Source: Promethearchaeota archaeon
GTDB taxonomy: Archaea; Asgardarchaeota; Lokiarchaeia; Sigyniarchaeales; SOKP01
NCBI GenBank assembly: GCA_016926735.1
Contig: JAFGOA010000071.1
Location: 1-64,000 of the forward strand
Direction of reading: 5' to 3'
Length of the DNA: 64,000 nt
Each line of letters opens with the position of its first letter. Position 1 is the first letter of the stretch. A program made the translations under genes and the position numbers. Positions 1-64,000 of this stretch are shown piece by piece. A model generated the notes under the pieces. It did no database searches, was not told the origin of the DNA, and worked only from the letters and a program-made list of their open reading frames with translations.

Positions 1-41
1 AAATTTTTAAAAAAAAAAAAAAAAGGATTTAAATGTAGATA

Positions 42-1202
42 TTACATCCATAATAATCCATAATCATCACTAACTAATCCTAAACCAAATTTAACATAGT
101 GTTTATCCATTGCTATATATGCTAAAGTTGCGGGATCTAAGGGATTGTAAGGATTTGGAGGTCGATTTATAGTGGCATCAGTACCATCATTATATTGCAA
201 AATATTAAGTATTTCATTAGTTGATAATCTTCCATTGTCATTGTATTCAACCATTGCTAATTCTTCAGCTTTTAATTGTCGATTGTATGAATATGTTGGA
301 TCAATTAAGAAAAGTGAGAAGTCTGGTCTAACAAAAGTGTTAGTTCTAACTTCGACAGTCTCAATATCTTCAATGTCTACATGTTCTACTAAATATGGAT
401 TTGGAGGTAGTGATTGAATTGCAGCACCATTACTTCTTCTATCAGAAATAATAAAATTATAACTTCCTGTAAAGCTTGATAATAATATGTTTTCAAATTC
501 TGCAGCATTCTTTGCAGTTTCAAATCCTATCATTGATTTTATAGACAAAGGAGTGCTTAATTCTCCAGGAATAATAGTTTGTACAAGATTTACAACTGCC
601 ATAACATCTTTACTATTTTTTCCCATGGGATATGTGCAGGCACCTTGCCAAAGTGAAAAGACAGTAATTGGTTTTCGATCTAATAAAGTGTATTTTACAA
701 AGGCGAGTGTTGTGCCCATAATTGCTCCTAAATCAAAGGTTTGTCCAAGAGTGGTTTTTGATCCCATAGCAGTGCATGCAGCAATTTGAGGCATTAATGC
801 TTGAATTTGCATAGGAATAAGGAAGCCATAATATACATCAATCCAGGTAACTTGAAACATTATGTCATAATATGTAAGTCCAGTTGCATCAGAGATTCCT
901 TGAATAAAAGATTTATATTCTTGAGGGATAGATAAGTCATAGATTGTCATCAGATATGTTATTTGAGCAATATCAATACCATTCATTTGAGCAAATCCTT
1001 TAAGAACAGCATCCATAGTAAAAATTTGAACTGCTAATTGTTGACCCATTTGCAGACCTAATTGATAGTGGTTGGTAGCGATAACTCTTAAATATTGTTG
1101 AGAGCCACTTTGTACCCACCATGATACGCCAAATTCTGGTTTATTATGTGATGATTTTATGTCATTTCCTCGACTATTGTCGGGACATGCATTCACAGGC
1201 AA
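42..1202 (-). CDS. C45-like Ntn-hydrolase, probable exported lipoprotein
   Basis: The protein resembles the acyl-CoA:6-aminopenicillanate acyltransferase (C45) branch of N-terminal-nucleophile hydrolases, which cleave amide bonds after self-processing at a cysteine. A CTAMG stretch at about residue 143, followed by LGQTFDLG, matches the family's nucleophile region; Cys143 would become the new N-terminus. The listed start is TTG at 1202, but the same frame stays open upstream. Codons 1203-1268 encode a basic start, a hydrophobic run and LPVNAC, which looks like a signal peptide with a lipobox. No ATG, GTG or TTG lies there; an ATA at 1266-1268 has a GGTG seven bases upstream. I infer a secreted, lipid-anchored enzyme. 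The substrate is unknown, and the family call rests on motif resemblance only. Confidence 0.6.
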   Translation of the reverse strand: MPVNACPDNSRGNDIKSSHNKPEFGVSWWVQSGSQQYLRVIATNHYQLGLQMGQQLAVQIFTMDAVLKGFAQMNGIDIAQITYLMTIYDLSIPQEYKSFIQGISDATGLTYYDIMFQVTWIDVYYGFLIPMQIQALMPQIAACTAMGSKTTLGQTFDLGAIMGTTLAFVKYTLLDRKPITVFSLWQGACTYPMGKNSKDVMAVVNLVQTIIPGELSTPLSIKSMIGFETAKNAAEFENILLSSFTGSYNFIISDRRSNGAAIQSLPPNPYLVEHVDIEDIETVEVRTNTFVRPDFSLFLIDPTYSYNRQLKAEELAMVEYNDNGRLSTNEILNILQYNDGTDATINRPPNPYNPLDPATLAYIAMDKHYVKFGLGLVSDDYGLLWM

Positions 1203-1319
1203 AACTAGGACGTTTATAAAAATTACCGCGAAAATAAATCCACTTAAATAAATTTTATATTTTTTTATATCCGAACACCTAATTTTTGATTTATACCTAT
1301 ATAAAAAAATGAAGAATTC

Positions 1320-1374
1320 GCATATAAAAATATATGCTTTCTTCGTATATGTATTATTTTGTCGTAAGACAAAA
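1320..1374. repeat. Two adjacent perfect hairpins
   Basis: Two short perfect stems lie in the roughly 530-base gene-free stretch between the C45-like gene and sepF. GCATATA/TATATGC (1320-1337) has a four-base A loop. TTTTGTC/GACAAAA (1357-1374) has a GTAA loop, which is GNRA-type. A third, weaker pair is TAGGTCT/AGACCTA (1430-1436 and 1465-1471). They could be folded leader RNA for the leftward gene or operator sites. I see no gene in 1269-1797. Confidence 0.4.
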
Positions 1375-1797
1375 AGGAAAAAATTGAGAATGATTATTTT
1401 GAAATTATAGCTAAACTCAAAATATAAAATAGGTCTTAGGTGATATAAATTTTAAATTTCTTTTAGACCTACCTAAATGATTAATAACTGTGTGTAATAT
1501 AATAAAAGAATACTTCTATTAGAAACTTATAATAGTATATAAATAGTTTAAGACTGAGAATATGATTTTATCACAAACTATTGTATTTTTGTTGTATATT
1601 AAACTAATAAAATATTTGAAAGGAAAAGAAAATGATTATATAAATCTTATAAAATAAAGATTTACCCAAAAAGAATGTCTTATATAAAAGGATTGAAGAG
1701 GATAATATGTGGATATAATACTATTCTATATTGAAAGTCTTCTATTTTTTTTATAGAATTTATTAAATTTCTAGATTTAAGGTTAAAAGGTGTCAAA

Positions 1798-2157
1798 ATG
1801 GGCAAAATTTTTGGAAAAAAGGAGGATTATATATTATATGGTTCTGCTAAAGATACATTAGGATTTACTAAAGATATTGCAAAGGTTAATCCCTTATTTC
1901 ATGATTTTTTGATAAAAATTTATGATTTTTATTCAACAAAACAATTGGATGATATCAAAAAGCAACTTATGAATCGGAAAATCCTTATAATTGATGCCAA
2001 AAAAATTTTAGAAAATAAAAATCTTAATATTTTAGAATTAAAACGGGCAATTGATGAATTAAAGATTTTTTTAAGGGAAGTTGGAGGTTCATTAGGAAGA
2101 ATAGGAGATCAATATCTTATTCTTACGCCAAATTCATATGTTAGAATATCTAATTAA
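1798..2157 (+). CDS. sepF: SepF-type cell division protein
   Basis: SepF is the membrane tether for FtsZ in many archaea and Gram-positive bacteria. This 119-residue protein ends in the compact SepF alpha/beta fold: ILIIDAKKIL, then a helix, then GGSLGRIGDQYLILTP, which is the conserved G-x-I-G-x-x-x-Y-L-I-x-P type ending. The first 60 residues replace the usual membrane-targeting helix and linker and are rather polar, so direct membrane binding is not obvious. GGTG at 1789-1792, five bases before the ATG, fits the archaeal Shine-Dalgarno core. It stands alone between two long intergenic stretches, and no FtsZ gene is nearby. The family call is solid; division function is inferred. Confidence 0.85.
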   Translation: MGKIFGKKEDYILYGSAKDTLGFTKDIAKVNPLFHDFLIKIYDFYSTKQLDDIKKQLMNRKILIIDAKKILENKNLNILELKRAIDELKIFLREVGGSLGRIGDQYLILTPNSYVRISN

Positions 2158-2435
2158 TAATTTTTATTCAATTTTCAATAAATTATCTTAAGATATATGC
2201 AAAACGATTATTTTCTTTAATTTATATTATTTCAATTTTAAATTAAAGGAATTCTTTCTGAAAATATCTTATTTTAAAGAGATTTATTAAACATAGCTTT
2301 ATCTTCTTTATCTACTTTTTTTTGTGACTTTAGATCGTAATATGATCATTTTGAAAAAGAATATATACGAAAATTAAAGCTAATTTATTGAATTTAAAAT
2401 ATTAATCCCATTATCATAAAGAGTTATTGCATATT

Positions 2436-2888
2436 ATGAAAATACACGAAGTTGGAATAATAATTGGAGGAATTCCAATAGTATATCAAAATTATGATGA
2501 TGTTTTTAATGACAATAATAATTCAGATATGATTTGTAAAAGTGCTCTTATGTCAAGCATTTTAAATTTTGCTGAAACACTAATATCTCCAATGGAATCA
2601 TTTGAAAGTAATAAATATAATGTTTCATTCAAAAAAAAAAAAATAAATTCAAATAATTCTAAAGATTTAGATCTCTTTGCTTATCTTGTCTCAGATAAAG
2701 AAAAAAAAAGCGAAAAACTAAAAAAACATATCAATTTAGCATTAGATAAAATTTTAAATGAATTTAAATCTAAATATAATGGAGATGACTATACTGAAAT
2801 TACCCATTATGATACGTTTAAGAATGTAATTGATGAAATACTTGGAAAAAAAGATTCTGTTGAAGAGAAATTTGAATCAATTTTTTAA
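2436..2888 (+). CDS. Longin/roadblock-like small protein
   Basis: This protein of about 150 residues opens with a beta hairpin (VGIIIGGIPIVYQNY), has a helix with SALMSSILNFAETLI, and then further strands and a long basic helix. That order is what longin-like domains show in GTPase-associated proteins. Its last residues (EEKFESIF) match the end of the longin-like protein at 40651-41112 (EDRFRSIF), and the preceding IDEILG matches IDNILG there, so the two look like distant paralogues. An upstream TTG at 2427 is possible; ATG at 2436 is preferred. It is probably a cytosolic partner of a small GTPase, but no GTPase gene is adjacent. The domain call is by eye. Confidence 0.5.
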   Translation: MKIHEVGIIIGGIPIVYQNYDDVFNDNNNSDMICKSALMSSILNFAETLISPMESFESNKYNVSFKKKKINSNNSKDLDLFAYLVSDKEKKSEKLKKHINLALDKILNEFKSKYNGDDYTEITHYDTFKNVIDEILGKKDSVEEKFESIF

Positions 2889-3090
2889 TCTTAAAAATTA
2901 AGATCTAATCCTCTATATTATCTATTTATTTAATAATCTAAGATATTATGAATAAAGGAATAAGTCATGTGATCGTGAGTATTAATGAGTAGTGTAATTG
3001 TAAGAGAAATTATTAACGTTATTTATAGTTGAGATGTTTTATTCTTAGATATTTAACTCCTATGATGTTATTTTCGATACTTGTTTTTTT

Positions 3091-3166
3091 ATCTCCCTCC
3101 TTATTTTATAAGATATGAATTACTTTTATTTAAAGCGAATTCGATATTTAAAATAAGGAGGGAGAT
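3091..3166. repeat. Long inverted repeat, 18-bp arms
   Basis: Bases 3091-3108 and 3149-3166 are perfect reverse complements (an ATCTCCCTCC-type arm and its mirror GGAGGGAGAT), separated by 40 bases that pair partly themselves (ATATGAATT with AATTCGATAT). The whole would fold into a hairpin of about 76 bases. It sits in the middle of a 510-base gene-free stretch (2889-3398) before the LSm gene. It may be a non-coding RNA, a MITE-like relic or a transcription end. The right arm resembles a strong Shine-Dalgarno and is followed by an ATG, but that frame has only 13 codons. I see nothing else in the stretch. Confidence 0.7.
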
Positions 3167-3398
3167 GATTTTTTTGATCTTTATAAAAAATTATAGGTGT
3201 TTATAAAATTTCAGTGAAGAGTTGAAATAATACCTTTAAATGACTCGTTTTTAATTAATACTAAATTTTTTTGGAAAAAAAAAGATTATTACAGATATTA
3301 ATAAGCACAAAATCCTAAAATATTTAAATTTTACAACAATATTCCTATATAAAATGCATATTTTTTTTATGCTTTTTTAGAATTTCTCAAGAATTTTT

Positions 3399-3716
3399 AT
3401 GACAGTTTCAAGGACATTGAGTAAAGCAATCTTAAAAGAAGAAGTAAGAATTAAATTAAAGATTTGGAATACTTTTCTTACTGGAAAATTGGCTAAATTT
3501 GATAATTTTATGAATTTAATCGTAGAAGACGCTAAGGAAATATATTTTGGAAGAGGAGGAAAAAGAAGTAAAGATCTTGGAACTGTAATGATTCGAGGAG
3601 CTTCTATTATTTTCATAGGGCAAGATCGTGAAAAATTGATTTTTGCTGCTGGTGAAACTGATGATGAGGAATTACATGATAAGTTAATGTATAGGGAAGA
3701 ACCCGAAGATATTTAA
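3399..3716 (+). CDS. Sm-like RNA-binding protein (LSm)
   Basis: Archaeal Sm proteins form rings that bind U-rich RNA in RNA processing and decay. The Sm1 motif is visible in KIWNTFLTGKLAKFDNFMNL with the D-x-x-M-N-L signature, followed by VEDAKEIYFG, and Sm2 in LGTVMIRGASIIFIG, where the RG pair sits at the expected place. It is 105 residues, with an acidic tail (REEPEDI). It is directly followed by the gene for ribosomal protein L37e with a 19-base gap. LSm-L37e is a conserved archaeal gene pair, which strengthens both calls and suggests co-transcription. Confidence 0.92.
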   Translation: MTVSRTLSKAILKEEVRIKLKIWNTFLTGKLAKFDNFMNLIVEDAKEIYFGRGGKRSKDLGTVMIRGASIIFIGQDREKLIFAAGETDDEELHDKLMYREEPEDI

Positions 3717-3735
3717 CTAAAAGAGGAGAGGAAAA

Positions 3736-3936
3736 ATGGGAAAAGGTACAGCAAGTAAGGGAAAAAAAAATAAAGCATCATCTCATAAAGTTTGCCGAAG
3801 ATGCGGGAACCATTCATACCATAGAAGAAAAAGATTTTGTGCTTATTGTGGTTTTGGTAAAACTGCTAAATTAAGACAACCAGGTTGGAGAAATCGAGTA
3901 AGGGCTTTTAATGGTACAAAAGCTTTTGCTAAATAA
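3736..3936 (+). CDS. rpl37e: Large-subunit ribosomal protein L37e
   Basis: This is a 66-residue, very basic zinc protein of the large ribosomal subunit. The zinc site is C-R-R-C-G at residues 19-23 and C-A-Y-C-G at 34-38, with HSYHRRKRF between, exactly as in L37e. The start MGKGTASKGKKNK is typical of the family. A GAGGAGAGG Shine-Dalgarno-like tract precedes the ATG. It lies 19 bases downstream of the LSm gene and is probably in the same transcript. Confidence 0.97.
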   Translation: MGKGTASKGKKNKASSHKVCRRCGNHSYHRRKRFCAYCGFGKTAKLRQPGWRNRVRAFNGTKAFAK

Positions 3937-4070
3937 TGCTTCTTTTCATAATAAATACTCTTTGAGTATTAATAATTCTGATTATACATCCTAAAATTAA
4001 TATGATATTTTATTATACTTTATTCATTTCAATTGTATATTAGAGCATTTAATTTAGATTGATAATAATT

Positions 4071-4436
4071 ATGATAAGTAAATTACATGAAAAATTGAGA
4101 TCCATTGAACTTGTAGAAGGTGTTATAGGTACTGCTATTATAGAACGTAATGGTCTTTTAATAACATCTCGGTTACCAAGGGATATAGATGAAAGAAAAT
4201 GTGGAGCAATGGCAGCTACAATGTATAATGCGTTAGAAATGTCATTAGAATCACTAGGAAAAAAGAAAAATATTGATCATATTACCGTAGAACTCGGAGA
4301 TTATCAAATTATTATTATGGGAAGAAATGATAAATTTCTTCTTTTATCTTTATTTGAGTCAAATATTAATCTTGGAATAGCATTAATTGAAATAGAAGCA
4401 ATTATATCAAAATTAAAATTAATAATGGAAGATTGA
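4071..4436 (+). CDS. Roadblock/LC7 domain protein
   Basis: Roadblock/LC7 proteins are small dimeric partners of Ras-like GTPases and molecular motors, and are greatly expanded in Asgard archaea. This 121-residue protein is a single domain. It has helix 1 (LHEKLRSIELVEGVIGTAII), the hairpin ERNGLLITSRLP, a long helix with GAMAATMYNALEMSLESLG, the strand HITVELGDYQIIIMGR, LLLSLFE, then a closing helix. The ATG at 4071 is preferred over the TTG at 4059. Only five bases separate it from the E1-like gene downstream, so the two are almost certainly co-transcribed. That pairing is unusual. The partner GTPase is not identified. Confidence 0.85.
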   Translation: MISKLHEKLRSIELVEGVIGTAIIERNGLLITSRLPRDIDERKCGAMAATMYNALEMSLESLGKKKNIDHITVELGDYQIIIMGRNDKFLLLSLFESNINLGIALIEIEAIISKLKLIMED

Positions 4437-4441
4437 ATTAA

Positions 4442-5176
4442 ATGCTATCAGTTAAAGAAAAAGAAAGATATTCAAGACAAATAATATCAGAATATATTGG
4501 TGAAGAGGGACAGAAAAAGATCTCAAAGACGAAAGTCCTTCAAATAGGTGTTGGAGGTCTTGGATCTCCATGTGCACTATATTTGGTTGCTGCTGGAATA
4601 GGAGAACTCACTATTCTTGATAATGATATTGTTTCACTTTCAAACTTGCAAAGACAAATCCTCTATTGTGAAGATGATATAGGAATTAATAAAACAGAAA
4701 TAACAAAAAAGAGATTATCCAAATTAAATTCTAATGTGAACATTATTACAAATAAAGAATATGTGGATAATGATTCTATAAAAAAATACCTCAATAATAA
4801 GGATTTTATTATAGATTGTAGTGATAATATGAAGACTAAATTCTTAACGAATAAGGTTGCTGTAGAAAATAATATAAAGGCAGTTATAGCAGGCATAAAG
4901 GATTTTTATGGCCAAATAATTACAATAAATCCTCAAAAAAGTGCTTGTTATCAGTGTATTTTCAATGAACCAAAAGAAGATATAAAACTTGATTCTCCAT
5001 TACCTGTAATAGGAGTCACTCCAGGCATTTTAGGAACATTAGAAGCTTTAGAAGTAATTAAGACAGTACTAGGTCAACCAAATCTGGAGAATCATTTACT
5101 TATGGTTAATCTGTTAAATATGACTTTTAATAAGATAAAGGTAGTAAAGGACAAAAATTGTATTTGTACGAAATAG
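4442..5176 (+). CDS. ThiF/MoeB/E1-like adenylyltransferase
   Basis: Proteins of this family use ATP to adenylate the C-terminal glycine of a ubiquitin-fold protein (MoaD, ThiS, SAMP or ubiquitin). The nucleotide-binding GVGGLGSP is at residues 36-43, the arginine of NLQRQ at 71, and the acidic DCSDNM near 125. A zinc pair CYQC (169-172) is matched by CIC (240-242), one residue tighter than the usual CxxC. Where ThiF and many MoeB-like proteins have a cysteine before the GVxG stretch, this protein has Asp184 (LDSPLPVIGV), so no obvious thioester cysteine is present. At 244 residues it lacks the extra domains of eukaryotic E1. It follows the roadblock gene by five bases. It may serve molybdopterin or thiamin sulfur transfer or the ubiquitin-like protein at 9577. 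Confidence 0.85.
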   Translation: MLSVKEKERYSRQIISEYIGEEGQKKISKTKVLQIGVGGLGSPCALYLVAAGIGELTILDNDIVSLSNLQRQILYCEDDIGINKTEITKKRLSKLNSNVNIITNKEYVDNDSIKKYLNNKDFIIDCSDNMKTKFLTNKVAVENNIKAVIAGIKDFYGQIITINPQKSACYQCIFNEPKEDIKLDSPLPVIGVTPGILGTLEALEVIKTVLGQPNLENHLLMVNLLNMTFNKIKVVKDKNCICTK

Positions 5177-5317
5177 GTATTTAAAATAAAATTATATAAG
5201 AATAATTATAATTCTTTTGAATAATTTTTTAAATAAACCCATTTTGCATATTATTCAAATGAACGTCAGATAAAATTATGAATTTAAGTATAAACTATGA
5301 CAAATTATAGAGTTTTA

Positions 5318-5728
5318 TTATTCAAAGAATTTGTTATCTTCTAAAGTAATGATTATTATAAGTATTATAACGATAATTACTCCTCCTAATGAATTTGAAT
5401 ATAGAAATAACATAAATGCAAAAAAAGCTATTATTGCTGAACATATTAAACAAATAGAACTTATTCTTTTTAGTTCTTTATTTAAATCTATCATATGGTC
5501 TTTTTTAAAAACGTAATTTAATATCACTAAAACAATAATAATGGAAGAAAATAGTATATAAAAAATCTGAAAAGGAATTGCTAAATTAAATAAACTAATT
5601 TTATGATCTTCATCTATAGTTACCTCTATTATTGCTGTAATTAATAAGGATAATATTAATAGATATATTAATAACATTAGAATTAAACTTGTTCTAATTT
5701 TCTTTTGTTTTTCTTTAAAATCATTCAT
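5318..5728 (-). CDS. Four-helix membrane protein, unknown
   Basis: This 136-residue protein has four strongly hydrophobic segments of about 20 residues (near residues 13-34, 47-69, 90-110 and 112-132) with short polar loops, the longest being the acidic EVTIDEDHKIS loop after helix 1. The N-terminus (MNDFKEKQKKIRTS) is basic, suggesting a cytoplasmic start. I do not recognise the family. It ends convergently with the E1-like gene and lies 60 bases downstream of the carbonic-anhydrase-type gene on the same strand, so a shared transcript is possible. No motif suggests transport. Confidence 0.6.
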   Translation of the reverse strand: MNDFKEKQKKIRTSLILMLLIYLLILSLLITAIIEVTIDEDHKISLFNLAIPFQIFYILFSSIIIVLVILNYVFKKDHMIDLNKELKRISSICLICSAIIAFFAFMLFLYSNSLGGVIIVIILIIIITLEDNKFFE

Positions 5729-5787
5729 TTTCCATTATTCAAATTTTAGATTATATTTTAGTTTTAAAATGAGATTTAGTTATCAAG

Positions 5788-6333
5788 TTAATATATTGTA
5801 TATTTTTTATTTTTCAGATATTTTTTAAACTCTAAACTATTTTGCACATAAGCTTCAGAAGCTTTTTCTCCAATCAATGGACCCTCTTTAGGAAACTCTT
5901 TTTTTAATTCTGCGGGTATCCCTACAGCTAACATCCTTGAAGGAATTTCTTTATTCACTAAAACAGCTCCAGCACCTAGCATTGCCCCATCACCCATTTT
6001 AGAATTATGTAATACATTTGATGCTATACCAACTAAACACCCTTTTCCAATAATACATGGCCCATGAATCATTGCTTTATGACCTATAATACAATCGGGG
6101 CCAATTATAACTTTTTTTCCAAGTTCAGAATGGATCACTACATTTTCTTGAATACTCGTATTGCTTCCAATTTCAATACTACCCCAATCACCTCTAATAA
6201 CAACTCCAAACCAAATATTGACACCTTTCTCAATTGTAACATCACCAATTATCACTGCATTAGGAGCAATAAAAGTATTAGGATCAATCTTGGGCGATTT
6301 ACCTGTTCTTGGTGAAGGTATGATCAAACTCAT
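5788..6333 (-). CDS. Gamma-class carbonic anhydrase-like hexapeptide protein
   Basis: This protein of about 181 residues is built of hexapeptide repeats forming a left-handed beta helix (FIAPNAVIIGDVTIEKGVNI and onward) and closes with a C-terminal helix. Family members are trimeric zinc enzymes that hydrate CO2, or uncharacterised relatives. The three zinc histidines are present from the ATG at 6333: His68 in VVIHSE, His85 in IIGHKA and His90 in MIHG. The 17 and 5 spacing matches CamH-type proteins. A TTG at 6387 would add 18 basic residues; the ATG start fits the family better. Carbonic anhydrase activity is inferred from the ligands, not shown. Confidence 0.85.
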   Translation of the reverse strand: MSLIIPSPRTGKSPKIDPNTFIAPNAVIIGDVTIEKGVNIWFGVVIRGDWGSIEIGSNTSIQENVVIHSELGKKVIIGPDCIIGHKAMIHGPCIIGKGCLVGIASNVLHNSKMGDGAMLGAGAVLVNKEIPSRMLAVGIPAELKKEFPKEGPLIGEKASEAYVQNSLEFKKYLKNKKYTIY

Positions 6334-6532
6334 TATTCTTATCAGTTGAAAAAATCTATTTTTTAATTTTTTGTATAAAATTTTCAAATATATAAATTCT
6401 TTTCCTTTATTGAATCCTAATTATTTATTTTAATTTTTTTAAATGGAAAATTTTTAATGAAAGGCAATCTTGGATAAAATTTTAATGATTGTCGTAATTA
6501 TAGCAAATAGATCTAGTTTTTTAAGAATAATC

Positions 6533-7750
6533 ATGGATAAATTAGAATATAATAATGAATTGGTAGAAAAATACTCTACTCTGTCAAGAAGAGTTAATGA
6601 AGAATATATAAATATTCATCCAATTCAAAGAGGAGGTCTATTAACACCTGAAGCATATAAAGCGTTAATTTCCTTTGGAGATGGATATAGTTTATGTGAT
6701 AATTGTTTGAAAGGAAGATTGGATAAAATAGAAAATCCTCCGGTAATTGATTTCTTAAACGATTGTGCAAAATATTTTAATATCGATAATATAATGCCTA
6801 CTGCTGCCGCAAGAGAATCTAAAAGGTTAGTTATAGAAGTACTTTCAAAAAGAGAACCTAAAAAACGAATTGTGATTGTTGATAGTTTATCCCATTATAC
6901 AACATATTTGGCAATTGAATCAAATAATTTAGAAGTAAGAGAAGTGCCTAATCAAGGATATCCTGAATTTAAGCTTGAACCTAAAGATTTTGAAAAGACT
7001 ATACAAGATGTCTTTAAAGAGAATGGAGAATATCCATTATTAGTCGTATTAACCCATGTAGATTACAAATATGGAAATTATAATGATCCAAAACCAATTG
7101 GAGAAATTTGTAAAAAATATGATATTCCATTTTTGCTGAATGCTGCTTATTCAGGAGGGGTTTTACCGATAGATTGCAATGATTTAAACATTGATTTTAT
7201 AGCATGTAGTAGTCATAAATCTATGGCCGCATCAGGACCTATTGGATTAGTGGGATTTAAGGAAAAATATAATAATGATATAATGGTACATTCAAAAATT
7301 CAAGGAAATCTTACATCAAAGTCATTTCCAAATAAAATTTGTACTTTAATGGGATGTCCTCCAGTATATGGTGCACCTTTGATCACGTTAATGGCAAGTT
7401 TTCCAACAATTGTAAGAAGAACTCAAAAAGACCAAGTAAAAGAAGAATCTGAAAAAGCAAATTATGTTTTAGATAAAATTAAAGAAATAGAGGGTATAGA
7501 TGTATTAGGAAAGCAACCAAAAGTTCATCCTCTTACAAATATTAAAACAAAATGTTTTGAAGAGATAGCTCAAACACATCCTAGAAAAGGATTTTTTTTA
7601 AGAGAAGAATTTAAAAATCGAGGTGTTATTGGTTTATTACCTGGTATTTCAAAAGAAATGAAATTTAGTACATATGGTCTTTCATGGAATCAAGTAAAGC
7701 ACTTTACAAATGCATTTTTAGAGATAGCAGAAAAATATCACCTTATTTAG
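6533..7750 (+). CDS. pscS: O-phospho-L-seryl-tRNA:Cys-tRNA synthase (SepCysS)
   Basis: SepCysS converts phosphoseryl-tRNA(Cys) to cysteinyl-tRNA(Cys) in the SepRS-dependent route known mainly from methanogens. The family start NIHPIQRGGLLTPEA is present, followed by GDGYSLCDNC and TAAARESKR. The PLP lysine lies in SSHKSMAASGP. Conserved cysteines of CDNC and the later CTLMGCPP fit the persulfide-relay cysteines. An upstream TTG at 6470 would add 21 residues not usual for the family, so ATG at 6533 is preferred. No SepRS (pylS-like class II synthetase) gene lies in this window. The gene ends 16 bases from the convergent regulator gene. Confidence 0.93.
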   Translation: MDKLEYNNELVEKYSTLSRRVNEEYINIHPIQRGGLLTPEAYKALISFGDGYSLCDNCLKGRLDKIENPPVIDFLNDCAKYFNIDNIMPTAAARESKRLVIEVLSKREPKKRIVIVDSLSHYTTYLAIESNNLEVREVPNQGYPEFKLEPKDFEKTIQDVFKENGEYPLLVVLTHVDYKYGNYNDPKPIGEICKKYDIPFLLNAAYSGGVLPIDCNDLNIDFIACSSHKSMAASGPIGLVGFKEKYNNDIMVHSKIQGNLTSKSFPNKICTLMGCPPVYGAPLITLMASFPTIVRRTQKDQVKEESEKANYVLDKIKEIEGIDVLGKQPKVHPLTNIKTKCFEEIAQTHPRKGFFLREEFKNRGVIGLLPGISKEMKFSTYGLSWNQVKHFTNAFLEIAEKYHLI

Positions 7751-7766
7751 AAAAAGAAAATAACTA

Positions 7767-9077
7767 TTATAACTTATTTTCTCCAAATTTTGTATTACAA
7801 GAAGGACATTCATCCCAACTCAAAGATATTTTTGCATCACATTTTGGATTAGGACAAATGATTAATTTTTCTCTTTCTTTAGTCTTTTGTTTATATTTTA
7901 TACTTATCTCAACTGCTTCGTCTATATCTGATAAAAGATTTATTTTTTCAAAAGATCTCTTGCATTTTGGACACTCATTACTAAAGTCTTGCTTTAAGAT
8001 TGATTTTCCACATTCTGGACAAAACCCCTTAATTTTATCTATAATATCATCCAATTTTTTATCTTCAATATGATGGAGAGATACAATATTTAAATCTTCA
8101 TATTTCTCTGAACCATTTATAATATTTATTAGTGAATTTATTCCTTCTCTAGATTTGGATAATTTTTCAGATTGGACTACCATATCCATCAAAAATGTTT
8201 TTGAAATCCCCATATCCATAGCTTTTTTTATTATTAGTTTTTCTATCAACATTTCAAAAGGTTCTCTAATGCGATCCCAAATTAAATCCATTTTTATTAA
8301 TTTTTCAGCTATTTTTTCAGCGAAATTATCTAAATCATATATCTCACGATATCCTTTTAAATCTATATGAATAATTTCCTCAATCAATTGATCTTTTATT
8401 AGTCTCAATGTTGTAGTACCTAAAATATCTTCTTCATGAAAAAAAAAGACATCCTCATCACGTTTAAACATAAAGAATCCAAATTTACTTGACATAATTG
8501 AATCGACATAATAATCTATTCTGAGCTTCTTTACATTATAATATTTACAAAAAGCGTCAACTTCAAACTTATATTCAGGAGTAAGTACAGAGTTTAAAAA
8601 CATATAAAATAATGCAAGAAATAGTTCACGATTTTGATTTAATTGGAAGAATTTTTCCCCTATTTTAACGATATTTTTAAGGATTTGAAATAAGATTGAT
8701 TCTTCTACACCTATATCTTTATAGAAATTTATTAGTTCTTGAGTTTTTAGGGCAACTTCATTAATTATATTAATAAAAAATAAATTTTCCTCTTTGCTTT
8801 TATAATCTTCATTTAGTTTTTCAATTCCCTTTTCTGTTAAGAAATAAAATGGTGATTTTTCATGAATCTTTTTTTCAATATTATTTTTTTGTAAATTCAA
8901 TTTTATATATTTTGAAAGGGTAGATTTGCTCATATTGCATTTTTGTTCTAAATCTGAAAATCTTTGATGACCATAATTTTTAATTATGAATAATATTCTT
9001 TTATCATATTCTATATTGTTAAGGATTTTAGATATATCATTTTTGATATTTTTTGAAATACTTTTTTGTATCTCCAT
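7767..9077 (-). CDS. Winged-helix regulator with C-terminal zinc ribbons
   Basis: The N-terminal 100 residues form a winged helix (RILFIIKNYGHQRFSDLEQKC, then SKSTLSKYIK and a wing ending FYFLTEKGIEKL), typical of PadR/HxlR-like archaeal regulators. The roughly 270-residue middle is alpha-helical with a central beta stretch (GFFMFKRDEDVFFFHE) and has no recognised domain. The C-terminus carries two treble or ribbon zinc sites: CPECG...CPKC and CPNPKC...CPSC. A TTG at 9116 would extend it by 13 residues; ATG at 9077 is preferred. A small inverted repeat TTCGA/TCGAA at about 9132-9146 lies upstream and could be its own operator. Target genes are unknown. Confidence 0.7.
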   Translation of the reverse strand: MEIQKSISKNIKNDISKILNNIEYDKRILFIIKNYGHQRFSDLEQKCNMSKSTLSKYIKLNLQKNNIEKKIHEKSPFYFLTEKGIEKLNEDYKSKEENLFFINIINEVALKTQELINFYKDIGVEESILFQILKNIVKIGEKFFQLNQNRELFLALFYMFLNSVLTPEYKFEVDAFCKYYNVKKLRIDYYVDSIMSSKFGFFMFKRDEDVFFFHEEDILGTTTLRLIKDQLIEEIIHIDLKGYREIYDLDNFAEKIAEKLIKMDLIWDRIREPFEMLIEKLIIKKAMDMGISKTFLMDMVVQSEKLSKSREGINSLINIINGSEKYEDLNIVSLHHIEDKKLDDIIDKIKGFCPECGKSILKQDFSNECPKCKRSFEKINLLSDIDEAVEISIKYKQKTKEREKLIICPNPKCDAKISLSWDECPSCNTKFGENKL

Positions 9078-9119
9078 AATTATAATATTGTAAACTACAT
9101 ACTTAAACTTAGACAATTG

Positions 9120-9576
9120 TTCTGCATTTTTTCGATTACTTCGAACTAAAATTAGGTTGGCGAACCCCTATATTTTAATATTAAATATTTAAATAAATTA
9201 ATGTTGGAATAAATCATTAGCCATATTTTTCTATAAAGATTAAAATATCTTATAATTTTAAAGATCTTTAAATGATTAGGAATTATTTTATATTTTATTT
9301 AAATACAAGGATATATTTTACTCAATATATGCATTCTGATAACATTAGATTCCAATATTAAGACTTAATTATAATTTAAAATAAATCATTTTTTTTTCAA
9401 AGAAAATTTCAATTGAGATTTATTTTTATGATACATTAAAACTATAAAAAAATATGATTATAAAGGGATTTAATTTCAAACTTAGGTATAGTATACTCTA
9501 CAAGAGTACTTTAATAGAATTTATCTTTTTATAATTATAATAAAAAATAAAAATTTTATATTAGGAGACGTATAAA
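9120..9576. other. Intergenic promoter region between two divergent genes
   Basis: This stretch of about 460 bases separates the zinc-ribbon regulator (leftward) and the ubiquitin-like gene (rightward). It holds the TTCGA/TCGAA repeat, a GGTT-GGCG-AACC stem near 9153-9164, and a very AT-rich tract (TATAATTATAAT near 9531) that could be the TATA element of the ubiquitin-like gene. AGGAG at 9563-9567 is a good Shine-Dalgarno nine bases before its ATG. I see no gene in it. Confidence 0.5.
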
Positions 9577-9834
9577 ATGACACAATATAGATTTAGATTG
9601 ACAGGAGTACCTCCTGATCAAGCAATTAAGCAAATTGAAGTTGATCCTAATCAATCAATAGCAGAAATTAAGAAAACTGTACAGAGGGAATATAAACTTA
9701 ACCCTATATTGGCAATCCAATTCATCTTTAAAGGTAAGGTACTTCCTGACGATCTAAAGTTTGCAAAAATAGGGATCCACCCAAAGAAAGATGTAATTAC
9801 CGTTATGGCAACTCAAGCAGGGGGCATTTTCTGA
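9577..9834 (+). CDS. Ubiquitin-like protein with C-terminal Gly-Gly plus two residues
   Basis: This 85-residue protein has the beta-grasp order of ubiquitin: strand RFRLTGVP, strand KQIEVDPNQSIAEIKKTVQ leading into the main helix, then LAIQFIFKGKVLPDDLKFAKIGI, which matches ubiquitin's [21 protein letters not shown] region, and a last strand DVITVMATQ. It ends AGGIF with Gly82-Gly83, so two residues must be removed before the glycine could be conjugated. In eukaryotes and in Caldiarchaeum such tails are removed by proteases, in archaea by an Rpn11-type JAMM enzyme. A JAMM gene is at 62869 and an E1-like gene at 4442. It stands alone with its own Shine-Dalgarno. Role as a protein modifier is inferred. 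Confidence 0.9.
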   Translation: MTQYRFRLTGVPPDQAIKQIEVDPNQSIAEIKKTVQREYKLNPILAIQFIFKGKVLPDDLKFAKIGIHPKKDVITVMATQAGGIF

Positions 9835-9844
9835 GCGATATCCC

Positions 9845-9871
9845 TATCTATCATCAATATTATCATAGATA
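9845..9871 (+). terminator. Hairpin after the ubiquitin-like gene
   Basis: TATCTAT (9845-9851) and ATAGATA (9865-9871) pair perfectly around a 13-base loop, 10 bases after the stop codon. T-rich tracts follow near 9907-9940. It may mark or protect the 3' end of the transcript. Confidence 0.35.
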
Positions 9872-10000
9872 ACTAGATTTCAGATATAGATTTAATTCAA
9901 CATTCTTTCTTTTATTCTTATTATTAAATTTTTTTTATTTTATTATGATTAGAAAACCTTGAAAATAAATAAATTTACATAATATCTTTAGAATTTTAGT

Positions 10001-10537
10001 TTAAAATTTCAACTTAAGATTCTTTTCTTTTATTTGATACTCTGGACAAATTTTATTATGTGGAAATTTACAAATAGATTCTTTCTTAGGTAAAATACAG
10101 CTATTAGAGAAAGGACAAAATAATAGATTGAGTTTCTCCTTTTTTCTATTAATTTCAAGCATAATAAGGTAAGTTAAGATATTATCCAATTCGTTTGAAT
10201 CTATATTGGATTCTTTTATTGTAGATACTAATTTTCCAAAGTCATAAATTAGATTTAAATCAGATATTTGTTCCAGATTCTTTTTTATTGTATTATTTTT
10301 ATCTAATTCTTGTTTTTTATTTCTTATCCTTTTAATAAAATACTCATCAAGAAAAATATTTTTACCTTTTTCAATTTCAAAAAGATAAAGCAATTTATTG
10401 AAATATTCTTCTATTATAAGCTTTATTTGGCTATTGATTTCATCCGTATTGGATTGGTTAAACTCTATCTTTAGATTTATAAATATAAATTCTATATATT
10501 CATCTAATTTTTCCTTATTTTTATTCCCATCGGTCAT
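10001..10537 (-). CDS. Unknown helical protein with cysteine-rich tail
   Basis: This 178-residue protein is not recognised. Residues 1-135 are charged and predicted helical by eye, rich in Lys, Glu, Asn and Ile. The last 40 residues hold four cysteines, in CPFSNSC and then CKFPHNKICPEY, a spacing that could bind one zinc or an iron-sulfur cluster. It starts with ATG and lies 61 bases downstream of a 71-codon reading frame on the same strand. Nothing else in the context hints at function. Confidence 0.55.
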   Translation of the reverse strand: MTDGNKNKEKLDEYIEFIFINLKIEFNQSNTDEINSQIKLIIEEYFNKLLYLFEIEKGKNIFLDEYFIKRIRNKKQELDKNNTIKKNLEQISDLNLIYDFGKLVSTIKESNIDSNELDNILTYLIMLEINRKKEKLNLLFCPFSNSCILPKKESICKFPHNKICPEYQIKEKNLKLKF

Positions 10538-10598
10538 AACTTTAGAATTACTTTATCTTTAAAAATACATTCTTCTCGAATATTTAAATTTTATTTTC

Positions 10599-10814
10599 TT
10601 ATTCATAATCGAGAATATATGTATATTTAGCGAGATTAAATTTTTCAAACTTTATATCTCCATTAATCTTTTCTCTTATAGGAAATGGAATTTTAACAAC
10701 ATAATCATAGTCTTTAATATAATAATTATTATAGATAATTTCTTGTTGTTTATCAATATCAATGAACTTACTTAAGTAAAAAAGAATATCTTTTCTAAAA
10801 GGAATATATACCAT
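10599..10814 (-). CDS. Small unknown protein (71 aa)
   Basis: This is a 71-residue reading frame from an ATG, rich in Tyr, Ile and Lys. Parts read as protein-like, for example FPIREKINGDIKFEKF. I recognise no family. It sits just upstream of the cysteine-tailed protein on the same strand, so the two may share a transcript. In DNA this AT-rich a frame of this length can occur by chance, hence the low confidence. Confidence 0.35.
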   Translation of the reverse strand: MVYIPFRKDILFYLSKFIDIDKQQEIIYNNYYIKDYDYVVKIPFPIREKINGDIKFEKFNLAKYTYILDYE

Positions 10815-11076
10815 AAATTATCTTTCACTCTCCCCATTTCTAATATTCTATAGGAAAATTATCCGAAATTCTACTTTTTGAAAAATTAATTGGTTTTTTG
10901 TTTTTGATACATCCAAAATGATAGAAATGATATTTATTATTTTTGAAAATCGACAATAATATAAAAAAATAAAAAAAAATAAGAGTGAATTAAGGTAATG
11001 AAAGATAATTATAAATTAGGATTAAAAGTCTCATTAAGTTTTAATATTAATAATACGTTTTATGATGATATAATTC

Positions 11077-12090
11077 ATGAGTGATTGGTTTAAAGTTTTT
11101 AAGTATAATCCTATAGATCCATTATTAGAATCAAATAATGATGCAATTAAATATTTTACACGACGAGATCTATTGGATGAAAAAGTGGATTCTATAGAAA
11201 AAATATGGGAATTACCTGAAGTTCAAAAAATTTTGAAAAAACAACAAAAAAATGGTTCATGGAAATCCAATAATCCAAACCAAAAAAAATATCCATTAGT
11301 AAATTATAATTTAATTGAAACGTGGAAGCAATTTAGATTTTTAGTTCAAATGTATCAAATGAATAAAACCCATCCTTCAATTAAAAAAGCAGCAGAATAT
11401 ATATTTTCCTGCCAAAAAGATGAGGGAGATATTCGAGGAATCTTAGCAAATCAATATGCAACATATTATACAGGTGCTTTGATGTTTTTATTAATTAAAG
11501 CAGGATATTCAGATGATCTTCGTATTGAGAAGGGATTTCAATGGTTAATCTCTGTTCGACAAAATGATGGGGGATGGTTAGCATCTCCATTAATGTCTGT
11601 TGATCGATATCATATATCAGATTATTACATATTCGTAAGTGAACATAAAACGTTGAAAGATCACGATCCTACAAGCCCTTCTTCTCATAATTGGATAGGA
11701 ATGATTATTCGCCCATTTGCGGTTCATCCTAAATATAAAGATTCAATCATAGCAAAAAAATCAGCAAAATTACTTAAATCTATGTTTTTTAAAGCAGATC
11801 CAAATTATACATCATACCAAAAAGCAGATTATTGGATTAGGTTTCAATATCCCTACTGGTGGAATCATTTAGTCGCAGCTTTAGATTCAATTTCTCTTAT
11901 TGGTATTTCAAAGGATGATAAAGATATTGCTAATGCATTGAAATGGTTTATTACAAATCAGAAAGAAGATGGATTATGGTTATTAAATTATGCTAAAAAA
12001 CAACCTAAAAGTTATTCTCTTAAAGCCAAGCAAGAACAATTATGGATAACTTTTAAGATATGCCAAATTTTCAAACGTTATTTTAAATAG
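11077..12090 (+). CDS. Squalene-cyclase/prenyltransferase-like toroid protein
   Basis: This 337-residue protein has the alpha-alpha toroid repeats seen in terpene cyclases and prenyltransferase beta subunits. QKDEGDI, RQNDGGWL and NQKEDGLWLL match the QxxDGxW (QW) repeats, with about 60-70 residues between them, plus QQKNGSW near the start. The general-acid DxDD motif of squalene-hopene cyclases is not seen, and the protein is about half their size, so cyclase activity is doubtful. There is no signal peptide or membrane segment, so it is probably cytosolic. A second toroid-type protein, with signal and anchor, lies at 42090-43217. Confidence 0.7.
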   Translation: MSDWFKVFKYNPIDPLLESNNDAIKYFTRRDLLDEKVDSIEKIWELPEVQKILKKQQKNGSWKSNNPNQKKYPLVNYNLIETWKQFRFLVQMYQMNKTHPSIKKAAEYIFSCQKDEGDIRGILANQYATYYTGALMFLLIKAGYSDDLRIEKGFQWLISVRQNDGGWLASPLMSVDRYHISDYYIFVSEHKTLKDHDPTSPSSHNWIGMIIRPFAVHPKYKDSIIAKKSAKLLKSMFFKADPNYTSYQKADYWIRFQYPYWWNHLVAALDSISLIGISKDDKDIANALKWFITNQKEDGLWLLNYAKKQPKSYSLKAKQEQLWITFKICQIFKRYFK

Positions 12091-12422
12091 AGATTTTATC
12101 TTTCTGTTATTTTTATTAGAATATCTGTCTTGAGTTGTCTCATAATCTCTATTCATGAAATCTTCAGGAAGTGATTTAGAAAAAAGATTTTAGAAAGAGA
12201 ACCAAAATTTAATTTTTTTATTTAGAGGCTTATTCAAGTTTTTTGTTATAGATGGAGTATCAAGAATATTAGCTGTATAATAATGAGAAAGATTAAATTA
12301 TGAAACATTTTTAAGAAAAAATAGTGAAATCTTAGATAATTTGGATAAATTTCTTTATAGCTTTTAGGATTTTTTCTAAAAAGATCTACTCCATATATTT
12401 CACATTTTTTTGTAATAGTCAT
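12091..12422 (-). pseudogene. Decayed gene on the minus strand
   Basis: Reading leftward from an ATG at 12420-12422 gives MTITKKCEIYGVDLFRKNP and on to RFHYFFLKMFHN, which look like real protein. Near 12290-12308 the frame changes: the neighbouring frame continues with NLSHYYTANILDTPSITKNL. An in-frame TAA stop lies at 12190-12192, after which the frame goes on with SLPEDFMNRDYETTQDRY to the edge of the next gene. One frameshift plus one stop suggests a broken gene of at least 110 codons. The first piece alone is a 57-codon frame and could also be an intact small gene. I do not recognise the family. Confidence 0.45.
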
Positions 12423-12474
12423 TTTATAAAAAATATCTCTAAAATATTTTTGATAATAGAGATCTCAAAAAAAA

Positions 12475-12493
12475 AGGTTCAAAAAATGAACCT
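12475..12493. repeat. Hairpin upstream of the BspA-repeat gene
   Basis: AGGTTCA (12475-12481) and TGAACCT (12487-12493) are perfect complements around a five-base A loop, about 100 bases before the start of the surface-protein gene. It may be an operator or an RNA stem in the leader. The remaining bases up to 12596 show nothing else. Confidence 0.4.
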
Positions 12494-12596
12494 GCAATTT
12501 TATATATCGAGATAAAATTTAATGAATTATATTGATAAAATATATTTTTAATGTAAAATAAGGACAAAGTAAGGAAATCCTTAATTGAATAGAAAA

Positions 12597-14873
12597 ATGA
12601 TTAATAAAAAAATATTTGGTATATTTACTTCATTGCTCATCATTATTAGTTCAGTTGCAGCTGCATTCTTTTTTTTTTCATTTTCAAATACAATCGACAC
12701 AATTGACCCAACAGTGAAAATAGAGAGCCCTCATAATAATATTTATGATAACTCCACACAATTAATAAATATAACAGCATCGGATGATTTAGCTATTGAT
12801 TCAATTTGGTATAATTGGAACAATACTAATATGATTTATACATCTCCGCATTACATTACTTTTAATGAAGGTTTGAACACTATCCATGCGTGGGCTAATG
12901 ATTCAGCAGGAAATATTGGACATAGTTCTGTTATATTTATCATTGATACTATATCACCATTAGTGCAAATAACAAATCCTGTAAATACTACTTACAATAA
13001 TGCTACACAATTACTAACTATAACGACTTCAGATAATATTGCTATCGATACCATTTGGTATAACTGGAATGGCACCAAAGTGATTTATAACTCTCCGCAT
13101 TCCATCACCTTTAATAAAGGTCTGAATACTATTCATGCTTGGGTTAATGATTCAGTAGGGAATATAGCAACAACTTCTGTTACATTTACTATTGATATTC
13201 CGCCTGTAATAGTTAAAATAGAGAGTCCTATTAATAAAATCTATTATAATCCTAAACAATTACTAAACATTTCAGCATCTTCAGACGATTATACTATCGA
13301 TACCATTTGGTATGTTTGGAATTGTACCAAGGTGATTTATAACTCTCCGCATTATATTACTTTTAACGAAGGTTTGAACACTATTCATGCGTGGGCTAAT
13401 GATACAGAGGGACATATAGCAACAGCTTTCGTAACATTTACAATTGATGCAATAGATCCCAATCTAACATTTACTTCTGTTTGGAATACAATATTAACAA
13501 GTTCTGGTTCCAGTAATAGCACTCAAGTTAAATTACCATTGGAATTTAGTGGAACTTATAATTTTACAGTAAATTGGGGTGATGGAAAGATAGAGTCTAT
13601 TACAAGTTGGAATCAAACAGGAGTAACTCATACATATGCGCTTAGTGGCATTTATACTATTAAAATAAATGGTATATTGGCCGGTTGGAATTTTAATAAT
13701 GGAAGAGATAAATTAAAATTGCTCAAAATTGCAGAATGGGGCGATTTACGATTAGGAAATTCAGGAAATTATTTTTATGGATGTTCTAATTTAAATCTTA
13801 CTGCTTGTGATACATTAGGGCTCATAGGAACAACAACACTTTATCAAGCATTTAGTGAATGTAGTAAACTTGGGGATACTGGTAATATGAGCAGTTGGGA
13901 TGTTTCAGGTGTTAAAGATATGAGCTACATGTTTTATTTAGATACATCATTCAATCAGGATATTTCTAATTGGAACGTTTCAAGTGTTACAAACATGGAA
14001 TTAATGTTCTATGATGCTACATCCTTTAATCAAGATATCGAAAAGTGGGATGTTTCCAATGTTCAAAATATGTTTGCTATGTTTTATTTTGCTACATCAT
14101 TCAATCAATCTATAGGAGATTGGGATGTTTCCAATGTTGAAAATGTACAGGCTATGTTTTATTTTGCTACATCATTCAATCAAGACATTAGTGATTGGAA
14201 TGTTTCGGGTGTTACAAATATGGCTTGGATGTTCTATGGTGCTAATTCTTTCAATCAAGATATTGGTGATTGGGATGTTTCCACTACAACAAGAATGGAT
14301 ATGATGTTCTATGGTGCTAATTCTTTCAATCAAAATATTGGTGATTGGAATGTGTCAAAAGTGACTACTATGACTGGTATGTTTTATTGTGCTAATTCTT
14401 TCAACCAATCTATAGGAAATTGGGATGTTTCTAATGTAAAATATATGTCTTATATGTTCTATGGTGCTAATTCTTTCAATCAAGATATTAGTGATTGGAA
14501 TGTCTCTCGGGTTACTAGTATGAGTACCATGTTTTATATGGCATCTTCTTTCAATCAAGATATTGGTAATTGGGATGTTTCGAGTGTTAAAAATATGGGT
14601 TGGATGTTCTATCATGCGTCTTCCTTCGATCAAAATCTTGGTAATTGGAACGTTTCTAATGTTGAAGACATGGATAATATGTTCGATGGAATTACTTTAT
14701 CAACCAATAATTATGATAACCTATTAATTGGATGGTCTAAATTGACTTTGAAAAGGGGAGTTTCTTTTGATGGAGGTTATTCACACTATAGTACGGGTGA
14801 AGCATCTGATGCAAGAACGTATATTAAAGATACTTTTGGTTGGTATATATATGATGGTGGACAAGTTCCTTAA
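12597..14873 (+). CDS. Surface protein with BspA-type (DUF285) repeats
   Basis: This protein of about 758 residues begins with a basic stretch and a hydrophobic segment (FGIFTSLLIIISSVAAAFFFF) serving as signal peptide or anchor. Three Ig-like repeats of about 85 residues follow, each with a YNWNxTxxIYxSPH and LNTIHAWxND core, then a PKD-like domain (YNFTVNWGDG...VTHTY). The last 300 residues are 25-residue BspA-family repeats of the type W-(D/N)-V-S-x-V-x-x-M-x-x-M-F-x-x-A-x-S-F-N-Q. It has no C-terminal membrane helix. ATG at 12597 is used; a TTG at 12585 is possible. Many N-x-S/T sites suit an archaeal glycosylated surface protein. It is probably an adhesin or part of the cell coat. Confidence 0.85.
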   Translation: MINKKIFGIFTSLLIIISSVAAAFFFFSFSNTIDTIDPTVKIESPHNNIYDNSTQLINITASDDLAIDSIWYNWNNTNMIYTSPHYITFNEGLNTIHAWANDSAGNIGHSSVIFIIDTISPLVQITNPVNTTYNNATQLLTITTSDNIAIDTIWYNWNGTKVIYNSPHSITFNKGLNTIHAWVNDSVGNIATTSVTFTIDIPPVIVKIESPINKIYYNPKQLLNISASSDDYTIDTIWYVWNCTKVIYNSPHYITFNEGLNTIHAWANDTEGHIATAFVTFTIDAIDPNLTFTSVWNTILTSSGSSNSTQVKLPLEFSGTYNFTVNWGDGKIESITSWNQTGVTHTYALSGIYTIKINGILAGWNFNNGRDKLKLLKIAEWGDLRLGNSGNYFYGCSNLNLTACDTLGLIGTTTLYQAFSECSKLGDTGNMSSWDVSGVKDMSYMFYLDTSFNQDISNWNVSSVTNMELMFYDATSFNQDIEKWDVSNVQNMFAMFYFATSFNQSIGDWDVSNVENVQAMFYFATSFNQDISDWNVSGVTNMAWMFYGANSFNQDIGDWDVSTTTRMDMMFYGANSFNQNIGDWNVSKVTTMTGMFYCANSFNQSIGNWDVSNVKYMSYMFYGANSFNQDISDWNVSRVTSMSTMFYMASSFNQDIGNWDVSSVKNMGWMFYHASSFDQNLGNWNVSNVEDMDNMFDGITLSTNNYDNLLIGWSKLTLKRGVSFDGGYSHYSTGEASDARTYIKDTFGWYIYDGGQVP
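13896..14692 (+). repeat. Tandem 75-base coding repeats (BspA repeats)
   Basis: Ten full and one partial 25-residue units lie head to tail inside the surface-protein gene. TCATTCAATCAAGATATTGG-like and TGGGATGTTTCCAATGTT-like DNA blocks recur every 75 bases. The units differ at several positions, so expansion is not very recent. The same repeat creates a spurious 92-codon open frame on the opposite strand. Confidence 0.9.
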
Positions 14874-14973
14874 AATTTTTCTTTCTTTTTTTTATAACTA
14901 ATAATAGTGGGAAAATATTACAGAGACTTAAAATCTTTTATAAAGATAATAATTTATCAATATATTACAATCT

Positions 14974-15189
14974 TTAAATAATAAGTTCTGAACTTTCCTC
15001 CAATAATTTGTAATATTCAATTAAAGATTTTCTGATTGAAAAATTATTAAAATTTTTACGATATAAATATCTAAATGATAAATTTTGTGCCGAATGTGTA
15101 TATAATTTAAAAAAATACTGAGAAAAATATCTATTTCCCTTATAATTCGAATTCCAAGATAATATGTCTTCTTTCCCTTGAAGCTGCAC
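14974..15189 (-). CDS. Small frame overlapping the end of the GNAT gene
   Basis: This 71-codon frame begins at a GTG inside the last codons of the upstream GNAT gene, in the +1 frame, and continues 166 bases beyond its stop. Its sequence (FSIRKSLIEYYKLLEES near the end) looks like coding. It may be the true C-terminus of the GNAT protein displaced by a one-base indel, or a separate small protein. I cannot decide from sequence alone. Confidence 0.35.
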   Translation of the reverse strand: MQLQGKEDILSWNSNYKGNRYFSQYFFKLYTHSAQNLSFRYLYRKNFNNFSIRKSLIEYYKLLEESSELII

Positions 15190-16186
15190 AATAATTTATT
15201 ATAAAATTAATTATTTCTTGATTATCAATATTACAAAATCCGGAAGTGTAGATAGGCATTTTTTCTTTATTTCTTTTCAAAAGAGTTGTCATTAATTGAG
15301 TCCATATAAACGGTAGTAATCCTTTCCTCCGATATTTTTTATCAATAACAATATGTTCAAAACTTATTATTTGAGGATTAAATGGATTTGGTGCCACAAA
15401 TCCACAAGCAATCACTATTTTTGTAGGACTATGAATAGTAATCCATCCCATATTATCTAAAAAATTTCCACTAAAAAGATATTTTATAATAATTTCTGCA
15501 TTTAAAAGAGTTTTTGGAGTTATTTGAGAATTTTCAGGCATATTTTCATTATGTAATCTAATAAAATCATCTTTATATTGTCCAATTTCTTTACTTCCTA
15601 TCATAATAAATTCAAATTCTTGTTGAAGCTCATTAAAATTATCCATTTCTAATTTTTTTATCTCTGAAATATAAGTATCTATAATTTCTTTTTCAATAAA
15701 TCTATTTTTCTTGAAAATTTCTAAATATATAGGAGGATCGATTGGCCGTGCGATTGAAAGTTCTGTTTTGCTTCCCTCTACCATGAAACCAAATCCAAAT
15801 AAAATTGTAGGAATATTGATGGGACCTCGGATAGTTATGAAACTATTCTTTTTCGCATAATCTAAAATTGTTCCTAATAACAACTGAATGTTATGTTTAC
15901 TATGATCATATACTCTAAAAAATCCAAAAAATAGAGTTGATTCTTCACTGTAAAGGAGTGACATGCCAATTATACTCTCAAAATCAAAAAGAGATTCTTT
16001 ATTATGTTTTTTATAAAGAATAATTGCTTTGGAATTATATTTTTCAAGGGTAAATTTAATAACACTTCTGAATTGAGGTAAAATGGGTATGCTTATACCT
16101 AATTGTAAAAACTTGACTATCTGATGTATAGAATCCTCAATAATTATTTTTTTCAAAAAATCACAAAGATAACTTAATTTTTCCAA
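15140..16186 (-). CDS. GNAT-type acetyltransferase domain protein
   Basis: This 348-residue protein is made of two GNAT-like halves. The C-terminal half shows the acetyl-CoA-binding pattern: FEHIVIDKKYRRKGLLPFIW, where RRKG is the R-x-x-G-x-G/A-like loop, then a helix and TSGFCNIDN. The N-terminal half contains SLLYSEESTLFFGFF and resembles the bacterial proteins with tandem GNAT folds. The substrate is unknown. The reading frame stops at 15140 and an overlapping +1 frame continues (14974-15189), so the present end may be artificial. It is divergent from the membrane-protein gene at 16278, with about 90 bases between. Confidence 0.7.
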   Translation of the reverse strand: MEKLSYLCDFLKKIIIEDSIHQIVKFLQLGISIPILPQFRSVIKFTLEKYNSKAIILYKKHNKESLFDFESIIGMSLLYSEESTLFFGFFRVYDHSKHNIQLLLGTILDYAKKNSFITIRGPINIPTILFGFGFMVEGSKTELSIARPIDPPIYLEIFKKNRFIEKEIIDTYISEIKKLEMDNFNELQQEFEFIMIGSKEIGQYKDDFIRLHNENMPENSQITPKTLLNAEIIIKYLFSGNFLDNMGWITIHSPTKIVIACGFVAPNPFNPQIISFEHIVIDKKYRRKGLLPFIWTQLMTTLLKRNKEKMPIYTSGFCNIDNQEIINFIINYCAASRERRHIILEFEL

Positions 16187-16277
16187 AAATATATAATATA
16201 GCCATATTAGCTTAATAAAGTTTATATATTGAATTAGATAATAATAATGTAATTAATAAATAAATAGATAATATAAA

Positions 16278-17000
16278 ATGGATTGGTCTAGATATTTTGT
16301 TGTGTTAATAACTCAGGCTCTTGCTGCCCTTTTCTTTATTATAATTATTTATAAACTTTTAAAAAGAAGAAAAGATCAATCCTCTATATTGTTAAGTTGT
16401 TTTTATTTATCATCTACTTTAGCCTTTATAATGAATATCATAGTGGTCACTTTAATATTTTCTAATAGTAATCTCGCAAACTTAATTAAAACATTTTATT
16501 TTCTCTTATCTTTTCTGATATTGTTTGGATTTGCTTTTTTAGTTATATTTATCTTAGATCTATATTATGTTCAATCATTAATTAAATCAATTAAAGTTCA
16601 AGTCTTTATCTTAATATATGCTATTTTCTCATTTTGTGTTTTTTATATGCCTGGTGCGTTATCATTCATAGGGGATGAGTTCACACTTCAATATAGTTTT
16701 GAATTATCGATTGTATTGTATATCTTTTCTACTTTGACTAGTATATTGCCTTCTATAATATTCATACAAAAAATTTTAAAATCAATAAAGCATCCTTCAT
16801 TAAGGAAAAAATATAGACGATTTACGTGGGGTTTATTCGGAGTATATTTGGATTTATATGGAGCTATTTTATATAATACATGGCATAATCCTATTTATAG
16901 ATCAATATGGGGCATTCTTACAACATTTATATTGTTGTCTTCTGCTTATCTGATATATATTGGAATTGGTAGAGATATATCTCCATCAGATAAATTGTAG
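16278..17000 (+). CDS. Seven-helix membrane protein, unknown
   Basis: This 240-residue protein has seven hydrophobic segments of about 20-25 residues and short loops, with an outside-facing start (MDWSRYFVV). The fifth loop is basic (SIKHPSLRKKYRR). Its size and layout match the gene at 17844-18572 (start MDFDPRLL), and both probably belong to one Asgard family of 7TM proteins with no recognised ligand site; there is no retinal-type lysine in the last helix. The two genes lie on opposite strands around the hydrogenase-maturation protease, with a third broken copy at 17040-17150. Confidence 0.65.
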   Translation: MDWSRYFVVLITQALAALFFIIIIYKLLKRRKDQSSILLSCFYLSSTLAFIMNIIVVTLIFSNSNLANLIKTFYFLLSFLILFGFAFLVIFILDLYYVQSLIKSIKVQVFILIYAIFSFCVFYMPGALSFIGDEFTLQYSFELSIVLYIFSTLTSILPSIIFIQKILKSIKHPSLRKKYRRFTWGLFGVYLDLYGAILYNTWHNPIYRSIWGILTTFILLSSAYLIYIGIGRDISPSDKL

Positions 17001-17039
17001 TATAATATAAAAAGATTTAAAGACATATTTTGCTAAAAT

Positions 17040-17150
17040 TTATTTTTTACATTTACTATAGGAATATCCAATCAAAACTATTCCTATTATTATGAATAGT
17101 AAGACAAAAAAATAATATTCCAAATAAATCTTATCTATAAATGTTTTATT
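17040..17150 (-). pseudogene. 3' relic of a seven-helix membrane protein gene
   Basis: The minus strand here encodes a hydrophobic helix ending in GIVLIGYSYSKCKK and a stop. The intact protein at 17844-18572 ends in GTVLIGYSYSECKK and a stop: 12 of 14 residues agree. No start codon or upstream part remains; a TGA lies in frame upstream, and the relic runs into the 3' end of the protease gene in another frame. This is the tail of a duplicated, mostly deleted copy. Confidence 0.75.
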
Positions 17151-17704
17151 AGTTTTTCAATTATTTTAATAACTTTATTTGCCGTTTCTTTTAGGATTTC
17201 TGTAAGTTGGAATTGAAAAAAAGGTAAGTCTTCATTGTTATTAAGTTCGTCTACAGTTAATTCACCATTATTATATAGGATCAACTCAGTAAACCCATCC
17301 ATACTTTTAGGTACAAATCCTATCATAAATACATCTAAAGGATTAATTTTTGTTAAAAGATAATCGATAATCACATGGATAGGTACAGTATGTGAGGATA
17401 TTGGAACAAGAGATTCCATATTATTACGTTCAATAATTACAATAGTACCTGGTTTTCCTTTAAAATTACATGTATCTAGGATTATAAGAACTGAGGGATT
17501 AAAATTAATAATATCATTTATTCGAGACATTGGATCTATACTTGTGTTTATAAATAAAAATCTTTCATTATTTTTATCAAGAAGTTTTGTTATTATATAT
17601 GGTCCTACACCATCATCTTGTAATTTTTCTTCTCCTATTCCTAAAAAAACAATTCTTTGCGCGTTTTTAAGACGAATAATGAGTTTATCGTATAATTCAT
17701 CCAT
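17135..17704 (-). CDS. Hydrogenase maturation protease-like protein (M52/A31)
   Basis: These proteases clip the C-terminal tail of the large subunit of NiFe hydrogenases after nickel insertion. The family core is visible: FLGIGEEKLQDDGVGPYI, with the acidic metal ligand in the D-D-G-V-G stretch, LIILDTCNFKGKPGTI for the second acidic ligand, and SSHTVPIHVI, matching the S-x-H-x-x-x-x motif. ATG at 17704 (MDELYDK) is preferred over a TTG at 17722; the protein is then 189 residues. No hydrogenase subunit gene lies in the window. Its neighbours are the paired membrane proteins, with which no functional link is known. Confidence 0.82.
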   Translation of the reverse strand: MDELYDKLIIRLKNAQRIVFLGIGEEKLQDDGVGPYIITKLLDKNNERFLFINTSIDPMSRINDIINFNPSVLIILDTCNFKGKPGTIVIIERNNMESLVPISSHTVPIHVIIDYLLTKINPLDVFMIGFVPKSMDGFTELILYNNGELTVDELNNNEDLPFFQFQLTEILKETANKVIKIIEKLIKHL

Positions 17705-17843
17705 TTTCAAATTACAAAGCAAATCATTGGCAATTATTTTTACTATTTATAAACATATAAATATATCATTATCCTTTAGAAAATGATAGGTTGATTCTTC
17801 TAAAAAAAAAAAGTTTCTTAAAATAAAAAAAAATAAAATGTTA

Positions 17844-18572
17844 CTATTTTTTACACTCGCTATATGAATATCCAATCAGAACAGTGCCAATTATGATTCC
17901 TATTGCATTAATAATATAAAAAATTGTGCCAAGGTCAGGAAAGGTATAGCTTAAAAAATTCATGGTGATTCCTATCGATAATGAAACTATTCCTATGATA
18001 AAAAAATCCCATTTTTTCATAAGCCTAATATCATTTGTTTTGAAAAAAATCCTTATTCTAAAAATATAATAGAAAGAAGGAATGATAACCATTATTGCAA
18101 AGATTAAATAATAATATAGGGCAAAAATTCCATCCCATTGAGGTTTATTATCGGTGGCTGCACTAATATGTATCCCATGAAATATAAAGTAAGAAGGAAC
18201 TGTTAAAGCAAAAAAAGTAATTATTACTAAAATTTCTACTAATTTTGTTTTTCTTTCTTTCCCATTGAATTTTTCATATAAAAGAAGACAACCAATAGCA
18301 AGAAAGATTCCCGAACCATAAAGTAAAGTTAATGCAATATAATAAAGGATAATCATTAAGAAGTCAAATTCTCCTTGGTTATATAATCCAATTATACCAT
18401 AAACAATATTTATAACCAAAGAAATAATCGCTAAAGTATAGAAAAAACTTAATATAATACTTATATAAGTTTTACTCCGCAGTAATATTTTAAAATAAAG
18501 AATATATATAGCGATTACTATAAATATCGTATTTCCAATAAACAGTGATAATAATCTTGGATCAAAATCCAT
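17844..18572 (-). CDS. Seven-helix membrane protein, paralogue
   Basis: This protein is about 242 residues from the ATG at 18572 (a TTG at 18605 would add 11). Seven hydrophobic segments are seen, with a longer loop containing HGIHISAATDNKPQWDG between helices 4 and 5 and a basic loop KTNDIRLMKKWD before helix 6. The tail is GYSYSECKK. It shares size and topology with the protein at 16278-17000, and its C-terminus is nearly repeated in the relic at 17040. Function is unknown. Confidence 0.65.
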   Translation of the reverse strand: MDFDPRLLSLFIGNTIFIVIAIYILYFKILLRSKTYISIILSFFYTLAIISLVINIVYGIIGLYNQGEFDFLMIILYYIALTLLYGSGIFLAIGCLLLYEKFNGKERKTKLVEILVIITFFALTVPSYFIFHGIHISAATDNKPQWDGIFALYYYLIFAIMVIIPSFYYIFRIRIFFKTNDIRLMKKWDFFIIGIVSLSIGITMNFLSYTFPDLGTIFYIINAIGIIIGTVLIGYSYSECKK

Positions 18573-18732
18573 ATTAATCAATACTCTTTTCAGTTTCTTT
18601 ATCAATAAGAATAATACTTTAGAATAAAGAATAAATTCTTTTTAAATTATAGTAATTATTAAATTACCTTAATTTAATTCTTTTTGATTTTAGTCAACTT
18701 CATTAAAAATAGATCATATATTAGATTCAACA

Positions 18733-19341
18733 ATGGAAGATAAATCAGCAGAAAATTTAGAGAAGGTCCAAATAGAAGGATATATTAAAAAGGGCAAAGT
18801 TTTAATCACTAATATAGATGCAGTCGAGGAGTTTTATAATACATCTTATATTGGGAATTTAGAGGAATCAGAAAATGGGAATAAAATACTGATATTAGAT
18901 CCAATGGAAGTTCTTCTTCTATGCGAAAGAAAAAGGATATTATTGTGGGAAGATAATGATAAAAACAAGACCCAATTTGACTTTGAAAAATTACTTACTT
19001 ATTTCTCTGCTTATGATGATGATTTATGGCAAAAGTATGTTATATATATGGATCTTAGAAGAAGAGGATATATTGTTCGCTCAGGTTATGGAGAAGGAAT
19101 AGAATTTCGTGTATTTAAAAGAGGTGCTGATTTTAATGAAGATTCTGCTAAATTTCTTATCTATCCTGTGTTTGAAGGTTACCCCATTGAATTACGAGAT
19201 TTAGATAAGATCTCTCGAGTAGCTTTAAGCTCACGTAAAGATTTAATTGTCGCTACTGTTGATAGATTGAGTCGACCAATATATTATAGTGTAAGGAAAT
19301 TTGAGATTCTTAATAAAGATATAAGTGGAGATAAAAGGTAG
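18733..19341 (+). CDS. EndA-family tRNA-splicing endonuclease subunit, catalytically degenerate
   Basis: The C-terminal half follows archaeal EndA closely: YVIYMDLRRRGYIVRSGYG, then FRVFKRGADF, then FLIYPVFEG, then SRKDLIVATVD and PIYYSVRKF. EndA cuts tRNA introns at bulge-helix-bulge sites with a Tyr-His-Lys triad. Here the tyrosine of the usual F-R-x-Y-x-R-G is Phe128, the histidine of the usual H-S-x-Y-L-V is Asp137, and only Lys169 remains. The N-terminal half (residues 1-90) matches the EndA N-domain. The likeliest reading is a structural beta subunit that pairs with a catalytic subunit encoded elsewhere, as in heteromeric archaeal enzymes. Confidence 0.85.
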   Translation: MEDKSAENLEKVQIEGYIKKGKVLITNIDAVEEFYNTSYIGNLEESENGNKILILDPMEVLLLCERKRILLWEDNDKNKTQFDFEKLLTYFSAYDDDLWQKYVIYMDLRRRGYIVRSGYGEGIEFRVFKRGADFNEDSAKFLIYPVFEGYPIELRDLDKISRVALSSRKDLIVATVDRLSRPIYYSVRKFEILNKDISGDKR

Positions 19342-19521
19342 AATTTAATTTTTAATATATAAAAAATACGAAATATTGGATTATATCGTGCTTTTACTAA
19401 TTTTTCATCCCAAATCTTAGAATAAAATAATTTAAGATAATTATTTTCCCATTCTAATATATAAATATTTATTAATCTGACTTTTTATTAGAATTTTAAA
19501 TATTTCTTTAGGTGTCTAGTT

Positions 19522-22500
19522 TTGGAGAAAAATAAAAGGGTTGTTTTGAAGAAAAATAATAAAATTCTTTCTATATGTATTATTGTATCGTTTATCATAT
19601 TAAGCTTTATTATACCGAGTCTTTATAATGCTAACGGTATTATAAATGATGTTCCTAATAAAATTGATGATAATTTTGGAAATAATAACATTAAATCATC
19701 ATATAATCAGATAAATATGTTTGAAGGATATGTAGATCCATTGAATATAACTGATTACGGAATTTTATATAATAATAGTCAATCTATATCATTAACTTCT
19801 GAAGAAGATATTGTTCTTCCTTATTATTTAGATGGGGTACATTATTGGGAAGCTTCAAAAATAGAAAATTCGATTACTAATATACAAGACACTCGTGAAT
19901 GGGTTAATAATAGTGATTTTCTACCAAGAAATACCTATCATGAAGATTTAATAACTCCTGTAGAAACACCTCATAATTATAATAATAATCATGATTTTTT
20001 TCAAACATATTATGAGACCATTGGAAAGGCAGGCGTAGATGCAATTAGAGTTCATTTTGTAAATATTTCATTTGATGAAAATGAAGATTATATAGGTATT
20101 TTTGGATATTATAGTGGAGAAGTATGGTTTCTTGATACAGGTAATAAATCAGATTTTTTTACTCCTTGGATATATGAGGATTCTGTAGATATAACTTATT
20201 ATTCAGATAATGATGCTATAGTTGGTTATGGATGTTATATTGATTATTTTGAATACATTAATGATACATCTTCTTATAATAATTCATGGGATTATCATCA
20301 ATATCATAACAAATTTTCTGAGATAAATAGCTATAGTACTCCTGGTTATGTTGGAAGTAATACCGCCGTACAAGTGGGTATGAATAGTGATCCCTTTTAT
20401 GATGTAAACGAGCGAATTGCTTGTACATATAATCAAAGTGATCTTATTGAAATTTATCAGAACCTAACCATTCCAAGGGGAAAGGTTATTGATGGATATA
20501 TCTCTTTTGACTATTTTCCCGAATCAATTATAAATACTAATAATTTTTATATTTTTCTTGCAATAAATGGTAAAAAAATTTACTCAAAAGGATTTCTTGA
20601 TATAAATGAAGCTGGAGGAAGTCAAATGTGGCATAGTACAGGAAATATTAATATGAAATTATGGGTAAATACAACAAATATATTTAATGATATTATCGAT
20701 AACCAGAAAATAAATATTTCTGTAGGTATAAAGAGTAGTAGTTGGACAACTTATTCTGGATATTTAGATAGATTTCAACAAGTTGTATGGTTTGATAATG
20801 TTTCCTTAGTTTTAACAACTCTAGCTAATTCAACTCAAGAAGATATTAACCTTAAAATTAATAATTTTTCATTATTTGAAGATCCTAACAACTGGGGCCA
20901 TTCTACATTAAATATATCAGACAACTGGGATAAAGAGCATCCAATTACACTTACAATAAATACTACCTCTCCTGATCTTTCATTTAAGCTAAATTCTAAA
21001 ATTTATGGACATCATAATGCAACTTCAAAAAGAAATCAACAAAATGTTGAGGGATTATCATATACCATTTTAAATAATGGTACTATTCTTTGGGAGTTTT
21101 ATCATAATTTTTACATGCCACCTTTTTATACTGAATTTGAATTTGTAGTAGATAAACCATTGAATTGGAAAATTTTATCAATTTTAGATCCTACATTCTT
21201 TTCAGTATCTTTCGAAGGGGGAGATACAGGAGATTCTTATGTAAAAGTTAATTCATCAGAAGCTATATTTCCAGGGTGGTGGAAGATTACAGCAACGTCT
21301 CCTAATTATATAGAGATTGAAAACACGGAAATGTCGAAAAATGGAGAATGGAATTTGAATGGCTTTCTTAAAGATGATATTGCTCAGATAAGAACTCAAA
21401 TAAATTCTTCTGATGATATACCTCTCGATTTAGGATCTACATTGGTGAATTTAACAATTTATGATATAGAAGGTAATGTTTGGTATGAAGAATCACAATC
21501 TCCAAATCCTCCTGATGGAAGAGTATTATTCTCCGAAATCGATTTTTCTACAAGGAGCACAGCATTTGGAGGAATTTATAATTATACTATATTTTGGACA
21601 AATGGTACAGCATTAGGGGGCATTAAATCTTCTTTAACTGTTATTCATGAGAGTTATTTAACACTTCTCGAACCTGATGATTCAACTTTCAATGGTAAAG
21701 TAGGAGAATTTATTCCAGTGAGGATATGGGCAAGAGATTCTGAGAATAATAATTCTTTAACAAATGGAATAATTTCATATAATTGGACAACAGGAACGAT
21801 GGATATGAGTGAAACTGTCTCAGGTATTTACGATACAATCTTAGATACAGAAGATATTGGTGCTCTCGGTCTATATCAAATTGTAATTCAGATTAATCTT
21901 ATTGGATATACTTCGAGCAATCTTACATTATATATTAATTTGGGAGAAGACACAAGTTTGAATAGATTACAATCTGATTCTAAAATAATTATCAACTCAA
22001 ATACGACTATTGAATTTTTCTATGCAGATTTTGATGATGATGGTATTATTGGAGCAACAGTATTGGTTAATATTTCAAATCCTTCATATTATTTTGTAAG
22101 TGATTTAAATAATGGAAATTATGAAATAGAAATAAATATGTCTTATTTTACATCAATTGGAACATATATCTTAAAGTTCACGTTTAGTGCCCCCGGTTAT
22201 GAAGAACAATCTCACCTTTATCAATTTTCAATTATTAATGTACCAATTACTACTCCTCCAGGTCCAAACATATTGCTTTTGGCAATTCTAGGTATTTCTC
22301 TTGCGATAATAGGTGCTTTATCAATAGTTAGTATAAGAAGTTATGTACTTTTACCAAGGAAAAGAAGGAAGGAGTCAGAAATACTCTCTAAAACTCAGAG
22401 ATTCAAAGACCTAAGAAATATACAAGCTATTGTAATTATTGATAAACTTAGTGGAGTACCAATTTTATCGAAAAGTTATTCAATATTAGAAACTCATAAA

Positions 22501-23109
22501 AAAGAGTTATTCTCAGGATTTATTCAAGCAATTACGACAATAGGAGAGCAAATAGCTGATGAAAAAACAGTAAAAGGTACTGATGAAAAGAAAGCGCAAA
22601 CAACTAAACGAGATCGTATTTTAGAATTAGATTTTAAATATTTCTATTGTCTAATATGTGATATCGAGGATATTCGGGTAGTATTAATTCTTAAAGAAAA
22701 AGCTTCAAATAGGCTAAGAAATCAAGCTAGAATCTTAGCAGAAGCATTAACACTTCAAATCTCACAATATCTACAAGACTGGGATGGATCAGTAAATAAA
22801 TTTGAAGTGATAATCCCTCCTATTTTAGAAGGATATATAGAAATGTACTATAAAGAAGTATTTAACTTAAATGATCCAAAATTTATTGGAAAAATAAGGA
22901 GAGAAGGACATCTAAATCAAATGGAAATAAGAGTTCTCAATGTTATTGACTCGATAGTAAAATTTAGAAATGATTTTTATTTAGAATATGTTCTTAATTC
23001 TATTCATGAATCAAACAAGGATAAAGTAATAATAGCATTAGAATCATTAATCCAAAAGCAGATAATCATTCCAAAGAAAATAGAAGGAGAATTTACTAAA
23101 TATTTTTAA
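19522..23109 (+). CDS. Giant surface protein with cytoplasmic longin-like domain
   Basis: This 1195-residue protein starts at TTG 19522, with GGTG seven bases upstream. Residues 12-33 are a signal or anchor helix. A long, Asn-rich ectodomain (about 40-910) has beta-sandwich modules and many N-x-S/T sites. A membrane helix at about 916-938 is followed by basic LPRKRRK. The cytoplasmic 250 residues begin with IQAIVIIDKLSGVPILSKSY and LFSGFIQAITTIGEQI, then FYCLICDIEDIRVVLIL, an arrangement like longin/roadblock-type GTPase-associated domains. A helical, winged-helix-like tail follows. The layout suggests a receptor linking an outside cue to a small GTPase. The ectodomain family is not recognised, and the longin call is by pattern. 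Confidence 0.7.
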   Translation: MEKNKRVVLKKNNKILSICIIVSFIILSFIIPSLYNANGIINDVPNKIDDNFGNNNIKSSYNQINMFEGYVDPLNITDYGILYNNSQSISLTSEEDIVLPYYLDGVHYWEASKIENSITNIQDTREWVNNSDFLPRNTYHEDLITPVETPHNYNNNHDFFQTYYETIGKAGVDAIRVHFVNISFDENEDYIGIFGYYSGEVWFLDTGNKSDFFTPWIYEDSVDITYYSDNDAIVGYGCYIDYFEYINDTSSYNNSWDYHQYHNKFSEINSYSTPGYVGSNTAVQVGMNSDPFYDVNERIACTYNQSDLIEIYQNLTIPRGKVIDGYISFDYFPESIINTNNFYIFLAINGKKIYSKGFLDINEAGGSQMWHSTGNINMKLWVNTTNIFNDIIDNQKINISVGIKSSSWTTYSGYLDRFQQVVWFDNVSLVLTTLANSTQEDINLKINNFSLFEDPNNWGHSTLNISDNWDKEHPITLTINTTSPDLSFKLNSKIYGHHNATSKRNQQNVEGLSYTILNNGTILWEFYHNFYMPPFYTEFEFVVDKPLNWKILSILDPTFFSVSFEGGDTGDSYVKVNSSEAIFPGWWKITATSPNYIEIENTEMSKNGEWNLNGFLKDDIAQIRTQINSSDDIPLDLGSTLVNLTIYDIEGNVWYEESQSPNPPDGRVLFSEIDFSTRSTAFGGIYNYTIFWTNGTALGGIKSSLTVIHESYLTLLEPDDSTFNGKVGEFIPVRIWARDSENNNSLTNGIISYNWTTGTMDMSETVSGIYDTILDTEDIGALGLYQIVIQINLIGYTSSNLTLYINLGEDTSLNRLQSDSKIIINSNTTIEFFYADFDDDGIIGATVLVNISNPSYYFVSDLNNGNYEIEINMSYFTSIGTYILKFTFSAPGYEEQSHLYQFSIINVPITTPPGPNILLLAILGISLAIIGALSIVSIRSYVLLPRKRRKESEILSKTQRFKDLRNIQAIVIIDKLSGVPILSKSYSILETHKKELFSGFIQAITTIGEQIADEKTVKGTDEKKAQTTKRDRILELDFKYFYCLICDIEDIRVVLILKEKASNRLRNQARILAEALTLQISQYLQDWDGSVNKFEVIIPPILEGYIEMYYKEVFNLNDPKFIGKIRREGHLNQMEIRVLNVIDSIVKFRNDFYLEYVLNSIHESNKDKVIIALESLIQKQIIIPKKIEGEFTKYF

Positions 23110-23364
23110 TTCTTTTTTTCCCTTTTATATATAATTTATTAAAAGTATATATGTATAATATTTATTATCTCCATTTTTTTTATATTTAATGAGATTTGAT
23201 GAAGAGAAATCAAGGTGTTTTACGAAATCAAAATTAAAAATATAGAAATGAGAAGGATTAATTATTTATCTTTCTTTTTATTTAATAAGTTCAATAAAAA
23301 ACCTTAAAATTAATCTCAATATAATTTTAAGGATGATTAATAAAGACTAATAACACCTAAAATT

Positions 23365-25023
23365 ATGAATAGCAAATTCGTATGTGATACATCTGTAATT
23401 TTTAATGGTCAAATTCTAAGATTAATTGAGGATGGAGATTTAGGAGAAGTTCCGGAAATCTATATTCCAAATGTTGTAGTAGCAGAGATTGAATATAGAT
23501 CTAATATTCAAAAAGAAATTGGATTTTTTGGCATTAATGTTTTAAAAAATCTTAGAGAATATCATAAAAATAAAGAAATAATTCTGCATGTTTCAGGAGA
23601 AAGGCCAACAAGGGATGAAATAAAAATGTCTCCAGGTGGAGAATTAGATGCACTTATAAGAAGAGAAGCCATCAAAAATAATGCAATATTGATAACAACA
23701 GATCGAATTCAAGGAGATATTGGAATATTTGAAGGCTTAGAAATATTTTATGTAAAAGACCGAACAGAACCACGTCCTAAAGAGCCATTATACTTAAAAT
23801 TATTAGAATTTTTTGATGAAAATACAATGAGTGTTCATTTGAAAAGATATCTTCCACCTTATGCAAAAAAGGGGTCACCAGGTAGATGGCGTCTTGAAAA
23901 GATCTCTGAAGAACCAATAAGTAATCAATTAATAGAGGATATTGCTTTAGAAATCGTGGAATATGTTCGAGAAGATGAACACTCCTTTATTGAAATTGAT
24001 AAATTAGGAGCTTTAGTTCTTCAAATGCGAGATTTTAGAATAGTTATTACACGTCCTCCTTTTTCAAATGATGTTGAAATTACAGCTGTAAGACCTTTAG
24101 TTAATTTGACATTGTCAGATTATTCTATTGATTTTAATCTAAGGGAGAATATAGAAAAGGCAGAAGGTATATTAGTATGTGGTGCTCCAGGAGCAGGAAA
24201 GTCCACATTTGCAGCTGCCTTAGCAAATCATTATCTGGAAAGAGAAAAAGTAGTAAAAACCTTAGAGAGCGTTAGAGATCTGCAAGTAAGACCCGAGATT
24301 ACTCAATATACTAAATTAGAAGGCAATCTAGAAAATTCAGCAGATATTTTATTGTTAGTTAGACCAGATTTTACAATTTATGATGAAGTTAGAACAACAA
24401 AAGATTTTGAGATATATACGGATTTTAGATTATCAGGTGTTGGAATGGTTGGTGTTGTTCATAGTTCTTCAGCAATAGATGCAATTCAGAGATTTATAGG
24501 TAGAGTAGAACTTGGAATGTTGCCCTCAATAATCGATACGATAATTTTTATTGAAGGAGGAGATATACACACAGTATTAGGAGTTCAAATGACAGTAAAA
24601 GTTCCATCGGGATTTAAAGATAAAGATTTAGCTAGACCTGTTGTTGAAGTAAGAGATTTTAAAACAAATAAATTGGTATTTGAAGTTTATTCATTTGGAC
24701 AAGATATTGTATTAAATCCTATTAATCCAATTAAATCAAAAAAGAAATTTAATGAATTTAAAGATTTAAAAGAGCAGGAATATGACATTCCTAGAGGAGA
24801 AAGAATTAATTTAGATATTCAAGTTAAAAATGATAAAATTCTCATTTCTGCACCTTTAATATATGCTTCTACAAATGTACAGATCTTTGCTGAAGGACAA
24901 CTTATATTCACAGGATCTCTAAGTAGAAATGCTGAAATAAAAGTATCCCTTACTAATATCGAATCAAAGAAATTCCTAAAAGCAATAAATCAAAATAAGA
25001 ACATATATGGGATACCCAAATAA
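23365..25023 (+). CDS. PIN-domain ATPase with C-terminal KH-like domain
   Basis: This 552-residue protein has three parts. Residues 1-140 are a PIN domain with the acidic residues FVCDTSVIFNG, VVVAEIEYR, GELDALIRR and ILITTDRIQGD. Residues 240-460 are a PilT/VirB11-type ATPase with Walker A GAPGAGKST at 273-281, an acidic FTIYDEVRTT box and VGVVHSSSAIDAIQRF. The last 80 residues look like a KH-type RNA-binding domain. This architecture is the archaeal PINc-ATPase family, thought to act on RNA near the ribosome; the exact role is not settled. It stands alone, between the surface protein and a convergent gene. Confidence 0.92.
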   Translation: MNSKFVCDTSVIFNGQILRLIEDGDLGEVPEIYIPNVVVAEIEYRSNIQKEIGFFGINVLKNLREYHKNKEIILHVSGERPTRDEIKMSPGGELDALIRREAIKNNAILITTDRIQGDIGIFEGLEIFYVKDRTEPRPKEPLYLKLLEFFDENTMSVHLKRYLPPYAKKGSPGRWRLEKISEEPISNQLIEDIALEIVEYVREDEHSFIEIDKLGALVLQMRDFRIVITRPPFSNDVEITAVRPLVNLTLSDYSIDFNLRENIEKAEGILVCGAPGAGKSTFAAALANHYLEREKVVKTLESVRDLQVRPEITQYTKLEGNLENSADILLLVRPDFTIYDEVRTTKDFEIYTDFRLSGVGMVGVVHSSSAIDAIQRFIGRVELGMLPSIIDTIIFIEGGDIHTVLGVQMTVKVPSGFKDKDLARPVVEVRDFKTNKLVFEVYSFGQDIVLNPINPIKSKKKFNEFKDLKEQEYDIPRGERINLDIQVKNDKILISAPLIYASTNVQIFAEGQLIFTGSLSRNAEIKVSLTNIESKKFLKAINQNKNIYGIPK

Positions 25024-25226
25024 TTAACAAATATTTTACTATTACTTATTTTTTAATTATTTTCATAGTTTTAAGTATATACGAATTTTAAGTTATTAAA
25101 TTCATCCTATATGAGCGTATTTAAAAAATAATAATTTTTTCAATTTTTTTATAAATATAAAATTCACTAATTATAAAGGTAAATCTAATTATATTCAAGC
25201 TAGATTAACACAAATTTAAAAAAAAT

Positions 25227-26021
25227 TTAGAAGGGAAATCTTCCAGGACCAAATACTCCACCCCGCATCCTTCTTCCAAGCATAGCTCCTGTCATCATTC
25301 CATGTCCATGATGATTATCGTGGAGAACATTATCAATAGAGAGAACAAATCCAACAAGAATACGTCTATCCGTTTCGTCATCAAGAACTTTTAAAGCATA
25401 AGTATCTTGAAAATCAAATATTCCTCCAAGAAAGATATCTCTCCAGCGATCAGCTTTTTCTATTTCAGCCACTATTTTTCCACTTGAAATTTCTATAACT
25501 TTAAATGACCAGCCAAGAAATTCTCCTTGTGCTTCATACCATCGATTTCCAAGTGGATCCTCTAACCAAAACTTAGGTCTGAAAAATGAGGTTATTTTCT
25601 TCTTAATTCGAGCAATTTTATTACCTTGAGCATCCATTAAATCTTGAGCACCACGAGCCGAAACTATTTTTGAATGAATTGATGCTGAAACAGTACCATC
25701 TTGTTCTATTAATTCAATTTTTTTTCTAATATTGAAAAATATTCTATGCATTGTTCCAATAGTTTTTCCAGTCTCATCATAAATGTCACCACTTCCAAAG
25801 TCCCAATATTTCTCTTTTAAAACATAATATTTTCTCCTTAAATCAAATAATCCTAATTTAGAGGGATCAGATTGTTGAGCAGGTTGAGGTTGTACAGATT
25901 GAGTATATACAGGTTGATTTACTACTTCTTGAGCTGGAACTCTTTCTAATTTTCCACCACACATCTCACAAAATTTTTGATTTTGATCAGTTATTTCATT
26001 TCCACATTCGCTACAATACAT
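25227..26021 (-). CDS. Zinc-ribbon protein with LURP-one/Tubby-like domain
   Basis: Residues 1-27 form a zinc ribbon (MYCSECGNEI...FCEMCGGKL). A Gln/Pro/Val-rich linker leads to a domain of about 170 residues built of beta strands: YYVLKEKYWDFGSGDIYDE, GTMHRIFF, IKKKITSFFRPKFWLED, WSFKVIEISSGKIVAEI. This is the LURP-one-related/phospholipid-scramblase-like (Tubby C-terminal) fold, which in other organisms binds membranes or lipids. The tail is rich in His, Gly, Met and Arg. It is cytosolic, with no signal. The scramblase-like fold next to a zinc ribbon is common in prokaryotic genomes but its function is unknown. Confidence 0.8.
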   Translation of the reverse strand: MYCSECGNEITDQNQKFCEMCGGKLERVPAQEVVNQPVYTQSVQPQPAQQSDPSKLGLFDLRRKYYVLKEKYWDFGSGDIYDETGKTIGTMHRIFFNIRKKIELIEQDGTVSASIHSKIVSARGAQDLMDAQGNKIARIKKKITSFFRPKFWLEDPLGNRWYEAQGEFLGWSFKVIEISSGKIVAEIEKADRWRDIFLGGIFDFQDTYALKVLDDETDRRILVGFVLSIDNVLHDNHHGHGMMTGAMLGRRMRGGVFGPGRFPF

Positions 26022-26156
26022 AATTCTATCAATATAATTGGATAATTCATTATTTTTATTCTTATAATATTAAAAATGAAAGAACTATTTTTAATTTTTA
26101 TAGTCCAATTTTTGATATACTTATATAGATATTTAAATGTGGGTTATTTTTAGCTT

Positions 26157-26891
26157 CTATTGAAATTTATCCAATTTTTCTAATAGAATTTTAAAATTAT
26201 CAACTAAATCATAATATTCAATCATAGAAATTGGTTCATCTATTTCATCCAATTGATTTAAATAATGCGCATCGCTACTAACGGCTATGGGTATCTTAAA
26301 GAGGATTAATTTATCAAAAAATAATTCCTTATACTTTGTAGAATAGAATTGCGGATAATTTGAGTTAAACTCATAGTAGATGTGATATTTGCTCATTATA
26401 TTTAATAAAATACTCATATCAAAATATATAAAATTAGCGGGATCAAAATGAGCTAATCCGAAGAGAGGATTTTTTTTTCCTAATTTTTTTTTTTTTCGCC
26501 ATTCTGAAATAATTTTTTGAACAAATGCTAGTGATTCAGGATTATCTAAGTATTCAAATAATATTATATCAAATTCTTTTGGATGTATTAATTTCATAAT
26601 ATAGTTAAAAGAACTTTCTAAATCGATTTCGATTCCTTTTAATATTTTAAGGTTACTTTTAGCCTTTTTTAAATCCCTATTAAGAATTTCAATTTCATTG
26701 AGATAATCATTTATTATATCATAAGAATTTAGAGTCTTTATTATATTTGCTTTCCATGAATCTGAAAAATGATCTGTTATTGCGATAAAATTAAATTTCA
26801 ATTCATTTGCTCTATCAACTATTTGTTCCACAGTATTCTTTCCATCTGAGAAATTACTATGAATATGCAGATTAATCTTTGGTAAAATCAT
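26157..26891 (-). CDS. PHP-domain phosphoesterase
   Basis: PHP proteins are metal-dependent phosphoesterases such as histidinol-phosphatase. The motifs are clear in this 244-residue protein: INLHIHSNFSDGKNTV with the H-x-H pair at the start, FIAITDHFSD for motif 2, KGIEIDL for motif 3, GLAHFD and AVSSDAHYLNQL for motif 4. All metal-binding positions appear intact. The middle holds a longer helical insertion. It lies between the LURP-one-like gene and the permease on the same strand; no biosynthetic neighbours reveal its substrate. Confidence 0.85.
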   Translation of the reverse strand: MILPKINLHIHSNFSDGKNTVEQIVDRANELKFNFIAITDHFSDSWKANIIKTLNSYDIINDYLNEIEILNRDLKKAKSNLKILKGIEIDLESSFNYIMKLIHPKEFDIILFEYLDNPESLAFVQKIISEWRKKKKLGKKNPLFGLAHFDPANFIYFDMSILLNIMSKYHIYYEFNSNYPQFYSTKYKELFFDKLILFKIPIAVSSDAHYLNQLDEIDEPISMIEYYDLVDNFKILLEKLDKFQ

Positions 26892-27006
26892 TTTTTTTTA
26901 GATTTATGGACATTATACCTTATTATTTAACTATCTTATAATTATTTTCTATTTAGGTTTTTATAATTTTAGGAAATCTATTTTTCATAAGGAATCTACA
27001 AAATAA

Positions 27007-28905
27007 TTATAGATTCTTTAATTCTCTATTAAAATATATTTGAACAGCACTACTGAAGATTAAAATTATTCCGAATATTGATAATACTGTTGTAAAAATA
27101 AATTCACTTCCAGATTTGCTTATATGAGTACCACCTATTCCAATATTCTCAATGTTAATAATATCAGTATTTACTAATATAGCAAGGATAAATATAAAGA
27201 TAGCTGATACTAATAAAATAACACCCATAATTAAATTAATATAGTAGATTAACCTTGTATGCTTTTTTTCTAATTCAATAATACGTCCCTCTCCTATTGT
27301 TATTGCTACTTTTTGTTTATCAATTCTTTTTACAAATGAATATACTATTTCCCTTAGAGGTATTATATCGAAAATAACAGTTATTAAGACAAATATTACT
27401 ATGATAATTAGAATTCTAAGGAGAATAAGATCAAAAATTTCTATCCCAATAGATAAAGTGGATGACATTACACTTAAGTTTTTTAATATCCAAATAAAGA
27501 TTCCTATAATTATAACACTAAAAAATTTTAATCCTGCTATTGTTAAAAGAATAGAAGGACGATCAGCTATAGTTAAAAGATAATATAAAAGTCCCACAAG
27601 AAAAATAATAATACCGATTAAGATTGCTTCAGCACCACCATTGAAAATAAGACTAAATGCTAATATTAAACAGGTTGATCCTACAATACATGGGAGATAT
27701 GGAAAGAATGGTGCTTTAAATGGACGAGCTAATTCTTTTCTTTTATATCTTAAACTAACTGCAGCAAAATTAACAAAAGCAAGACCAAAAAAATAAATAA
27801 AACTGGTCATTAGCGCTGCTAGTTCAATATCTACTAAAAGAACAATAATAATACTAATTATTGTTGTGACTATTAAAGAATATATTGGAACATTTCTCTT
27901 TTTATCTACTTTTCTCAATTTTGCTGTTATATAATTATCTCTTGCTAAAGCATAAAGTACACTAATAGCAGATCCTAATGCAGCATTCATAGCTATAAGT
28001 GTAGAAATAATCGCAGCAATACCCATAATATAGAAACCAAAATCACCAAGAGTTCCTTTAAGTACTCCTGCTAGTAAAATAGGCTCATTAGAAAAGGAAT
28101 CAGGTTGACCTCCAATATTGATTAATACAACTGAAGTTATAATTAAATAAATTAAAGTTGAAGAAGTAATCGCAAGGGTATTTATTCGAGGGATATTTTT
28201 TAAACGATTTTTAATCTGAGGGTTTAAATATGCTAAATTTGAAGTTATAGAATTAAAACATATAAATAGCAGAGAAAATGTTTGCATTATTGCAAAAAAA
28301 TTAAAATCCGAAAAAATATAGGAGGGATTATAATTAGCAGGATTTGTTTTTGGAGATATAAAAATCCCAGAAAATGTAAAAAAAGTAAAAATACTAATTA
28401 AAACAATTGTAAGTAATAATAAACTTTTCAAAGCAATTTTTTGAGTTCTAAATACAACTATACTAATAAATAAAATTGATAAGAGAGCAATGATCGTTTT
28501 TATTGATTCCATAGCAGGAAATATTTGAAAAATAACAAGAGCAAATGATAATGAAGAAAAAACGATAGTTCCAATATTAGCAATCCATAAAAATAAACCA
28601 ATAATAAATGCTAAAAACCCACCTAATCCTTGTTTACTAAAATTATATGCGCCACCAGAAAGAGGTAAACTTATTGATAATTCAGAATAATTAAGAGCAG
28701 TGAGAAAGATCAAAATACCTCCTAATGCAAGACTGATTAATACACCAGGACCGGCTATTTCAATAGCATTCCCAAGTAAAAGAAAAATTGAACCTCCAAT
28801 TCCACAACCTATACCATAAAGAACACTACTCCCTATTCCTAAAGGCTTTTCCATAACATTTTTATTGTTTTCAGTAGTTTCTTTTGCTAACTTTATTTTC
28901 TTCAA
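27007..28905 (-). CDS. APC-family amino acid permease
   Basis: This 632-residue transporter has 12 or more membrane helices in its first 460 residues. The opening GIGSSVLYGIGCGIGGSIFLLLG with its glycine-rich first helix is characteristic of the amino acid-polyamine-organocation superfamily, followed by SGGAYNF in helix 2. A basic segment RYKRKELARPFKAPFFPY, typical of the cytoplasmic loop, precedes further helices. The C-terminal 170 residues contain three or four more membrane segments and a GEGRIIELEKKHTR loop not usual for the family. The start may be TTG at 28905 or ATG at 28854. The substrate is probably an amino acid, not determined. Confidence 0.88.
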   Translation of the reverse strand: MKKIKLAKETTENNKNVMEKPLGIGSSVLYGIGCGIGGSIFLLLGNAIEIAGPGVLISLALGGILIFLTALNYSELSISLPLSGGAYNFSKQGLGGFLAFIIGLFLWIANIGTIVFSSLSFALVIFQIFPAMESIKTIIALLSILFISIVVFRTQKIALKSLLLLTIVLISIFTFFTFSGIFISPKTNPANYNPSYIFSDFNFFAIMQTFSLLFICFNSITSNLAYLNPQIKNRLKNIPRINTLAITSSTLIYLIITSVVLINIGGQPDSFSNEPILLAGVLKGTLGDFGFYIMGIAAIISTLIAMNAALGSAISVLYALARDNYITAKLRKVDKKRNVPIYSLIVTTIISIIIVLLVDIELAALMTSFIYFFGLAFVNFAAVSLRYKRKELARPFKAPFFPYLPCIVGSTCLILAFSLIFNGGAEAILIGIIIFLVGLLYYLLTIADRPSILLTIAGLKFFSVIIIGIFIWILKNLSVMSSTLSIGIEIFDLILLRILIIIVIFVLITVIFDIIPLREIVYSFVKRIDKQKVAITIGEGRIIELEKKHTRLIYYINLIMGVILLVSAIFIFILAILVNTDIINIENIGIGGTHISKSGSEFIFTTVLSIFGIILIFSSAVQIYFNRELKNL

Positions 28906-28994
28906 TTTTAGATTTAATTGATTTTTATAGTATAATAATTTAAAATGAAAATTTAAATATATTTTATATTTAATGAATTTGGTTATAAAAATAG

Positions 28995-30431
28995 TTATGA
29001 TTTTTCCAGATGAAATACCCCAGAAATTATTGTTAGAATAGCTCCCAATAAAACAATACCAAGTATTATCTCTGAACTAATATCATTAAAATTAATAAAC
29101 CCAAGTAATGATCCAATTGTCCAGACTAAGAAAAATATCCCAAAACAAATTAATATTCCACCAAAAAATTTTGATAGTCTATATATAAGAGATAATACTT
29201 CAAGTCTATGAATCCGACTTTCTTTATCTCTTATTTCTTCTTCTTGATTATTCAATTCCACTTTAAGTTTTTGGAATACTTTTCGAGATTCAGTAATACT
29301 ATTTTCAATCCTCTCATTTGCAGCTAATAATTTATTATTTTCTTCTTCTATAGCTTTATATTTTTCATTAAGAGCATCTAATCTTTCCTCTCTTTCTTGA
29401 TGTTCCGTAGTAGATCTTTCTATTGATTCTTTAAGTTCAATTAATCGTTTTTCATTTGCTATCTTTAGCGATTCATTATTTTCTATTTCATCTTTTATCT
29501 TTATTAATTTAATATTTGCTTCTTGAATTTTCGATTCCAAACCAACAACAATTTGTTGCTTTTCTGTCATCTGATATTTGTATTTTTCCAATAATTCTTC
29601 ATAGGTCTTCCTCTGTTCTTTCATTTCTGGAAAACCTTGATTATATTGTTTGATTTGACTATCAAAATCTTCTAATTTTCGTTCTTTTTTCTCAATCTGA
29701 TCATTTAGTAATTTTAATTCGTCTTCTTTAGCAGTGATTAGGTTATTCGAATGTTCTAATTCTACTTTATTTTTATCAATTGATACCTTGATTGACTCAG
29801 TTTCCGCTTTAAGACTTTTAAGTTTCTTCTCGAGAGTGTCAGCTTCTTCTCTCTGTTTCTCGAGTTCTTTTTCTTTTTCATTAATTTCATCATCTAATTT
29901 TGAAGCTTGATTTCTAAGTTGATCTTTTTTTGCGACTTTTTCTTTAACATTATCAGAAAGAACAATAAGATCCACTTGTCTTTGTTCATAATTCTTGACT
30001 AATTGCTCATTATTCCGTAGAAGTTCTTGATATTCTTCTTCAAGATTTTCTTTACTTTCTTTTATAATAGTTAATCGTTCTTCTAAATTTCCTAATTCTT
30101 CATTCTTTCTACTATATCTTTCCTCTAAGGCTTTGATTGTCTCTTGGAGAGCATCGTGGTATTGCCCTCTATTATCTATTTTTTTTTCTATAGATTTAAG
30201 TTTTTCTTCCGCATCTTCAATTTCTTTTGAAATTTCATCTATTGCTTTATCATCAATATCTTTTTTTTCAATTTCTTTTTCTATTTGTTCAATACTATCT
30301 TCAAAAGTTCTTAAATTTTTATCAATAATGTCTCTAGAGTCTTTAGCTTTAGATAAAAATTCTTTATCTATCTTATCAATTTCTTTTTCGATTTTACTAT
30401 TTTTTTCTTCTTCGTTAAATTCGTCAGTCAT
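28995..30431 (-). CDS. Long coiled-coil protein with C-terminal membrane hairpin
   Basis: Residues 1-400 of this 478-residue protein are almost pure Glu/Lys/Leu heptads without proline, predicting a rod of about 50-60 nm. The last 75 residues hold two membrane helices (FFGGILICFGIFFLVWTIGS and IILGIVLLGAILTIISGVFH) with a short loop. The rod would thus be cytoplasmic, anchored at its C-terminus, with both ends of the hairpin inside. The layout recalls tethering or membrane-shaping proteins, but no family is recognised. An antisense frame over the N-terminal half is a composition artefact. It follows the permease gene's promoter on the same strand, with about 90 bases between the two. Confidence 0.75.
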   Translation of the reverse strand: MTDEFNEEEKNSKIEKEIDKIDKEFLSKAKDSRDIIDKNLRTFEDSIEQIEKEIEKKDIDDKAIDEISKEIEDAEEKLKSIEKKIDNRGQYHDALQETIKALEERYSRKNEELGNLEERLTIIKESKENLEEEYQELLRNNEQLVKNYEQRQVDLIVLSDNVKEKVAKKDQLRNQASKLDDEINEKEKELEKQREEADTLEKKLKSLKAETESIKVSIDKNKVELEHSNNLITAKEDELKLLNDQIEKKERKLEDFDSQIKQYNQGFPEMKEQRKTYEELLEKYKYQMTEKQQIVVGLESKIQEANIKLIKIKDEIENNESLKIANEKRLIELKESIERSTTEHQEREERLDALNEKYKAIEEENNKLLAANERIENSITESRKVFQKLKVELNNQEEEIRDKESRIHRLEVLSLIYRLSKFFGGILICFGIFFLVWTIGSLLGFINFNDISSEIILGIVLLGAILTIISGVFHLEKS

Positions 30432-30828
30432 TTTATTTTAATTTTGGATTATTTAAATTCAATATATTTTTATCCCTAAAAATAAATAGGGACATAAGTT
30501 TTTAATATTTATTCTTTATTTATAAAGGGAAAAATTATTTTCATTTCTCTAGAAGGCTTTTTATACAAAAAGTTATTGGAATCTATCAAATTTTATCATA
30601 TTAAAAAATACAATATAAATAATTCTTTAAGAAATATACTTAATTTTAATATTTATTTATTTATTTTTTTTTTCTAATATGAAGTTTTTATAATAATTAG
30701 GAATACATTGAAAAAATAAAAAATTATATCTAATTTTTTTTATATTCTATACTTTAAAAAAATAGTTTATAAAGGATGGAGACCAAAAAATATATTATCT
30801 CTTAGTCAATTAACTAAAAAGATGATAT
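30432..30828. other. Intergenic region with a small palindrome
   Basis: This 397-base divergent promoter region separates the coiled-coil gene and the flavoprotein gene. TCCCTA (30473-30478) and TAGGGA (30487-30492) form an inverted repeat 40-60 bases before the coiled-coil start and may be an operator. The rest is AT-rich, and no gene is seen. Confidence 0.4.
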
Positions 30829-31317
30829 ATGAATGAAACAAGAATGGAAATAAATCCCTATGATTATATAGAATATTTTGTGGGCCCAACTGCAAATATT
30901 GTAAGTATGGATAAAAATGGAAGATTAAATGTGATGGCACTATTATGGAAGCAGATTGGAGAATTATGGCACGAACCAATAATAACTATAGCAGTATCTC
31001 CTTCAAGATATACTTTTACTCTTCTAACCGAAGGTGTAAGAGAATATACAATTAATATTCCTTCTAAAAAAATAATGAATTCTATAGAGATAACAGGTTC
31101 TCTATCAGGACGAGATATAGATAAATTTGAAAAGGCAAATTTAGAGACAATTCCTGGGGAGAAAACGCAAGTGCCAACACTTAAGGATTCTTTACTAAGT
31201 TATGAATGTGAAATTGTTCATGAGACCGAATCTGGAAATATGGCTCCTCACCACCTCTTTTTTGGAAGAATTCTAAAAGCTTATGCATCAAAAGAAATTC
31301 TGGAAAAAAAGAATTAA
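30829..31317 (+). CDS. Flavin reductase-like FMN-binding protein
   Basis: This 162-residue protein matches the flavin reductase-like split-barrel family: the start with NPYDYIEYFVGPTANIVSM, then NVMALLWKQIGELWHEPIITIAVSPSRYT, where the proline and serine precede the FMN-phosphate loop, and FTLLTEGVREYTINIPSK and ITGSLSGRDIDKFE. Members transfer electrons between NAD(P)H, flavins or iron. It ends one base before the stop of the DtxR-type regulator gene on the other strand. A link to iron metabolism is possible but not shown. Confidence 0.88.
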   Translation: MNETRMEINPYDYIEYFVGPTANIVSMDKNGRLNVMALLWKQIGELWHEPIITIAVSPSRYTFTLLTEGVREYTINIPSKKIMNSIEITGSLSGRDIDKFEKANLETIPGEKTQVPTLKDSLLSYECEIVHETESGNMAPHHLFFGRILKAYASKEILEKKN

Positions 31318-31752
31318 TTAGCTTTTTTCAGAACAAGAACATTTTTTTGTATCTAAAATTAATTCTCCACAAGGAGATCTTTCTGGATGCCGATATTTTT
31401 CACATATTTTATTAATTACATCACATGAAAAGAGAAGATTAAATTTTTCACTCTCAAGATGCGCTTCTTCTGCAGTTAGACCAAGCTCGTTAAACAATAA
31501 AATTTCTAATAATTGAGCATGACGGATTAACTCTTTGGCAAAATTGATACCTTTATCTGTCAGAGAAATTTCTTTATATTTTTCCCATTTCACATAATTC
31601 TGTTTTTCTAATCTTACAATGCAACTATCAATTGTTGAATATCGAATATTGCAATAATTCTTTGATACCAAAGCATTTTTAATCTCTTTTATTTTTGCAA
31701 CTTTTTTATTTCGATAAATAATTTTTAATATTTTACAATCTAAATCCGCCAT
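31318..31752 (-). CDS. DtxR/MntR-family metal-dependent regulator
   Basis: This 144-residue repressor-type protein has a winged helix at residues 5-60 (IKEIKNALVSKNYCNIRYSTIDSCIVRLEKQNYVKW, then a KEISLTDKGINFA wing) and a metal-binding dimerisation domain (RHAQLLEILLFNELGLTAEEAHLESEKF). HPERSPCGELI is the family's H-P-x-x-x-P-x-G motif with a cysteine. The tail CSCSEKS could add metal ligands. It has no SH3 domain. ATG at 31752 is preferred to TTG at 31761. It is encoded 38 bases after the ZIP transporter on the same strand. It probably represses that operon when Fe or Mn (or Zn) is plentiful. Confidence 0.9.
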   Translation of the reverse strand: MADLDCKILKIIYRNKKVAKIKEIKNALVSKNYCNIRYSTIDSCIVRLEKQNYVKWEKYKEISLTDKGINFAKELIRHAQLLEILLFNELGLTAEEAHLESEKFNLLFSCDVINKICEKYRHPERSPCGELILDTKKCSCSEKS

Positions 31753-31790
31753 TTTTATCAATTATTATTCTTTTTTCATAATAGTTATTA

Positions 31791-32558
31791 TTAATGAGTA
31801 TGTGGTAAGATAAAAGTAATACTATACATCATAATAAATCCAAGGATTATTAATGATAATTGAGAGATAGTATGTTTTAACCCCCATTTTTTATGAAGTT
31901 CAGGTGTTAAATCTGAGAGGGCTATATATAAAAAACTTGCTGCCGAGAACGCAAGCATATAGGGAGTAATAAAGGTAAATGAATCGAAAATATAAAATCC
32001 AACTATAGCAGCTGGTATTGTTGTTGATCCTGATAATATATTATAGAGGAATGCTCTCTTCCTTGAATACCCACTATGTAATAAAATGCCAAAATCACCT
32101 GTTTCCTGAGGAATTTCATGTAATATCACAGCAAGCCCTGTTAAAAACCCAGTATTTAGATTTATTAAAAAAGCAGCAGCAATCATCAACCCGTCTGTAA
32201 AATTATGAAAAGCATCGCCAATCAGAACGATTGGACCTGCTGCTTCATGACCATGGATTTCGCATTCACTATCTTGGCATTTTCTCCAAATAATTATCTT
32301 TTCCAAAAAAAACAAAAAAATAATTCCAAAGAGTACAGTTATCATAACACTATTTTCATTATCATGCTCTACTCCGTGTAGTGCTTCAGGTATTAAACCA
32401 ATTAAGGCAGATGTAAGCAAAGTTCCGATTGCAAAAGAAATTAAAGAACTAATTAATTTTTTTTGACGATTATCATTAAACTTAGTGAAAATAGCAGCAG
32501 CACTTACAGCACCAATACTTCCTAAAATACTAAATAATATTATATACCAAAAAATCAT
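31791..32558 (-). CDS. ZIP-family metal transporter
   Basis: This 255-residue, eight-helix protein has the family's metal-site helices: IGDAFHNFTDGLMIAAA (helix 4, H-N-x-x-D) and VILHEIPQETGDFGILLHSG (helix 5, H-E-x-x-x-E). The variable loop between helices 3 and 4 is CQDSECEIHGHEAAG, with Cys and His ligands. The tail is PHTH. ZIP proteins import Zn, Fe or Mn. It is co-directional with the DtxR regulator gene and preceded by two palindromes that suit the regulator. Confidence 0.92.
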   Translation of the reverse strand: MIFWYIILFSILGSIGAVSAAAIFTKFNDNRQKKLISSLISFAIGTLLTSALIGLIPEALHGVEHDNENSVMITVLFGIIFLFFLEKIIIWRKCQDSECEIHGHEAAGPIVLIGDAFHNFTDGLMIAAAFLINLNTGFLTGLAVILHEIPQETGDFGILLHSGYSRKRAFLYNILSGSTTIPAAIVGFYIFDSFTFITPYMLAFSAASFLYIALSDLTPELHKKWGLKHTISQLSLIILGFIMMYSITFILPHTH

Positions 32559-32584
32559 TTTTGCTCATTCATTCTTTTCAAAAA

Positions 32585-32608
32585 AAAATTACGACTTAAC
32601 GTAATTTT
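32585..32608. promoter_or_regulatory. Proximal DtxR-type operator
   Basis: AAAATTACG (32585-32593) and CGTAATTTT (32600-32608) are perfect inverted arms around ACTTAA. The site is 27-50 bases before the ZIP start codon and downstream of the likely TATA element, where bound regulator would block transcription. It shares the TTACG half-site with the palindrome at 32629-32646. Confidence 0.65.
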
Positions 32609-32619
32609 ATGAAATAGAC

Positions 32620-32646
32620 TATTTAAATATTACGAATGATCGTAAT
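32620..32646 (-). promoter_or_regulatory. Putative TATA element and distal DtxR-type operator
   Basis: TATTTAAATA at 32620-32629 is a good archaeal TATA box, about 60-70 bases before the ZIP start. ATTACGA (32629-32635) and TCGTAAT (32640-32646) form a perfect inverted repeat overlapping it. The centres of this palindrome and the proximal one are 41 bases apart, about four helical turns, so two dimers would lie on one face of the DNA. Assignment to the DtxR protein encoded in the same operon is inference. Confidence 0.6.
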
Positions 32647-32736
32647 TTAATATCGATTAAAATAAATATAATTAGTTAAAATTGATCAATAAGATTATTT
32701 TTTTAGGGGAATTTACAAAAATTATAAGCAATATAA

Positions 32737-32753
32737 AAAAACTAAGAGTTTTT
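32737..32753 (-). terminator. Hairpin and T tract at the end of pdxT
   Basis: AAAAACT (32737-32743) and AGTTTTT (32747-32753) pair around a three-base loop, overlapping the pdxT stop codon. On the minus strand the hairpin runs into a T-rich tract, consistent with transcript termination of the PLP synthase operon. Confidence 0.45.
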
Positions 32754-33356
32754 TTTTATCATTTCCACAAAAAATTCATGAATTCTTATATCATTACTTA
32801 GTTCTGGATGAAAAGATAATGCTATAATATTATTTTGTCTCACAGCAATAATTTTATCATCAAACTTTGATAAGATATTGACTCCAGAATTAATTTTTTT
32901 AACAGTTGGAGCTCTTATGAAAATTCCTTTAAAAGGTTTATCTCCCAAAATAGAAATATTTAAATCAGCTTCAAAGCTCTCCTTTTGAGCACCAAAAGTA
33001 TTTCTTTCAGTAATCACATTTAATACTTTTAAGATAGGTTGATTAACAGGACCAACGATTCTATCAGATACTTCATTTGACAGAAATACTAATCCAGCAC
33101 AAGATCCTAAAGTAGGTATTCCATTAGAGATCATCTCTTTCAATTCATTAAATAATCCAACTTTCTCAGCTAAAATCCCAATTACTGTAGATTCTCCTCC
33201 AGGGATTATAATTCCATCAATATTATTTAGATCTTTTAATTGTTTTACTATTATTATTTTTCCATCAGAAATATTTCGTTTATTAAATACCTCTTTTAAG
33301 ATCTCTTCATGAAATCGTATATCTCCTTGTAATCCTAAAATTCCAATAACTAACAT
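32742..33356 (-). CDS. pdxT: PLP synthase glutaminase subunit PdxT
   Basis: PdxT releases ammonia from glutamine for PdxS in vitamin B6 synthesis. The protein (about 204 residues from ATG 33356, MLVIGILGLQGD) shows IIPGGESTVIG for the oxyanion region, LGSCAGLVFL with the nucleophile cysteine, GTF-type NTFGAQKESFE and the catalytic His-Glu in LSFHPELSND. Its ATG overlaps the pdxS stop by one base (TAATG), so translation is likely coupled. A TTG at 33383 would give a longer overlap and is less likely. Confidence 0.95.
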   Translation of the reverse strand: MLVIGILGLQGDIRFHEEILKEVFNKRNISDGKIIIVKQLKDLNNIDGIIIPGGESTVIGILAEKVGLFNELKEMISNGIPTLGSCAGLVFLSNEVSDRIVGPVNQPILKVLNVITERNTFGAQKESFEADLNISILGDKPFKGIFIRAPTVKKINSGVNILSKFDDKIIAVRQNNIIALSFHPELSNDIRIHEFFVEMIKKNS

Positions 33357-34294
33357 TATATATCTGAACCTCTTGTCTCCCAACGCTCACTCGATGGTTT
33401 TGTTTCCATATCAATTCCACCCATTGCTTTATCTTCAGATACCATTTTTTGAGCTTTCAATACAATTTCAGGATCATCCCAAAAACTTGTAGCTAAAACT
33501 ACACTTTCGGCTCTTGATTGAGGATCAGTAGCTTTAAATATACCAGAACCAACAAAAATTCCATCACACCCTAAACTCATCATAAATGCAGCATCTGCAG
33601 GAGATGAAATACCTCCAGCAGCAAAGATAGTGATTGGTAATCTTCCCATGTTTGCAGTCAATTGAATGATATCAAAACTTACTTTAAACTCTCGTGAATA
33701 TTTAATTAACTCAGAGGGTTCATCTTTTGAGGCCGTAATCAATCTTAATTGTTCTTTTATTTTATTAAAATGAACAATAGCATGTTTAACATCACCAGTA
33801 CCCGGTTCTCCTTTAGAACGCAACATACTTGCTCCTTCTTCTATTCTTCTTAACGCACTTCCAAGATCCGTACATCCACATACAAAAGGTACTTTAAAAT
33901 CATGCTTCCAAATATGATGTTCCGTATCTGCAGGTGTAAGTACTTCGCTTTCATCTATTGTATCTACTCCAGCAGCCTCTAAAATACGAGCTTCACCAAT
34001 ATGACCAATTCTACATTTCATCATAATAGGGATTGAAATATGTTCACGAATCTCATCAAATAATGTAACTGAAGCAGTTCTGGCAATACCTCCACTTTGT
34101 CTTATATCATAAGGTAATTTATCTAATAACATTACAGCTACAGCTCCAGCTTGTTCTGCTATTTGAGCTTGTTCTACATTAGTAACATCCATTATTACCC
34201 CCTTTTCTTGCATGTGGGGAAAGCCCTTCTTAACTAACCAAGTACTTTGGATTCTATCAATTAATTTAACTTGACCTGCATTATAATCTAACAT
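33356..34294 (-). CDS. pdxS: PLP synthase lyase subunit PdxS
   Basis: PdxS makes pyridoxal 5'-phosphate from ribose 5-phosphate, glyceraldehyde 3-phosphate and ammonia, forming a 24-subunit complex with PdxT. This 312-residue protein is a close match to a very conserved family: the catalytic lysines lie in VMLLDKLPYDIR and IMMKCRIGHIGEA, with DESEVLTPAD, RSKGEPGTGD and FAAGGISSPADAA for phosphate binding. The C-terminal METKPSSERW is slightly unusual but complete. It is the first gene of the two-gene operon with pdxT. Confidence 0.97.
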   Translation of the reverse strand: MLDYNAGQVKLIDRIQSTWLVKKGFPHMQEKGVIMDVTNVEQAQIAEQAGAVAVMLLDKLPYDIRQSGGIARTASVTLFDEIREHISIPIMMKCRIGHIGEARILEAAGVDTIDESEVLTPADTEHHIWKHDFKVPFVCGCTDLGSALRRIEEGASMLRSKGEPGTGDVKHAIVHFNKIKEQLRLITASKDEPSELIKYSREFKVSFDIIQLTANMGRLPITIFAAGGISSPADAAFMMSLGCDGIFVGSGIFKATDPQSRAESVVLATSFWDDPEIVLKAQKMVSEDKAMGGIDMETKPSSERWETRGSDI

Positions 34295-34455
34295 CTTGAT
34301 CTTTTTTTATATCTATTGTATTATTTAAAGATAAAATATGATTATTGTTATATTTTACTGTGATATTAAATTATGAAAAAAAAGTAATTATATATAATAA
34401 ATAATGTCTAAGGAAACAATAACAAAATTTTAGATTATTTTTATCATAATGTTAG

Positions 34456-34899
34456 TTATTCTAATTCTAAGATAAAACCAAATTTTTTATTTTTATCAAA
34501 TCCAAGTTTTTCATAGAGCATATGAGCTTGTATTCTATCTTTTGAGGATAACAAGATAATTTTATAACAATTCTTATTTTTAGAATAGCCAATAACATAA
34601 TTTAAAAGTGAGCTAGCATACCCCCTTTTTCTATAATCAGGATGTGTAATTACATTTTCAATCAAACTAAAATTTCTAGCACCTCTAGTTAAATTGGGGA
34701 CGATTACAAGTACACAAGAAGTGATAATTTTATTATCATATTCGCCTACAAAGATATCAACCAAAGGATTTAGGAGACATTCATTCCAAATCTCTAAGAT
34801 TTCATTATTTATGGTTTTAACTATCTCATTTGGATGTAAATATTTATACAAATCCAATATTTCTTGTAATTCATTTTCTTTAATCTTTCTAATTATCAA
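34456..34899 (-). CDS. GNAT-family N-acetyltransferase
   Basis: This 147-residue protein is a single GNAT fold: IRKIKENELQEILDLYKYL at the start, then VFVG-type IFVGEYDNKIITSCVLVIVP, ENVITHPDYRKRGYASSLL with the acetyl-CoA loop R-K-R-G-Y-A, and KIILLSSKDRIQAHMLYEKLGF. It resembles the PhnO/RimI-like small acetyltransferases. The start is a TTG at 34899, directly before the conserved first strand; no ATG is in frame. The acceptor is unknown. The neighbouring genes give no clue. Confidence 0.85.
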   Translation of the reverse strand: MIIRKIKENELQEILDLYKYLHPNEIVKTINNEILEIWNECLLNPLVDIFVGEYDNKIITSCVLVIVPNLTRGARNFSLIENVITHPDYRKRGYASSLLNYVIGYSKNKNCYKIILLSSKDRIQAHMLYEKLGFDKNKKFGFILELE

Positions 34900-35013
34900 A
34901 TTAACTCATTTTTCAATTTTACAAATATAAAAATTATAATCATTTATTTTATGAAAAAATTTTCCAATTTTAAGAAATAAGGAGATTGATATAAAAAAAA
35001 TAATAAAAATTAT

Positions 35014-35967
35014 TTAAAAATTTGAATAAACAATAAATTTCTTATCCGAACCAATTGAATATATTTCAAAAGATTTACCTTTTTTAGTTTCACAAAACAT
35101 CTGAATCATTGGAAATAAAAAGATTTTTGTTTCAATTTTCGTATCTTTATCTTTTTCATAAGTTTTATAATCTGTTCCAGCCATATTAATGGTTTTTTTA
35201 ATGTTTTTATTCCAATAACCTAATGATGCTTCTGCTTTATTTGATAATTCTTTAAAATCATTAAATTTTATCCCTTCTACTTGGTCAATAAGCTGATGGA
35301 GATCTTTTTCAATTTCTTTTTCATATTTTGTCTTTGCACTACTATGCAATACTGGTTGACCAGAAACAACTCTTTTGAAAGGGACAGCTTTAATATTATA
35401 TGTATAGAGGTTTTTACTACCATTACATTCTTTACAAGTTTCTTTAAAATTACCTATAGCAAAACAATTATTACAAGGATATTCAAAATCTTTTTTTATT
35501 TTATTTTTTTCTTCATCTTCAAATACGGTTATTTTTGTAGAGATTTTTCCTTTTCCATCACAGGTTTTACATTTTGTTTCATGATAACCTCGACCATTAC
35601 ATTTTGGACAGGATTTGGTCTTTAATGTATTATAAAATGGAACTAATTCTTCTCCATCCCAATTATCTTTTATAACATCTTTTTTAAAATTATAAAAAAT
35701 AATTCTACTTACGCGATCTGCTTTTACGGTTTCTTCTTTTTCTCCTTCTTTAACAGGTTCAATAGTTTTTTTGATAGCAAAATATATTGCTGCTTCTTTC
35801 ATTGTATCTTTTACTGTTTCAGCAGCAGAAATAACATCTAACGAAAAAACAGCACCCTTTGTTCCAAATTGCTTTTCTAATCCTTTTTTATTCTTTCGAT
35901 TTGTATCTTGCTTCCATTTTTCGAAAATATCATCTAAATTTGGAGTCTTTATAATAATATCTGGCAT
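35014..35967 (-). CDS. DnaJ-type zinc-finger protein without J domain
   Basis: This 317-residue protein has a central cysteine-rich domain of the DnaJ kind: CPKCNGRG, CKTCDGKG, CNNCFAIG and CKECNGSKN at residues 117-175, the four CxxCxGxG modules that bind two zinc ions (the third and fourth are altered). There is no HPD-type J domain. The first 115 residues are a beta-rich domain starting MPDIIIKTPNLDDIFEKW, and the C-terminus (200-317) has strands with helices. It may bind unfolded protein or metals, but it cannot stimulate Hsp70 as a standard DnaJ. It is a single gene with its own promoter. Confidence 0.8.
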   Translation of the reverse strand: MPDIIIKTPNLDDIFEKWKQDTNRKNKKGLEKQFGTKGAVFSLDVISAAETVKDTMKEAAIYFAIKKTIEPVKEGEKEETVKADRVSRIIFYNFKKDVIKDNWDGEELVPFYNTLKTKSCPKCNGRGYHETKCKTCDGKGKISTKITVFEDEEKNKIKKDFEYPCNNCFAIGNFKETCKECNGSKNLYTYNIKAVPFKRVVSGQPVLHSSAKTKYEKEIEKDLHQLIDQVEGIKFNDFKELSNKAEASLGYWNKNIKKTINMAGTDYKTYEKDKDTKIETKIFLFPMIQMFCETKKGKSFEIYSIGSDKKFIVYSNF

Positions 35968-36129
35968 ATTTCATCAATTTTATTATTGTATTATACTACT
36001 TATATTAGTATTTTTAGAATTTATCAATATATTTAAATTAAATATATTTATTTTAAGATAAATAATTTTAAGTAGTTTGACTATATTTTTTATAATAAGA
36101 AAATAAAAATATAGAAGATTTTTAAAAAT

Positions 36130-36291
36130 ATGTCAGAAGAAGAAAAGCAATCAGTAGAATTCTTGCTACAATGGATTCAAAATGGAGGATTATCACAGTG
36201 GATTGAGCATTATTTAAATGAAGGAGATGAGGCAAAATTGAAAGAGATTAAGGGACTCTATGATCAAATAAAACAGATTTTTGGATTCTAA
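36130..36291 (+). CDS. Small helical protein, 53 residues
   Basis: An ATG frame of 53 codons encodes two amphipathic helices: SVEFLLQWIQNGGLSQWIEHYL and AKLKEIKGLYDQIKQIF. The composition (charged, few Asn, regular heptad-like spacing, two Trp-Ile pairs) is coding-like and unlike the AT-rich flanks. I recognise no family. It lies between the DnaJ-type gene (divergent) and the helicase, with an AT-rich promoter-like tract before it. Confidence 0.6.
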   Translation: MSEEEKQSVEFLLQWIQNGGLSQWIEHYLNEGDEAKLKEIKGLYDQIKQIFGF

Positions 36292-36392
36292 TCTTTTCTT
36301 ATTATAATATTTTATGTTCTATTTGTTTTTAATTATATTTTTTATTATTAATTCAATTTAATATAAAAAATCTATTTTAAGACAATAAAGAA

Positions 36393-36521
36393 TTAATTAT
36401 CATTCTCTGAAAGGGATGATTTTAATTCTTCGATTAATACTTTAAAAACTTGATACCATTCGATTTTTTTAAAGAATTTATAAACCTCTATTCCATTAAA
36501 TACATGAACTAATAGGTTATA
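36393..36521 (-). pseudogene. Possible gene relic without start codon
   Basis: The minus strand reads as protein for about 42 codons (VFNGIEVYKFFKKIEWYQVF, then KVLIEELKSSLSENDN and a stop). No ATG, GTG or TTG is in frame, and a TAA lies just upstream. It may be the tail of a lost gene or chance. The remaining bases between 36292 and 36758 show only AT-rich DNA and the presumed helicase promoter. Confidence 0.3.
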
Positions 36522-36758
36522 TTAATTCTAACATTCAAGGTTGTATTATATCCTTAATGTTTATAATTTTAGACATATTCAATGTCAAAATAAAAATTAG
36601 AGAAAATTAAAAAGGGAAAGAACAATGAATAACAGTAATAATCTATAAAATTCATCCTATCTTTAAAGGGAATGGATTTTTTCGTATTAGTAATGGGAAA
36701 ATCTTTAATCAATATCGCATTATATATCTAAAGCAACAAGATATAGTTTTTTTATAGG

Positions 36759-39428
36759 ATGAAAGTAATTCAAAAGGATTTTTTTATTGTTATTAATAGA
36801 GATTTAAAGAATAAAGTTGAGAATAAGTATAACGTTAATTTCTTTTATATTAAATCTCTAAATAAATTAAAAAAAAAGTCCTTTTCTTATGTATCAAAAC
36901 CTTTTTTTAATGGAATTATTATTTTGGGTTTAGATTTTAAGAATAAACTTTGTACCTTAAAATTTGATAAGATCTCCCCTGATGGAGTTATAAATCCAAT
37001 AGATCCAAAATTATTTAAAAAATTTTTGTTATCAGATTACAATAGATACGTAGCATTTTCTAGTTTGGATTCATTAGAATTACAGCCGTTTTTTGAAATG
37101 CTCAATAATTTACAATTTGAAAAAGAAAAGATTATAAAATTAACATTTTGTGAATATTGTTTAGAAAAAAGAGATTTCAAAATACTAAATAAAGGAAATC
37201 AGATTAGATCTTTAAATAATCAAATAATATGTTCAAGATGTGCAATGGACATTATATTACATCGTGCTGAAATAAGAAATCTTTTTTCAGCAAGTAAACT
37301 AAATCCAAAATTGAAAAATTTTTTTACACATCTTATTCTTAAATTTAAAGATGTAAAAAAGGTTATAGAAACGTTTAAACCTGACTTTAATCCAATTAAA
37401 AATGAAAATATTACATTATATGATATAGAAAAAGAAATACCAGTGAGTAAAAAATACTTAAACATTAATATTGAAGATCTTGAGCTTTCAGATCCTTTTA
37501 AGAAAAATCTCAGAAAAAATAATATAAAAACACTTTTACCTATTCAAGCAATTTCAATAGATAATGGTCTTATATCTGAGAAATCAAATCAATTAATTAT
37601 GGCTCCTACTTCTGGAGGAAAGACACTTATAGGAGAATTAGCAGGAATAAATAAATTAATTGAAAATCCAACTTCTAAGATGTTATATTTAGTTCCGATT
37701 GTTGCTTTAGCAAATATAAGAGATTTAGAATTTAAAAAAAAATATTCTGATTTAAAGTTAAGAATAATGAAAAAAGTAGGAGAATCTCTTTTAGAAAAAA
37801 AGGATAATGAAAAAATCGAAGATTTGAATCAAGCAAATGTTATTGTAGCGACTTATGAAGCAATTGATTATATTTTAAGAAGCGGTAATAAAGAAGTACT
37901 TGGAAATATTTCTACAATAATTATTGATGAGATTCAAACACTTATAGATCCAGAAAGAGGTTTTCTCCTTGATGGCTTCATAGCTAGATTAAAAATAATA
38001 TTTGATAATGCACAGTATTTATATTTAAGTGCAACAATTGGAGAACCCGAAATTTTGGCAAATAAACTAGCAAGTAAATTAATTCGTTATAGAAATCGAC
38101 CTGTACCCATAGAAAGGCATCTCTTATTATGTCAAAATGATAATATAAAATTAAATTATATTTTTACACTAACAAAAGAAGCATTTTCAAAAAAATCAAA
38201 GTATGGATATAAAGGACAAACAATAATATTTACTCATGCCAGAAAAAAATGTGAATCTATCGCAAAAAATCTTAGAAATAAAGGATTAAACATAAGATCA
38301 TATCACTCAGGATTAACAAATGAGGAAAGAAAGATAATAGAATTTGAATTTCAATCTCAAAAGATTGCTGGAGTAGTATCTACAGCAGCATTAGCAGCAG
38401 GTGTTGATTTACCTGCGAGTCAAGTAATTTTTGAATCTCTTGCTATGGGGATTAAATGGCTTACTGTAGCAGATTTTGAGCAAATGCTTGGTAGAGCTGG
38501 AAGACTCAAAAAACATGAATTAGGAAAGATATATCTACTCGTCCAACCAGAAAAGATATATAATCCACGAATGGATACATCGGAAGAAAATATAGCTATT
38601 CGCCTTCTTAATGGTAAAATAAAAGATTTTGAATTAGAGCCAAATGAAGATAGATCACTTACAGAATTACTCGCATTTATATCAGTATATCCTAATGGAG
38701 TTTCTAAAGACCAATTAAATACCTTTTATAAATATTTAATTAATAGTGATTACGAACTAAATATTTTAATAAATATGTTATTTGATAAAAAATTGATACA
38801 AAAATGGGAGGAAGACAAATTAAAGTGCTTTAAACTGGGAAATGCGATTGCTAAATCGTTTATAACAATTGAAAAAAGTATTGAAATAATTAATATGATC
38901 AAAAAGAGAACTTATTCTATTAAAGAGATTGTATTAAATCTTAAATCTCTAAGAAATATATATATGTCTAAAAGTACTGTAGCAGATCTTTCAAAGAATG
39001 TAAATATGAAATATTTTTCTAATAATTTTTTTAGCGCAAGTATTTTGTCACTAATGGATGCAGAATATGTAAAGAAACGAAAAAAATTTTCTCAAGAATT
39101 TATAAATCTTGTAATAAAATGGACTAATGATATTTTTATTTGCTCCTGTAAAGATAAACCTTATTGTGAATGTGGAAGATTAAATCTTGAAAAAATTATC
39201 CTTGAATTAAGAACTATAGATAATTTTTCAATTCAAGAAATTCATAATTATCTGGAAGAGAATTATAGTATTTTAATATTTAAAGGTGATTTAATAGATT
39301 ATTTCGATAATTTAATCTATTCATTTGAGAGCATTAAAAATATGGTAGAAGGAATAACAAATTTAGAAGAATCATATAAAAAAGAACTATTAGAGATTCC
39401 GTTAATTATAGAAAATATAAAAGGATAG
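36759..39428 (+). CDS. Ski2-like superfamily 2 helicase (archaeal ASH-Ski2 type)
   Basis: This 889-residue ATP-dependent helicase carries all the core motifs: LLPIQ for the Q-like motif, APTSGGKTLIGELA at 282 (motif I), TYEAIDYILR, IIDEIQTL at about 390 (DEIQ box), LSATIGEP (III), TIIFTHARKKCE (IV), STAALAAGVDLPA (V) and QMLGRAGR at 574-581 (VI). A zinc site lies N-terminal to the helicase core (CEYC at 131-134, CSRC at 158-161), and a cysteine cluster CSCKDKPYCECG is near the end. DEIQ with an N-terminal zinc domain suits the archaea-specific Ski2 group that works on RNA or at stalled forks. The subgroup assignment is moderate. Confidence 0.85.
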   Translation: MKVIQKDFFIVINRDLKNKVENKYNVNFFYIKSLNKLKKKSFSYVSKPFFNGIIILGLDFKNKLCTLKFDKISPDGVINPIDPKLFKKFLLSDYNRYVAFSSLDSLELQPFFEMLNNLQFEKEKIIKLTFCEYCLEKRDFKILNKGNQIRSLNNQIICSRCAMDIILHRAEIRNLFSASKLNPKLKNFFTHLILKFKDVKKVIETFKPDFNPIKNENITLYDIEKEIPVSKKYLNINIEDLELSDPFKKNLRKNNIKTLLPIQAISIDNGLISEKSNQLIMAPTSGGKTLIGELAGINKLIENPTSKMLYLVPIVALANIRDLEFKKKYSDLKLRIMKKVGESLLEKKDNEKIEDLNQANVIVATYEAIDYILRSGNKEVLGNISTIIIDEIQTLIDPERGFLLDGFIARLKIIFDNAQYLYLSATIGEPEILANKLASKLIRYRNRPVPIERHLLLCQNDNIKLNYIFTLTKEAFSKKSKYGYKGQTIIFTHARKKCESIAKNLRNKGLNIRSYHSGLTNEERKIIEFEFQSQKIAGVVSTAALAAGVDLPASQVIFESLAMGIKWLTVADFEQMLGRAGRLKKHELGKIYLLVQPEKIYNPRMDTSEENIAIRLLNGKIKDFELEPNEDRSLTELLAFISVYPNGVSKDQLNTFYKYLINSDYELNILINMLFDKKLIQKWEEDKLKCFKLGNAIAKSFITIEKSIEIINMIKKRTYSIKEIVLNLKSLRNIYMSKSTVADLSKNVNMKYFSNNFFSASILSLMDAEYVKKRKKFSQEFINLVIKWTNDIFICSCKDKPYCECGRLNLEKIILELRTIDNFSIQEIHNYLEENYSILIFKGDLIDYFDNLIYSFESIKNMVEGITNLEESYKKELLEIPLIIENIKG

Positions 39429-39454
39429 TATTTTGAAACGTAATAGGCATATTT

Positions 39455-40639
39455 CTAAATTGTATGTATTTCAACAATATCCTTATCCTCTAAATCATAA
39501 TCTAATCCAACCTTCTTTCTCTTTTGTCTGGCATTTTTTCTTATAACAACTGCAAAATCAAATAATTCTAAAAAGGTTCTATGAATTTTGTAAGCAACAT
39601 CTCTAATTTTAGCTTCTTTATTCAAGATTAAAGGTTTTTCAGCAACTTTACCAGAATTCATAGTATAAATTCTTATTTTTTCTAAAAGATTTAAAACCAG
39701 TTCTCCAAAATCTGAAGGAAAATTCTTTCTTACAACACTTGAAGCTATTATTTTAAATTTTTTAGAATATTTTTTTTTCAATATTTCGAAATTATCTTCT
39801 GTATGCGGAAGATCTCCTTTTGTACCAATAATTATTGCTTTTCTATATACTATAGAATGATTTAAACAATCTACTATTTGCTCTAAGTTTATTCTACCAT
39901 ATATTTTTACAATGCAATTATGAATACCATTTACTCTAATAATTTGTTTAATTTTATCTGATAATTCCATACTTTCTTTAGATTCTTTTGTTAAAAATAA
40001 GATTTGAATATTATTTGATCCCGTTTTTTCGATATCTATTGAAGGAGGACATTCATTAATTTTAATATCACCATTACTTAATTCATCAAATAATAAATCA
40101 AGTTGTTCATTAATATCCCTCGATAAATCTACGCAAATAGCAATAAGATCACATGAACGAATTTGTGCAATTATCTCTTTTCCATTTCCTACACCTTTAT
40201 ATGCATTCCTCATAATAGAAGGCATGTCAACTATTTGAAATCTAATCTTTTCATAATTTAATATCCCTATTTCTGGTAATGCATTAAAACTACCGATTTT
40301 TGTTTTTGCGGCATTTGTTAAATAATTAAGAAGTGAGGTTTTTCCTACACCAGGAATATGATAATCACTTATTAGAATAATTTGAATACCCTCTTTCTTA
40401 ATTGAAAAAGGACTAACAACTTTACTTATAGATTTTTGTTTTTTTTCCTCTAATTGCCTTTTAAGCTTCGCTAGTTTAGATTTATTCTGAGCAACAATGT
40501 TTTCGGTGGCTTTATGTTTTGGGACAATAGATAGAAATTCTTCGAGTCTTTTTATTTGCTCCTCTATTGTTCCAGCATCTAAATATTTTTGATATGCTGC
40601 TTGAGCTTCAGGTCCTATATTAGAAGACAAAATAATCAC
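39455..40639 (-). CDS. DRG-like GTPase with C-terminal TGS domain, degenerate G motifs
   Basis: This 394-residue protein has a helical start (residues 1-80), a G domain (85-330) and a TGS domain (345-394). The TGS reads VAYKIHRTFLELFDFAVVIR, then GLDYDLEDKDIVEI, much like DRG1/DRG2. The P-loop is HIPGVGKTSLLNYL, where the first glycine of the G-x-x-x-x-G-K-T motif is His; G3 is VDMPSI instead of D-x-P-G; G4 is GTKGDL instead of N-K-x-D. GTP binding may still occur through GVGKTS, but hydrolysis is in doubt. The start is GTG. It is 11 bases downstream of a longin-like gene, so the pair is probably one operon. Confidence 0.82.
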   Translation of the reverse strand: MIILSSNIGPEAQAAYQKYLDAGTIEEQIKRLEEFLSIVPKHKATENIVAQNKSKLAKLKRQLEEKKQKSISKVVSPFSIKKEGIQIILISDYHIPGVGKTSLLNYLTNAAKTKIGSFNALPEIGILNYEKIRFQIVDMPSIMRNAYKGVGNGKEIIAQIRSCDLIAICVDLSRDINEQLDLLFDELSNGDIKINECPPSIDIEKTGSNNIQILFLTKESKESMELSDKIKQIIRVNGIHNCIVKIYGRINLEQIVDCLNHSIVYRKAIIIGTKGDLPHTEDNFEILKKKYSKKFKIIASSVVRKNFPSDFGELVLNLLEKIRIYTMNSGKVAEKPLILNKEAKIRDVAYKIHRTFLELFDFAVVIRKNARQKRKKVGLDYDLEDKDIVEIHTI

Positions 40640-40650
40640 TCTTTAGATCT

Positions 40651-41112
40651 CTAAAAGATTGATCTAAATCGATCCTCTGTTTTAAGTTTTAAATCTCCTA
40701 AAATATTATCAATTCTTTCTATAAATTTTTTTTCAAAAAATTTCTTTTTTTTAGAAAAAATATCATTGATAGAAAACCGATTTAGAAAATGTTTATTAAT
40801 TTCTATTAGATGTTTTTTAACTACGTCTGTATCTGTTTCTTTTTCAATAATTGCATAATATAGTAATGGTTGTTTATTATTATCAGTATTAGCAAGAGGT
40901 AAAGAGACGATTTCAGAATAACATACTAATTTAAATGACGCTAATGAAACAACATTTATATCATCACCAAAAACTTCAGATGTAAAACTTTCTAAAGCAG
41001 AAAGAAATCCAGCTCTTAGATCTGGATCTAATGGATTATCTGAAGCAGAATAATATTGAATTTCAAAAATATTTCTATTTCCAAGGTTAATTCCTATTTC
41101 AAGAACAGCCAT
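40651..41112 (-). CDS. Longin-like protein paired with a DRG-like GTPase
   Basis: This 153-residue protein opens with strands and a helix in longin order: VLEIGINLGNRNIFEIQYYS, a helix LRAGFLSALESFTSEVF, strands INVVSLASFKLVCYSEIVSL and PLLYYAIIEKETDTDVVKKH, and a long closing helix. It ends IDNILG...EDRFRSIF, like the protein at 2436-2888 (IDEILG...EEKFESIF). Longin and roadblock folds act as GTPase partners (SRX, AP complexes, MglB). It is the first gene of a tight pair with the DRG-like GTPase, which supports a direct partnership. The domain assignment is by pattern, not by search. Confidence 0.6.
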   Translation of the reverse strand: MAVLEIGINLGNRNIFEIQYYSASDNPLDPDLRAGFLSALESFTSEVFGDDINVVSLASFKLVCYSEIVSLPLANTDNNKQPLLYYAIIEKETDTDVVKKHLIEINKHFLNRFSINDIFSKKKKFFEKKFIERIDNILGDLKLKTEDRFRSIF

Positions 41113-41216
41113 AGTTAATTTTTTTATTTTATTAAAAAATAATATCTAATGTGTTTTAATAATTAAAAATTATATATATGTTATAGATAAAGTTATGTTT
41201 AAAATTTTTTTTTTTT

Positions 41217-42083
41217 TTATTCCAACCTATGTGACTCTTGATTTGTATATGCGATTAAAGTATTTTGCATTAAAGAATGTACAGTCATAGGACCAATACC
41301 ACCAGGTGAAGGCGTTATTTTACCACATTTATCCAAAACATCATCGAAATCTACGTCACCACATAATTTTCCATCAACCCTATTGGTACCAACATCAATA
41401 ATTATCGCACCTTCTTTGATTTTATCTTTCGTTATATATTTAGGGCGTCCAACAGCAACAATAAGTATATCCGCTTTTTGCATATGAGATTCTATATCGA
41501 TTGTGGATGTATGACAGATAGTTACTGTTGCATTTCTTTTTAGGAGCATAAATATTAATGGCTTTCCAATAAGAATAGAACGATTAATTATTACTACATT
41601 CTTTCCTTTTAAGTCAATTTTATAAGATTCTAATAGTGTAATTATACCTTTCGGAGTGCAAGCAGCTAATTCTTCATTATAGTCAAATAATTTTCCTCTA
41701 TTTATTGGATGAAACCCATCAACATCTTTGTTGGGATCAATATATTCAATAAACTCGGATGTATATTTAGATAATCCATCAGGGAGAGGAAGTTGTAGCA
41801 AAATACCATGGATAGTATTATCTCTATTTAGAGTGTCAATTTTTTCAAGTAATTCTTGTTTTGATATATTAGCTGATAAATTTATCATAATAGAGGAAAT
41901 TCCTATATTAGCACATGTTTTGTGTTTAATATTTACATATACTTTTGAAGCAGGATTTTCCCCTACTAGAATTGTAGCTAATTTTGGCCTTTTTTTATTA
42001 TTGGCCAATAAAAGGTCAATTTTAGTCTTAAGTTCTAAATTTAGTTCATTAGCAAGCTTATTGCCATCAAGTATTTTATCCAT
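41217..42083 (-). CDS. folD: Methylenetetrahydrofolate dehydrogenase/cyclohydrolase FolD
   Basis: FolD interconverts methylene- and formyl-tetrahydrofolate with NADP. This 288-residue protein shows VGENPASKVYVNIKHKTC with the tyrosine and lysine of the active site, GILLQLPLPDGL, DVDGFHPINRGKL, NRSILIGKPL (usual G-R-S-x-I-V-G-x-P) and TPSPGGIGPMTVHSLMQNT. It is a standard length. It starts six bases after the stop of the toroid-protein gene upstream on the same strand. Folate rather than only methanopterin C1 metabolism is implied, in line with PurH at 51379. Confidence 0.96.
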   Translation of the reverse strand: MDKILDGNKLANELNLELKTKIDLLLANNKKRPKLATILVGENPASKVYVNIKHKTCANIGISSIMINLSANISKQELLEKIDTLNRDNTIHGILLQLPLPDGLSKYTSEFIEYIDPNKDVDGFHPINRGKLFDYNEELAACTPKGIITLLESYKIDLKGKNVVIINRSILIGKPLIFMLLKRNATVTICHTSTIDIESHMQKADILIVAVGRPKYITKDKIKEGAIIIDVGTNRVDGKLCGDVDFDDVLDKCGKITPSPGGIGPMTVHSLMQNTLIAYTNQESHRLE

Positions 42084-42089
42084 TCCAAA

Positions 42090-43217
42090 TCAGATTTGTC
42101 TCCGTTTCCATAAAAAGAATATTAAACCAGCAGTAAATCCAATTGCTACTAAAATGCCTAAAAGAACATACCAATTAAATTCTACAAGGCCAATTTCACT
42201 ATTCAATGAATCAAGAGCATTTAAAATTTTTAGAGTTTGATAGGCATTATAGGACGTACTCATAGAAGAATTTTGACTTCCAATCCCAGTAGAAGGATCC
42301 GAAAATCCACCATCAAGTGTGTTTTGGCGATCTAAAATCCAATTAATTGTTGTAAGTCTATCATTATATTCACTTCCAGATACCATTGAGATAATTTTGA
42401 TATTATAATAGGTGCTCCAAATTACTGTTTGAGTTAAAGAAGTATCTGGTTTATACCCACCATTAGAAAGATAAAAACTCTTAGCATATTGAATTATTTT
42501 CTCTTTAGTCGTAGAAGTTAAATTATTAAAACTATCTAAGCTATTAAGAGCAAGAACGGCATAATTTGTTGATGATATTGACGATACTGCAGTAGAATTT
42601 CCTCCAAATCCTCCATCAGTATTATTACAAGTCAATAACCAATTTATATGACTAAGTGCATTGTTCATTTCTTGATTAATTATCTCATAACATTTAATGC
42701 CTAGGAACGTAGATATTACAATCGGATATGAACTTGTATTTGTCATTGAAAACCCACCTGTGATGAGATTTGTCTGGTTAAGATAATTGATAATTTTTCC
42801 ATTTAAACTACTGTTAGAAATGATTATATTATTAATTTGTCCTAAAGTATTGATTGAACTTAATAGATAATATAAATCATATAAATCCATGGCATCATCA
42901 TCAATCTTATAATCTATTATACTTCCAAATAATTCAGATAGTTCTATAGAATCTACATAATAATTAATTTCATTAAAGTCTTTCAATATCTCTAATGCAT
43001 AAAAAGTTGCATCATAGGAGAGAGGACCATCAACTGAATTTGAAAATCCTTCAGAATCTGAGATTCTATTGCTTGAGATAAAATCTATCAAATAATTGCT
43101 CCTTGATTTTGCTAATGATAAAGGGGTAATTATTAAAAATGATAATAATACGAAGCATATTATCAATTTTTTAGTATGTTTCGTTTTCAATCTTGTACAA
43201 CTTAATTTATCTTTCAA
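42090..43217 (-). CDS. Exported, membrane-anchored toroid (prenyltransferase-repeat) protein
   Basis: This 375-residue protein has an N-terminal signal helix (KLIICFVLLSFLIITPLSLA), a domain of alpha-alpha repeats with GGFSMTN, DGGFGGN, NGGYKPD and DGGFSDP, and a C-terminal membrane helix (YVLLGILVAIGFTAGLIFFLWKRRQ). The repeats are of the prenyltransferase/squalene-oxidase type. The catalytic zinc ligands of prenyltransferases (D-x-C-H) are not visible, so it is probably a binding protein exposed outside the membrane. The start is TTG at 43217. It precedes folD by six bases; the functional link is unclear. Confidence 0.75.
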   Translation of the reverse strand: MKDKLSCTRLKTKHTKKLIICFVLLSFLIITPLSLAKSRSNYLIDFISSNRISDSEGFSNSVDGPLSYDATFYALEILKDFNEINYYVDSIELSELFGSIIDYKIDDDAMDLYDLYYLLSSINTLGQINNIIISNSSLNGKIINYLNQTNLITGGFSMTNTSSYPIVISTFLGIKCYEIINQEMNNALSHINWLLTCNNTDGGFGGNSTAVSSISSTNYAVLALNSLDSFNNLTSTTKEKIIQYAKSFYLSNGGYKPDTSLTQTVIWSTYYNIKIISMVSGSEYNDRLTTINWILDRQNTLDGGFSDPSTGIGSQNSSMSTSYNAYQTLKILNALDSLNSEIGLVEFNWYVLLGILVAIGFTAGLIFFLWKRRQI

Positions 43218-43295
43218 AAATTAATCTTTTTAAATTTAGCTTTTAATTAAAAATTAACTAATAAATCAAAAAAATGACCATTAATTGGGTTTTCA

Positions 43296-43333
43296 ATAAT
43301 ATTAAAATTCAAATAAATTTGAATTAATATTAT
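43296..43333. promoter_or_regulatory. Near-perfect 38-bp palindrome
   Basis: ATAATATTA-AA-ATTCAAAT (43296-43314) is mirrored by ATTTGAAT-TAATATTAT (43317-43333): 17 paired bases with a two-base bulge and a two-base centre. It lies 79-116 bases before the start of the toroid-protein/folD operon in a 336-base gene-free stretch (43218-43553). A regulator site or cruciform is likely. Nothing else is seen in the stretch. Confidence 0.55.
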
Positions 43334-43553
43334 ATAATTCCTCTTATGGCTCTAAATTATTATTTCACTTGGTATTGGTTAGAAGTTCTTCATTGATTAA
43401 GAATAAATTAAAATTTTATCAATTTCTATTATTATAAAAATACAATTTTTATTATTTGTTTATTTAAAAATCAAGGAAGTACAGGTATAAAAGAAAATAG
43501 GAAGATATAAAGAATTATTCAATAGAATTAATATAACATATAAAAGATCAGAA

Positions 43554-45092
43554 TTAATAATTACCAAAAATCTGCGAGATATCAGTATGTAGGATTTCTT
43601 TATTTAATTCAAATTGTTCCTTTGTAACAAATAAATTCCTAAATGAGGGCAAACTTCCCAATATTGTCGCACCATTATAGATAGCTAATTGAAGATTATT
43701 GGGTATAAAGAATTTTATTCCACTTTTAGAAGAATCCGTATATTCACTAAAACCTATACTTTTTACTGTTTCTTCTTTTGCTTTTTGAATTTCATTCATC
43801 GGGATTTTTAATGCTTCAGTTTTTAAATTATTACCACAAAAAGGACAAAATACTGATTCTTTATCCTTTATTTCTTTTTTACATTTTGAACAAGTAATAA
43901 TATTACTTATTTTATCTTGTGATATGTCTATTTGAATTGTTGGCATCTCCATATTTGCACCACATTGAGGACAATTTTTAATTCCACCTGATAAGCTGAC
44001 TAATGTACCACATTGTGGACAAGTATCATTTTCTTTTTTATTTCCCTCAATTGGCTTTAATTCTTCAATTTTCTCATTTTTTTTACTGTTCTTCCCTTTA
44101 TTTTTAATAGATATACCATATTGAGGTAATAATATATTTAATTCTGCTCTTAATCTTTCTTCAAAACCACTATGCGAAAGGTTACCTCCAGAAAGTACAA
44201 TGTGAGATAAAAGAACATCCCAATATTCTTGATCAACATTCTGTAGACAGCTAATAACAGCATGTTGAATTCCAGGAGAGTTTGAACCTATCATAGAAGG
44301 AGTAAATAGTACTTCTGTTGAATTATAGAGGATATGATCAGGTATTTGTACTTTAGAACCATCAGGCATATTATATTCGATACTTTCCCCTGTTTTTGCA
44401 GGATTATTTGGATCAATTGTAAAATAACAATTCTTTTCTTTTATTTCTTTTATTATTTCTTCTACAGCAGAAGATGAAATATTTATACCTTCTCTCATTA
44501 ATAGTGTTTTAAGATTATTGCTTACATCCATACCTGCTAAATTTAATCGCTGTACAGCTTGTAAAAGGATTTGCCCGTTAATTATGGGTACAATCCATGT
44601 TAATCCATCACCACTTTCAATAACTAAACCAGTAGTAAGACCTACAGAGAAACATGAAAGAATTGGAGAAGGCACCATTAATAAATTATGAATTTGATGG
44701 GTTTCAAAAAGCACTCTTGCAATAAATTCTTTTATATCTTTTGATTGGAAAGGATCTTCAATATAAATAATTGGATAATCTAAAGGATTTTGAATTCTAA
44801 GTAGAGTATATAAAATATGATTTAAAATTTGATAATAGCTATCCCAATCCACAATTGACCCACGCTGTATTGGATGAGAAATTTTTAGAACACCTCTCAT
44901 TTTCATTGCATCTTGTCCTATATACACATTTCTTGCATCAACATCAACCATTACTGAGTGATATTTTTCAGTTCCAGTTATACAAGGAAAAATGTATCGA
45001 GGATTTACTTCTCCAGCAAATCCCACTTTAACATAAGCAGATCCAATATCAATGATGATTGGAGTCCCTGGTGTTGGTAATGACATTTTCAT
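43554..45092 (-). CDS. Actin-related protein with inserted double zinc ribbon
   Basis: The actin fold is clear: phosphate 1 PIIIDIGSAYVKVGFAGEVN (11-30), PRYIFP, HPIQRGSIVDWD (73-84), phosphate 2 LVIESGDGLTWIVP (156-169), IVLSGGNLSHSGFEERL (298-313) and the last part AIYNGATILGSLPSF...VTKEQFE (470-495). Actin's catalytic Gln137 falls on Ser142 here (MVPSPILS). Between about residues 330 and 460, within subdomain 3, an insert holds two zinc ribbons, CPQCG...CPQCG (358-377) and CSKCK...CPFCG (401-420), flanked by Lys-rich linkers. The length of 512 against actin's 375 is due to this insert. It belongs to the Asgard actin/ARP group. Filament formation and zinc-ribbon function are unknown. Confidence 0.9.
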   Translation of the reverse strand: MKMSLPTPGTPIIIDIGSAYVKVGFAGEVNPRYIFPCITGTEKYHSVMVDVDARNVYIGQDAMKMRGVLKISHPIQRGSIVDWDSYYQILNHILYTLLRIQNPLDYPIIYIEDPFQSKDIKEFIARVLFETHQIHNLLMVPSPILSCFSVGLTTGLVIESGDGLTWIVPIINGQILLQAVQRLNLAGMDVSNNLKTLLMREGINISSSAVEEIIKEIKEKNCYFTIDPNNPAKTGESIEYNMPDGSKVQIPDHILYNSTEVLFTPSMIGSNSPGIQHAVISCLQNVDQEYWDVLLSHIVLSGGNLSHSGFEERLRAELNILLPQYGISIKNKGKNSKKNEKIEELKPIEGNKKENDTCPQCGTLVSLSGGIKNCPQCGANMEMPTIQIDISQDKISNIITCSKCKKEIKDKESVFCPFCGNNLKTEALKIPMNEIQKAKEETVKSIGFSEYTDSSKSGIKFFIPNNLQLAIYNGATILGSLPSFRNLFVTKEQFELNKEILHTDISQIFGNY

Positions 45093-45223
45093 CGATTTTT
45101 TAATTAATCAGAATAAAAAATTGTAAATATAATATCTATAAGATTTTACTTTATTATATTTATTTTGGATCATTGATATAGTATTTTAATTTTTTCTTTT
45201 TATTTAGATTCTATTGTCAAATA

Positions 45224-45655
45224 TTATGTCAAATATTTCATCAGTTTTATTAAGATAGTCTTTTCTAAGACTAATCCTATTAATTCATTTTTATCATTTA
45301 CAACAGGAATTCTCTCAACATTATTATCAAACATTTTTTTCAAAGCATCTATTAACATATCATTTTGTTTTATAATATACAATTCAGAAGTCATTAGATC
45401 TTTTACAAGAGTATTTGGTTTATCTAAAGACATAGCAAAGCGAGCTAGTCTAATATCTCGTTGAGTAATAATACCAATTAATTTCTTATTATCGTGTGAT
45501 TCTACAACAGGAAGACCCCCTATATTTTTTCTAACCATTAAAAGTTCAGTTGTGCTAATTTTTTCATTAGGAGTAATATATAAAGGATCTTCTACCATAA
45601 TTTCAGAAATTTTTAATTTTCCAAATTTTTGAAGAGTTTTATCTTCTTCTGACAT
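45224..45655 (-). CDS. CBS-domain pair protein
   Basis: This 143-residue protein consists of two CBS motifs (Bateman module): VEDPLYITPNEKISTTELLM, GGLPVVESHDNKKLIGIITQRD, then LMTSELYIIKQNDMLIDALKKM and RIPVVNDKNELIGLVLEKT. Such modules bind adenosine nucleotides and sense energy state. No other domain is attached. It lies downstream of the ModE-like gene on the same strand with about 65 bases between, so a joint transcript is possible. Confidence 0.92.
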   Translation of the reverse strand: MSEEDKTLQKFGKLKISEIMVEDPLYITPNEKISTTELLMVRKNIGGLPVVESHDNKKLIGIITQRDIRLARFAMSLDKPNTLVKDLMTSELYIIKQNDMLIDALKKMFDNNVERIPVVNDKNELIGLVLEKTILIKLMKYLT

Positions 45656-45720
45656 GTTCTTTTATTCCATACTTTTAATATATAAAAATAAAATAAATCG
45701 CATATTCAACTATAATAAAT

Positions 45721-46113
45721 TCAATAAAGTTTTTTTAACTTTTGTTCTAATTTTTTTTCAAGAATAAAAACTTCTTCAATCATATTTTTATAGAGAGCTA
45801 ATAGAGATTTTCCCCATTCATTTAATTCTACAGTACCTCCACCCCCAACACCACCTTTGTGTGTAATAACGGGAGATAAACCGGTACGATTTTCAATTCT
45901 TTTTAATATATTCCAAGAATATTTATAAGAATAATTACATTTTTCAGCAGCTTTAGATAAAGATTTGATTTCATCTTTTTCTATTGCTTCTAATAAATTT
46001 GCCCATCCTTTACCCAATATACTAATATCTTCAAACTTTAACCAAAATTTTAAACCAAAATTTATTTTCTTTTTTAGTTCTAATATATTTTGGGGATTAT
46101 TCATGTTAATCAT
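45721..46113 (-). CDS. ModE-type molybdate-responsive regulator
   Basis: The winged helix matches the N-terminal domain of ModE: SILGKGWANLLEAIEKDEIKSLSKAAEKC, the recognition helix SYKYSWNILKRIE and the glycine-rich GGVGGGGTVELNEWGKSLL wing that marks the family. There is no molybdate-binding TOBE domain, so this is the short archaeal type. The best start is ATG at 46113 or 46104; TTG at 46170 would add 19 residues. It may control molybdenum or tungsten uptake or other genes; no molybdate transporter is in the window. It is divergent from the MBL-fold gene. Confidence 0.85.
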   Translation of the reverse strand: MINMNNPQNILELKKKINFGLKFWLKFEDISILGKGWANLLEAIEKDEIKSLSKAAEKCNYSYKYSWNILKRIENRTGLSPVITHKGGVGGGGTVELNEWGKSLLALYKNMIEEVFILEKKLEQKLKKLY

Positions 46114-46362
46114 AAAAACAGATAATTGATATAAATTATTAATTTTACTATAAACATCACTTAAAATCAATGATTTTTAATTAAATTTATCCATATTAAT
46201 TCTAATTTTAATCCATATTATTTAAATTTGTAAATCCATTGAAATGAATTCATTTTTCAAACAATTAGTTCAAATGAAATTTCGAGTAATTTTGTCCTAA
46301 AAAGAAAAGAAAATAAAGAAAAAAATGTTTACAAATATAAAGAATTAAAATAGGTTAGATAA

Positions 46363-47106
46363 TTGTTTTTCACTGGTTCGATAAAAAAAGGGAAAAAGGT
46401 CATAGATGATTTATTTTTTTTCCCTGAAACTCAAATGTTAGATTGTAATCAATATTTAATTGACAATAGAGAAAATGATGAATTAATTTTATTTGATGCA
46501 GGAAATGGAAAATCCTTAGAAGCTTTATTTGAAGGTATGAAAAATATTGGTTATGACTATAACAAAATAAAAAAAGTATACCTGACACATGAACATGTAG
46601 ATCATGTACTTGGAGTATATGAATTGTTAAAAAAAATGAATGATAAACCGCCTGAAATATATGCATATGAAAAAACGGCAAAGATTTTAAGAGAAGGTAA
46701 TGAATCTGAGATTATACCAGCAGGATTAGGGATAACATCGCATATGTTAGGCGTAGACATTAAACCTATTAATGTTATAGATATAAAAAATAATGATCAA
46801 ATTATTTTAAATTCTGAATTCTCATTTAAAATATATTTTAGTCCTGGACATTCCCAAGGATCCATTGTTTTTTATGAACCGGAAAAGAAAATATTAATAC
46901 CAGGAGATGTTGTCTTTACTGGTGGTAGCTTCGGCAGATATGATTTTCCAGGAGGATCTCTTAATCAACTTCAGAAATCAATAGATTTTATTAGTAACTT
47001 GGATGTGATATATCTATTACCAGGACATATGAATATAAGTGATAATGGAAACGAACAAATTGAATATTCTAATAAAATGGTTCATTCAATGAGCGGATAT
47101 TTCTAA
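46363..47106 (+). CDS. Metallo-beta-lactamase-fold hydrolase
   Basis: This 247-residue protein has the full metal set: YLTHEHVDHVLG (H-x-H-x-D-H), FSPGHSQGS for the third histidine, LIPGDVVFTGGSFG for the bridging Asp, and YLLPGHMN for the last His. It is nearest to the glyoxalase II-like group, with a tyrosine-containing GRYDFPGGS stretch. The start is TTG at 46363 with an AGG tract before it; no ATG is in frame nearby. Its substrate, possibly a thioester or a cyclic phosphate, is unknown. Confidence 0.88.
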   Translation: MFFTGSIKKGKKVIDDLFFFPETQMLDCNQYLIDNRENDELILFDAGNGKSLEALFEGMKNIGYDYNKIKKVYLTHEHVDHVLGVYELLKKMNDKPPEIYAYEKTAKILREGNESEIIPAGLGITSHMLGVDIKPINVIDIKNNDQIILNSEFSFKIYFSPGHSQGSIVFYEPEKKILIPGDVVFTGGSFGRYDFPGGSLNQLQKSIDFISNLDVIYLLPGHMNISDNGNEQIEYSNKMVHSMSGYF

Positions 47107-47265
47107 AATTATAATCAATATTTTTGAGATCTAAATGATATTTTAGAATAATTTATTTTTTCATAGAAGGCTATAACAAATATTATATATATTTATATGT
47201 TTATATTATTTTAATAAATTCTAAATAAATATTAATTAGAATAATATATCTATGGGTAAAATAAT

Positions 47266-47922
47266 ATGTCTAATGAAAAAAAAGTAGACGAAGTATATTT
47301 AAGAAATTATCCTAAAGTAATCTTCTTTTGGCCAGTATTCTTCACTTCTTTTATATTGTGGATTATACAATGGGTAATAGGAGATATACCAAATAATATT
47401 TTGGGATATTTTTGGGCAGCAATGTTCTTCATCAATATTTTTGTTGTTGCTTTTGATTTTTCATCAACAAAGTTCTTTATTCTTGTGTTAGTTATTGTAA
47501 TAGCTTTGGTAATTATAATTATATGGCTTTTACCTAACATAGAAATACACCCAGGTGTTGAATTCAATTTAGGTTTAACTTGGCAATTCTATCTTACAAT
47601 GACTTTAATGTTAGGTCTACCTTTAGGAATGGTTGTTTTAAATGCCTATTTTAGTTATTATAAAGTTGAGAGAAATGAAATATACCATAAAAGTGGAATC
47701 TTTAGTTCTGCTGAAAGATTTCCGGTATCTAATTTAAGAATAAAGAAATCGATCCCAGATGTTTTTGAATTCTTATTTTTACGTGCTGGATCAATGGTGT
47801 TAATCCCGGGTAGATCAGAGGATGTAATAAACTTACCTACAGTACTAAATATAAATAAAAAAGCAAAAAGGATTGATGATCTCTTAAGTCATGTTTCTGT
47901 AGAACCGGATGAAGTTGATTAA
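47266..47922 (+). CDS. Membrane protein with C-terminal PH-like domain
   Basis: This 218-residue protein has four membrane helices (residues 20-40, 46-62, 65-88, 104-127) followed by a beta-rich soluble part: YYKVERNEIYHKSGIFSSAERFPVSNLRIKKS, a pattern seen in bacterial PH-like (YdbS/bPH2) domains, then SMVLIPGRSEDVINLPTV. The tail is acidic. Such proteins are of unknown function at the membrane. The ATG is preceded by AT-rich DNA with a short GGGTAAA tract. The gene stands alone. Confidence 0.7.
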   Translation: MSNEKKVDEVYLRNYPKVIFFWPVFFTSFILWIIQWVIGDIPNNILGYFWAAMFFINIFVVAFDFSSTKFFILVLVIVIALVIIIIWLLPNIEIHPGVEFNLGLTWQFYLTMTLMLGLPLGMVVLNAYFSYYKVERNEIYHKSGIFSSAERFPVSNLRIKKSIPDVFEFLFLRAGSMVLIPGRSEDVINLPTVLNINKKAKRIDDLLSHVSVEPDEVD

Positions 47923-48055
47923 ATTTTTATCTGATTTTTTTTATTTTTTTTTTATATAAATGTTAGATTTTATATCCTACTTTTTTATATAAATATAGCT
48001 CATTTTGCACGCAAAATTCTTATTGAATTTACAATTAAATTATAAAAAGGTTAAT

Positions 48056-50809
48056 ATGATAAATATGTTTAATATTGAAGATTTTCAAAACTACTCAATA
48101 ATCATCCCAATTATAAAAAAAATTAATAAATATTTAGAAAAAGGAAAACATTCAAATATTTCCCCTCAAATTGAAGAATTAAAAAGGTATTTAGATCATG
48201 ATACTTTAAGCGTACCTATTACATATATATTTAGTGTATTAGCTGAGAATTATCCAGAGTTATTTAATCTTGAGCTTATTGATAAAATTGAACCTTTAGT
48301 CTATTCTGACAATATAAAATTAAAATTAAATTCGATATCAATTTTGGGTTTCTTTATTTTAAATAATCCTGAGCTTATAGATATAAAATATTTCTCTTTA
48401 TTCACTAAATTACTCAATACCGAAAAGAAAGATATAAGAGAGAATTGCTATTATTTTCTACAGAGGATGTTCAATATTGATCAAAGAAAATTATTAAAAT
48501 TTATGGATAATTTACTTGAAGCTTTAGAATTAGAAATATTGGACTCAAAGTTAGAAGATATAATTATTATTCTTAATTTTATTCAGAATTGTGATAATTT
48601 TAATTTCAAACAACTATATACATTAAGAAAATTATCGAAATCAATTATTACAGAGATTTATGACGATTCAGATTCAGATCTTAAATCAATTCTGAATAAT
48701 CTTTTAAAAAATAAATATCAAGAGTTAATAGGAGTAAATTTTGAAGATATCAATAATAATGATCTATTATCATTGATAAACAAAACATTTATCCAATTAA
48801 AATATGAATTTAACAATGATTTGAAGAAAGAAAAACAGATTGAATTCAAAGATTATTTGAAAAAATTTAAAAAAAATGTTCTTAAAGAAAAAGAGATATA
48901 CTTTTATTTTAAAGATCAAGAAAAGCAGAATATTTATCTTTTTGAACTAGAGAAAGAAAAAACAATTGATTTCTTCAATCAAAATTGTAAATTATCATAT
49001 CAAGAGATTATTAATCAATTCCAAAAGGTTTTAGATGATTCAAATCTCCAATTATTTGTAAAAATGCTATTAAAATTAAAGCATATTAGTGGTTTTCTTT
49101 CAGAATTTAATTTCTATCCTTCAAACTATATTATTACTGAATTAACTAATTCTCTAAAAGAAGTTGGATATATTGAATTGGATAATTATAATTATTTACC
49201 AATAGATTTTATTATAGAGAATATTAAGAAAATCTCAAATGAGGCAAACTATAAAATACTTGTTGGAAAAGAAAAAAAAACATTTCATGTACTTTCGAAA
49301 ATTACAGAAAAAATTAGGGAAATAGCAGCTAAAGAAACATGTATTAATTTAAAGACATATCGAGACCAATTTACTGAAAAGTCATTTGTAAAAATTATAA
49401 AATCTCTACCAAAAGATTATTTAACAAGCTATCATAAAGGTTCAAGCTGGCTTACAAATATTGGAAAGTATAAATTTCTTAAAGAGCTAGAAAATTCTAA
49501 GATAATAGGATTTTTCGATATTGAGAAAATAAAAGAAAAGCTAGATATAACTGAAGATTTAATTCGAGAAATTTTTAATAATGAAATAGATATACGTAGT
49601 GGAGTATGGAATAAATCGCAAGATATCTTTTATTATTCAAAATATATAAAACAAAAGGTTGAAGATATAAATCAAATTAAAGATCCTCAAGAAAGAGTAG
49701 ATAGAATAAATAAATTATCAAGAGATCTTAACATAGAAAAGGAAAAAATTATTGGTAAAATTGATGAGAATATAGAATTAATCGGAGAAGAAATAAAGAA
49801 TCAAGATCAAATCCGTATTCCAGAATATATAGAAAAACTAGGTATGGATTATAATGATTTTATGCATTATATTGATAGTTTGGGCTTAAATTATCTAAAA
49901 AGAGCTGATTTTCTCATATTCAATCCTTTAAAAATTGAAAATGCTAAAAAAGAGATAACACAATTAATTAAAAGAGACATTCAAACATTAGATTTTATTT
50001 CTTTGGATAATTACGATATGAATTCTACAATTATAAAAGAAATCTTAAAAGAATTACAGAATATAGAAGAATTTAAAGGAATAGTATACGAAATGGAAAA
50101 TGAAAAAAAGTTCTATACCCAAATAGGATTGAAAAATATGATGCTCTCAAACATATTTCTATTTTCTTTCCACGATTTCTTTTATGGTAAAACATTAGAT
50201 GATAATGAAATATCAATCCTTTTAAACCTTTTTTATGACCTTAATAAACAAGGAAGATTAAAGGGAACATTTAATAAAGCAACATTAACCTTTTCTAGCG
50301 ATGAAATCGTATTTGCAAAAGATTATAACAGTAATTTAGATCAATTCAGATTCATGGTTGATAATTATATTAAAAAGTTTAATTCTGAATTTAAGAAAAT
50401 TAAACCCATTTTAAATAAAGAAACAGCTATAATTCCACAAGAAATAAAATTAATACAGGATGCTATTCTAAGAATAAATGAGAATTATATATTTTGGAAA
50501 AGTAAATTAGATGCATATATAACAAGAGTACATAAAAAATTATTAGAAGATCAGGGTATTTCTTTGAAAAAGTTTAATTCTGTGTCATATACTGGAATGG
50601 ATAAGAAAGATATAAAATCATTTGCAGATGATATTGAAGTTAAAGAATTAATGGATAAATTCAACTATTGGATAAGTCTTTTCAATAAATTAGAATTGAA
50701 ATATCAAAATGTAATATTCTATCAAAAAAGATATTTAAATAATCCAGATGATCAAGAATCTAATCAAAATTTACTAGAATTAAGAAAAGAATTAAATTTA
50801 ACACAGTAG
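48056..50809 (+). CDS. Large helical protein, HEAT-like start and winged-helix-like repeats, unknown
   Basis: This 917-residue soluble protein begins at ATG 48056, after AAAAAGG; a TTG at 48005 is less likely. Residues 1-220 are helical pairs resembling HEAT repeats (ISILGFFILNNPELIDIKYF, then DIRENCYYFLQRMF). From about 300 onward, several stretches look like winged helices or helical hairpins (NSLKEVGYIELDNYNYLP; LSDEI-type LNLFYDLNKQGRLKGTF; TLTFSSDEIVFAKDY). It is very rich in Lys, Glu, Ile and Asn, with no zinc, nucleotide or membrane motif. A scaffold role is the most I can infer. It converges with a small winged-helix gene six bases away. Confidence 0.65.
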   Translation: MINMFNIEDFQNYSIIIPIIKKINKYLEKGKHSNISPQIEELKRYLDHDTLSVPITYIFSVLAENYPELFNLELIDKIEPLVYSDNIKLKLNSISILGFFILNNPELIDIKYFSLFTKLLNTEKKDIRENCYYFLQRMFNIDQRKLLKFMDNLLEALELEILDSKLEDIIIILNFIQNCDNFNFKQLYTLRKLSKSIITEIYDDSDSDLKSILNNLLKNKYQELIGVNFEDINNNDLLSLINKTFIQLKYEFNNDLKKEKQIEFKDYLKKFKKNVLKEKEIYFYFKDQEKQNIYLFELEKEKTIDFFNQNCKLSYQEIINQFQKVLDDSNLQLFVKMLLKLKHISGFLSEFNFYPSNYIITELTNSLKEVGYIELDNYNYLPIDFIIENIKKISNEANYKILVGKEKKTFHVLSKITEKIREIAAKETCINLKTYRDQFTEKSFVKIIKSLPKDYLTSYHKGSSWLTNIGKYKFLKELENSKIIGFFDIEKIKEKLDITEDLIREIFNNEIDIRSGVWNKSQDIFYYSKYIKQKVEDINQIKDPQERVDRINKLSRDLNIEKEKIIGKIDENIELIGEEIKNQDQIRIPEYIEKLGMDYNDFMHYIDSLGLNYLKRADFLIFNPLKIENAKKEITQLIKRDIQTLDFISLDNYDMNSTIIKEILKELQNIEEFKGIVYEMENEKKFYTQIGLKNMMLSNIFLFSFHDFFYGKTLDDNEISILLNLFYDLNKQGRLKGTFNKATLTFSSDEIVFAKDYNSNLDQFRFMVDNYIKKFNSEFKKIKPILNKETAIIPQEIKLIQDAILRINENYIFWKSKLDAYITRVHKKLLEDQGISLKKFNSVSYTGMDKKDIKSFADDIEVKELMDKFNYWISLFNKLELKYQNVIFYQKRYLNNPDDQESNQNLLELRKELNLTQ

Positions 50810-50815
50810 AATTGA

Positions 50816-51100
50816 CTACTTTCTCTCTTTTTCTAATTTTGTGATAAAATCATCAATATCAATTGTAGAACTAGGTTTAATTTTATAACATCTTGGGTTT
50901 ACAGAACCATTGATTTCTAATACGCCATTTTCTTCGAGTAATGCTAAAGATCTCCAAATAAAGTTTATTTTTGATCGATTTGATGATTTTATTTTATTAT
51001 GTCTTCTAATTCGTTTTGTATTAACCATATTTACATTATTCTCTATAAGTTTATTAATTGCTTCTAATGTTTCTCTTACGTTTTTTAAAAAAAAATCCAT
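50816..51100 (-). CDS. Small winged-helix-like protein (94 aa)
   Basis: This 94-residue protein has a basic helix pair (NTKRIRRHNKIKSSNRSKINFIWRSLALLEENG) and a short wing (VLEINGSVNPRCYKI), resembling archaeal winged-helix DNA-binding proteins, followed by an acidic tail. It starts with ATG. Its stop is six bases from that of the large helical protein's gene. It may be a transcription regulator; the target is not visible. The fold call is by eye. Confidence 0.55.
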   Translation of the reverse strand: MDFFLKNVRETLEAINKLIENNVNMVNTKRIRRHNKIKSSNRSKINFIWRSLALLEENGVLEINGSVNPRCYKIKPSSTIDIDDFITKLEKERK

Positions 51101-51378
51101 TTTTTCAAAAGCCCCTTTTCATAAAGTAGCAATAATTGAACTAATAAAAAATAATTTCAATTAATACAATTTGTAAGTATTATAAATTATTTTTACTCAA
51201 ATATAAATATTTTTGATTAAGAAATCAAATTTATCTAATTCTAGAAAAGATTGATTTTATAATTATATTATTGATAAATAGAAAAAATTAAATAATATTT
51301 TAGCTTTCTGGAAAAGCAAAATGAATATTTTTAGTTCTGAAAAAAAAAATTATAGGAAAATTCTATAGATAATTTAAT

Positions 51379-52983
51379 CTAATGCCTAAATACTCTTTTT
51401 CCACAAAAGATTAAAGCACAATTAAGTTCATTTGCTCTTTTAATAACCATTTCATCCCTTATGGACCCACCAGGATTAATAATTGCTTTTGCTCCGGCTT
51501 CTACTGCCGCTTCTAATCCGTCAGGAAATGGAAAAAATGAATCAGTCCCCATAAAAGAGCCTTTCATAGATTCTTCATGTCCAAATTCTCGTGCCTTTTG
51601 GGCCGCTAATTTTACTACATGAACCCTACTTTGCTGACCCGCTCCTATTCCGATAGAATATATTCCTGTGTCATATATTTGGGCAAAACACGCAGAATTG
51701 GATTTTGCCCATTTTGATACTTTGTAAGCAAAAATTAAAGCTTCTTTCTCAATTTCATTGACTTGTTTTTCAGTTACAACATTCCATTCTTTAATAACAG
51801 GTTTATGATCATACTCTTCTACTAACATACCTCCTAATGTTGATCTAAATTCAAGGTTATTATAAATTTCTTCTCTTTTTGTCATAAAATTGTCAAATTG
51901 TAAAATTCTTAATTGTTCTTTAGTTTTTAAAATTTCAAGTGCCTCAAATTCAAAAGAAGGAGCCATTAATACTTCAATATAGATATTTTTTTTATTAACA
52001 ATATAATCAGCAACCTCAGTTGTTAAGGGTTGATTAACACCCCAAATTCCACCAAAAGCAGAAAGTGGATCACAACTAAATGCCTTTTCAATAGATTTTA
52101 ATTGACTAATTTTATCTAATGCCATTCCATTAGGAGAAGTATGTTTTAATATAGCAGTTACATGATTATCTATATCAAAATCTAATAACATTTGAATGCA
52201 AGCATCAATATCTAAATAATTATTGAATGAGATAGTTTTTCCTCCTAGTTGCTTAAAAGAATGCAATCCATACTTTGCAGAAGTATCTTTATAATAAGCT
52301 GCTGCTTGATCCCAATTTTCTCCGTATCTACAATCTTGTACTTTCTCGTAGATTTTAATAATAGTATTATTCAGTTTAATATTAGGATTAAAGTATTTCT
52401 GAAGATAATTAGCAATCTCCGCATTATAATCCGCCATAATTGTGAAAACATCTTGTGCTAATGAAGCTCTCATATTATCTGATATTTTTCCATTATTTTC
52501 TCTTAGTTCTTTTATAATAGAATCATAATAATTTGGATTTGGAACAACAACGACGTCAGGAAAATTTTTTGCAGCTGATCGAATCATAAGAGGACCTCCA
52601 ATATCTATCATCTCTAAAGCTTCATTTAAAGTAGTATTTGGTTTTGAAATCGCTTCTTTAAACTTATAGAGATTGCATACTATCATATCAATAGGAAGAA
52701 TATTATTTGTTTTAGCATCTTGTGTATCTTTATCATTATGTCTTCTATAAAGAATACCTCCCTCAATCTTAGGATGAATCGTCTTAACCCTTCCATCAAA
52801 CATTTCAGGCGATCCTGTAAATTCAGATATTTTTATAAAATTGATATTATTTTCAGCTAATATTTTTCCTGTTCCACCAGTAGAAAGAATTTCTACATTG
52901 AATTCATTTGATAAAACCTTTGCAAATTCAACAACATCTTTTTTATCATAAACACTTATTAATGCTCTTTTAATCTCTTTCAT
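51379..52983 (-). CDS. purH: Bifunctional AICAR transformylase/IMP cyclohydrolase PurH
   Basis: PurH performs the last two steps of IMP synthesis. The N-terminal cyclohydrolase part shows RALISVYDKKDVVEFAKVL, ILSTGGTGKILAENNI and FDGRVKTIHPKI; the C-terminal transformylase part contains LKHTSPNGMAL with the Lys-His pair, DPLSAFGGIWGVN, SNSACFAQIYDTGIYSIGIGAGQQSR and DSFFPFPDGLE, close to the end RVFRH. At 534 residues it is complete. Use of the bacterial-type folate enzyme, rather than archaeal PurP/PurO, agrees with FolD at 41217 and fits lateral gain. Confidence 0.96.
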   Translation of the reverse strand: MKEIKRALISVYDKKDVVEFAKVLSNEFNVEILSTGGTGKILAENNINFIKISEFTGSPEMFDGRVKTIHPKIEGGILYRRHNDKDTQDAKTNNILPIDMIVCNLYKFKEAISKPNTTLNEALEMIDIGGPLMIRSAAKNFPDVVVVPNPNYYDSIIKELRENNGKISDNMRASLAQDVFTIMADYNAEIANYLQKYFNPNIKLNNTIIKIYEKVQDCRYGENWDQAAAYYKDTSAKYGLHSFKQLGGKTISFNNYLDIDACIQMLLDFDIDNHVTAILKHTSPNGMALDKISQLKSIEKAFSCDPLSAFGGIWGVNQPLTTEVADYIVNKKNIYIEVLMAPSFEFEALEILKTKEQLRILQFDNFMTKREEIYNNLEFRSTLGGMLVEEYDHKPVIKEWNVVTEKQVNEIEKEALIFAYKVSKWAKSNSACFAQIYDTGIYSIGIGAGQQSRVHVVKLAAQKAREFGHEESMKGSFMGTDSFFPFPDGLEAAVEAGAKAIINPGGSIRDEMVIKRANELNCALIFCGKRVFRH

Positions 52984-53324
52984 ATTTATTTCAAAAATTA
53001 TAATATTATAATCATATCTTGAAGCAAATAATATATGAATTGAATTATTTTGCTCTGGTTATAATTAATATTGCTTAAAATAAAAAATAACCTTCTAATT
53101 ATTTATAAAAAAAATATGTATTATTATAGAAATTTAGCAATTAATTCGAATAATATAAATCTAATAGTTTTAAATACATTGTTTTATTGGAAATAGTTTT
53201 TATGATTGAATAAATGTCTGTTAAAGACTTTAATTTATTTAAAAAACGATTTCCACTTCTATAAAAGCTATCTATAATAATAAAGACTTATAATAATAGT
53301 TTAAATAAATGATATTTAATAAAT
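52984..53324. other. Intergenic region
   Basis: This is a 341-base divergent promoter region between purH and the LLM oxidoreductase gene. It is AT-rich; I find no convincing repeat, RNA or reading frame in it. Confidence 0.5.
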
Positions 53325-54176
53325 ATGGTAAAATTTGGACTGAATATTCCTAATTTTGGAAGTTATTCGAATATTAATAATTTAATAAATTTAGCTATTA
53401 CTGCTGAAAAAGCTGGATGGGAGGGATTTTTTTTATGGGACCATATATATCTTTCTACAAGATTAGAAAAAAATAAACAAATTGGTATTCCATTTGTAGA
53501 TCCTTGGGTTGCTCTTACTGCAATTGCTATGGTTACAAAAAATATGAAAATTGGTACATATGTAACTCCACTCCCTCGTCGCAGACCTTGGAAATTAGCA
53601 AGAGAGGTCGTTTCTCTTGACTGTTTAAGTAGAGGTAGATTAATACTAGGGATAGGATTAGGTGCACCAGATTTTGAATATGAAGGATTTGGAGAGGAAA
53701 AAAATATAATTACTCGAGCAAAAAAATGTGATGAAGGATTAGAGATCATAAAAGGATTACTTTCAGGAAAGGAATTCTCTTATAAAGGAAAATTTTATAC
53801 AATAAAAACGGTTATTTTTAAACCAGAACCCTATAACGGAATAATTCCAATATGGATAGGTGGGAGATGGCCTAATAAAAAACCATTAGAGAGAGCCTCA
53901 AAATATAATGGATTTTGCCCCATTAGTGCTAGTTCAGAAAAGCTTAGTCCAAATGACATAGAAGAGATTGTAAATCTCATAAAAAGTTGTAGAAGTGATA
54001 TCAATAATTTTGATGTTGTAATAGCTGGAGAATTACCTTTAAATAAAACCGAAGCAAAGAAAATTATCTATCCATTTATAGAAAGCGGAATAACATGGTG
54101 GTTGGATTCTATTAATGATTGGAGAGGAACATTAGAAGAGATGGAAGAGTATATATCGAATGGACCAGCTAAATAA
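53325..54176 (+). CDS. LLM-class, probably F420-dependent oxidoreductase
   Basis: This 283-residue protein is a TIM-barrel oxidoreductase of the luciferase-like family: MVKFGLNIPNFG, AEKAGWEGFFLWDHI with the Trp-Asp-His-type motif, GTYVTPLPRRRPWKLARE, LGIGLGAPDFEYEGFGEE, YNGIIPIWIGGRWPNKKPLERA, and the end GITWWLDSIND. This motif set is typical of F420-using members such as Mer and Adf relatives. The substrate is not known. It converges with guaB. Confidence 0.9.
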   Translation: MVKFGLNIPNFGSYSNINNLINLAITAEKAGWEGFFLWDHIYLSTRLEKNKQIGIPFVDPWVALTAIAMVTKNMKIGTYVTPLPRRRPWKLAREVVSLDCLSRGRLILGIGLGAPDFEYEGFGEEKNIITRAKKCDEGLEIIKGLLSGKEFSYKGKFYTIKTVIFKPEPYNGIIPIWIGGRWPNKKPLERASKYNGFCPISASSEKLSPNDIEEIVNLIKSCRSDINNFDVVIAGELPLNKTEAKKIIYPFIESGITWWLDSINDWRGTLEEMEEYISNGPAK

Positions 54177-54197
54177 GATCTTTTAAAAAAATGTGAA

Positions 54198-55676
54198 TTA
54201 ATAATATGATATATTATCTAATAAATCATGAGGTCTAGCTTCTCTTTGACCGGCGTAAGATACAATCCCAATTTTAACATTTTTCATGTTTTCTATAGAG
54301 GTTGCACCAGCATAGATCATTCCATTTTTTAATCCTTGCTTTAAAGTCTGTATTACAGATGATAATCCTCCAACAAAAGGAAGATAACTTGAAACACCCT
54401 CAGGAAGTAATTTAGATCCTTCTACATACCGATCAGAAACAAATCCAATATCTCTTGCATTTTGACTACCCATTCCTCTATAAACTTTAACTTTACGTCC
54501 TTGAATTGTATCAATATAACCGGGACTTTCAGTACACCCCGCAAAAAAATGACCAGACATAATTAAACTGGCACCAACAGAAAATGCTTTAGGAATGTCT
54601 CCTGGATTTTTAAACCCTCCATCAGCTATTAAACTCATCTTAGGGTTGTAATCTTGAATTGCATCAGCAACTTCCGCAGTTGCGTATAATGTAGGTGCTC
54701 CTACTCCTGTTTGAATAGATGTAGAACAGATTGATCCTGAACCCATACCAACTTTAATTCCTATGAATTTATCAGAATCAAAATCGCATTTTGTTAATAG
54801 ATGCTCTGCGCCCTCATAAGTTCCAATATTTCCTAATACAAAATCAGAATCAAGAAAATTCATTAATTCCTTGACACCAAGTATATCTTTTTCCTTGTAA
54901 AATTCTGCAACATCTGTAAAAAAAATATCAACATATTCATCTATGTTTTTCAGTTTATTTTTTGCTTCACTTGATTCGGGTAATTTAGGACTTATTGCCA
55001 GAGCACAAAGAAGTCTACCTTCTTTATCTATAGAAGCATATGGAAATTCTGGTTTTAAATCTTTTTTTGTAATAAGGCCTTTAAGATACCCATTTTCAAT
55101 AATCGGTAATTTTTCTATTCGATTTTTATAAAGTATTTCTAAAGCTTCTTCTCGAGAAGATTCACGTTCTATAGAAATAAGATCTTTTGTCATATAATCT
55201 ATTAATTTTCCTGATTTTACTCTATCTTCTGTGAATGGAATATCTCTTTTGGTAAGAATACCTTTTACCTTATTCTCACTATCTATCACAACTAAACCAC
55301 TTATTCCTTCTTGTTCCATTAGTGTTTTTGCTTCAAGGATGGATGCATTTATATCAATTGTAGCTACATCTCTTATTACAAAAGATCTGGCTCTTTTTAC
55401 ATTCTTGCACATTTTTAATTGTTTATCATAAGAACAATTGCGATGTAATACCCCCAAACCACCTAATAAAGCCATTCTTATTGCCATTTCATCTTCTGTG
55501 ACTGTATCCATAGCAGCAGATATAATTGGAATGTTGAATTTATATTTACCTAATTTTGTGGAAATATCAACATCATAGGTTTTTGTGAACCCTGGTAGAA
55601 TCAATACATCATCAAAAGTAGCAACTATCTCTTTATGATGAACTTTATTACGAAAATAATCTGACATTTTATTCAC
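54198..55676 (-). CDS. guaB: Inosine-5'-monophosphate dehydrogenase with CBS pair
   Basis: IMPDH commits IMP to guanine nucleotides. This 492-residue protein shows the barrel start TFDDVLILPG, PIISAAMDTVTEDEMAIRMALLGGLGVLHRN, two CBS domains at about 98-215, then IKVGMGSGSICSTSIQTGVG with the catalytic cysteine, and SLIADGGFKNPGDIPKAFSVGASLIMSG, KVYRGMGSQNAR for the flap. The catalytic flap Arg and Tyr are in YVEGS/VSSYLPFVGG. It is complete. Together with PurH it indicates de novo purine synthesis, though the genes are not an operon. Confidence 0.95.
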   Translation of the reverse strand: MNKMSDYFRNKVHHKEIVATFDDVLILPGFTKTYDVDISTKLGKYKFNIPIISAAMDTVTEDEMAIRMALLGGLGVLHRNCSYDKQLKMCKNVKRARSFVIRDVATIDINASILEAKTLMEQEGISGLVVIDSENKVKGILTKRDIPFTEDRVKSGKLIDYMTKDLISIERESSREEALEILYKNRIEKLPIIENGYLKGLITKKDLKPEFPYASIDKEGRLLCALAISPKLPESSEAKNKLKNIDEYVDIFFTDVAEFYKEKDILGVKELMNFLDSDFVLGNIGTYEGAEHLLTKCDFDSDKFIGIKVGMGSGSICSTSIQTGVGAPTLYATAEVADAIQDYNPKMSLIADGGFKNPGDIPKAFSVGASLIMSGHFFAGCTESPGYIDTIQGRKVKVYRGMGSQNARDIGFVSDRYVEGSKLLPEGVSSYLPFVGGLSSVIQTLKQGLKNGMIYAGATSIENMKNVKIGIVSYAGQREARPHDLLDNISYY

Positions 55677-55993
55677 GATATAAGTTATTAATTAAGAAAA
55701 TTTTTAGATTAAAATATTATTATAAAAATATTTCTTCTTACTCTATTAAAGTTTATTATAATTTATCTAAAAAAATCTCTTTAGCTAAGATAGAAGGAGA
55801 TTTCAAAAAAATTTAACTGTTTTTCGAATCAGATAATTATCAAGTTTTATATATTGTTATTTTTGATTACACCTAAATTACTGATTCTGAGCTTGAATTC
55901 ATAGAATAAAATATTTAAAAAAATAAATAAATAAAGTAATATCTGGTATGTTAGTATATTGAGATATTGACTTTTTCAATTTAAAAGTTTGGG
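55677..55993. other. Intergenic region
   Basis: These 317 AT-rich bases lie between the guaB start and the end of the methyltransferase gene. I find no reading frame or repeat that stands out. Confidence 0.45.
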
Positions 55994-57058
55994 TTATTTT
56001 GTAAATGTAAAGCACGTTACAGGAGTTGCAGTTTTTATATTTTTTCCACCTGCTTCAGTAATAAATCTTAAGAACTCTTCTTTGGTAAAGAATCCATGTG
56101 CACCTTTAATTGTTTTAATATGGAGATCCATATATTTGTTTGCAAAAGGTATAAGCACTTGACCTCCGAAGATTAAGCTCCCTGGTTTAGCAACCCTAAT
56201 GATTTCCTTCAATGCTACCTTTGGATCTGTCCAGTGAAGAACTTGTGAGATATATATTATATCAAAAGTATTATCCTCGAAAGGTATGTCCGTAACGGAG
56301 CCCAATTCAAACTTTTTCGGAAAATAAGGACGATATGACTCGATTTGCTCTTTAGTATAATTCAAATGTGTTTTTAAGCGCAATTCAAATTCATTTTTAG
56401 CAATATCTAAGAGCCCTTCATCGGAATCAATACCGAAAATTTCCATATTTGTTCCTGGATAAAAGCATTTCTTTTTTTCATAGTAGCTCCAAATTACAGT
56501 AGTACCGAAACCATTTCCACAACCAACATCAAGGAATTTGCCAGTATAATTCAAAGCTTTGGAAAATTTAAAAGTAGATCCTCTTGCTATTTCATACATC
56601 TTGAGGCCTAATGCAACATCCCAATTAAATAATTGAAACCCCTTAGAAAAGCTAGGAGCACCACCTTTTAATCGCTGTGGAATCACTTTAGCAAAACTAC
56701 TTAGTACATCAACAGCTGAATCATTAAATACTTTAGGGATTGTAAATTTATCCTCAACTTCACCTATAACTTGGTATTTCGACGTCTCTTCATTAAATAT
56801 AATTGTTTCATCCTCGGTCAAAGTGTCTAGAACATATTGAAGAAATTCTCTATCTGTATACTTATAATTTTCAGCGATCTCATTAATTGTTCTTGGAATA
56901 GCAAGAAAATTAAACCAATCCTCACCTTTTTCACCGAAGACTCGAATTACATTACCTCTATAAAAGTTATATATATCACGGGTTACTTTCTTTAAAGATG
57001 CTCCTACTTTTGCAACTGATCCTATCATAAATAGATATGTATTTAATTTCTTAGACAT
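55994..57058 (-). CDS. Class I SAM-dependent methyltransferase with winged-helix start
   Basis: This 354-residue protein has a helical, winged-helix-like N-terminal half (residues 60-110: TINEIAENYKYTDREFLQYVL) and a class I methyltransferase domain with motif I GKFLDVGCGNGFGTTVIW at about residue 171, the acidic FGIDSDEGLLDIA, FEDNTFDIIYISQVLHWTDP and EIIRVAKPGSL. The arrangement recalls O-methyltransferases of small molecules. AAGTGATA just before the ATG matches the Shine-Dalgarno core. Codons here are somewhat more GC-rich than in neighbours. The acceptor is unknown. Confidence 0.85.
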   Translation of the reverse strand: MSKKLNTYLFMIGSVAKVGASLKKVTRDIYNFYRGNVIRVFGEKGEDWFNFLAIPRTINEIAENYKYTDREFLQYVLDTLTEDETIIFNEETSKYQVIGEVEDKFTIPKVFNDSAVDVLSSFAKVIPQRLKGGAPSFSKGFQLFNWDVALGLKMYEIARGSTFKFSKALNYTGKFLDVGCGNGFGTTVIWSYYEKKKCFYPGTNMEIFGIDSDEGLLDIAKNEFELRLKTHLNYTKEQIESYRPYFPKKFELGSVTDIPFEDNTFDIIYISQVLHWTDPKVALKEIIRVAKPGSLIFGGQVLIPFANKYMDLHIKTIKGAHGFFTKEEFLRFITEAGGKNIKTATPVTCFTFTK

Positions 57059-57120
57059 ATTATCACTTCTTTTTTCTGACTTTTGGTAATAATAATCTAA
57101 TAATTTTTATATAAAAATAT

Positions 57121-57188
57121 TGCTAGTAATAGCAGGAAAAAACAATTTAAAACACAATTTACAAAAAATTAATAGTCGGAAAACTATT
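57121..57188. repeat. Two short hairpins upstream of the methyltransferase gene
   Basis: TGCTA-GTAA-TAGCA (57121-57134) closes on a GNRA-type loop, and AATAGT/ACTATT (57171-57176 and 57183-57188) form a second stem. They lie 63-130 bases before the methyltransferase start and could be operators or leader-RNA stems. Confidence 0.35.
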
Positions 57189-57256
57189 ATATTAAAACCA
57201 AAACCCTATTAAAAATTAACAATAAAATTCCAAAATTTATTCCAATTATTAACCTT

Positions 57257-57406
57257 TCAGTTTGAGGAAAGGCCAGCCCTAAGGTTATCGGACTGTTCGC
57301 TTGTCACAGAGTTCAAGACATATTTTATATGTAATATCTTTCTAATTACTTCTACAGTCTTGAAGGACGTTATCCCACAATATTTGAAATAATATACAAA
57401 ATACTT
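57257..57406 (-). pseudogene. GC-richer gene relic or structured RNA
   Basis: Bases 57250-57380 are clearly richer in G and C than anything around. On the minus strand a frame without start codon reads CGITSFKTVEVIRKIL, then HIKYVLNSVTSEQSDNL and RAGLSSN before a TGA, using codons (ACG, TCC, GTC, GGC) rare in the neighbours. This looks like the 3' end of a transferred gene, perhaps mobile-element derived; I do not recognise it. The same DNA also pairs with itself: CCTTTC/GAAAGG (57253-57272) and TTCAAGAC/GTCTTGAA (57312-57319, 57357-57364) enclosing ATATT/AATAT. An RNA gene is therefore an alternative. The rest of 57059-57686 is AT-rich without genes. Confidence 0.45.
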
Positions 57407-57686
57407 TTAGATATAAGGATTAGATTTGAATTTTAGTTTTTATTCTGTACAATTTAAAAAATTTTTAAAAGTACGATTAAATAATCTATATCAGTTTATT
57501 TACAATTAAAAATTACTTTTTATTCATTTCTATGTTAAATACTAAAAGCACTAATTTAAAAAACAATTTTATATCTTATATTATAAATCATAAAAAAATT
57601 TTGAGAAATTATATAAAAAGTAAATTTCCTAATAGATAATTCTATAATAAAAATTTAAAAGCTATGAAAAAGAGAGTATTAAAAAT

Positions 57687-58766
57687 ATGAAACTTATAGG
57701 TTTAAATCTTGGAGGATTTTTTTCACAAGTTGATGAATATACAGAAGAACATCTGAACAATTTTATCAGAGAAGATGATATTAAACAAATAAACAATTGG
57801 AATTTTAATTGTATCAGATTACCAATTGATTTTAATTTCTTTGAAATTCAAAAAGAAGAATATAAGTATAGAGAAGATAGAATAAAAAGGATAGAAAATG
57901 TACTAACATGGACTCAGAAATACAATATGACTTTGATTTTTGATCTTCACAAAGCCCCAGGTCATACATTTGAAGCAAGAGAGGATAGAGAAAATACAAT
58001 ATGGAATATAGAATCTGAAAATAGAAAAAGATTTTTAAGAATATGGGATTATCTGGCAGAAAGATTTAAAGATCAAGAAAATATAATTTATGAAATACTA
58101 AATGAACCAGTTGCAAAAAAAGAAGATTTATGGTATAAGCTTGCTAAAGATGCTATTAAAGTTATAAGAAATAGAGATGAAAAACATGAAATTATAATTG
58201 AATCAAATTTATGGGGAAAAACAGACTGTTTTAATAGTATGCCCCTTTTTAAAGATGATAAGATCATATACAGCTTTCATTATTATCAACCTCATTGGGT
58301 TACTCATCAGACAGCGGAATGGATTGCTTTTTATATAAAAGATATACATAGAAAAAAGGAATATTATCCAGGAAAAATTGAAATACCCCCGGATAAGTAT
58401 AACATGCTTGGAGATAATTTTTATTTACAACGATTTAAAGAAGAGCATGGCTATTATTGGGATAAAGAAAAAATGTTATCAACAATACAACCAGTACTAG
58501 ATTTTAGAGAAAAATATGATGTACCAATTTTTTGCGGTGAATTTGGAATTATAGCCAAAGCAGATCCAGAAGTAAGGAAAAATTGGATTGAAGATCTGAT
58601 GGCAATTATGAGAGAAAATAAAATATCCTACACATATTGGACTTATAAAAATATGGATTTTGGGTTATTCGACTTTACTGAAAAATATAAAAATAATCAG
58701 AATTACCAAAATGAAAGAAGATTAGACGAAATAACACTAAAAGCAATTCAAAACGGAACTTTTTAA
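57687..58766 (+). CDS. Glycoside hydrolase family 5-type enzyme
   Basis: This 359-residue TIM-barrel hydrolase has the family's signature parts: GLNLGGFF at strand 1, FNCIRLPIDFNFFE, MTLIFDLHKAPG, the acid-base glutamate in IIYEILNEPV, YSFHYYQPHWVTHQ, the nucleophile in FCGEFGI, and SYTYWTYKNMDFGLFD with the conserved Trp. All catalytic residues are in place. There is no signal peptide, so it should act inside the cell, perhaps on beta-linked oligosaccharides. It is a single gene with its own promoter region. Confidence 0.9.
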   Translation: MKLIGLNLGGFFSQVDEYTEEHLNNFIREDDIKQINNWNFNCIRLPIDFNFFEIQKEEYKYREDRIKRIENVLTWTQKYNMTLIFDLHKAPGHTFEAREDRENTIWNIESENRKRFLRIWDYLAERFKDQENIIYEILNEPVAKKEDLWYKLAKDAIKVIRNRDEKHEIIIESNLWGKTDCFNSMPLFKDDKIIYSFHYYQPHWVTHQTAEWIAFYIKDIHRKKEYYPGKIEIPPDKYNMLGDNFYLQRFKEEHGYYWDKEKMLSTIQPVLDFREKYDVPIFCGEFGIIAKADPEVRKNWIEDLMAIMRENKISYTYWTYKNMDFGLFDFTEKYKNNQNYQNERRLDEITLKAIQNGTF

Positions 58767-58929
58767 TATTTACTAATTTTATTTTTGCTTAATTTTATTT
58801 TTTTTGAAGGATTTTTAAGGATATTGAGAAAAATTATATTTCAAATATTTTTTTTTTAATGAAATATTTTAAATTTTAGCAACAAAAGAATATCTTATTT
58901 TATCAAAACTACATAATGTTAAAAAAATA

Positions 58930-59523
58930 ATGAGACCAAATAAAGAAGTTATTTATTGTTTTAAAATTGTTATTTTGGGAGGAGGTGGAGCTGGAAAAAC
59001 TTGTCTTTTTAATAGATATTGTTTTAATTCTTTTAATATGAATACAGAAATGACAATTGGTCTCAATTTTCATTCTACATATTTAAATATTGCACTTGAC
59101 GAAGATAAAAGTTCAAATTCTAATGATAAATGCATAGTTAACTCCATATTTGATTTTGGAGGTCAAGAAAGATTTAAATCGTTAATTCCAAGATTATTAA
59201 ATGGTACAGATGGAGCAATGTTAGTATTTGATTTAACTAGTTACTCATCATTTCAACAATTAGAGAATTGGTATAACCTTTTAGAATCAAAAATAGGAGG
59301 AAAAATACCTATTTTATTAATAGGTAGTAAAAGCGACTTATTAAAAACTACTTCAGAAATGGAAATAGTGCAAAAAGATGTTATCCAAGAGATGATAAAA
59401 AAAAATGATTTAGAAGGTTTTTTTAAGACATCATCTTTAGAAAATTATAATGTATTAGATGCATTTAAGGAATTAAATAGGTTAATGTTGAAAAATAACA
59501 ATATCAAAGCAAAGATCGAATAG
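58930..59523 (+). CDS. Ras-like small GTPase
   Basis: This 197-residue protein is a Rab/Ras-type GTPase: G1 LGGGGAGKTCLF, switch I threonine in MTIGLNF, G3 DFGGQERF, GTDGAMLVFDLTSYSSF, G4 GSKSDL with Ser in place of the usual Asn, and G5 FFKTSSLENYN. The switch-I to G3 stretch has an extra 12-14 residues (LDEDKSSNSNDKC) compared with Rab. It has no C-terminal cysteine for prenylation, in contrast to eukaryotic members. It begins with ATG and forms a single transcript. No effector or GAP gene is adjacent; possible partners are the longin and roadblock proteins elsewhere in the window. Confidence 0.93.
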   Translation: MRPNKEVIYCFKIVILGGGGAGKTCLFNRYCFNSFNMNTEMTIGLNFHSTYLNIALDEDKSSNSNDKCIVNSIFDFGGQERFKSLIPRLLNGTDGAMLVFDLTSYSSFQQLENWYNLLESKIGGKIPILLIGSKSDLLKTTSEMEIVQKDVIQEMIKKNDLEGFFKTSSLENYNVLDAFKELNRLMLKNNNIKAKIE

Positions 59524-59540
59524 TTTTTTTAAAAATATAC

Positions 59541-59560
59541 CACAATTTTCACACATTGTG
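59541..59560. terminator. Hairpin between convergent genes
   Basis: CACAAT (59541-59546) and ATTGTG (59555-59560) pair around eight bases in the gap between the GTPase and prenyl synthase genes, which converge. It could serve as end signal for either transcript. Confidence 0.3.
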
Positions 59561-59617
59561 TATATATATTATATAATTTCCACTTTTATAAGAATATTGA
59601 TATATAAAAATAGTATA

Positions 59618-60685
59618 TTATGTTTCAAAAAGATAATCTGTAAAATTATTGAAAAATTCTTTTTGTTCCCTATTCAGATCAGGATATATTTCCTTTAGAG
59701 ATAATTTCGCTTCAAAAACTAAATTTTTTGCTAATTGTTCTGCAATTTTTATTACTTTTGTCTCCTTAAATATATTATAAACAATTTCAACATCATTTTC
59801 ATTAAGTACATCTTTTCTATAGATTTCATTTAGAATCTTTGATTGATCTTCATTTGTATTTTTAACTGCTAAGATATATATAATTTTTTTCTTTTTTCCA
59901 ATAATATCTTCTTTAATATCAATTATATCATCTTTTATTGCATGTGCTTGTCCAATTTTTAGCATAGCATTAGATAAAGGTTTTATTTGATAATGGAGAT
60001 TTCCATTTGCTAATATCGCTCCTATTCTTACAGCTTTATCAAAAGTTCTAGCACGTTCCATTTCTGCTATAGTCAAATACTGCTCTAATGACATAGTGAT
60101 GTGATGATATTGCATATATTCTTCTATAATTTGACCTTTTAAAATGCTATCCATTGCTTCAGTATATTCATCTATCGCCATTATTTTTAATTTCTGTGGA
60201 AAATTAGAACTTCTTATAATATCTAAACCCAACAGGTAAGCATATGTTCCACCTAAAATTCCAATATCTTTTCCATATTGTTCCCAATCTTTTGAACTTG
60301 TTGAAACGTCTTCATTCTTATAAAGATTCTTTATTTCTTTTTTAATTTGTTTGTGAAAAGTAGATGAACCTCTTCTAAAGGCATCATCGTCTATTAAATC
60401 ATCTTGTATAAGATGAGCATTATGTAAAAGCTCAATAGACATAGAAACTTTCCTAATTTCTTTAATTTGCTCTTCCAAATACATTGGATTTATAATTCCA
60501 TTAAAAGCTTCGATTAATAAAATAGAATGAAGACGTTTTGCGTTTTTATTGAGGATAAATTCCTCAAATTCCGTTAAAAAATCACCAAATAAGATATCAT
60601 CTTTTCTTTTATTGAGAATTCTAAAATATTTAATTAATTCTCTATCTATTATCTTTTTTTTTGAATCTAATAACTTTCTAATCAC
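59618..60685 (-). CDS. Polyprenyl (geranylgeranyl-type) diphosphate synthase
   Basis: This 355-residue protein makes the C20 or longer isoprenoid chain for archaeal membrane lipids. The first aspartate-rich motif is HLIQDDLIDDDAFRRG and the second AIKDDIIDIKED, each with the expected Arg/Lys and Asp residues. The helix before the first motif carries SIELLHNAHLIQ, and FDKAVRIGAI follows. The small residue before D-D-x-x-D (Q, preceded by LI) does not settle chain length. It starts with ATG and is encoded divergently from the phosphoesterase gene. Confidence 0.92.
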   Translation of the reverse strand: MIRKLLDSKKKIIDRELIKYFRILNKRKDDILFGDFLTEFEEFILNKNAKRLHSILLIEAFNGIINPMYLEEQIKEIRKVSMSIELLHNAHLIQDDLIDDDAFRRGSSTFHKQIKKEIKNLYKNEDVSTSSKDWEQYGKDIGILGGTYAYLLGLDIIRSSNFPQKLKIMAIDEYTEAMDSILKGQIIEEYMQYHHITMSLEQYLTIAEMERARTFDKAVRIGAILANGNLHYQIKPLSNAMLKIGQAHAIKDDIIDIKEDIIGKKKKIIYILAVKNTNEDQSKILNEIYRKDVLNENDVEIVYNIFKETKVIKIAEQLAKNLVFEAKLSLKEIYPDLNREQKEFFNNFTDYLFET

Positions 60686-60963
60686 ATTATCACGATATTA
60701 ATAAAGATTCTTATCTATCAATATGATTTAAATTACTTAAATATCTTTTTTATGATTTCTTCTTTTTTTTTATAATTCCTATAACAATTGAATTATATCA
60801 TTATAAATCATACATATTATTTCAATTTTAGTAATTGGAAGAGACTATCAAGAAAAAAAAGCTTCAAAAAAAGAGAAATTCAACAAAAAAAAAAGACCAT
60901 AAATTTATTTACAATAATTTTTTTTTTAATTGTACTTCTATTAAAAAATTAAAGGTTTTTGTT

Positions 60964-61470
60964 TTGAAGATAGGTGTTATATCAGATACTCACGATCATT
61001 TACCCAATATTAAAAAAGCAGTAGATATCTTTAATGAAAAAAATATTGATGCTCTTATTCATTGTGGGGATTTTGTTTCCCCTTTTACCTTTAGGGTATT
61101 TGATGATTTGATTCCATCAATAAAAAATAATTTTTATGGTGTCTTTGGAAATAATGATGGAGACAGAGTAGTATTAAAAGAAATTCTTGGTCAAATTTGC
61201 CATCTTGTGGGAGTTGAGTTAATTTCAGAATTTAATGGAATTAGAGTTTATGCAACTCACATGCCTAATAAAGAGACTGTGGATTCAATCGCAAAATCAG
61301 GAAATTTTGAAATAGTATTATATGGACATACTCATTCATCACTTGTTAAAAAGTATGATAATGGTGTTTTAGTTGTTAACCCAGGAGAATGCTGTGGTTA
61401 TTTAAGTGGAAAGGCAACAATAGCTATTGTTGATACTCATATAGTTAATGCTGAAATTATTGAACTTTAA
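60964..61470 (+). CDS. YfcE/MJ0936-type metallophosphoesterase
   Basis: This protein has 168 residues from TTG at 60964, where the family start (L)KIGVISDTHDH begins; an in-frame TTG at 60835 would add 43 basic, unrelated residues. Metal ligands are in SDTHDH, LIHCGDFVS, GVFGNNDGD (G-N-x-D), ATHM and LYGHTHS (G-H-T-H). The family cleaves phosphodiesters such as cyclic nucleotides in vitro. It lies 45 bases before the CoA-transferase gene, so a shared transcript is possible. Confidence 0.9.
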   Translation: MKIGVISDTHDHLPNIKKAVDIFNEKNIDALIHCGDFVSPFTFRVFDDLIPSIKNNFYGVFGNNDGDRVVLKEILGQICHLVGVELISEFNGIRVYATHMPNKETVDSIAKSGNFEIVLYGHTHSSLVKKYDNGVLVVNPGECCGYLSGKATIAIVDTHIVNAEIIEL

Positions 61471-61515
61471 TTTTTTTTTCGTTAAAAATATAGAGTTTCT
61501 TTTATAATTAATCAT

Positions 61516-62709
61516 ATGACATTACCATTAGATAATATTCGTATTATAGATCTTAGTAGGATGCTTCCAGGACCTTATTGTAGTATGATTTTAGGGGATT
61601 TAGGAGCTGAAATAATACATATTAGAACCCCTAATCATCCTAATCCAGATATTCCTGTTTTCTATGAAAAAAATGGGAAGAAAATTAATGCTTTTGAATC
61701 TATTATAATGAGAAATAAAAAATCAATAACACTTGATTTAAAAAGTGAGGAAGGGAAAGAAATATTTTGTAAATTAATTGAAAAATCAGATGTAATTTTA
61801 GAGTCTTTTAAACCAGATATAACAAAAATTTTATGTATAGATTATGAAACTCTTTCAAAAATAAATAGAGGCCTTATATATTGTTCTTTAACAGGATTTG
61901 GACAAAATGGCCCTTATAGAAATTTGGCAGGACATAATCTTAATTATGTTGGATTGTCAGGAATCTTGGATTTAAATAGAGAACAAGCACGCTCTAAAAA
62001 TGAAGAACATGAGAATTATCCTATTCCTCCAGGATCTCATTCAGCAGCTATAAGTGGTGCTTATTCTGCAGCAATAGGAATTCTAAGTGCTATTATTGAA
62101 CGAGAGAGAAATCCAAAAAAAGAAGGACAATATATTGATATAGCAATGTTAGATAGTGCATTTTCAATAATGCCAATAATAGCAGCATTTAATTTTTCCA
62201 AAATTCCAAATCCTTTGCATGGTTCAGCTCCTTATTATCAAATATACAAAACTAAAGATAATAAATTTCTAACAATAGCTTCTTTTGAACAAAAATATTG
62301 GAAAAGATTATGTGAAATATTGGGACGCTCAGATCTATTGAATAAACAATTTGCTCAAAATGAAGAAAAAGAAGATCTCTATAATGAACTTCAAAAGGAA
62401 ATATTGAAAAAAAATCAGAAAGAATGGGAAAAAATACTTACATATAAGGATACATGCGTTTTTCCGATTAAAAATTTTAATCAAGCTTGTGAAGATCCTC
62501 AAATTAAATCGCGAAATATGATAATTGAGAGGAATTATCAAGATTTTGGAAAAATAAAGATGATTAACTCTCCAATAAAATTTTCTCGTACACCGATTGA
62601 AATAAAATCTTTAGCTCCTAAATTAGGAGAGCATACCGAAAAAATATTGAATGAATTAAAATATACAGATGAAGAAATATCAATCTTAAGAAAGAAAAAT
62701 ATCATTTAG
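61516..62709 (+). CDS. CaiB/BaiF-type family III CoA-transferase
   Basis: This 397-residue protein moves CoA between carboxylic acids. It matches the family from the start: IRIIDLSRMLPGPYCSMILGDLGAEIIHI, with the typical R-x-L-P-G-P-x-x-x-x-x-L-A-D pattern, NKKSITLDLKSEEGKEIF, and the catalytic Asp in YIDIAMLDSAFS. GLIYCSLTGFGQNGPYRNLAGHNLNYVGLSGIL is close to alpha-methylacyl-CoA racemase and formyl- or succinyl-CoA transferases. The acid substrate is unknown. ATG start. Confidence 0.93.
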   Translation: MTLPLDNIRIIDLSRMLPGPYCSMILGDLGAEIIHIRTPNHPNPDIPVFYEKNGKKINAFESIIMRNKKSITLDLKSEEGKEIFCKLIEKSDVILESFKPDITKILCIDYETLSKINRGLIYCSLTGFGQNGPYRNLAGHNLNYVGLSGILDLNREQARSKNEEHENYPIPPGSHSAAISGAYSAAIGILSAIIERERNPKKEGQYIDIAMLDSAFSIMPIIAAFNFSKIPNPLHGSAPYYQIYKTKDNKFLTIASFEQKYWKRLCEILGRSDLLNKQFAQNEEKEDLYNELQKEILKKNQKEWEKILTYKDTCVFPIKNFNQACEDPQIKSRNMIIERNYQDFGKIKMINSPIKFSRTPIEIKSLAPKLGEHTEKILNELKYTDEEISILRKKNII

Positions 62710-62868
62710 AGATTTTTGCTTCTAATACTCTCGTTTTACGATGATTCAATCATTATAAATTTAAAAATCTAAAATATGTACTATTTGACCATAAATTTAT
62801 TTAATATTTCTATTATTATATCATAGAGTAACTCTTATTAATTACCTTAAATCATCACTTTTAGTATT

Positions 62869-64000
62869 ATGTCAGAAGAATTAAACAACACAAAAAAAGA
62901 AATTGGGTCAGAAAAAGAAAATAAAGAGAAGCGTGAGGATGAAGTTCTTGAGGATACAGAATCCGAAAAGGCAGTAGTAATACAAGCAGAAGTATATAAG
63001 ACTATTATTTTGTATGCCAGTCGATATGCGAATAGTGCGATTCCACCTTCCGAATGGAAAGAAATATATGGGGTCTTAATTGGCTATATTGATGATGATT
63101 TTGTTCATGTCGAAAGAGCAGAGGCTTTAACTTTCGGACATGATACGGACGTACATTTAGATAATAGACATTACACATTTATAGCTCAAATCGATGAAGA
63201 ACTTTATAATGAAGGTAAGAAAAATCATATCGTAGGTTGGTTCCATTCTCATCCAAATTTAGGTTTATTTTTTTCTGATGTAGATTTAAGAAATCATTTA
63301 TTTTTTCAAACCCATAAAGATGGAATAGGATTAGTATTTGATCATACATTATTAGGAAAAAAAAAAATAGAGAAAGTTGAGGGGACTCCACATACAATAA
63401 GTAAATATGATACGGGATTCGAAATATACAGAATAACGGATATAACTATGAATCCAGATGATCCCAAGTTTAGTGAGAATTATCATAGTGTTGATTATAT
63501 AGTGAAAGGTCTAAATAAATTCTTTTTTGCAAATGTTTTGAATGAATTATCAGCTTTAGTCAGTGCAGGAAAACCATTACAATCGGCTTATGGCGAGGAT
63601 TTTACATTAGAGTCAAACTATAGAGGTAATTCAAGTTCAAATTATAAAGACCCCGCTAAATTGTATGATAATAATACCTCTTTTAGTGAAAAAGTATTAG
63701 ATAAAATACCCATAAAAGATAATATTTCTTTCAGTGGTGATGACTTATTTTATAATAACCCTTCTAAGAAAGAAAATAAAGATATAGAAATTAGAGAACA
63801 CGCTGAACAGTTAATATTTGAGGGAACACAATATTTTGAGAAGAAAGATATTGTTGATGGTGTTGAAAGATTTGAAAAGGCAATAAAAAAATATGAAAAA
63901 ATTGGAGAAAAAGAAAAAGTATTTGAATTACTAAAAAAATTATCCGAAAATTGTATCTCAAGTGATCATTTATATTTAGCAGAAGAGTTTGCTACTCGGT
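62869..64000 (+). CDS. JAMM/MPN-domain deubiquitinase-like protein with helical repeats (3' end outside window)
   Basis: This frame starts with ATG 62869 and runs past the window end after 377 codons. A charged leader (1-36) is followed by an MPN domain: EIYGVLIGYID with the conserved glutamate, FTFIAQID-type strand, and VGWFHSHPNLGLFFSDVDL, which fits H-x-H-P-x6-S-x2-D exactly (His126, His128, Ser136, Asp139). This matches Rpn11, which frees ubiquitin from substrates and trims precursors. A linker of about 100 polar residues leads to helical pairs (AEQLIFEGTQYFEKKDIVDG, then VERFEKAIKKYEKIGEKEKV) like TPR repeats from about 305. JAMM plus TPR in one chain is unusual. A ubiquitin-like precursor ending AGGIF is encoded at 9577. 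Confidence 0.92.
   Translation, partial: MSEELNNTKKEIGSEKENKEKREDEVLEDTESEKAVVIQAEVYKTIILYASRYANSAIPPSEWKEIYGVLIGYIDDDFVHVERAEALTFGHDTDVHLDNRHYTFIAQIDEELYNEGKKNHIVGWFHSHPNLGLFFSDVDLRNHLFFQTHKDGIGLVFDHTLLGKKKIEKVEGTPHTISKYDTGFEIYRITDITMNPDDPKFSENYHSVDYIVKGLNKFFFANVLNELSALVSAGKPLQSAYGEDFTLESNYRGNSSSNYKDPAKLYDNNTSFSEKVLDKIPIKDNISFSGDDLFYNNPSKKENKDIEIREHAEQLIFEGTQYFEKKDIVDGVERFEKAIKKYEKIGEKEKVFELLKKLSENCISSDHLYLAEEFATR

Follow-up and report, generated by a model that had tools for sequence, protein, structure and literature searches.

An actin-related protein of Lokiarchaeia with zinc ribbons inserted in a filament-contact loop

RESULTS

On the minus strand of the window (the whole stretch of 64,000 nucleotides that was analysed) lies a gene for an actin-related protein (ARP) interrupted by zinc ribbons, here called ZnARP, between a ModE-type HTH gene and a gene for a toroid protein (Table 1). 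The open reading frame starts with ATG and runs uninterrupted for 512 aa. The Pfam Actin model (PF00022) matches residues 10-333 (2.2e-70; 237.8 bits against a cut-off of 27), and phmmer against PDB actins, with HC1 actin 9wc4 as the top match, returned two pieces, query 10-324 corresponding to actin about 8-324 and query 457-502 corresponding to actin about 327-372. Alignment with relatives and with one eukaryote-like actin placed an extra stretch of about 130 residues between actin positions ~324 and ~327, with residues 457-505 forming the end of subdomain 3 (SD3) and the return to subdomain 1. Given the two-piece match and this alignment, the ribbons are an insert rather than a C-terminal domain and no actin element is absent, so that ZnARP, as aligned, has a complete actin fold with every element present. 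An earlier note on this DNA had described an actin core intact at both ends and interrupted in subdomain 3, and the alignment agrees on both counts, placing the insert in loop 321-325. Its description of residues ~330-460 as replaced or enlarged was correct as to enlargement, ~130 aa having been inserted cleanly, but not as to replacement, as no actin part is gone. The possibility it had left open, that the ribbons form a separate C-terminal domain, is excluded by the sequence, since actin resumes at residue ~457.

Table 1. Positions in the window of ZnARP, its parts and its neighbouring genes
Feature	Position	Strand	Remark
ZnARP, whole gene (512 aa, insert included)	43554..45092	minus	
ZnARP residues 10-325, first part of the actin fold, covering subdomains 1, 2 and 4 with most of 3	44118..45065	minus	
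Insert, residues ~326-456 (linker, two zinc ribbons, linker), in actin loop 321-325	43725..44117	minus	
Ribbon 1, C358xxC-12-CxxC377	43962..44021	minus	four Cys invariant across four families
Ribbon 2, C401xxC-11-CxxC419	43836..43892	minus	absent from family f4
ZnARP actin fold, last part (residues 457-505)	43578..43724	minus	phmmer against PDB actins and alignment
Toroid protein, downstream neighbour of ZnARP	42090..43217	minus	start codon uncertain
ModE-type HTH protein, upstream neighbour of ZnARP	45721..46170	minus	

The AlphaFold models of ZnARP were of low confidence, with a mean pLDDT of 46 from a 17-sequence alignment and of 52 after the eukaryote-like actin was added. A Foldseek search with the second of these low-confidence models retrieved actins first (E 1.7e-17, ~515 columns across the insert), at a TM of ~0.45 and an rmsd of ~13 A, which lends weak support. 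Scanning viral contigs for actins to deepen the alignment gained one sequence, and the search for a phage relative found none.

The cysteine pairs of the insert lie at 358/361, 374/377, 401/404 and 416/419, exactly where the earlier note had seen two CxxC...CxxC ribbons (358-420), and zinc-ribbon and DZR Pfam models match residues 351-382 and 399-423 at about 1e-5, slightly under their curated cut-offs. None of the eight cysteines varies in A1 (17 ZnARP sequences), and the four of ribbon 1 are invariant in 23 diverse ZnARPs. Two ribbons are present in 54 of 58 distinct ZnARPs and one in the other 4, with family f4 retaining ribbon 1 and lacking ribbon 2. Judged on these sequences, the paired-CxxC architecture is far above chance. 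A full-length second copy of the insert was sought elsewhere in the genome and not found. In a Nei-Gojobori comparison of seven ZnARP pairs, in which the regions are small and the values noisy, omega was 0.17-0.43 for the ribbons versus 0.06-0.17 for the N-terminal part of the core, pointing to ribbon and linker codons that evolve more quickly than the core, yet under constraint. The invariance of the ribbon 1 cysteines and their location in a contact loop would also suit a zinc or redox switch gating ZnARP polymerisation or Lokiactin binding. Against such a switch, to which we give a slim chance, knuckles of the CPxCG type usually hold zinc in a structural role, and no redox gene is conserved near ZnARP.

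In a search of 228 Asgard genomes, where a ZnARP-class match was defined by E below 1e-80 (open frames of 490-566 aa, except that of G128, cut short at 333 aa), ZnARP was found in 69 of the 79 genomes of the host's Lokiarchaeial order, in four families (f1 58/65, f2 1/1, f3 6/8, f4 4/5). There were no matches among the 149 Asgard genomes outside that order, whose best actins reach 40-42% identity, match to residue ~330 only and have frames of 384-413 aa; in this search for the insert among Asgard actins, which the earlier note had proposed, ZnARP-class matches occur in this order only. All named relatives are Candidatus Lokiarchaeota/Lokiarchaeia MAGs. The maximum-likelihood tree joins the insert-bearing actins in one clade (100/100) with a single change, the insert columns having been removed by the 30% fill filter only, a treatment that could favour the clade; it fixes no sister group and flags long branches. 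On this tree, the insert arose once. The host genome encodes four actins, namely Lokiactin (443 bits), ARP-B (278 bits), ZnARP and a divergent fourth, and ZnARP forms a separate clade (100/100) rather than grouping with the Lokiactins, of which the genome has its own. ARP-B (L002, G000:C125:8999-10081) is a second ARP found throughout the order, and another Lokiarchaeial family has a divergent 575-aa actin-like protein with a C-terminal extension of ~200 aa (L154:445-2169). The possibility of a gene fusion, an assembly artefact or a decaying gene, of which the first two had been raised by the earlier note, is ruled out by omega well below 1 and by an architecture shared, across independent assemblies, by 69 genomes from four families; nothing was found in its favour, and we give it practically no credence.

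Within the nucleotide site, D11, K18, E214 and G302 are invariant in all 58 distinct ZnARPs, and the D154 position is mostly Glu. The position of catalytic Q137, which in the window protein is Ser142, as had been noted, is never Gln (S/T/A in 58/58); that of H161 is Trp in 43/58 and His in 2/58, and that of H73 is Arg in 58/58. In actin, the attacking water is held in place by Q137 and H161, and the ATPase activation that comes with the filament is driven by Q137. We infer that ZnARP binds ATP, hydrolyses little if any of it and remains in the ATP state. Human Arp8, with similar residue losses, shows stable ATP binding and only low basal ATPase (PMC3510490).

One longitudinal contact in F-actin joins the SD3 loop 321-324/325 of a subunit to the SD4 loop P243-D244-G245 of its neighbour (PMC7247010), and by alignment the ZnARP insert falls within that SD3 loop. 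At the pointed-face positions compared (D-loop, 61-65, 199-206, 241-247), the identity of ZnARP to Lokiactins was 0.54 in f1, 0.45 in f3 and 0.57 in f4, versus 0.28 at the barbed face in all three families and 0.35-0.42 at other positions. Circular shifts of the position masks reached this face difference in 0.5% of cases in f1, 0.3% in f4 and 4-7% in f3. Among Lokiactins themselves both faces are equally conserved, and ARP-B shows the opposite trend relative to Lokiactins (pointed 0.36, barbed 0.46), which is not significant. Because the contact position sets, taken from general F-actin contact knowledge, were finalised after single positions had been viewed, the comparison is suggestive, not conclusive, of a pointed face that is Lokiactin-like and a barbed face that has been rewritten. 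P243-D244-G245 is present in 58/58 ZnARPs, and K39/Y40/M44 are nearly invariant; at the barbed face, 169 and 287-290 are replaced, in part consistently across the family (Y289 48/58, W290 51/58), and part of the barbed cleft is conserved (I345, L346, L349, F352). The conserved D-loop, PDG loop and cleft residues, together with linkers of about 30 residues on either side of the ribbons, could fit a minority subunit that copolymerises in Lokiactin filaments, its flexible ribbons decorating the side and recruiting partners. We regard such copolymerisation as rather unlikely, considering the replacements at 169 and 287-290 and the break that the insert makes in the 322-325 contact. The loss of Q137/H161, the contact-loop insert and the rewritten barbed face give good support to the view of the earlier note that this true member of the actin family has become a regulator or scaffold.

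Among 36 related loci, the ModE-type HTH gene lies upstream of ZnARP in 27 and the 375-aa toroid gene downstream in 29; a divergent MBL-fold gene is also found upstream, and the toroid gene is followed by folD, a short protein and a TGS GTPase. Read by eye, the toroid protein begins with a signal/hydrophobic segment, continues as an alpha/alpha toroid and ends in a C-terminal membrane helix with a short basic tail; it is apparently exported and membrane-anchored. The best solved relatives of its profile are Rab geranylgeranyltransferase (RabGGTase) beta subunits (1.2e-21); a conserved D-x-C zinc motif is not apparent in it, and the protein is therefore probably not a prenyltransferase-type enzyme of the RabGGTase kind. 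In the 83 genomes of the class, 67 have both ZnARP and toroid, 2 have ZnARP alone, 2 toroid alone and 12 neither. Wherever both are on one contig (65/65 genomes, four families), the toroid gene follows ZnARP on the same strand, at a distance of 83-697 bases with one exception of 2238, and the short gaps would be compatible with cotranscription. The Fisher p of 8e-11 for co-occurrence is overstated and adjacency is the sounder evidence, because the joint absence in G096, whose contig stops 7.7 kb beyond the flanking gene, while the pair lies ~11 kb away in G098, is probably an assembly gap. ZnARP occurs without the toroid gene in G155 and G157, where an MFS-like transporter takes its place; the toroid partner is therefore dispensable.

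Two further genes of the window were observed. The short protein at 40651-41112 (minus), of no known family, is conserved beside the TGS-domain GTPase (39455-40639), and its pattern recalls a longin/roadblock-like fold as a candidate. At 48005-50809 (plus), a mostly helical-looking 934-aa protein without a convincing Pfam match is conserved (about 40% identity) at the same locus in other Lokiarchaeia.

The neighbourhood bears on another explanation, in which a monomeric ZnARP serves as scaffold subunit in a large complex, as nuclear Arps do in chromatin remodellers, with its ribbons on DNA, RNA or chromatin proteins and with no role in Lokiactin filaments. Zinc ribbons are common nucleic-acid binders, and linker 1 of the window ZnARP holds 9 K/R in 30 aa. 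Arp8 likewise lacks Q137/H161, carries H73->R and has insertions in actin-contact loops (PMC3510490). However, the Lys-richness of the linkers that the earlier note had remarked on applies to the window protein and is not a conserved trait (1 K/R in ~40 aa in L046), no DNA-processing gene other than the ModE-like HTH gene is conserved beside ZnARP, and the Lokiactin-like pointed face is hard to account for without actin binding; overall, we consider such a scaffold unlikely, though by no means negligible. Nucleic-acid binding through the Lys-rich linkers was likewise considered and downgraded, and the hint of nucleic-acid binding in the earlier note was not borne out, given the variable linker charge and a membrane protein as the most constant neighbour.

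A homologue from Candidatus Lokiarchaeum ossiferum, UYP44711.1, has been published in an actin tree and in an RT-qPCR panel, in a text silent on zinc, and Lokiactin was severalfold higher in the RT-qPCR of the four actin homologues of this organism (PMC9834061). The forward primer for UYP44711.1 matches the ZnARP gene of L037 (nt 374 versus 361, 4 mismatches, LPDIAQ / PPDIAQ). As a search of the 83 class genomes did not find the Lokiactin primer of L. ossiferum, the assignment rests on this single primer match, by which UYP44711.1 is probably a ZnARP orthologue transcribed in culture below Lokiactin. The statement of the earlier note that it knew of no described actin with such an insert agrees with the literature consulted, in which none was found, the likely orthologue having been published without mention of zinc.

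DISCUSSION

Asgard archaea are the source to which the eukaryotic actin skeleton is traced. Zinc ribbons placed within the polymer-contact loop of an ARP are, as far as the literature consulted shows, a new architecture. In ZnARP an F-actin contact is clearly broken by the protein's own design and a zinc module has been recruited, so that the role of ZnARP, be it cap, anchor or scaffold, can be put directly to the test with Lokiactin in vitro.

From the established sequence features we infer the ATP state, the Lokiactin binding, the capping and the partner. Our preferred reading, held tentatively and with somewhat less than even confidence, is that ZnARP is locked in the ATP state and docks on the Lokiactin barbed end, its ribbons blocking growth or recruiting partners. 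ZnARP would bind ATP and remain in the ATP state, and would attach by its conserved D-loop and SD4 PDG loop to the barbed end that a Lokiactin filament or monomer exposes. The barbed side of ZnARP itself, with the ribbons on flexible linkers, would refuse further actin, leaving the filament capped or anchored. The ribbons might then recruit a protein partner, possibly the membrane toroid neighbour or a complex around it, perhaps near the membrane. Capping by ARPs has a precedent in Arp4/Arp8, which cap the actin barbed end (PMC6167448). A point against capping is that long flexible linkers could move the ribbons off the interface and permit copolymerisation. The fuller version, a barbed-end cap or anchor tied to the prenyltransferase-toroid membrane protein, with ARP-B specialised otherwise, is unlikely in our estimation.

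If this fuller version is true, lokiarchaeal ARPs would have acquired a division of labour of their own, and a cap or anchor would represent ARP end-control and membrane-tethering independent of eukaryotic Arp2/3 and dynactin. ZnARP would show that archaeal actin paralogues turned into filament regulators before, or in parallel with, eukaryotes.

Among known systems, the Pfam double zinc ribbon (PF12773) and Zn_ribbon_3 (PF13248) resemble the insert in their paired CxxC-11/12-CxxC knuckles, whereas the ZnARP ribbons sit within an actin fold and score just below the cut-offs. The nuclear Arp4/Arp8 of INO80 (PMC3510490, PMC6167448) are, like ZnARP, ARPs of actin fold in which loops that contact actin carry insertions. 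On the outer barbed end of its SD3, Arp8 carries a small insertion V; it also has the changes Q137->E, H161->S and H73->R and, unlike ZnARP, large inserts in the D-loop and hydrophobic plug (PMC3510490); the parts of the Arp4/Arp8 reports used here describe no zinc ribbons, another difference from ZnARP (PMC3510490, PMC6167448). Lokiactin (PMC9834061) shares with ZnARP the actin fold, D11/K18/E214/G302, the D-loop and the SD4 PDG contact loop, whereas ZnARP, at ~35-40% identity, departs from it in the changed Q137/H161/H73, the apparently rewritten barbed face and the ~130-aa insert.
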